Shown here one piece after another: positions 1 to 22,402 of a stretch of DNA of 22,402 bases. Under the pieces are notes generated by a model that worked only from the letters and a program-made list of their open reading frames with translations, was not told where the DNA came from and ran no database searches. The position numbers were made by a program, and so were the translations under genes. Every line of letters starts with the position of its first letter. The first letter of the stretch is position 1. This stretch comes from a virus: positions 1 through 22,402 of IMG/VR virus record IMGVR_UViG_3300037189_006242. One strand, 5' to 3'.

Positions 1-366
1 CATCCTTCAGCAGTTTGGGTTCGTGAAAACTCTGCTAACTACAATTGGTTGTATGATCATCTTTTGGCTCTTGGTCGTGAGTATACCCATCGTTATGGTC
101 GTACTCACCTTACTATTGATAAGCTAAAAGATATTCTCAAGGATGCCCCTGAGAATATCGAGCAAAGCAATGTAATGACTAAGATGCCATCGTGCATGGA
201 CAAGCAATACATTGTAAGCTTAGACCCAATTATCAACTATCGCAACTATTACAATTACGGCAAGACTGACTTGCTTCGCTGGTCTAATCGACCGCCGCCG
301 CAATGGATTGACGGCACAGTTATCATGACCGATGGTAAGAAGCAGATATATACTATACAGAGGTAA
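1..366 (+). CDS. conserved phage protein, 5'-truncated
   Basis: The reading frame is open from the first base of the window to a TAA at 364-366, so the N-terminus lies upstream. A TTG at 49 is an internal codon, not a convincing start, because the frame upstream already carries a plausible conserved stretch (HPSAVWVRENSANYNWLYDH). The pattern of an HPxxxWVRxSxxNYxWL segment, then EYTxRYGxTH, and a C-terminal RAYY/RW-type region resembles a conserved protein of unknown function in T4-like marine phages (from memory, not searched). No catalytic motif is identified. It ends 3 bases before the next ATG, suggesting the same operon. Confidence 0.8.
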   Translation, partial: HPSAVWVRENSANYNWLYDHLLALGREYTHRYGRTHLTIDKLKDILKDAPENIEQSNVMTKMPSCMDKQYIVSLDPIINYRNYYNYGKTDLLRWSNRPPPQWIDGTVIMTDGKKQIYTIQR

Positions 367-369
367 AAT

Positions 370-789
370 ATGTTTGATAAAATTAAAAAGTGGCTTAATC
401 CTGCCCCAGATATTATTCCAGAGCCGGCTGCTCCCGAAGTAAAGAAGGCACCTAAGAAGAAAGAACTAAGTCCTAAAGAAAAGGCAACAGCAGCGGGTGA
501 ACCGTATGTTGATATTCTAAGTGTTGAACTTGATCCTGCCGATATCAACAATGGCTCATTTGAACTTGACTGGAATGATAAGTTTGTTGCAAATCTAATT
601 AAACAAGGTTACAAGATTCGCCCCGATGACACTGATGCACAGATTGTTGATCGCTGGTTCCAAACTGTATGCCGCAACATTGCACTTGAAGTGTATGAGC
701 AACAGCAAGCCGATCCAGATAATCGTGAATCAGATATGCGTGTTATTCAGCAGCGTGATTTAGGTGGCGGATTTACGGAAGTTAGTTAA
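370..789 (+). CDS. conserved hypothetical phage protein, 139 aa
   Basis: The N-terminal 45 residues are Pro/Lys/Ala-rich and probably disordered. The folded part from about residue 46 contains GEPYVDILSVELDP, FELDWNDKFV and a VDRWFQTVCRNIALEVYEQQ helix. This composition resembles a small conserved protein of T4-like cyanophages and related phages (recollection only). The function is unknown and no motif is recognised. It begins 3 bases after the upstream stop and ends 5 bases before the methyltransferase ATG, so the three are probably co-transcribed. Confidence 0.8.
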   Translation: MFDKIKKWLNPAPDIIPEPAAPEVKKAPKKKELSPKEKATAAGEPYVDILSVELDPADINNGSFELDWNDKFVANLIKQGYKIRPDDTDAQIVDRWFQTVCRNIALEVYEQQQADPDNRESDMRVIQQRDLGGGFTEVS

Positions 790-794
790 ACACT

Positions 795-1844
795 ATGCCT
801 AAGAATAAGAATAAAAAATACCAAATTACTCATTTAGGCAAGACTCTAAACACTGACCATTGGTATGATTTGCCAGAAGATAAGTGCTTACAATTGAAGG
901 ATGAGTATTATCAAAAGCCAGATTTTGATTTAGTTAAGAAAAATCTAGAATCAGTATATAATGGCGGTACTGTTATAAGCACTATTAATAGCTATTATGT
1001 AAAAGACCTTATGGCTAAAGTAAAGCTAGAGTCTCCGCGATGGTCTATTGAACAAGTTTTTGAATCTATCGACTTGATACGATACTTTTGGAGTAGGGTG
1101 CTTTCTAGCGACAAAGTATATCCAAAGACCGATTCTGATATAAAGAACTTTGAAGCTGCCCTGCGACTTAGCGGTGGCGGCGTTGCCATGAAGCCTTCTA
1201 ATTACCCTATCAAATCCGTAGATGAAGTATTATCTAAGTACAACATTAATGACAAATACTATGATTTTTCGTGTGGCTGGGGCGTAAGGTTGCTCTCGGC
1301 AATGAGAAATCGGGTTGAGTATTATGGCACTGACCCTAATAACCTACTAGTAGACAGACTTAGGCAGATGGCTACGGACTACAACACGGTAAATGGTACA
1401 TCTGCATCGTATGACATTAGGTGTCACGGTTCCGAAACATTCGTTCCAGAATGGGAAAACACTATCGGAGTAGCCTTTAGTAGTCCTCCGTATTTCAATC
1501 TTGAAGACTATGGTGTTGGTAATCAGTCATACAAGCCCGGAACTTCTTATCAAGAGTGGCTAGATAACTATCTACGACCCACGATAGAAAACATCAAGAA
1601 ATACTTAGTCGATGATGGCAAGATGCTCGTTAACATTAAGGATTTCTTAGATTACAAGTTATGCGCTGATACTAGAGCCATTGCAGAAAGCTTAGGGTTC
1701 CATTACGTAGAAACACTTACGTTGAAGAACATAACTAGACCAAGTGCTAAAGTGGACTTGAACACTGATGAAGGCATCATGGTGTTCTCAAAGAATCCTG
1801 TACAGCCGGTAGTAGTCCCTGAAAGTTTATTCACGTTTGGATAA
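795..1844 (+). CDS. putative DNA N4/N6-type methyltransferase
   Basis: This 349-aa protein shows the hallmarks of an AdoMet-dependent amino-methyltransferase. Residues 157-163 (DFSCGWG) match motif I, the AdoMet-binding D-x-F-x-G-x-G-like loop. GTD at 178-180 fits the acidic end of beta-strand 2. SSPPY at 229-233 fits catalytic motif IV ([DNS]PP[YF]). The roughly 150 residues before motif I have no recognised domain and could give target recognition. The likely reaction is methylation of adenine N6 or cytosine N4 in DNA, but the motif IV serine variant leaves the target open. No partner restriction enzyme is adjacent. The start has no good Shine-Dalgarno, so translation may be coupled to the upstream gene. 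Next downstream is a strong promoter. Confidence 0.75.
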   Translation: MPKNKNKKYQITHLGKTLNTDHWYDLPEDKCLQLKDEYYQKPDFDLVKKNLESVYNGGTVISTINSYYVKDLMAKVKLESPRWSIEQVFESIDLIRYFWSRVLSSDKVYPKTDSDIKNFEAALRLSGGGVAMKPSNYPIKSVDEVLSKYNINDKYYDFSCGWGVRLLSAMRNRVEYYGTDPNNLLVDRLRQMATDYNTVNGTSASYDIRCHGSETFVPEWENTIGVAFSSPPYFNLEDYGVGNQSYKPGTSYQEWLDNYLRPTIENIKKYLVDDGKMLVNIKDFLDYKLCADTRAIAESLGFHYVETLTLKNITRPSAKVDLNTDEGIMVFSKNPVQPVVVPESLFTFG

Positions 1845-1850
1845 TTTTGG

Positions 1851-1879
1851 TTGACATTCGGGCAAAATAGTAGTATATT
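1851..1879 (+). promoter_or_regulatory. sigma70-type promoter, TTGACA-N17-TATATT
   Basis: TTGACA at 1851-1856, a 17-base spacer and TATATT at 1874-1879 give near-consensus spacing. The predicted start is near 1886, leaving about 28 bases of leader with an AGGAA ribosome site before the ATG at 1915. A short dyad, AGTAT (1872-1876) and ATACT (1884-1888), brackets the -10. Confidence 0.85.
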
Positions 1880-1914
1880 AAGGATACTGATTAATAATAC
1901 ACAGGAATTTTTAT

Positions 1915-3180
1915 ATGACTAGTAAAGCTATTTTCCCTATCACGTTCAACGTGGTTACTCGTAACCCGCATGATCGCCCTATCAATAACATTTTAGAACG
2001 TGAGGAAGGTGAATACTCACAAATCTCTATTTCTGAGTTAGTTGATAAAGTTGATACTGGGAGTAACATTGAATTTAATTCTGCGTTGACTCGCTATCAA
2101 ACACTGAGTATTATGTTTGATCCTGCTAACTTTCCTACAGCTAAGATGGTACCGTTAGGTCTTCTTGCGAGTGATGAAGACATTCAACGTGAATTGGATG
2201 TGCCACATGCCACCAATATTTACGCCTACTTTGACGAAGAACGTGTTCAAGCTATCCAGGCTGTTAAAACTCCTGGCAAAGAAGAATATACGATGGTTAA
2301 TGGACAACATACTGCGACTGGTGTGGCACTAATTGTAGCCTCAGGTCGTATGAAAGGATGGAAGGCAAAAGATTGGAAAAAGTTTCCAATGCTTGTTTCA
2401 TACATTGAGACCACTGACCGCAGTAAGGCTCGTGAAACTTTTGCCTTGCTGAACGGTGAAATGTCAAAAGAAATTACAACCTTTGATCACTGGAAGCAGC
2501 ACTATCTTTCTGTTCGTCTTGACAAGAGCGGAAATCCTAAGTATTTGCACACTGCAAAATTGATTCAGATTCTAAAGGATAACGGATGTACTCCTCTTCC
2601 TGAAGGACATGATGATATCGGACAGCCAGGCGCACTCACACATATAAATGCTGTTGAAACTGCTGCTAAAAACGGAAACTACGATAAGCTTAAGTTCATT
2701 ATGAGCAGCCGAAATAAGTTTTGGAACAATTTGCCTGTTGATAATACTGAATTCGGTTTCTACGGTAGCTTGTTTGATATTACCGAAGATGAGAACATTC
2801 TTCGTAATACCGCAGAGTGGAACGCCTTTATGACGGATCTTCACGCTGTTGTTCAAACCGTATTTCGCGGCATGCCTAAGTTGAAGAATAGTGTCACTAA
2901 AGCATACAAGAAGTATCGCTATGATCAATTTCTAGATAAGAACGCAAACGTTCCTTTCAATGTAACATTATATGTTGCATTTAAAATCTACAAGATGCTC
3001 GGCGGAACGTTTGCAATTCCGGTGCTTGAAAATCTCTATGTCAACAAGAGTGTTGATGTTACACATTATCTTGACGCTTCTGAAATTACATACATCAACA
3101 CTTTGGTTCCTGCAAAGAAGAAGATTAAGGGTAAAATTGTCGTGATGCCAAAGAAAACTGTTAACAAGAAAGCAGCATAA
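1915..3180 (+). CDS. ParB/DGQHR-like domain protein, 421 aa
   Basis: Residues 124-137 contain EYTMVNGQHTATG, resembling the DGQHR signature of DGQHR/DndB-type and ParB/sulfiredoxin-fold proteins. A later ETFALLNGEMSKEITTFDHW segment resembles the F-x2-L/I-N-x(4-6)-K element that follows in those families. The C-terminal half is unrecognised and the last 20 residues are Lys-rich, which would suit nucleic-acid binding. In DndB-type proteins this fold is linked to DNA-modification control and in ParB to CTP and DNA binding; neither activity can be assigned here. It has its own strong promoter and sits directly after the methyltransferase. It is followed two bases later by a GIY-YIG-like gene. 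Confidence 0.6.
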   Translation: MTSKAIFPITFNVVTRNPHDRPINNILEREEGEYSQISISELVDKVDTGSNIEFNSALTRYQTLSIMFDPANFPTAKMVPLGLLASDEDIQRELDVPHATNIYAYFDEERVQAIQAVKTPGKEEYTMVNGQHTATGVALIVASGRMKGWKAKDWKKFPMLVSYIETTDRSKARETFALLNGEMSKEITTFDHWKQHYLSVRLDKSGNPKYLHTAKLIQILKDNGCTPLPEGHDDIGQPGALTHINAVETAAKNGNYDKLKFIMSSRNKFWNNLPVDNTEFGFYGSLFDITEDENILRNTAEWNAFMTDLHAVVQTVFRGMPKLKNSVTKAYKKYRYDQFLDKNANVPFNVTLYVAFKIYKMLGGTFAIPVLENLYVNKSVDVTHYLDASEITYINTLVPAKKKIKGKIVVMPKKTVNKKAA

Positions 3181-3181
3181 A

Positions 3182-3601
3182 ATGTTGAACAATTTTTTCT
3201 ACATTATGCAGCACACTCACAATAATAAAGTAGGTTTCGGCATTACTGGTAATGTCAGTAGCCGAATCTACGATTATATTGCCGGTTCCGCAGAATTACA
3301 GTCATTCAAGTATCTCTATTACGGCCCAAAGCCTGATATCGTAGAACTTGAAAAGAAACTAAAGAACGAGTGGAAACGATATATGTGGTCTATATTTAAG
3401 GGTAACAAGTGGTCACTTGAAATTCTTGATCCAGTACACGGGCTAACTACCGAAGATGTAAAGATTTGGATAGAACAAAACATTAGTGACCTCGGATTAC
3501 CCATCAAGTTGGTCAAGGATGAATGGCTCCCTTATCAAGGTGACAAACGGGTTACCCGAAAGTATATCGATTTAAATCCAGATATGTATCTTAAGGCTTG
3601 A
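3182..3601 (+). CDS. GIY-YIG-superfamily nuclease-like protein
   Basis: The 139-aa protein opens with FYIM (residues 6-9) and VGFGITGNVSSR (17-28). These correspond to the GIY and YIG strands and the following Arg of the T5orf172/MUG113-like branch of the GIY-YIG superfamily. A helix IVELEKKLKNEW (53-64) offers the conserved Glu, and GNKWSLEIL (74-82) fits the terminal strand with its conserved Asn. The predicted role is a metal-dependent DNA nuclease, either a solitary mobile-type endonuclease or a domesticated one. Its TGA stop lies inside the -35 box of the next promoter. Catalytic competence is inferred from motifs only. Confidence 0.6.
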   Translation: MLNNFFYIMQHTHNNKVGFGITGNVSSRIYDYIAGSAELQSFKYLYYGPKPDIVELEKKLKNEWKRYMWSIFKGNKWSLEILDPVHGLTTEDVKIWIEQNISDLGLPIKLVKDEWLPYQGDKRVTRKYIDLNPDMYLKA

Positions 3602-3626
3602 CAACTGCTAATATATAGTGTAATAT
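3598..3626 (+). promoter_or_regulatory. sigma70-type promoter with AT-rich dyad at -10
   Basis: TTGACA at 3598-3603, a 17-base spacer and TAATAT at 3621-3626. The -35 includes the TGA stop of the upstream gene. A perfect 8-bp inverted repeat, TAATATAT (3621-3628) and ATATATTA (3631-3638), starts at the -10 and crosses the predicted start point. It drives the exonuclease operon beginning at 3655. Confidence 0.85.
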
Positions 3627-3654
3627 ATGTATATATTAACAGAGAAAGTACCAC

Positions 3655-4656
3655 ATGAAATACGCATTGATTGACACAGCTAATACTTTCTTCCGCGCTC
3701 GGCATGTTGCTAATCGCAATACCGACACATGGGAGAAGATTGGCATGGCTATGCATCTTACTATGTCTAGCGTAAATCAAGTTCAACGCATGTTTGGCGT
3801 AGATCATGTGGTATTCTGTCTTGAGGGGCGTAGTTGGCGCAAAGACTTTTATCAACCATACAAGGCTAATCGTAAGCTTGATGAGAGTGCGATGACCGAG
3901 CGTGAAGTAGAAGAAAACAAGATGTTTTGGGAAACGTATGAAGCGTTTACTACGTTCCTGCGTGAGAAGACTAACACTAGCGTATTGCGTGTCCCCAACG
4001 CAGAAGCAGACGATATCATTGCTCGGTTCGTTGCATTGCATCCCGATGATGAGCATTTCATCATTTCGTCTGATACTGACTTTGTACAGTTGATTTCAGA
4101 GAACGTACATCAGTATAATGGTGTTGCTGGTCAGTTGATTAAGCTTGACGGTTACTTCAATGACCGCGGTAAGCCTGTCAAGGATAAGAAGACAGGTGAA
4201 CACAAGTTGCTTGAGGACCCAGAGTATCTGTTGTTCAAGAAGATTATTCGCGGTGACGCTACTGACAATGTATTCAGTGCTTATCCCGGTGTGCGTGAGA
4301 AGGGCAGTAAGAATAGCGTAGGCATTCGTGAAGCATTTGACGACCGTGAAAAGCAAGGCTTCAAGTGGAATAACATGATGCTGCAACGCTGGGTAGACCA
4401 TGATGACGTTGAACATCGTGTTAGGGATGATTATGAACGTAATCGCACATTGATTGACCTTACAGCACAGCCCGAAGATATTAAGGAAGCAGTAGATAAC
4501 GTAATCAAGAATGATGTTCGGGTCACTGCTACTCCTAGCGTAGGCATTCACTTTATGAAGTTCTGCGGTAAGTATGAACTCACTCGCCTTAGTGAGCAGG
4601 GTGAAGCTTACGCAAAGTGGCTCAATTCTCCCTATAAGGGTGTACTCAATGGCTAA
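3655..4656 (+). CDS. 5'-3' exonuclease / flap endonuclease (T4 RNase H-like)
   Basis: This 333-aa protein matches the PIN/FEN nuclease family that removes RNA primers and 5' flaps during lagging-strand synthesis. Visible acidic metal-binding sites are ALIDTANTFFR with D7, FCLEGRSWRKDFYQPYKANRK starting near residue 54, AEADDIIAR with E117, D119 and D120, SSDTDF with D140 and D142, and RGDATDNV with D201 and D204, which precedes the helix-hairpin-like PGVREKG segment. The usual Asp in the second motif is Glu57, a conservative change. Length and domain order fit T4 rnh and related phage exonucleases. It has its own promoter and overlaps the next gene by 8 bases. It works with the ligase encoded 4.6 kb downstream in Okazaki-fragment processing. 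Confidence 0.9.
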   Translation: MKYALIDTANTFFRARHVANRNTDTWEKIGMAMHLTMSSVNQVQRMFGVDHVVFCLEGRSWRKDFYQPYKANRKLDESAMTEREVEENKMFWETYEAFTTFLREKTNTSVLRVPNAEADDIIARFVALHPDDEHFIISSDTDFVQLISENVHQYNGVAGQLIKLDGYFNDRGKPVKDKKTGEHKLLEDPEYLLFKKIIRGDATDNVFSAYPGVREKGSKNSVGIREAFDDREKQGFKWNNMMLQRWVDHDDVEHRVRDDYERNRTLIDLTAQPEDIKEAVDNVIKNDVRVTATPSVGIHFMKFCGKYELTRLSEQGEAYAKWLNSPYKGVLNG

Positions 4657-4948
4657 AGAACTTTTTTCGTGCAAAGATTGTAAGCACTCTACTATGTCTA
4701 TAGTTGACAGGATTTTCACGTTAAATGGTCTCGTAGCAGTATATGATACTAACTACAAATGCTCCAAATTTCCTGAGGCAAAAACAGTAGTTGATGATAT
4801 AGTTCTTGGTCCAATGAAAGTAAAGGCTAAGCTGCCGTATTGTAGCATTGCTCGGCGACACGGGCAATGCGGCCTAGATGGGAAGTATTGGCAACCTAAG
4901 CATAAGAAAGATTTATTTAAAATGTTAACAAAGGAAACATATGACTGA
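4649..4948 (+). CDS. small Cys-rich, probably zinc-binding protein
   Basis: The ATG at 4649 overlaps the exonuclease stop by 8 bases, giving a 99-aa protein; a longer frame upstream lies wholly inside the exonuclease gene. Cysteines at residues 8, 11, 38, 65 and 74 form a C-x2-C followed by single cysteines, with a C-terminal CGLDGKYWQPK segment. This arrangement is common in short phage proteins with a zinc-ribbon-like fold. The function is unknown. The next gene starts 8 bases before this one ends. Confidence 0.75.
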   Translation: MAKELFSCKDCKHSTMSIVDRIFTLNGLVAVYDTNYKCSKFPEAKTVVDDIVLGPMKVKAKLPYCSIARRHGQCGLDGKYWQPKHKKDLFKMLTKETYD

Positions 4949-5408
4949 ACTAGTCGCAAAGCCAATCGTCAAGAACCAATTTTGGATCGTCACTGATGGT
5001 GAGAAAAAGGTTGGTAATATTGAAGCTAACAATGCTGGATACGGGGTGCAGTTGAATGGCACCTTCCTTCAGTTCAATAACACCGAAGAACTTAAAAAGC
5101 AGACACAGATTAAGTTTGCAAACTTAAAACAAACATCTAAAGTTCCGATTCCGTATCCGGAATACCCTACAACAGCTAGAGTATACAATTCTATCTGTGA
5201 CGTTAAGCGTGGACTGCATTTATACACTAAGACTAAGAAATCAAAGTGTCTTCATGCTGCAGGGTACTTTGTTATGGACCAAAACGGCACCAAAGTGATT
5301 GTTTTTTGTCCTAAATACATCTTTATCCAACGTTATCCGTATGAAGGTCCCTTCAAAACTGAATCGGAAGCTAAAAGTAAGATAAATATCTATGATGATA
5401 CACATTAA
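4941..5408 (+). CDS. conserved hypothetical phage protein, 155 aa
   Basis: The ATG at 4941 lies within the end of the upstream gene, indicating translational coupling. The N-terminus (KNQFWIVTDGEKKVGNIEA) looks like a small beta-sheet domain. The centre has PYPEYPTTARVYNS and the C-terminus FCPKYIFIQRYPYEG. It resembles conserved unknown proteins of T4-like phages by memory. No signal peptide, membrane segment or catalytic motif is visible. Confidence 0.75.
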   Translation: MTELVAKPIVKNQFWIVTDGEKKVGNIEANNAGYGVQLNGTFLQFNNTEELKKQTQIKFANLKQTSKVPIPYPEYPTTARVYNSICDVKRGLHLYTKTKKSKCLHAAGYFVMDQNGTKVIVFCPKYIFIQRYPYEGPFKTESEAKSKINIYDDTH

Positions 5409-5604
5409 ACGCTTCATCGATAAAATGTCATTGGTCGAATCCAAACAGTCGAAAGATGTGGTTTTGCCTATATCCGACGCACGTGGCTTACGTGATGAAG
5501 TGTCCAAACTACTATCAGACTTACACGAGCTATCGAAAACCGATAAAAGTAACGTAAATGACGAAGTTATACAGGTAGAGATTAAAGGCGGCTCGTTTAA
5601 ATGA
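5392..5604 (+). CDS. small conserved helical phage protein, 70 aa
   Basis: It starts at ATGATG 17 bases before the upstream gene ends; the second ATG at 5395 is an equal candidate. The core SKDVVLPISDARGLRDEVSKLLSDLHEL predicts a long amphipathic helix. Similar short proteins with this arrangement recur in T4-like phages (recollection). Function unknown. It overlaps the next start by 4 bases (ATGA). Confidence 0.7.
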   Translation: MMIHIKRFIDKMSLVESKQSKDVVLPISDARGLRDEVSKLLSDLHELSKTDKSNVNDEVIQVEIKGGSFK

Positions 5605-5912
5605 GTAGAACACAACCAAATGTACTAGTAGAGTACGTAGATAAGAAGACCTACAAGTGCGACCAAATTGTCGAGGCTGCTGGTATTTGGGCTGTGTTCT
5701 ATGACGATCAACCAATCAACTTGAAATCTTCGCATTACTTAGCTAATGATGTTGCTCCCAAATACAAGAAAACAAGCTTTTCAAATCCAGGTCATGCTAG
5801 AAATCTGTGCAGAAAATTGAACGCACAATTCAAGACTGATAAGTTTACCGTTGTGTTTATGAACAGCGGTAGAACGGTCTACCCCGATGACTTATCCCAA
5901 GACCAAACTTGA
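5601..5912 (+). CDS. hypothetical protein, 103 aa
   Basis: ATGA coupling with the upstream gene supports the start. The protein is basic and soluble, with an EAAGIWAVFYDDQPINL beta-rich N-terminal part and an RNLCRKLNAQF helix. No family is recognised. The next gene begins 26 bases before its end, so it is part of the exonuclease operon. Confidence 0.7.
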   Translation: MSRTQPNVLVEYVDKKTYKCDQIVEAAGIWAVFYDDQPINLKSSHYLANDVAPKYKKTSFSNPGHARNLCRKLNAQFKTDKFTVVFMNSGRTVYPDDLSQDQT

Positions 5913-6303
5913 AATAGTAAAACTAATACTAAATGAAGCTAAGGACGATCCAGATTTTCCTTGGAAAGACATTGCACCGGATAAGTTAGTATTTGATTGG
6001 TTTGTCACAGGTAGAGTTGGTTCTGGATTACGACTTACTGATGTTGGCATGACTGCATTTGACAAAGCTAAGATAGCTTATTATGACTTCAACTTTACTC
6101 CTCCCAAAGGTACTACCGGGGGAAGTAGTTGGGGAAAGTATACATTGATGCTTGACAAAAAGGTTAAATGTCCGTACTACATCGGCGTTAAACTTCTTGA
6201 CAATGGCAAGAAACAACCGTATATTAAACTATACGACCATAGAATAGCAATGATGATGACACTATACGGAGACTTTCAAAGCTACTTAGATTCGGTTAAA
6301 TAG
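5887..6303 (+). CDS. conserved hypothetical phage protein, 138 aa
   Basis: The ATG lies inside the preceding gene. The sequence has a central FDWFVTGRVGSGLRLTDVG stretch, a Gly-rich turn and a YDFNFTPPKG/KYTLMLDKKVKCPYYIGVK beta-rich second half, all soluble. Similar proteins with KCPYYIGVK and a Tyr-rich C-terminus are known from T4-like phages by memory. Function unknown. It is the last gene of the 3655 operon before a late-promoter box. Confidence 0.7.
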   Translation: MTYPKTKLEIVKLILNEAKDDPDFPWKDIAPDKLVFDWFVTGRVGSGLRLTDVGMTAFDKAKIAYYDFNFTPPKGTTGGSSWGKYTLMLDKKVKCPYYIGVKLLDNGKKQPYIKLYDHRIAMMMTLYGDFQSYLDSVK

Positions 6304-6328
6304 TATTTGTTTTTGTTCGCACTTGCAG

Positions 6329-6336
6329 CATAAATA
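6329..6336 (+). promoter_or_regulatory. T4-type late promoter box (CATAAATA)
   Basis: CATAAATA differs at one position from the T4 late consensus TATAAATA and lies 39 bases before the EF-hand gene ATG. The predicted start is about 6342. A small hairpin begins at the predicted start. Confidence 0.55.
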
Positions 6337-6340
6337 AAAC

Positions 6341-6353
6341 GTAGCAAAGCTAC
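6341..6353 (+). repeat. short hairpin GTAGC-AAA-GCTAC in leader
   Basis: Perfect 5-bp inverted repeat with a 3-base loop at the predicted 5' end of the EF-hand transcript. It could protect the mRNA 5' end, but it is short enough to occur by chance. Confidence 0.4.
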
Positions 6354-6375
6354 ACCACACACAGAGGAAAAAATT

Positions 6376-6624
6376 ATGAAGAATATCGCAATCAGCCTTT
6401 TAGCGGCTCTCACACTATCAACCCCAGCACTTGCTTCTTGGAAGACTGAATTGTTCACCAAGCTTGATGCAGACACTAGCGGGGAAATCACCCTTACTGA
6501 ATTGACTGGCGCAGGTTGCCGCACTCAGCCGAAGTTTTTTGCTTATGCCGATGCAGACCGTAGCAATGGCCTTTCAAAGGTAGAATACTTCGCCAACCGT
6601 GACCTTCTCGGTCGTTGCAACTAA
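6376..6624 (+). CDS. exported EF-hand calcium-binding protein, 82 aa
   Basis: A classic Sec signal peptide (MKN, hydrophobic ISLLAALTLSTPALA) predicts cleavage after residue 20 (ALA|SW). The mature 62 residues hold two EF-hand loops. Residues 31-42 (DADTSGEITLTE) match the canonical D-x-D-x-S-G-x-I-x-x-x-E loop, and 59-70 (DADRSNGLSKVE) is a near-canonical loop with Asn in place of the usual Gly. Cys48 and Cys81 could form a disulfide in the periplasm. The ribosome site is AGAGGAAAA. It is headed by a late box and followed one base later by the phasin-like gene. The likely role is calcium binding in the periplasm or outer envelope; the purpose for a phage is unknown. Horizontal gain from a bacterium is an inference. 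Confidence 0.85.
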   Translation: MKNIAISLLAALTLSTPALASWKTELFTKLDADTSGEITLTELTGAGCRTQPKFFAYADADRSNGLSKVEYFANRDLLGRCN

Positions 6625-6625
6625 A

Positions 6626-6892
6626 ATGCTTAAGATTTTAATTGAAAACACCGCAGAGGCTATCCAAACTTCAAAGAAGATTTTTGTAGATACTTTTGTG
6701 AAGCACGAAGGTCTAGCAAAAAACATGCATGACTTTGTAGATGCTCAACACGAGTATACTAAGAAGGCAATTGATGTTGGTTTTACTACTGCCAGCAATA
6801 TGCATAAGACAGTAACAGATAAGTCGTTTTACACTGAAACTATGAAAAAAATGCAGGATTCTGCACAGTTCATGTTTAAGACACAAAAATAA
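6626..6892 (+). CDS. small phasin-like helical protein, 88 aa
   Basis: The ATG at 6626 is chosen over an upstream GTG inside the EF-hand gene. The sequence is almost entirely amphipathic helix (AIQTSKKIFVDTFVKHEGLA, then DFVDAQHEYTKKAIDVGFTTASNMHK). Its length and heptad-like spacing recall phasin-family or helical-bundle proteins, but no diagnostic motif is present. It starts one base after the EF-hand stop and is probably co-transcribed with it. Confidence 0.7.
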   Translation: MLKILIENTAEAIQTSKKIFVDTFVKHEGLAKNMHDFVDAQHEYTKKAIDVGFTTASNMHKTVTDKSFYTETMKKMQDSAQFMFKTQK

Positions 6893-6904
6893 TGGAGATA
6901 CGAT

Positions 6905-7171
6905 ATGAGTGATAGCAAGATTCCAGGACTTCCTGAAATTAAGTTCAATAAGAATGGATATGAAATCCGTTCTGATATTTTAGGCCTAGCTGAAAAGCTA
7001 GTCATTGAAGAATATAAAGCCAAGTTATTTGGTTGGGAAGTATCGCAGTCAAAAGATGACGAAGGTAAGATTGTTACCAAAGTCTCGGCTCCAGAGTTTC
7101 CTGGTCTTGAAAAGGTCCTTGAGACTGCACAAAAGATGTATGATTTTGTAAATCAGAATCCAAAAAAGTAA
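6905..7171 (+). CDS. conserved small phage protein, 88 aa
   Basis: A GGAG ribosome site precedes the ATG. The sequence IPGLPEIKFNKNGYEIRSDILGLAEKLV, a GWEVSQSKDDEGKIVTKVSAPEFPGLEKVLETA core and a short Lys tail resemble a conserved unknown protein of T4-like cyanophages often found near a helical partner (recollection). No catalytic motif is visible. It closes the 6329 transcription unit just before a promoter. Confidence 0.75.
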   Translation: MSDSKIPGLPEIKFNKNGYEIRSDILGLAEKLVIEEYKAKLFGWEVSQSKDDEGKIVTKVSAPEFPGLEKVLETAQKMYDFVNQNPKK

Positions 7172-7179
7172 AAAAACGG

Positions 7180-7208
7180 TTGACAAAAGGTCTCCTTGGA
7201 GCTATAGT
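7180..7208 (+). promoter_or_regulatory. sigma70-type promoter inside a long dyad
   Basis: TTGACA at 7180-7185, 17-base spacer, TATAGT at 7203-7208. It lies within an imperfect inverted repeat: TCTCCTT (7191-7197) pairs with AAGGAGA (7224-7230), and AGCTATA (7200-7206) with TATAGCT (7214-7220). The right outer arm is the ribosome site of the gene at 7237. The predicted start is near 7215, so mRNA from this promoter lacks the left arm. Confidence 0.85.
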
Positions 7209-7236
7209 GATAATATAGCTTCTAAGGAGATTTTTT

Positions 7237-7443
7237 ATGGGTAACGAAGATTTTGTCAGCTACGTGCTTAGCTTCTATAACGGCATTGATGGCATCTACA
7301 AAGACGTAGACGCTACCTCTGCCGAAGTCGTAGCAGCTACCCGCAAGCTTGAAAAGATGTATCGCAGCAACGGCGAAGAGCCTGTTTATGACAGCATCGA
7401 CCGTGAGCGTGTTCGTGACTTTATCCTAGAGGGGCGCAAGTAA
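7237..7443 (+). CDS. small acidic hypothetical protein, 68 aa
   Basis: Preceded by its own promoter and an AAGGAG ribosome site 6 bases upstream of the ATG. The protein is helical and acidic (MGNEDFVSYVLSFYNGIDG, RKLEKMYRSNGEEP, REKV-like RERVRDFILEGRK). No family is recognised. Its stop overlaps the next ATG as TAATG. Confidence 0.7.
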   Translation: MGNEDFVSYVLSFYNGIDGIYKDVDATSAEVVAATRKLEKMYRSNGEEPVYDSIDRERVRDFILEGRK

Positions 7444-7595
7444 TGGAATTCATATTCATGTTTTTGCTGGCATTTATTGCAGCGATTGTAGGAGTTTTTT
7501 ACTTCTTACTCGCAATCTTTGCTATGTTGCTCCCCATCATCTTTTGGGTTTTTCTGATTTGGTTGGTTATTCGCATAATTAAGAAATATACCTAA
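7443..7595 (+). CDS. tiny two-helix membrane protein, 50 aa
   Basis: TAATG overlap with the upstream stop gives a coupled start. The whole protein is hydrophobic: residues 3-28 (FIFMFLLAFIAAIVGVFYFL onward) and about 30-45 (PIIFWVFLIWLVIRII) form two likely membrane helices, ending in RIIKKYT on the cytoplasmic side. Function unknown; small phage inner-membrane proteins of this kind include exclusion and lysis-timing factors, but nothing here selects one. Confidence 0.65.
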   Translation: MEFIFMFLLAFIAAIVGVFYFLLAIFAMLLPIIFWVFLIWLVIRIIKKYT

Positions 7596-7603
7596 AAAAA
7601 CGG

Positions 7604-7632
7604 TTGACAACAGTTACCCATTTTGCTATAGT
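7604..7632 (+). promoter_or_regulatory. sigma70-type promoter with -10/ribosome-site dyad
   Basis: TTGACA at 7604-7609, 17-base spacer, TATAGT at 7627-7632. TTGCTATA (7623-7630) and TATAGCAA (7638-7645) form a perfect 8-bp inverted repeat whose right arm runs into the AAGGAG ribosome site. Nearly the same cassette recurs at 17694. Confidence 0.85.
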
Positions 7633-7656
7633 GAATATATAGCAAGGAGATACTAC

Positions 7657-8307
7657 ATGGCTCGTTTCACTCGTCCTACTTACAATGTCGCTGATGTTTT
7701 TGCTGCTGCTTCGGCAGCTTATCGTATTAATGGGTCCTATCTTAAGAGTGACGATATCACTTTCCATGAGAATGGTGATCACACTATTAACAACCTTGCT
7801 AACAAGACCCTCGTCCATCAGTTTCTTAAGGGTGCATTTGACATTCGTGACGAAGACCGTGAAATGGGCGAGAAGGTCCGTCAATATTGCAATGGTCTTT
7901 CGTTCAATATCATCACTGGTAAGACTTTGAGCGAGTTTGAGCAGGCTATGCTGTCCGTCGCCGACAAGGAAACTACTGATAGCAACTATGATATTGCTGT
8001 TGTTGCTTCGCTACCCGCAAGCTATGACCGTGCCCAGACACGTATTCAGCAGGATGCTATGCTTCGTGAAAAGAGCGGTACATTGAACGCCGATATCGGT
8101 TCTAAGGTTGAACTTGATATTGAAGTTGTACGCTGCAACTACTCTAACAACTGGGACACGCACTTTGTTACTGCTATCGTTGATAATGCAGTTGTGTTCT
8201 TTGCAAGCCGCAACAAGCTTGAACTTGGTTCTAAGCTTCGTATCAAGGGTAAGGTCAAGGCTCACAAGGAAGATCGTACCCAACTTAGCCACGTAAAATT
8301 TATTTAA
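7657..8307 (+). CDS. unknown protein with OB-like C-terminus, 216 aa
   Basis: The N-terminal 145 residues are Ala-rich and mostly helical with no recognised domain. From about residue 146 the protein becomes beta-rich: VELDIEVVRCNYSNNWDTHFVTAI, then NAVVFFASRNKLELGSKLRIKGKVKAHKEDRTQLSHVKF. The G-S/K-x-L-x-I-K-G-K-V-K-x-H pattern and five-strand layout resemble an OB-fold nucleic-acid-binding domain. It lies immediately upstream of DNA ligase under its own promoter, so a role in replication or single-strand binding is possible but unproven. AAGGAGA precedes the ATG. Confidence 0.65.
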   Translation: MARFTRPTYNVADVFAAASAAYRINGSYLKSDDITFHENGDHTINNLANKTLVHQFLKGAFDIRDEDREMGEKVRQYCNGLSFNIITGKTLSEFEQAMLSVADKETTDSNYDIAVVASLPASYDRAQTRIQQDAMLREKSGTLNADIGSKVELDIEVVRCNYSNNWDTHFVTAIVDNAVVFFASRNKLELGSKLRIKGKVKAHKEDRTQLSHVKFI

Positions 8308-8308
8308 C

Positions 8309-8337
8309 TTGACATTTACCCTCTAATGTAGTATAAA
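8309..8337 (+). promoter_or_regulatory. sigma70-type promoter immediately before ligase ATG
   Basis: TTGACA at 8309-8314, 17-base spacer, TATAAA at 8332-8337. Only 7 bases separate the -10 from the ligase ATG at 8345, so the expected start point is at or next to the start codon. This predicts a leaderless mRNA. Confidence 0.8.
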
Positions 8338-8344
8338 GAAGATT

Positions 8345-9700
8345 ATGAGCGCAAGTTTTATAACACAACTAAACGAAGACAACGGACGCCTACATAAGGA
8401 AGATGTTATCAAACAAGCACTAACTGCTGCTAAACTCGGCAACACAGTGTCCACTAATTTCTTGCAGGGTCTTAAGTTCTGCTACAATCCATATGTCACA
8501 TTCGGTGTCAAGCAGATTCCAGAAAGTATCGGGATCGTTGATGCTGAAAATCCATATGATGAGTTCTTTGAACTACTAAACAGTCTTTGGCGCCGAAAAC
8601 TTACAGGACATGATGCTCGTGACGCAATCGCAAAAATGTCCGAACGATTTGACAGTGATGAATGGAACCTGTTTCTTGCTCCTATCCTTCGTCGTGATAT
8701 GCGTAGCGGTATTAGTTCTACTACAGTGAACAAGATTTGCAAGGGTACAGATTACGAGATTCCTATCTTCACTTGCCAGTTAGCTACTAACAGTGAAGGT
8801 CGCCCTGAAATGAAGGGTATGAAGCGTCTTGAGCCTAAGCTGGATGGCGTTCGTGTATTGATGCTAGTATCTATGCTAGACAGTGGAATATATGCTACTT
8901 GCTATAGCCGCAATGGTAAGGTCTTTGAAAACTTTAAGCACATTGAAGACCAAGTACTTGATAACATTTTTGAGTTGCTGAACGCGCCTAGCAAAACTAA
9001 ACACACTAGCAGCGGGGCGTTGATGCAAAGTTTTGTATTTGACGGTGAAGTTGTTGGTAATAGTTTCCAAGAACTAATGCGTCAGGCTCGTCGTAAAGAA
9101 AATGTAACAGCAGAAGATAGTGTATTTCATATCTTTGATATTATACCCCTTGCTGACTTTAACCGAGGTCATTGGAACGCACAGTTGCATAAGCGTATTG
9201 AACTACTTCATGCGATGGAGTCTGCAATTGACAAGATGCCTAATGTAGAATTGCTTCCCCATCTCCAAGTTGATCTTGATACTCACGAGGGCAAAAATCA
9301 ACTTGAGAGGTATGCAAAAGCTATGGTTGCTGCTGGATTTGAGGGCATTATGATTAAGAACCTTGATGCTCCCTATCTCTGCAAGCGTAGCACTGACTGG
9401 ATGAAGTGGAAGCCTACTATCACGGTTGACCTTGAAGTGATTGGTCTTGAAGAAGGTACCGGTCGTAACAAGAACCGTTTGGGTGCGTTGGTCTGTAATG
9501 GTGTTGATGATGGTAAGGAAATTACCGTCAATGCAGGTTCTGGATTTAGTGATGCAGAGCGTGATAGTCTTTGGGCAGACCGTAACTTAATCTTTGGTCG
9601 TACTGTTGAGATTATGGCTGATGCTATTACGCAGAACCAAGATGGTACATATTCGTTGCGCTTCCCGCGCTTCGTTAGATTTAGGGATGATAAAGCATGA
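8345..9700 (+). CDS. ATP-dependent DNA ligase, T4 type
   Basis: This 451-aa protein seals nicks using ATP. The N-terminal helical domain (residues 1-130) parallels that of T4 ligase, including RRDMRSGISSTTVNKI. The nucleotidyltransferase motifs are in order: motif I EPKLDGVR with adenylated K165, motif III FDGEVVG, motif IIIa VFHIFDIIPL, motif IV EGIMIKN and motif V WMKWKP. The OB domain follows with DLEVIGLEEGTGRNKNRLGAL. The start at 8345 is supported by match to the T4 ligase N-terminus, despite lying 7 bases after a -10 box with no proper ribosome site. It overlaps the next gene by ATGA. It would complete Okazaki-fragment joining together with the exonuclease at 3655. Confidence 0.95.
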   Translation: MSASFITQLNEDNGRLHKEDVIKQALTAAKLGNTVSTNFLQGLKFCYNPYVTFGVKQIPESIGIVDAENPYDEFFELLNSLWRRKLTGHDARDAIAKMSERFDSDEWNLFLAPILRRDMRSGISSTTVNKICKGTDYEIPIFTCQLATNSEGRPEMKGMKRLEPKLDGVRVLMLVSMLDSGIYATCYSRNGKVFENFKHIEDQVLDNIFELLNAPSKTKHTSSGALMQSFVFDGEVVGNSFQELMRQARRKENVTAEDSVFHIFDIIPLADFNRGHWNAQLHKRIELLHAMESAIDKMPNVELLPHLQVDLDTHEGKNQLERYAKAMVAAGFEGIMIKNLDAPYLCKRSTDWMKWKPTITVDLEVIGLEEGTGRNKNRLGALVCNGVDDGKEITVNAGSGFSDAERDSLWADRNLIFGRTVEIMADAITQNQDGTYSLRFPRFVRFRDDKA

Positions 9701-9882
9701 ACATTAAACTTAAAGCAACACTAATTACCTTAGCTATGCTACTTATTGCAGTTGCATTGATATATACTATCGCAAAGTTTCCAGCAGTATTAGTTTTTGC
9801 TGCGTTAGGTGGATTGTTGTACTTTTTGTATCGCGGAGTATTGAACCATCTTGAATATAAAGAAAAGAGAAAACCACAATGA
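9697..9882 (+). CDS. small two-helix membrane protein, 61 aa
   Basis: ATGA coupling with the ligase stop. Two membrane helices are visible at about residues 7-25 (ATLITLAMLLIAVALIYTI) and 29-47 (AVLVFAALGGLLYFLYRG), followed by a charged tail HLEYKEKRKPQ. The function is unknown. It overlaps the next start by 4 bases. Confidence 0.7.
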   Translation: MNIKLKATLITLAMLLIAVALIYTIAKFPAVLVFAALGGLLYFLYRGVLNHLEYKEKRKPQ

Positions 9883-10070
9883 GTGACGATGAATATGACT
9901 ACGTAATTACTTTAGAAGAACCGCCACAGCGTTGCGAAATGTGCGGTATCATTGATGAATGCCGTCCATATGGATTGAATCACGAAGAAATTTGCCATGA
10001 TTGTGCTATGAAAGACGAAGCACTTACTGAAATCAGAGCAAAAGAACTATTGTTTGGAGAAGAAGAATGA
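9879..10070 (+). CDS. small zinc-finger-like protein, 63 aa
   Basis: Cysteines at residues 19 and 22 (CEMC) and 39 and 42 (CHDC) form a C-x2-C / C-x2-C pair typical of a small zinc ribbon or treble clef; Cys28 and His35/His40 are nearby alternatives. The ends are strongly acidic. A regulatory or protein-binding role would fit the size but cannot be assigned. ATGA overlaps on both sides place it in the ligase operon. Confidence 0.7.
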   Translation: MSDDEYDYVITLEEPPQRCEMCGIIDECRPYGLNHEEICHDCAMKDEALTEIRAKELLFGEEE

Positions 10071-10351
10071 AGATTATCAAGAACGAGGAACACAAGGTAA
10101 CCCGTATCTTTACCTACACCATTCCTGATGAAGATATCATCAATACATTTGGATCGCTAGGCAGATTCAAAGAGATTGTGAGCCATAATACAGAAGGTTG
10201 GGACGTTGAAGTTCTCGGTGAAGAGCCGACCGACGAAGAAGCTGACCTATTTTATAATTTCTTTGCTGACTATGATTACGATTCAGAAGATGATTGGTGG
10301 CAAGACCTTAAAGGCGGATATGAAACTAATTACGAATTAGGTGAGGAATAA
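10067..10351 (+). CDS. acidic conserved phage protein, 94 aa
   Basis: The start overlaps the previous stop (ATGA). The sequence is very acidic with an aromatic, Asp-rich C-terminus (DYDYDSEDDWWQDLKGGYE). Similar proteins with DYDYDxEDDWW are known in T4-like cyanophages by memory. Function unknown; the charge distribution would allow DNA mimicry, but no evidence supports that. It overlaps the next ATG by one base. Confidence 0.7.
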   Translation: MKIIKNEEHKVTRIFTYTIPDEDIINTFGSLGRFKEIVSHNTEGWDVEVLGEEPTDEEADLFYNFFADYDYDSEDDWWQDLKGGYETNYELGEE

Positions 10352-10605
10352 TGGATCCATATGATGAGGATTATGATGCAGTAAAGGACACTGCTGAATG
10401 GGCTGAAAAACTGCTCGGCAAAATCCATGTCTTTGAAGACGGTGATAGAATAGAAGTTGTTCAAGTAAAGAGGCGTGATACAGGACCTTGGATTACGTAT
10501 CATACGTATCAGGGACCGGGAATCCCCCGTAAGATGGTCATGATGGCTGATGAGTTTCACGTTACCTATGGACACTTATTTGGGTTGAGAGAGATAGAAG
10601 ACTAA
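10351..10605 (+). CDS. conserved hypothetical protein, 84 aa
   Basis: Starts within the TAATGG overlap of the previous stop. The N-terminus is acidic and helical (DEDYDAVKDTAEWAEKLLGK). It is followed by a small beta region with DRIEVVQVKRRDTGPWITYHTYQGPGIPR, where the Pro/Gly-rich TYQGPGIPRK turn is distinctive. No family is assigned. It is the last gene of the ligase operon. Confidence 0.7.
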   Translation: MDPYDEDYDAVKDTAEWAEKLLGKIHVFEDGDRIEVVQVKRRDTGPWITYHTYQGPGIPRKMVMMADEFHVTYGHLFGLREIED

Positions 10606-10612
10606 ATAATAG

Positions 10613-12196
10613 ATGCTTTTACGAAAAATATTTAGTTTTCCAACTCTAACTCTCCTTGTAGCACTTACGCTTAGTGCCATTGCTGCCTGGTACTCTGTAC
10701 TAGGCCTAACTGCTATCTTTGCGGCGGCAGTCATTCCAATCATTATTATGGGCGGTTCATTAGAAATTGCCAAAGTTGTAACTACTGTATGGTTACACAA
10801 ATACTGGGACCGTTCAGGGTGGAAGCTTAAACTTTATCTTATTCCTGCTGTTGTAGCACTTGCCTTCCTAACGTCTATGGGTATCTTTGGTTTTCTATCA
10901 AAAGCCCATAGTGATCAAACATTAGTCAGCGGCGATGTCGGTGCTAAAGTAGAATTGATTGACGAACGAATCAAGATTTCTCGTGAAAACATTGCTATGA
11001 ATCAAGTAGCACTTGAACAAATGAACAATCAAGTTGACCAACTACTTGGTAGAACTGATGATGACAAGGGAGCAAATCGTGCTGTACAAGTTCGTAGACA
11101 ACAGGCTAGAGAGCGTAATCGCCTTAACAATGAAATTGAAGCAGAACAAGTAAAAATTGCCAAATTAAGTGAGGAAGCTGCACCGATACGTGCAGAAATT
11201 CGCAAAATTGAGGCAGAAGTTGGCCCTATCAAATACATAGCTGCACTTATCTACGGAGATAATCCGGACAGTAATCTGTTAGAACGTGCTGTGCGTTGGA
11301 TGATAATTCTCATCGTGATGGTCTTTGACCCTCTTGCTCTTACCCTTGTACTTGCTGCACAGAGTAGCTATAGATGGTTAGATGATGATTTAAGAAATCG
11401 AAAGAAAGAAGAAGACTCCAAGGAGAGCGAAGATGTACCAACTACCAAACTATCACAAGATGATGTTAATAAATTCAATTATGGAGTGGGAGAAGTACCA
11501 CAATCGGAACCTATTCCCGATGCGGTTGAACTTGAACCTATATTGGAAGAAGTTAAAGAAGAAGATGAGTTTCTTGACGAAAACCTAAATGAGATGCTAC
11601 ATGAAACTGCATATGATGATCCGAAGGAGGACGAAAATGTTTCTGAACCTATTCAACCAAATGATATTCCAACAGATGATGTGGTACGAGAAGATGTACC
11701 TGAAACACCTACTCCCGATGCAGTTCCGACAGGGAGCAGCGTGGCACAAAGCGAAACAAGAGAACGCAGCAGAGAAGAACCCGCTGCCGTAATAAAAACT
11801 GAAGGGGTAACTCTACAAGAGTCTGACGGTGGCTATGTAAGTTTTGAAGGCAAGAGCGTTAGTAAGGGAGCATTACAAGGTCTGCGCCCTGACTTGTTTT
11901 TGCAAGTAGATTCTGGAAATCAATCTAACACTAATTTTGGAACTAGCTTTCCGAGATTTTCTAAGAAGGGCGATATCTTTGTCCGTGTAGATACTTTACC
12001 TAATCGTGTATATAAGTTTAGCGGAAACAAATGGATTGAGATTAACAAAGAACATACTGATTCTTATCTCTATGACGAGGAATACATCAAATACTTAATC
12101 AATCAAATTGAATTAGGTAATTATGATATCGATCTACTAGCAGAAAATGAAAGAGTACAAATCGAAGACTACCTCAGCAAAACAAATAAACCATAA
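10613..12196 (+). CDS. large membrane protein with coiled coil, 527 aa
   Basis: Membrane helices lie near residues 7-28, 31-53, 73-95 and 230-252. Between the third and fourth is a long coiled coil (about 104-205, VELIDERIKISRENIAMNQV to RAEIRKIEAEVG). Residues 265-385 form a Glu/Asp/Pro-rich disordered linker. The C-terminal 130 residues make a separate soluble domain with FPRFSKKGDIFVRVDTLPNR and KFSGNKWIEINK. The four-helix plus coiled-coil layout is reminiscent of DUF4407-type membrane proteins (architecture only). The start has no good ribosome site. Seven bases separate it from the upstream gene. The function may be envelope remodelling or superinfection control; this is speculative. 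Confidence 0.8.
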   Translation: MLLRKIFSFPTLTLLVALTLSAIAAWYSVLGLTAIFAAAVIPIIIMGGSLEIAKVVTTVWLHKYWDRSGWKLKLYLIPAVVALAFLTSMGIFGFLSKAHSDQTLVSGDVGAKVELIDERIKISRENIAMNQVALEQMNNQVDQLLGRTDDDKGANRAVQVRRQQARERNRLNNEIEAEQVKIAKLSEEAAPIRAEIRKIEAEVGPIKYIAALIYGDNPDSNLLERAVRWMIILIVMVFDPLALTLVLAAQSSYRWLDDDLRNRKKEEDSKESEDVPTTKLSQDDVNKFNYGVGEVPQSEPIPDAVELEPILEEVKEEDEFLDENLNEMLHETAYDDPKEDENVSEPIQPNDIPTDDVVREDVPETPTPDAVPTGSSVAQSETRERSREEPAAVIKTEGVTLQESDGGYVSFEGKSVSKGALQGLRPDLFLQVDSGNQSNTNFGTSFPRFSKKGDIFVRVDTLPNRVYKFSGNKWIEINKEHTDSYLYDEEYIKYLINQIELGNYDIDLLAENERVQIEDYLSKTNKP

Positions 12197-12223
12197 TCAG
12201 TATAAAGAGATAAGTAAAAGTAT

Positions 12224-13423
12224 ATGTCGGACAAGAAGTTACAGCACTGTTCCTTTTGTGGAAGCTCTAAAGATAAAGTAAAAAAGCTAATAGTAGGCGA
12301 AGACGTTGCCATTTGTAGCGAATGCATAGAGTTATGCAACCAACTCATTGTAAACGAACACTTAACCGACAAAGTAAAAGAACATGACTCTGCTAACTTT
12401 GATGCGTATAGTATTAAAGATCACCTAGACAGATTAGTTATCGGACAAGATCAGGCTAAAATTGTATTAAGTGTTGCTATCAGTAATCACTATAAGCGTA
12501 TCAATAACCCACCTCAAGATTTAGAAATTCAAAAGGGTAATGTACTACTGATTGGTCCTACTGGATCCGGTAAAACCCTACTCGCTAAGTCAGTAGCCAA
12601 ATATCTTAACGTTCCCTTTGTTGTGGCAGATGCTACGAACTTGACAGAAGCCGGCTATGTCGGAGAAGACGTTGAAAGTATGGTTGGTATGCTACTTGCT
12701 CTTGCGGACAATGATGTTAGTAAAGCAGAACGAGGAATCGTGTTTATCGATGAAATTGATAAGATTGCTCGTAAGAGCGAATCTACTAGCATTACTCGTG
12801 ATGTGTCGGGTGAAGGGGTGCAGCAAGCATTGCTTAAGCTGGTAGAAGGAACCAAATGCAGAGTTAGTCCTGTAGGCAAGCGTAAGCATCCACAAGGTGA
12901 AACTGTAGAAGTCGATACCAAAAACATATTGTTTATTGCCGGCGGAGCTTTTGTCGGACTTGAATCAGTGATTAAGAGCAGAGTTCAAGGATCCACTATT
13001 GGATTCGGTGCTGAGGTAAAGAGCAAGGATGAGAAACAAGACTTGTCTGAGGTATCCCCTGATGATCTCACCCGTTTCGGGATGATTCCAGAATTCATCG
13101 GCCGTTTTACGACAACCTGCACCCTAGAAGAATTGACACTAGAGCAGCTTATTAGCGTACTGACCGACATTAAGAATAGTTTTATCGAACAATACAAGTA
13201 TTTGTTTAGCATCGATGATATAGTATTAGAGTTTACTGAAGGTGCTATCAAAAAGATTGCACAAAACTGTATCGATCTAAAGACAGGCGCCCGCGGCCTA
13301 CATACTGAAATCGAAAGAATTTTGTTACCGCATATGTTTCATATTAGAAAGTACAGGGATAACAACATCGTCAAGGTAGTGATTGATGATGAATTAGTTG
13401 ACAATCCTAAGGCACTTGTTTAA
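12224..13423 (+). CDS. clpX: ClpX, ATP-dependent unfoldase of ClpXP
   Basis: This is a full-length ClpX of 399 aa (E. coli 424). The N-terminal zinc domain has C9, C12, C31 and C34. The AAA+ module has Walker A GPTGSGKT (111-118), pore loop GYVGED (144-149), Walker B VFIDEID (173-179), the RKH substrate loop R220-K221-H222, the box EFIGRF with R294, and sensor-2 GAR (355-357). The ClpP-docking IGF tripeptide is present at 259-261 in [11 protein letters not shown]. All parts needed for substrate unfolding and for handing it to ClpP are therefore visible. The ribosome site is weak. ClpP is encoded 3.2 kb downstream and hsp20 102 bases downstream. The C-terminus is about 25 residues shorter than in E. 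coli. Confidence 0.97.
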
Positions 13424-13458
13424 CCAAAATAGTAGCTTTTTTTGCGAAATTATAGTAG

Positions 13459-13466
13459 TATAAATA
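13459..13466 (+). promoter_or_regulatory. T4-type late promoter, perfect TATAAATA
   Basis: Exact match to the T4 late consensus, 59 bases before the hsp20 ATG and 35 bases after the clpX stop. Predicted start is about 13472, within the left arm of the hairpin at 13468. Confidence 0.7.
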
Positions 13467-13467
13467 A

Positions 13468-13496
13468 TGTTGTAGATGCTTTATAGGTCTACAACA
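13468..13496 (+). repeat. 9-bp perfect hairpin upstream of hsp20
   Basis: TGTTGTAGA (13468-13476) and TCTACAACA (13488-13496) are perfectly complementary with an 11-base loop. It lies directly after the TATAAATA box and 14 bases before the AAGGAG region of hsp20. There is no U-run after it, so it is more likely a leader or operator element than a terminator. Confidence 0.75.
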
Positions 13497-13525
13497 ATAG
13501 TCTTGCTTATAAAGGAGATAAAAAC

Positions 13526-13981
13526 ATGACTAGAGAATTAACCCTACGTACCCTTGACATTCCGTCAATTCACAAGTTCGGTATCGGATTTGATAGCATT
13601 CTAGATGAGCTTATGCGAGTCAATGCACAACAGACAAATACCAACTATCCCCCATATAATATCGTAAAGCACAGCGAAGATGCATTCGCAATTGAACTTG
13701 CTGTGGCGGGGTTCCGAGAAGGTGATATCAACATCACGCTAGAAAAGAATGTTCTTACCATTAAAGGCCAACAAACAGAAAGCCTTGATGAGTTAGAAAA
13801 AGAAGTAGAGTATGTGCATCGCGGCATCAGTGCCCGCAACTTTGACCGCACTTTTACTCTTGCAGACTATGTTGAGGTACTTGGTGCAAAGGCTGAGAAT
13901 GGTATTCTCACAATTGAATTGGAGCGACAAGTTCCTGAGGAACAAAAGCCCAAAACGGTTGCAATTACATACAATAAATAA
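13526..13981 (+). CDS. small heat-shock protein, IbpA/Hsp20 family
   Basis: This 151-aa protein carries an alpha-crystallin domain from about residue 38 to 135. Diagnostic features are YPPYNIVKHSEDAFAIELAVAGF at the domain start, ITLEKNVLTIKGQ, an HRGISARNFDRTFTLADYVEV core and the AKAENGILTIELER edge strand, as in IbpA/IbpB. The N-terminal LTLRTLDIPSIHKFGIGFDSI region fits that of IbpA. It binds unfolded proteins without ATP and holds aggregates for later refolding or degradation. A strong AAGGAG site lies 10 bases upstream. The leader has a late box and a hairpin. It lies between clpX and clpS. Confidence 0.95.
   Translation: MTRELTLRTLDIPSIHKFGIGFDSILDELMRVNAQQTNTNYPPYNIVKHSEDAFAIELAVAGFREGDINITLEKNVLTIKGQQTESLDELEKEVEYVHRGISARNFDRTFTLADYVEVLGAKAENGILTIELERQVPEEQKPKTVAITYNK
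13973..13980 (+). promoter_or_regulatory. possible late promoter box (AATAAATA) for clpS
   Basis: AATAAATA lies at the very end of hsp20, 62 bases before the clpS ATG. The predicted start is near 13986, which would put the strong hairpin at 13996 in the clpS leader. It also simply encodes the last codons of hsp20 (Asn-Lys-stop), so chance is possible. Confidence 0.4.
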
Positions 13982-13995
13982 TATAATGATACATG

Positions 13996-14023
13996 TGCTT
14001 GCGGGTAATAGTGCCCGCAAGCA
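13996..14023 (+). terminator. strong GC-rich hairpin between hsp20 and clpS
   Basis: TGCTTGCGGG and CCCGCAAGCA form a perfect 10-bp stem with an 8-base loop, the strongest hairpin in the window. It is followed by TTCTTAAAGG, an imperfect U-run, so it may be a weak or partial intrinsic terminator after hsp20. Alternatively it is a stabilising 5' structure of a clpS mRNA starting near 13986. Confidence 0.55.
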
Positions 14024-14042
14024 TTCTTAAAGGAAACTTAAA

Positions 14043-14348
14043 ATGGCAAATACCGAAATCCGAAGTAAGATCAAGCCCAATGCTGCACTTAAGGAGCCGC
14101 CTCTGTTCAAGATTATCTATCTGAACGACGACCGAACATCAATAGAGTTTGTGATTAACAGTCTATGTGAATATTTCAACTATAATCCTGACACTGCTAC
14201 GCAAATTACAATGGACATCCACGATAAGGGTAGTGCAGTAGTTGCTGTTCTTCCGTATGAGATTGCGGAGCAAAAGGGGATTGAAGTAACACTTGACGCA
14301 CGTGCCCAAGGTTTCCCGTTGCAGGTTAAAGTAGAATCCGAAGTTTAA
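14043..14348 (+). CDS. clpS: ClpS, N-degron adaptor protein
   Basis: A 101-aa ClpS: KEPPLFKIIYLNDDRTSIEFVINSL matches the core, with N28, D29 and D30 in the N-degron pocket. H60 in DIHDKG corresponds to E. coli His66. The gate position equivalent to E. coli Met40 is Ile34. ClpS delivers proteins with Phe, Leu, Trp or Tyr N-termini to ClpA-ClpP and slows other substrates. A short flexible N-terminus is present. No clpA is in the window, so the partner would be host ClpA unless phage ClpX can be used. It overlaps the convergent minus-strand gene by 4 bases. Confidence 0.95.
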   Translation: MANTEIRSKIKPNAALKEPPLFKIIYLNDDRTSIEFVINSLCEYFNYNPDTATQITMDIHDKGSAVVAVLPYEIAEQKGIEVTLDARAQGFPLQVKVESEV

Positions 14349-15046
14349 ATATTAACTGTTAATCGCTTTGCCCAATAGGGGCTTTTAGCTATAAACGGGT
14401 TGTTTAAATAATTTACATCATCTAAGATAGTATCAACATTTTTAACATATGTACCAAATACCCAGTGCTTAACTTTACGTTCTGTATCGCTCGTTAACAT
14501 AGCACTTAGGGGTGTTTGGTCGTATGTCTCACTAGGCTCTTCGCCATAGAACAAGTCTGTTCTAGGAACTGCACTAGTAACTACTATTATTTTCTTAACA
14601 TCTAAATGACGCTGTAGTTTTTGAACAGTCATTTTAAGATAGGCTAAATCTTCTAATTTAGCAGCAGTTTTGATAATATCCTCCATAGGATTGTCACTGT
14701 TTTGGTTTGCCCAACCATTAACTCCCATGATTGCAATCCCATCAATGATTGCTACATGTTGATGTAGCATACATACGCTTGGAATACTCTCGCATAACAT
14801 CATAAGTTCATTAGTTCTATTAGGAATACTATCCGTAGTTTCATATTCTAAGTCACCCGGGACATAAAATACTCCTTGATAGTGTTTTGACAGATGTACT
14901 AATACTTGTGCCACAGTTCTAATATTAGAACTGATGTTTCCTGCTAATATACAATATAAACTGGATGCTTTGTTTTCCCAATTGAAACTATCATTTGGGT
15001 TCAAATTTAGATCGCTGATTATATCAAACCCGATATCTTGTTGCAT
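14345..15046 (-). CDS. metallophosphoesterase-fold protein with lost metal site
   Basis: The 233-aa sequence has the calcineurin-like phosphoesterase layout: ISDLNLN (10-16), CILAGNIS (32-39), VFYVPGDLEYE (59-69), a mid-protein GIAIMGVNGWAN, VVTSAVPR (155-162) and WVFGTYVKNVD (195-205). Nearly every metal ligand is replaced: DxH became D12-L-N14, GD became G36-N37, GNH became G64-D65-L66, the H of THH became Ser158-Ala159, and GHxH became G198-T199-Y200-V201. Only D12 survives. The protein is thus probably a catalytically dead scaffold or binding protein. It is the last gene of the minus-strand operon, starting 3 bases after the preceding stop without a ribosome site, so it is probably coupled. 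Its end overlaps clpS. Confidence 0.75.
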   Translation of the reverse strand: MQQDIGFDIISDLNLNPNDSFNWENKASSLYCILAGNISSNIRTVAQVLVHLSKHYQGVFYVPGDLEYETTDSIPNRTNELMMLCESIPSVCMLHQHVAIIDGIAIMGVNGWANQNSDNPMEDIIKTAAKLEDLAYLKMTVQKLQRHLDVKKIIVVTSAVPRTDLFYGEEPSETYDQTPLSAMLTSDTERKVKHWVFGTYVKNVDTILDDVNYLNNPFIAKSPYWAKRLTVNI

Positions 15047-15049
15047 TGA

Positions 15050-15358
15050 TTATTTTGCGATTTTGATGTTTGGCTTTTTGGTAGTCTTAACTTTAGCTGC
15101 CTTTACCTTAGGTGCTTCTTCTTTGACAGTTTTAGCGACCTTCTTAGCAGCAGCCTTGACCTTAGGTGCTGCCGTCTTAGCTACAACTTCAACCTTAGCT
15201 ACAGTAGCTTTAGCTTCTACTGCGGCAACCTTTTCTCTAGCAGCATCCTCATCCTTAATTTTCTGCACAGCTTCTTGTAAAAGCATTTCTTCAAATTGCA
15301 AACTTACTGGTTTAGCATTGAAAAAAGTTTTAAGTGCATCGATAAACTTACTTAACAT
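15050..15358 (-). CDS. Lys/Ala-rich histone-like protein, 102 aa
   Basis: The first 45 residues are a helical domain (MLSKFIDALKTFFNAKPVSL, then QFEEMLLQEAVQKIKDEDAA). The rest is a low-complexity Lys/Ala/Val/Pro tail with AxKV/KVKAA repeats, resembling histone H1 and the AlgP/HU-type basic tails of bacteria. DNA or RNA binding by the tail is likely, but no specific family is established. A good AGGAGA site lies before the ATG. A late-type box AATAAATA on the minus strand lies 32 bases upstream. The neighbours are the degenerate phosphoesterase and the 356-aa protein. Confidence 0.75.
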   Translation of the reverse strand: MLSKFIDALKTFFNAKPVSLQFEEMLLQEAVQKIKDEDAAREKVAAVEAKATVAKVEVVAKTAAPKVKAAAKKVAKTVKEEAPKVKAAKVKTTKKPNIKIAK

Positions 15359-15389
15359 TATATTTCTCCTATAGTTGAATTTTCTATAG

Positions 15390-15397
15390 TATTTATT
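15390..15397 (-). promoter_or_regulatory. late promoter box AATAAATA (minus strand)
   Basis: Read on the minus strand it is AATAAATA, 32 bases before the histone-like gene ATG at 15358, with an AGGAGA ribosome site between. Spacing fits a T4-type late promoter. Confidence 0.5.
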
Positions 15398-15421
15398 GGA
15401 TTTTATATGGTTGGAAATTTA

Positions 15422-16492
15422 TTAGAATTTGGTAACGTTGCCGTCTTTATCTACCATCACAACGTCTTTAGTACCCTTCTTGCCGATACCTCGCTGTAGA
15501 GTAACTCCTAGTGGACGCAATCCTGCAATACCTAAGCTTCCGCCATTGCGTGTACTATCGTTTCGGATGAGCCATACCATAACGTGACTCTCTGGAATAT
15601 CGTCTACTCCGGCAATGACTGCGTGAGCATCGACAGTTACGTTTTCGCCGTCTTGAGTAAAGTGTTCAGGCTTGAAAGTTTGAATGACGATACCGCCCTC
15701 TGGGTTGATATCACTGCCGAAGATAGCAGACAATGCTTCCTCTTCGGTAGGTTCCATCACGATTTCTCTACTAAGTTCGTATACCGGGACAGTTGTTCCT
15801 CTTACATTTCTAGTACCAATTTGGTTGAGTTTAATGATACCTTCTTCTACTAGATTCTTGATGACTTCTTTCGCTCTAGCGCCAAACATATTGTCAGCAC
15901 TTTCCCAAACTTCGGCGTCAAGCTTCTTAATGCTGATAGGTAATGATTGACTATCGCTGTTTAGTACAACGTCTGCTTTTCTGCGACCTGCGGTACTTCT
16001 GCCTGCTACGTCTACTTCGGTGCAATCCTCAATAGAAAGTTGTTTTCCTCTAGGGTCAACGAAGGTTACGTTGGCTCTTCCGAATTTCTCAACCACACTC
16101 TGTAACAAACTAGCAAGTTCTAATTCATTAGCAACGCCTGCCGATTTATCGCCCTGCTTACCGGAGTCTTTTACTACGATTACGACTGGACTATCACTGA
16201 AAACAATACCGCCTAAGCTGCTTAAGCCAGGATCCTTCACGAAAGTAGGACCATGTTCTGGCATCTGTTTTTCTAGATATCCTAAAATTTCATCTAACAT
16301 CGATGCTCTGAATTCGTTTTTCTTTGCACCATTAGGAATCTGCACGATAACATTAATCTTGTTACCGCTAATCTTGAAGTCTTCGTAACCAGCGGAACGT
16401 AGAACAGTCTCTACATCATTCTTAGTTAAAGGTTTGGCAGCAGTTTGGTCAACATTTTCAACCAAATTACTTGCAAATTCATAATATCTCAT
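15422..16492 (-). CDS. unknown protein with nuclease-like fold motifs, 356 aa
   Basis: The ATG at 16492 (MRYYEFASNL) is preferred over a TTG at 16528, which is part of the -35 box of a promoter. The middle resembles a PD-(D/E)xK-type core: a helix with E123/E125 (ANELELASLLQSVVEKFG), RRKADVVLNSD with D174, and PISIKKLDAEVW, where K189 and K190 follow Ser187 in the place of the usual Asp/Glu. The catalytic E is thus substituted. The C-terminal third is Gly/Val-rich with no recognised domain. Function unknown; a virion- or DNA-associated role is possible. It heads the minus-strand operon and is divergent from clpP, 81 bases away. Confidence 0.7.
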   Translation of the reverse strand: MRYYEFASNLVENVDQTAAKPLTKNDVETVLRSAGYEDFKISGNKINVIVQIPNGAKKNEFRASMLDEILGYLEKQMPEHGPTFVKDPGLSSLGGIVFSDSPVVIVVKDSGKQGDKSAGVANELELASLLQSVVEKFGRANVTFVDPRGKQLSIEDCTEVDVAGRSTAGRRKADVVLNSDSQSLPISIKKLDAEVWESADNMFGARAKEVIKNLVEEGIIKLNQIGTRNVRGTTVPVYELSREIVMEPTEEEALSAIFGSDINPEGGIVIQTFKPEHFTQDGENVTVDAHAVIAGVDDIPESHVMVWLIRNDSTRNGGSLGIAGLRPLGVTLQRGIGKKGTKDVVMVDKDGNVTKF

Positions 16493-16499
16493 GTATAGT

Positions 16500-16528
16500 G
16501 TACTATCATTAAATGAACGGTGTGTCAA
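16500..16528 (-). promoter_or_regulatory. sigma70-type promoter, minus strand, leaderless geometry
   Basis: On the minus strand TTGACA (16528-16523), 17-base spacer, TAGTAC (16505-16500). Only 7 bases separate the -10 from the ATG at 16492, the same geometry as at the ligase. The -10 sits in a short dyad ATAGT-AC-ACTAT. The -10 is weaker than at the other promoters. Confidence 0.55.
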
Positions 16529-16542
16529 GCTGTTCGTTAATG

Positions 16543-16550
16543 TATTTATG
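16543..16550 (-). promoter_or_regulatory. late promoter box CATAAATA (minus strand)
   Basis: CATAAATA on the minus strand, 50 bases before the ATG at 16492. It is a second possible late promoter for the minus-strand operon. Confidence 0.45.
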
Positions 16551-16573
16551 ACAAGTTTTTGAAAAGGAAGAAT

Positions 16574-17161
16574 ATGAGCTTAGTTCCAATGGTGCTTGAA
16601 CAGACCTCACGCGGTGAGCGTTCATACGACATTTATTCCCGACTGCTTAAGGACCGTGTAATTTTGCTTGAGGGCGAAGTGCATGACCAAATGGCAAACC
16701 TTATTGTAGCACAATTGCTATATCTCGAAAGTGAGAATCCTGATGCAGACATTAGCCTTTACATCAATAGCCCAGGCGGCAGTGTTACTGCTGGTATGGC
16801 AATCTATGATACTATGCAGTTTGTAAGGCCCGATATTACTACTATCGTGATGGGTCAAGCTTGCTCAATGGGTTCGTTACTTGCTCAAGCAGGGGCTCCT
16901 GGTAAACGTAAGATGCTTCCTCATGCACGACATATGATTCACCAGCCCTCAGGCGGCGCACGTGGTCAGGCTACTGATATGGAAATTCAAGTTAAAGAAA
17001 TTCTTGCAATGAAGAAGTCATTGACTGAAATCTATGTCAATCATAATAGTGCTGGCAAGACATATGAACAGCTTATTGCTGACATGGAACGTGACTTCTT
17101 TATGAGTGCGCCAGAAGCACTTGCATATGGGCTTATTGATGAGGTAATCATCAAGCGTTAA
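16574..17161 (+). CDS. clpP: ClpP, ATP-dependent Clp serine protease
   Basis: A 195-aa ClpP with Ser98 in GQACSMGS, His123 in MIHQPSGG and Asp174 in MERDFFMS; the triad is complete. The sequence [11 protein letters not shown] and the GQATDMEI handle-region helix are intact. The ATG at 16574 has a GGAAGA ribosome site; the TTG at 16559 is rejected. The N-terminus [15 protein letters not shown] coincides with the mature E. coli N-terminus ALVPMVIEQ, so no propeptide is encoded. It should form the double-ring chamber that degrades substrates unfolded by ClpX or ClpA. It lies divergent from the minus-strand operon and has no clear promoter of its own. Confidence 0.97.
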
Positions 17162-17175
17162 AATTATTTCTGCGT

Positions 17176-17183
17176 AATAAATA
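17176..17183 (+). promoter_or_regulatory. late promoter box AATAAATA
   Basis: AATAAATA lies 15 bases after the clpP stop and 32 bases before the ATG at 17208, with a GGGGAG ribosome site between. Confidence 0.5.
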
Positions 17184-17207
17184 CTACTTTAATAGGGGAG
17201 TAATGCC

Positions 17208-17402
17208 ATGAATTCATATCGTACAGTAACGAAGCAGGCGTCTCCCGGATCTAGTAAAGATGTAGTAAACATTTATCATAACGGTAAATTCAAAATTGCA
17301 TATCGCTATAAAGACTGGTCCGAAGAAGCTGTAGTCAAAGAACTTGATTTTCTTCGGATACGGTTTTCTGATAGTAACGGATATCTGATAGAAATAGGTT
17401 GA
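17208..17402 (+). CDS. hypothetical protein, 64 aa
   Basis: A GGGGAG ribosome site precedes the ATG. The small soluble protein is beta-rich (DVVNIYHNGKFKIAYRYKDW) with a short helix EEAVVKELDFLR. No family is recognised. Its TGA stop lies within the -35 box of the following promoter. Confidence 0.65.
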   Translation: MNSYRTVTKQASPGSSKDVVNIYHNGKFKIAYRYKDWSEEAVVKELDFLRIRFSDSNGYLIEIG

Positions 17403-17427
17403 CTCTACACTCATTTGGATGTAGAGT
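17399..17427 (+). promoter_or_regulatory. promoter TTGACT-N17-TAGAGT within 8-bp dyad
   Basis: TTGACT at 17399-17404, 17-base spacer, TAGAGT at 17422-17427. ACTCTACA (17402-17409) and TGTAGAGT (17420-17427) form a perfect inverted repeat spanning -35 to -10. The ATG at 17434 is 6 bases after the -10, so a leaderless mRNA is predicted. The same two hexamers occur at 19341. Confidence 0.7.
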
Positions 17428-17433
17428 TAATCT

Positions 17434-17697
17434 ATGGATAATGAAGATTTTTATCATAAGTGCGCTGAACTGCTGGGAGTTGACTATGACTGCCAGCCGT
17501 TCCCATGGACCCACTCTAACCGTACACGATGGAACAATCGTGCGCCGGGTTCTGGGCGTTATCCTGGCTTCGGTATCATTCGCAAGTTTGGTAATCAGAT
17601 ACATGTAGCATTGTCTAACCCTATCAGCCATCACGGTATCTATGATAGCGAGGAAGAGGTCCTAACTTTTTTGCAGAATTTGGATAAAAGTGGTTGA
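17434..17697 (+). CDS. hypothetical protein, 87 aa
   Basis: The frame has a stop at 17428, so the ATG at 17434 is the first possible start; it sits 6 bases after a -10 box and lacks a proper ribosome site. The protein is Trp/Arg/Pro-rich in the middle (PWTHSNRTRWNNRAPGSGRY) with a C-terminal helix SEEEVLTFLQNL. No family is recognised. Its stop is embedded in the next -35. Confidence 0.65.
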   Translation: MDNEDFYHKCAELLGVDYDCQPFPWTHSNRTRWNNRAPGSGRYPGFGIIRKFGNQIHVALSNPISHHGIYDSEEEVLTFLQNLDKSG

Positions 17698-17722
17698 CAT
17701 TAGTTACCCATTTTGCTATAAA
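17694..17722 (+). promoter_or_regulatory. sigma70-type promoter, near-duplicate of 7604 cassette
   Basis: TTGACA at 17694-17699, 17-base spacer, TATAAA at 17717-17722. TTGCTATA (17713-17720) and TATAGCAA (17727-17734) form a perfect 8-bp dyad ending at the AAGGAG ribosome site. The GTTACCCATTTTGCTATA stretch is shared with 7604. Confidence 0.85.
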
Positions 17723-17746
17723 GAGATATAGCAAGGAGATATTGAT

Positions 17747-18139
17747 ATGGCATTCACTTATAAAGCAAATCCTAAAGAACTCATTGGTAGGGAAGTGAAC
17801 GCAAGTTATTTGCGTGGAAACCGTAACTGGGTCACTAGTTACGGCAGTATCTCCAAATTTCTTAGTAATAACCGAGTTCGCTTAGTACACACAGATAACA
17901 GTTTTTCTGTCCGAGTGTTTCGAGAAGAATGGGGAATACTTACTTTTGATCCTCAGGCAGGTGATACTGTTTATGGGGATAGCAAGTGGAACGACCCTGA
18001 TCGTGCCGGACAGTATAAGTTTGGTGGAGATTGGTGGTGGGAAGGCATTGTTCAAGAAGTCCATGACGATTATGTAATTGTTAAACTTCCTGTTACAGGC
18101 CGACTATCCCGTCGTAAAAAAATTCGTCCTCACCCGTAA
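17747..18139 (+). CDS. hypothetical protein, 130 aa
   Basis: Started by a strong promoter and an AAGGAGA site. The protein is beta-rich and basic, with a distinctive GGDWWWEGIVQEVHDDYVIVKL strand region and a basic tail RLSRRKKIRPHP. The N-terminal LIGREVNASYLRGNRNWVTSYG followed by FLSNNRVRLVHTDN suggests a small SH3- or Tudor-like barrel repeated twice. This is an impression from the strand pattern. Function unknown. Confidence 0.7.
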   Translation: MAFTYKANPKELIGREVNASYLRGNRNWVTSYGSISKFLSNNRVRLVHTDNSFSVRVFREEWGILTFDPQAGDTVYGDSKWNDPDRAGQYKFGGDWWWEGIVQEVHDDYVIVKLPVTGRLSRRKKIRPHP

Positions 18140-18147
18140 CATTTCGG

Positions 18148-18176
18148 TTGACATGCCCATAAAACGGGTATATAGT
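18148..18176 (+). promoter_or_regulatory. sigma70-type promoter TTGACA-N17-TATAGT
   Basis: TTGACA at 18148-18153 and TATAGT at 18171-18176. The leader after it is identical over 24 bases (18178-18201) to that of the promoter at 19341 (19371-19394), including the CGGAG ribosome site. ACCCGT (18132-18137) and ACGGGT (18164-18169) form a wide inverted repeat across the -35. Confidence 0.85.
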
Positions 18177-18207
18177 GAATTATAAGCTGAGAAAACGGAG
18201 ATTGAAT

Positions 18208-18486
18208 ATGAATAAGTTTGAAACCCTCTCGCACTTCGTACTGACCCAAGCGGACAACGAAGAACTTAACACTCTCGTTGAATATATCAAGATGCGCCGT
18301 CAGCAGATTACTAAGTCTACTGTGCGCTCTGTGACAAAGGGTACTAAGGTCACCTTCACTGGTCGCACTGGCACTGTGTATAACGGTACTGTTATGGATG
18401 TGAAGATTAAGAACCTTGTCGTTGAAACGCAGCTTGGTCGCTATCGTGTCCCTGCTTCAATGGTCAAGATTGTTCAGGAGGCGTAA
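18208..18486 (+). CDS. small KOW/SH3-like protein, 92 aa
   Basis: The ATG at 18208 follows a CGGAG site; a GTG at 18175 lies in the promoter and is rejected. The N-terminal half is helical (NKFETLSHFVLTQADNEELN). The C-terminal half is a small barrel: VTKGTKVTFTGRTGTVYNGTVMDVKIKNLVVETQLGRYRVPASMVKIVQ, here split as GTKVTFTGRTGTVYNG and YRVPASMVKIV. This KOW-like pattern is frequent in small phage proteins. No specific role is known. The next ATG is one base after its stop. Confidence 0.75.
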   Translation: MNKFETLSHFVLTQADNEELNTLVEYIKMRRQQITKSTVRSVTKGTKVTFTGRTGTVYNGTVMDVKIKNLVVETQLGRYRVPASMVKIVQEA

Positions 18487-18487
18487 G

Positions 18488-18631
18488 ATGAAGTACTTGC
18501 TGATGATTGTTGGTATTCTTGTTTTGTGTGTCCCGGATGATGCTGGCTGGTTGCAGTTTGTGTTGCAGGGTGCTATCGGTCTTGCAATGTTTATTACTGG
18601 TGTTATTCTAACCCTTGAAGAGGATAAGTGA
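18488..18631 (+). CDS. tiny two-helix membrane protein, 47 aa
   Basis: Starts one base after the upstream stop. Residues 2-15 (KYLLMIVGILVLCV) and 24-43 (FVLQGAIGLAMFITGVILTL) are two likely membrane helices. The tail is acidic (EEDK). Function unknown. The next gene starts at 18633. Confidence 0.7.
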   Translation: MKYLLMIVGILVLCVPDDAGWLQFVLQGAIGLAMFITGVILTLEEDK

Positions 18632-18632
18632 A

Positions 18633-18866
18633 ATGAAAGATATTTTAAAAACAGTTTTTGATTATGTATTCAGCTTTGGGATGGTAATGTTCCTATTTTT
18701 TGTAGGATTCCTTCTTCTGATTGGTGGTATTGCTGAACAGACAAGTGCAACCCGTAAACAAACTTTGGCGCTTACCGAAGCCTGCTATGCTCAGGGAATG
18801 GTTCTCGTTCGCACTGATGCTGGTCAGCGTTGTGTTCTTCCCCAGTCACTCGTAAAGGTTAAGTAA
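18633..18866 (+). CDS. single-helix membrane protein, 77 aa
   Basis: The ATG at 18633 is preferred over a longer frame within the upstream gene. One strong membrane helix (about residues 11-33, FDYVFSFGMVMFLFFVGFLL) is followed by a soluble domain with two cysteines (ACYAQGMVLVRTDAGQRCVLP) that may pair in the periplasm. Function unknown. Confidence 0.7.
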   Translation: MKDILKTVFDYVFSFGMVMFLFFVGFLLLIGGIAEQTSATRKQTLALTEACYAQGMVLVRTDAGQRCVLPQSLVKVK

Positions 18867-18867
18867 A

Positions 18868-19311
18868 ATGGGTCTTGATATGTATCTCAATGCCGAGCGT
18901 TACCTGTGGAGTCACGAAGACGGTGACAAGCAGATTAGCGAAAACATCGGACAGCTTGTAGGATTGCCTACTGACGGTAAGGTAAAAACTATCACAGTTG
19001 AAGCTGGTTACTGGCGTAAGTCTAATCAAATTCATAACTGGTTTGTTGCTAATGTGCAGGAAGGCAAGGACGAATGCCAGGAAGCATATGTCAGTCGTGA
19101 ACAACTAACAGAGTTGCGTGAGGTTTGCCAAAAGATTCTTGACAATAACGAACTAGCTGAAAAGCTGCTTCCAACTGCATCAGGATTCTTCTTCGGCGGA
19201 ACCGAATATGACCAGTGGTACTTCAATGACATTGAAGAAACTATCAAGATTATTGATAACGCACTGTTGATGCCTAAACAATGGGATTTCAACTACCGTT
19301 CAAGCTGGTAA
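18868..19311 (+). CDS. conserved phage protein, MGLDMYL family, 147 aa
   Basis: Starts one base after the upstream stop. The N-terminal MGLDMYLNAERYLW, the middle EAGYWRKSNQIHNWFVANVQ and EGKDECQEAYVS, and the C-terminal SGFFFGGTEYDQWYFNDIEET make it recognisable as a conserved phage and bacterial protein family of unknown function (by memory). The invariant-looking YWRKxNxIHxWFV and FFFGxTxYDxWY segments suggest a small enzyme or binding site, but no reaction is known. It ends the 18148 operon. Confidence 0.8.
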   Translation: MGLDMYLNAERYLWSHEDGDKQISENIGQLVGLPTDGKVKTITVEAGYWRKSNQIHNWFVANVQEGKDECQEAYVSREQLTELREVCQKILDNNELAEKLLPTASGFFFGGTEYDQWYFNDIEETIKIIDNALLMPKQWDFNYRSSW

Positions 19312-19340
19312 AAAAAATCGTACCTGAGGTCACTTTTCGG

Positions 19341-19369
19341 TTGACTTCGGGTACCTTTTCGTGTAGAGT
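19341..19369 (+). promoter_or_regulatory. promoter TTGACT-N17-TAGAGT
   Basis: TTGACT at 19341-19346 and TAGAGT at 19364-19369, hexamers identical to 17399. CCTTTTC (19354-19360) can pair with GAAAA-C-GG (19384-19391) with one bulge, reaching the CGGAG ribosome site. Confidence 0.75.
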
Positions 19370-19400
19370 TAATTATAAGCTGAGAAAACGGAGACACACA

Positions 19401-19676
19401 ATGATCTACACTGTCAAGATTTATCGCTATGATCGTCGCTGCAAGAGCGGTGAACGCTTTGTCAACTCATATGACTTTGACCGCAAGGACAATGCTGCAA
19501 TGGATCGTGAAGTCAACGCTCTCCGTGGTGCTGGCTACTTTGACGATATGTTTCGCATTGAGTATGCTCCCAAATTCATCACTGTCAAGAACATCATGAG
19601 CGGCAAGGATGTGCAGATTGCTGCTGATACTCCTTGGAGCTGCCGCCCCGATTCCGAATCCTACTGGAGTGCATAA
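19401..19676 (+). CDS. hypothetical protein, 91 aa
   Basis: The ATG at 19401 follows the CGGAGA site; the frame extends further upstream but through the promoter. The protein has an IYTVKIYRYDRRCKSGERFV strand, a helix MDREVNALRGAG and a FITVKNIMSGKDVQ strand, ending SCRPDSESYWSA. No family is recognised. The next gene begins one base later. Confidence 0.7.
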   Translation: MIYTVKIYRYDRRCKSGERFVNSYDFDRKDNAAMDREVNALRGAGYFDDMFRIEYAPKFITVKNIMSGKDVQIAADTPWSCRPDSESYWSA

Positions 19677-19677
19677 G

Positions 19678-19860
19678 ATGGTTAAAGATATCAACGAAGC
19701 AAACCGTATCGTAGGTAAGATGGCTAAGGAGCGTTATCGTTCCAGCGATGAAGTGCTTGCCGAATTCATGCGTTATCAGAAAGAAGGTGAGTGTCAGCAT
19801 TTTTGGCCTGACGAAAATACTGCCTGCAGGATGCTGTTGCGTATCGGAGTGCCGGTATAA
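19678..19860 (+). CDS. small helical hypothetical protein, 60 aa
   Basis: Starts one base after the preceding stop and ends in a TAATG overlap with the next ORF. Highly helical and charged (INEANRIVGKMAKERYRSSD) with two cysteines (C39 and C49) near an acidic-aromatic HFWPDE. Function unknown. Confidence 0.65.
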   Translation: MVKDINEANRIVGKMAKERYRSSDEVLAEFMRYQKEGECQHFWPDENTACRMLLRIGVPV

Positions 19861-19970
19861 TGGGCGGGCTGTTCGTAGTATTAGTTACATGGGTACTCAA
19901 AGATGAAATCAGTAATTGGTTATCAGACGCAGTTGCCGAAGGCATCCGTCGTAGTAAAAAGGAAAAGTAA
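19860..19970 (+). CDS. 36-aa single-helix small protein
   Basis: The ATG overlaps the upstream TAA (TAATG). The predicted product begins with a short hydrophobic stretch (GGLFVVLVTWVL) followed by an amphipathic, Lys/Arg-rich tail ending RRSKKEK. Its contiguous position between two coupled genes supports it. Function unknown. Confidence 0.55.
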   Translation: MGGLFVVLVTWVLKDEISNWLSDAVAEGIRRSKKEK

Positions 19971-19971
19971 A

Positions 19972-20187
19972 ATGGAAGACTTGTTTAAGCTGATCGGGCT
20001 GATTGTTGCCAGTGTTGTGGTGGCCGTAGTCGTTGGGTTATTGTTCAGTCTCCCTGTCATGTGGCTTTGGAATGCTGCTTTGGTTCCTGCTATTCCGGGA
20101 ATTAAGACCATCGGATGGCTCCAAGCGTGGGGTATCTTGATGCTGTGTGGATTCTTGTTCAAGCCTATGACCAATAGTAAGGACTAA
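19972..20187 (+). CDS. two-helix membrane protein, 71 aa
   Basis: The ATG at 19972 is one base after the previous stop. Helix 1 is around residues 7-32 (LIGLIVASVVVAVVVGLLFSL) and helix 2 around 45-65 (IKTIGWLQAWGILMLCGFLF). The LPVMWLWNAALVPAIPGIK loop and WLQAWGILML segment are similar to a widespread small membrane protein of phages and bacteria (recollection). A role in membrane targeting is possible; unknown. Confidence 0.75.
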   Translation: MEDLFKLIGLIVASVVVAVVVGLLFSLPVMWLWNAALVPAIPGIKTIGWLQAWGILMLCGFLFKPMTNSKD

Positions 20188-20190
20188 GAA

Positions 20191-20391
20191 ATGTATACTC
20201 TTATTGCACTGCTAACTATGACTACCCTAGGGTCATACCCTACTCAGGCCCGCTGTGAGGCGGCTGTACGACAGATTTACGCACAGCAATTGGATCCGTA
20301 TAACATGATGGAACCAGCTGCCAAACAGAAGGTACTGACACTAAAGATGAAGTATGTTGCCCCTAGGGAGTACCGCTGCCAAAAGGTTTAA
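20191..20391 (+). CDS. small exported or membrane-anchored Cys protein, 66 aa
   Basis: The first 15 residues (MYTLIALLTMTTLGSY) are hydrophobic but lack a positive N-terminus; they could be a weak signal or a helix. A cysteine pair (C22 and C63) would allow a periplasmic disulfide. The remainder is helical (EAAVRQIYAQQLDPYNMMEP). It starts 3 bases after the upstream stop. Function unknown. Confidence 0.65.
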   Translation: MYTLIALLTMTTLGSYPTQARCEAAVRQIYAQQLDPYNMMEPAAKQKVLTLKMKYVAPREYRCQKV

Positions 20392-20392
20392 A

Positions 20393-20400
20393 ACTAAATA
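20393..20400 (+). promoter_or_regulatory. possible late promoter box ACTAAATA
   Basis: ACTAAATA lies just after the TAA of the preceding gene and 34 bases before the ATG at 20435, with an AAAAGG ribosome site between. It differs from the T4 consensus at two positions. Confidence 0.4.
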
Positions 20401-20434
20401 TGTCTGTACCCGAATAACAAAAAGGATAAAAGGT

Positions 20435-20677
20435 ATGGACATATTAGGAAAACTCAAAGGTATGCTTGCCGAAGGTGACGGCAAACTTAGCAACAAGCGT
20501 GTAATCACCCTATTAAGTACATTGATGCTCGTTGTAGCATTTGTGGCTAATCTGTTTTTCAATTACAAGATTGATGATAACATTCTAAATGCTATCATGT
20601 TTGTAATCATCGGTGGTATGGGCATCACTGGCATGGAGAAGTTTGCTCCAAAAATAACTGATCAAATCAAAAAATAA
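20435..20677 (+). CDS. two-helix membrane protein, 80 aa, possible holin-like
   Basis: The ATG at 20435 is preferred over an upstream in-frame CTG overlapping the previous gene. A short amphipathic start (MDILGKLKGMLAEGDGKLS) is followed by helices at about 24-43 (VITLLSTLMLVVAFVANLFF) and 50-66 (NILNAIMFVIIGGMGIT), with a Lys-rich end. Two or three helices, small size and a charged C-terminus are compatible with a holin, but no lysis genes flank it. The GKLSNKRVITLLS start recurs in phage membrane proteins by memory. Confidence 0.7.
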   Translation: MDILGKLKGMLAEGDGKLSNKRVITLLSTLMLVVAFVANLFFNYKIDDNILNAIMFVIIGGMGITGMEKFAPKITDQIKK

Positions 20678-20680
20678 TAC

Positions 20681-20709
20681 TTGACATTACCTCGTTTTGG
20701 GCATATAGT
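20681..20709 (+). promoter_or_regulatory. sigma70-type promoter inside perfect 9-bp dyad
   Basis: TTGACA at 20681-20686, 17-base spacer, TATAGT at 20704-20709. ACCTCGTTT (20689-20697) and AAACGAGGT (20724-20732) are perfectly complementary; the right arm contains the GAGG ribosome site before the ATG at 20738. The predicted start near 20716 lies between the arms. Confidence 0.85.
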
Positions 20710-20737
20710 GAATCTATAGTTTGAAACGAGGTTTGTC

Positions 20738-21133
20738 ATGGATATGCTTACAGTAGGTAACGAAGTTACTATCAAAGTCAAAAATGTAATGTGGCCCGTT
20801 CGTCATCGCTATGCGAATGGTGTTGCTGGTCCTGAGTTCAATGTGTACACTGGTACCGTTGTTCGTGAGAAGTGGTTTGGTGCAGAAGAAATTGGCATCA
20901 CTACTGGCAATCCCCAATTCCCCTTTCGTCGCATTCATCGTGAGCGTATCGTAGAAGTCGGTGGCGCTACGATTGATTATACTCCTGTCAAAAGTGACCG
21001 CATCACTAAGACTGTTCAGGGCAGCAAGGGTAACACCTACATTGTCACTGCTGAAAATGGTAAGGCTACCTGCACTTGTCAGGGCTTCTCGTTCCGCAAG
21101 ACTTGTAAGCACACTCTAGAGGTGCTGGCATAA
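20738..21133 (+). CDS. SWIM zinc-finger protein, 131 aa
   Basis: The C-terminus has a SWIM domain, C-x-C-x8-C-x-H, with C112, C114, C123 and H125 in TCTCQGFSFRKTCKH, preceded by the usual SKGNTYIVTAENGKA strands. The N-terminal 85 residues are a beta-rich domain (MLTVGNEVTIKVKNVMWPVR and FNVYTGTVVREKWFG) with no recognised family. SWIM fingers bind DNA or proteins; a role as a small regulator or DNA-binding factor is possible. It is expressed from the dyad-embedded promoter, with GAGG as ribosome site. Confidence 0.8.
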   Translation: MDMLTVGNEVTIKVKNVMWPVRHRYANGVAGPEFNVYTGTVVREKWFGAEEIGITTGNPQFPFRRIHRERIVEVGGATIDYTPVKSDRITKTVQGSKGNTYIVTAENGKATCTCQGFSFRKTCKHTLEVLA

Positions 21134-21330
21134 TGCGTATTCGTGCTGTTATTGAGTTTGACCTCACATTTAGCGATGATATTCCGAACATTGAGGAGTT
21201 AACTGCATACCATAACGCTAACCTAAACGAGAGTATTGCTCTAGAAATCAAAAATCTTCTAGAGGATGAGCATCGTGGTCTAGCAGAATATGATAGTGCT
21301 GTTGTGTCTGTGCGAGAGGTTCTTGTATAA
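21133..21330 (+). CDS. small acidic hypothetical protein, 65 aa
   Basis: Starts at a TAATG overlap with the SWIM gene. The chain is acidic and helical (DDIPNIEELTAYHNANLNES, then IALEIKNLLEDEHR) between two beta strands (RIRAVIEFDLTF and AVVSVREVLV). No family is recognised. Its TAA overlaps the next ATG. Confidence 0.7.
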   Translation: MRIRAVIEFDLTFSDDIPNIEELTAYHNANLNESIALEIKNLLEDEHRGLAEYDSAVVSVREVLV

Positions 21331-21539
21331 TGCAGTGGGTTCGTGAACATAGCAAGCCTTATAAGCTGGAGCTGAAATACAAGCCCGGCTATGATGTTTG
21401 GCGTGAGGTGCAAGATACTCTCACTGAATCCAAAAAGTGGTGCAAGCAGAACAAGATGATGATTTGGGATGATGGATTGTTCTATATTCGATTTACTAAT
21501 GAGCGGGACCTATCCTGGTTCCTGTTGAGGTGGTCATGA
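21330..21539 (+). CDS. LRWS tandem family member 1, 69 aa
   Basis: A TAATG overlap starts it. It is Lys/Trp-rich with a Y-x-L-x-L-K-Y-K-x-G start, a K-x-W-C-K-Q helix and ends in WDDGLFYIRFTNERDLSWFLLRWS. The last 10 residues (ERDLSWFLLRWS region) recur in the next two genes (ELAFFILRWS and DVAWFMLRWS). The DNA encoding LRWS is also the ribosome site and overlap of the next gene. Function unknown; the family looks like a tandem expansion. Confidence 0.75.
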   Translation: MQWVREHSKPYKLELKYKPGYDVWREVQDTLTESKKWCKQNKMMIWDDGLFYIRFTNERDLSWFLLRWS

Positions 21540-21745
21540 AAACTGCATTCACATTTAAGAATTGGTATTGGGGCGATGAAGAACCTCCGCAATGGTGGAG
21601 CAACTTCTTGCGCGGCCGCTGGGCAACTGATGCTTATAAAGAATTATATCCTATTGCTAAGGTTAGAGAAAAAACAAACGGCGACATTCGTGTTGTATTC
21701 AATGATCCTAATGAACTTGCATTCTTTATATTGAGGTGGTCGTGA
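21536..21745 (+). CDS. LRWS tandem family member 2, 69 aa
   Basis: The ATG at 21536 overlaps the stop of member 1 (ATGA); an upstream GTG is not needed. The protein starts MKTAFTFKNWYWGDEEPPQW and ends in GDIRVVFNDPNELAFFILRWS, the same terminal plan as members 1 and 3. The function is unknown. Trp and Tyr are abundant. Confidence 0.75.
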   Translation: MKTAFTFKNWYWGDEEPPQWWSNFLRGRWATDAYKELYPIAKVREKTNGDIRVVFNDPNELAFFILRWS

Positions 21746-22050
21746 GTGTAACATCCGTTACCTACGGTAAATGGGTGCAGATTAAGCGAGTTGTACCAAA
21801 GTTTGTTTGGCGCACTGGACATGCTGCAGGAAACCCAATCGATTTAGGTTTCACCGCTGCACGTGGCAAGATTAGTAAAGGCGACATGCTCATTTCAGGC
21901 TGGATATCTGATATTGATCCTCATGATTATGGAGATATGCGAGAATGGTGTGAACAGAATCTAAAGCACAGTGACTGGTGTACAGGTGTCTATTACATTA
22001 TCCTGCAACGGGAAGAAGATGTTGCCTGGTTTATGTTGAGGTGGTCATAA
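21742..22050 (+). CDS. LRWS tandem family member 3, 102 aa
   Basis: The GTG at 21742 overlaps the TGA of member 2 in the same way as the ATGA at 21536, so GTG is the likely start; GTG 21736 is less likely. The N-terminal part (YGKWVQIKRVVPKFVWRTGH, then DLGFTAARGKISKGD) differs from members 1 and 2, and the end (DMREWCEQNLKHSDWCTGVY, then QREEDVAWFMLRWS) matches. It carries an added N-terminal block of about 30 residues. Function unknown. Confidence 0.7.
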   Translation: MSVTSVTYGKWVQIKRVVPKFVWRTGHAAGNPIDLGFTAARGKISKGDMLISGWISDIDPHDYGDMREWCEQNLKHSDWCTGVYYIILQREEDVAWFMLRWS

Positions 22051-22274
22051 TGGCATATTGGGATGGCGGAGATTGGCCTTTGGTAAAGAAGTGGGAATGG
22101 GAAGAACGTAGAGTTTGGTGGCCAGGCTTGCAATGTGAGCGCAACTACAAATTCTTGTTTTTGAAAAAGGCATATTACGGCAGGTACTACAGTGATTTTG
22201 AATTCGTTCGTGACATGTGGCTATCCAAAGAAGAATTTTTGTTTGCCCAGCTAAGAGGTGATTTTAGTGGTTGA
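22050..22274 (+). CDS. hypothetical protein, 74 aa, possible divergent family member
   Basis: TAATG overlap with member 3, using the repeated TTGAGGTGG ribosome site. The protein is Trp/Tyr-rich (AYWDGGDWPLVKKWEWEERR, VWWPGLQ) and ends FEFVRDMWLSKEEFLFAQLRGDFSG, where EEFLFAQLRG is a weak echo of the family end. Its TGA lies in the -35 of the next promoter. Function unknown. Confidence 0.7.
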   Translation: MAYWDGGDWPLVKKWEWEERRVWWPGLQCERNYKFLFLKKAYYGRYYSDFEFVRDMWLSKEEFLFAQLRGDFSG

Positions 22275-22299
22275 CATTACCTCTATAATTTGCTATAAC
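22271..22299 (+). promoter_or_regulatory. sigma70-type promoter with imperfect dyad
   Basis: TTGACA at 22271-22276, 17-base spacer, TATAAC at 22294-22299. TTGCTATA (22290-22297) and TATAGTAA (22302-22309) form an 8-bp dyad with one mismatch (G-U in RNA), reaching the AAGGAG ribosome site at 22308. The first 13 bases (TTGACATTACCTC) equal those of 20681. Confidence 0.8.
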
Positions 22300-22319
22300 A
22301 GTATAGTAAGGAGACAATT

Positions 22320-22402
22320 ATGACGATGCAATTGATGAGCCATGCTTATACTACGACTTCTACTAAGAAGCGTAAGAACAAGCCTGTAACTATCAACGCC
22401 AA
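22320..22402 (+). CDS. 3'-truncated small protein
   Basis: The ATG at 22320 follows AAGGAG with 6 bases between. The visible 27 residues (MTMQLMSHAYTTTSTKKRKN onward, basic) run off the window end. A second ATG at 22326 is possible. It resembles short basic phage proteins with a AYTTTS-KKRKNKP start by memory. Function unknown. Confidence 0.6.
   Translation, partial: MTMQLMSHAYTTTSTKKRKNKPVTINA

Follow-up and report, generated by a model that had tools for sequence, protein, structure and literature searches.

The B subunits of DNA polymerases keep a metallophosphoesterase fold, have lost catalysis and serve as a scaffold. Such catalysis-lost scaffolds are known mainly from eukaryotes, as exemplified by VPS29 and GAP50. 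In the retromer, the metallophosphoesterase fold of VPS29 serves as a protein-binding scaffold at the membrane (PMC9636581), and GAP50 of Plasmodium (3tgh, 'the anchor in the inner membrane complex') is a protein of the same fold that anchors a complex in the membrane. On the phage side, SPO1 encodes a Clp adaptor-like protein, Gp53 (PMC6873191), and phage metallophosphoesterases of PHROG_1649 are encoded by Agrobacterium phage Atu_ph07, Sinorhizobium phage Phosso, and Vibrio phage 2.275.O. No published description of a phage metallophosphoesterase pseudoenzyme, or of the present family, was found in the open-access literature. The phage family reported here would be an independent case.

In its mode of working, with the metallophosphoesterase fold as a scaffold, the phage pseudoenzyme is likened most to VPS29, its partner being a candidate by gene neighbourhood. 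However, VPS29 is eukaryotic, belongs to a different subfamily, and is less similar in structure (Foldseek E 6e-4 to 1e-2). GAP50 is likewise eukaryotic and is itself the membrane anchor, and its relationship to the pseudoenzyme is at the fold level only. Gp53 acts on the host ClpC and shares no known homology with the pseudoenzyme, for which we infer a Clp role. The PHROG_1649 enzymes have a common fold, motif order, and C-terminal N-P element with the pseudoenzymes, but they keep every metal ligand, whereas the pseudoenzymes keep at most two of the eight metal or catalytic positions, are shorter, and have invariant residues of their own. The best structural match, Mycobacterium PptH (6unc), is an active phosphopantetheinyl hydrolase.

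The window, that is, the whole 22.4-kb stretch of a virus record that was analysed, carries the pseudoenzyme gene among the features listed in Table 1. The plus strand of the gene is stop-rich and the minus strand is the coding one. An initial annotation of this DNA had claimed an intact open frame of 233 aa without stating the strand, and the list of open reading frames agreed with it.

Table 1. Positions of the pseudoenzyme gene, its former motifs, and its neighbours in the window
Feature	Positions	Strand	Basis
clpX with C4 zinc finger	12224..13423	+	Pfam zf-C4_ClpX 5.2e-15, AAA_2 6.2e-32
hsp20	13526..13981	+	Pfam HSP20 5.6e-20
clpS, convergent; 3' ends overlap the pseudoenzyme gene by 4 bases (14345-14348)	14043..14348	+	Pfam ClpS 6.2e-24
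Pseudo-metallophosphoesterase gene, 233 aa	14345..15046	-	open frame, PHROG_1649, hhalign, AlphaFold2, PptH match
Former motif V (GHxH): G198-T199-Y200-V201	14444..14455	-	hhalign; first His lost in 69/69
Former motif IV (T/G-H-H; THH/GHH): T157-S158-A159	14570..14578	-	hhalign; column 158 His in 7/69
Former motif III (GNHE): G64-D65-L66-E67	14846..14857	-	hhalign and family alignment
Former motif II (GD): G36-N37	14936..14941	-	hhalign; Asn in 69/69
Pseudoenzyme-specific conserved loop F21-N-W-E-x-K26, candidate interface	14969..14986	-	family conservation
Former motif I (DxH): D12-L13-N14	15005..15013	-	hhalign; column 12 Asp in 67/69, column 14 His in 6/69
Upstream gene, 102 aa, K/A-rich, amphipathic-looking N-terminus; proposed membrane tether and partner	15050..15358	-	open frame; neighbourhood
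Tail at the C-terminus of the upstream protein, TKKPNIKIAK	15053..15082	-	tail pattern
368-aa phrog_12709 protein, function unassigned, upstream of the tail gene	15422..16528	-	PHROG 1.5e-30; some relatives
clpP; TTG start as listed, in-frame ATG five codons in	16559..17161	+	Pfam CLP_protease 4.1e-80

The window protein matched the PHROG_1649 metallo-phosphoesterase family over residues 7-218 (E=1.1e-8), and 39 of 45 family members matched this family and no other PHROG family. The Pfam Metallophos model matched none of the 45 members, although the same model does match the active homologues, and a sequence-profile search against solved structures gave chance matches only. When the family was aligned profile to profile (hhalign) with nine intact phage metallophosphoesterases, the probability was 99.4 (E=4.5e-21) with each motif aligned. 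The AlphaFold2 model obtained from a 45-sequence input reached a pLDDT of 90.1 and a pTM of 0.89. Its best match among solved structures was PptH (Z 21.1 over 218 residues, 3.3 A, 17% identity); Foldseek against solved calcineurin-like phosphoesterases gave E=1.1e-7, with all top matches being metallophosphoesterases, and the most similar predicted viral structures were either named phosphoesterases or nameless. The metallophosphoesterase fold that the initial annotation had read from the motifs was thus recovered by the model, the PptH match, and the profile alignment, and structure prediction together with the comparison to active enzymes showed no different fold. By descent and fold, the protein belongs to the calcineurin-like metallophosphoesterase superfamily, but not to its active enzymes, and the PHROG_1649 label 'metallo-phosphoesterase' would mislead on its function.

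All five substitutions proposed by the initial annotation (DLN, GN, GDL, TSA, and GTYV) read exactly as claimed. Since the profile-profile alignment sets the residues at the former motifs opposite the ligand residues of the active phage enzymes, the motif-by-motif correspondence is more than chance. The ligand set of a di-metal phosphoesterase (DxH, GD, GNHE, GH/TH, GHxH) is absent from the window protein and its relatives. D12 is the only one of the eight ligand or catalytic positions left in the window protein, and no more than two are kept in any of 69 distinct members, which come from uncultured T4-like phages and range down to 39% identity. Across these sequences, the motif III Asn is kept in none and its His in one, and the second His of motif V is kept in a single member (L119). 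As a control, 19 intact homologues extracted from the same phages keep DLH/DVH, GD, GNHE, GH/TH, and GHxH. The loss is therefore not confined to this copy, the same-clade relatives being devoid of the ligands too, and the pseudoenzyme status is well supported.

In two trees, the pseudoenzymes formed one clade with a support of 100/100, set apart by a very long stem (2-3 changes per site). Since they form one clade at this support, the simplest reading is a single loss before the family spread, and the metal centre would most simply have been lost once and early. Neither the point at which this stem attaches to the active enzymes nor the placement of the Atu_ph07, Phosso, and Vibrio sequences was settled by the two trees. 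A recent duplication of a nearby intact gene was also considered and is unsupported, given the very long stem and the unsettled neighbours. No relative of the pseudoenzyme was found in GTDB genomes, and cultured phages yielded distant active enzymes only. The relatives of the window are T4-like phages; in four cases the contig measures 259-361 kb and encodes a capsid protein of the T4 type. Among cultured phages, Vibrio phage 2.275.O and the Pseudomonas phages PA5oct, MIJ3, and Paride have the closest capsid proteins (66-67% identity). The methanotroph-phage marker pmoC was not found, in a search whose positive control also gave no signal. The loss of the metal centre is fixed across diverged, widespread aquatic viruses.

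A second gene is linked to the pseudoenzyme. In each of the 64 loci reaching that far, a protein of about 65-146 residues (63 distinct proteins) is encoded directly upstream on the same strand, with a gap of usually -1 to 12 bases. This family, referred to here as the tail protein, is assigned to no Pfam family and matches no PHROG convincingly. By hydropathy, the N-terminus is transmembrane-like in 46 of the 63 proteins and mostly amphipathic-looking in the rest; the window protein has an amphipathic start, MLSKFIDALKTFF, without a clear transmembrane helix. The middle is rich in Lys, Ala, Pro, and Val, basic, and predicted to be disordered. Of the 63 distinct proteins, 47 end in the C-terminal pattern P-x-[MIL]-x-[VI]-[AV]-K, whereas shuffled sequences gave an expectation of 0.0045; this is a clear excess but, the related sequences not being independent, not a probability. 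The pattern was missing or altered in the other 16. Furthermore, the codons of the tail vary at wobble positions while the residues stay, which indicates selection on the protein sequence. A ribosome-binding constraint is thus an unlikely source of the conserved tail. A shared Clp degron is unsupported as well, because the pattern occurs once per genome and at the pseudoenzyme locus only (7 matching of 12 large contigs scanned). An APYKVExP element was also frequent in the family, which comprises the window protein and the upstream open reading frames of L010-L124.

The charge pattern around a hydrophobic stretch indicates membrane topology according to the positive-inside rule. In the transmembrane versions, the residues before the stretch are acidic and those after it are basic, which by this rule suggests that the tail is cytoplasmic. 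When the tail protein and the pseudoenzyme were modelled by AlphaFold2 as an in-frame read-through with glycine in place of stops, the tail was disordered (pLDDT about 40); since it was held by a short artificial link, this model neither supports nor excludes docking.

Taking these observations together, we propose as the best explanation, with a probability of roughly 45%, that the pseudoenzyme is a non-catalytic VPS29-like scaffold, which the upstream protein anchors at the membrane and which serves the phage Clp system. The phage would have kept the metallophosphoesterase fold without catalysis as a protein-binding scaffold. The upstream protein may be inserted into the inner membrane or attached to its surface, the tail facing the cytoplasm, and the conserved C-terminal tail may dock on the pseudoenzyme. 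The two proteins would then form a membrane platform, which holds a client or assists in presenting proteins to the phage Clp protease and Hsp20 during infection. Points that count against this reading are the missing or altered tail pattern in 16 of the 63 upstream proteins, the amphipathic start of the one in the window, and the cultured phages described below that have Clp genes but no detected pseudoenzyme. This setting makes the function testable, the small conserved tail peptide being a candidate ligand and the phage Clp protease being encoded next to it.

The Clp neighbourhood was fixed in the 68 loci of the first wide collection, on which the gene-order counts are based. In all 68, clpS was the convergent neighbour of the pseudoenzyme gene (with about 0.7 kb between them in L025 and L047) and hsp20 came next after clpS; clpX followed in 66, the other two being contig ends, and clpP lay on the opposite side wherever the contig was long enough. 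One relative carries two tandem ClpP-like genes (L006, 1669-2852). Moreover, a ClpA-type unfoldase of about 760 residues was encoded far from clpX, clpS, and clpP in seven of eight large contigs scanned (G001-G006, G017, and G024, which are the contigs of L022, L020, L016, L072, L057, L040, L108, and L124). ClpS therefore has a phage-encoded partner, and the phages possess a nearly complete Clp set. This draws attention to phages with such a set. The conserved order of phage genes can, in general, persist without functional coupling.

A different role within the same neighbourhood would be that of an adaptor or anti-adaptor, in which the pseudoenzyme binds a phage or host Clp unfoldase directly and alters degradation, the tail protein being an accessory or a substrate. 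The fixed position of the gene between clpS and clpP, the ClpA-type unfoldase encoded in seven of the eight large contigs, and the precedent of a phage Clp adaptor in SPO1 are compatible with such a role. However, no resemblance of the pseudoenzyme to a known Clp adaptor was found, and its gene lies on the strand opposite to clpX, clpS, and clpP. Furthermore, PA5oct and Paride share the gene order, with a clpX-like gene followed by hsp20 and clpS, yet a profile search detected a pseudoenzyme in neither of them, so that the Clp genes do not need it. We consider direct adaptor action unlikely, though the strongest competitor of the scaffold. It is also rather improbable, slightly more so than the adaptor, that the two-gene platform recruits the near-complete phage Clp set (ClpA, ClpX, ClpP, and ClpS, together with Hsp20) to the host's inner membrane during infection; if true, the phage would build a station linked to the membrane, where protein quality is controlled or host proteins are cleared. 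In PA5oct and Paride, both cultured Pseudomonas jumbo phages, ftsH lies downstream of the clpX-like gene, hsp20, and clpS (PA5oct, L169, 3132-6294; Paride, L170, 3032-6193). Paride kills dormant cells (PMC10761892).

The intact homologues of the same phages offer another possible partner, as the pseudoenzyme could regulate or structurally complement a nearby intact phosphoesterase, perhaps as one half of a heterodimer. In 20 of the 29 contigs searched, a PHROG_1649 homologue that retains every ligand is encoded at a distance of 3.6-17 kb from the pseudoenzyme. It was not found in the other nine; several of these end too early to tell, but at least one, the contig of L032, continues for about 39 kb on the side where the homologue would be expected. 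In addition, the two proteins are far apart in sequence, as reflected by the stem of 2-3 changes per site, and their genes do not share an operon, which leaves such a partnership with a low probability, below that of the adaptor. In Vibrio phage 2.275.O (L174, 1417-2211 and 2626-3327), clpP and the gene of an intact metallophosphoesterase lie two genes apart, an arrangement hinting at an old link between the metallophosphoesterase family and phage Clp genes.

The distribution of conserved residues bears on what the scaffold may bind. F21, W23, and K26 were present in 69 of 69 sequences and E24 in 67, and this loop is not among the invariant columns of the active homologues. S29 and L30 of the same loop, as well as Q145, H147, D149, D187, K191, W195, K202, K227, and R228, were also invariant or nearly so. 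The newly invariant F21, W23, K26, Q145, H147, D187, K191, and W195 sit away from the catalytic positions. At the old site, the columns of the motif III Asn and the second motif V His were highly variable (92nd and 79th percentile of entropy, respectively), and those of the motif I His, the motif IV His, and the first motif V His were of average variability only. With the III-N and V-H2 columns so variable, there is no obvious sign that the family retains the former catalytic pocket for binding. The conservation pattern appears more in keeping with a surface that binds protein than with a ligand pocket that has been preserved.

Among the functions that the initial annotation had proposed, the structural or partner role therefore fits best, whereas nucleotide binding and the shielding of a second messenger gain no support, given the variable III-N and V-H2 columns. 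In its finding on this gene, the initial annotation mentioned neither the Clp setting nor the tail protein next to it nor the intact homologue. A sensor or sponge, binding but not cleaving a nucleotide or second messenger, would account for the near invariance of D12, N37, E67, and P161 at the old site. Nevertheless, apart from the average or high variability of the five former-ligand columns, the family conservation gave no sign of a replacement ligand set, and we regard this function as improbable, a little more so than the heterodimer.

Partial ligand loss is tolerated by some enzymes, and D12 is kept in 67 of 69 sequences, so a hydrolase with a changed metal site or without metal was also weighed. 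It is very unlikely in view of the two or fewer positions kept in any member, the motif II Asn in 69 of 69, and the loss of the first motif V His in 69 of 69.

Selection on the gene was estimated by the Nei-Gojobori method from 18 pairs with dS of 0.09-0.75, pairs with larger dS being left out as increasingly saturated. The dN/dS was 0.04-0.18 in all 18 pairs, far below 1, so that the check across homologues pointed to purifying selection. Decay of the gene, for which a 31-residue in-frame deletion in L012 and the shortened L076 could speak, was rejected as hardly credible on the basis of this dN/dS and the breadth of the family, as these two and the contig-edge fragment L075 are the sole defective copies among 71 distinct sequences and the frame and fold residues are kept in relatives down to 39% identity. 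The predicted fold, the family-wide ligand loss, and the dN/dS agree with the view of the initial annotation that this is a maintained pseudoenzyme rather than a decaying one. In L012 (1521-2129), which is closely related to the window protein, motif III and a core strand fall within the deletion; L012 and L076 are exceptions or assembly faults.

Two minor observations were made elsewhere in the window. A single exact T4 late-promoter-like TATAAATA is located at 13459 on the plus strand, between clpX and hsp20, and none precedes the tail gene in the window. Three successive small open reading frames at 21330-22050 (69, 71, and 104 aa) have a common C-terminus, F-x-L-R-W-S, and are probably tandem duplicates.
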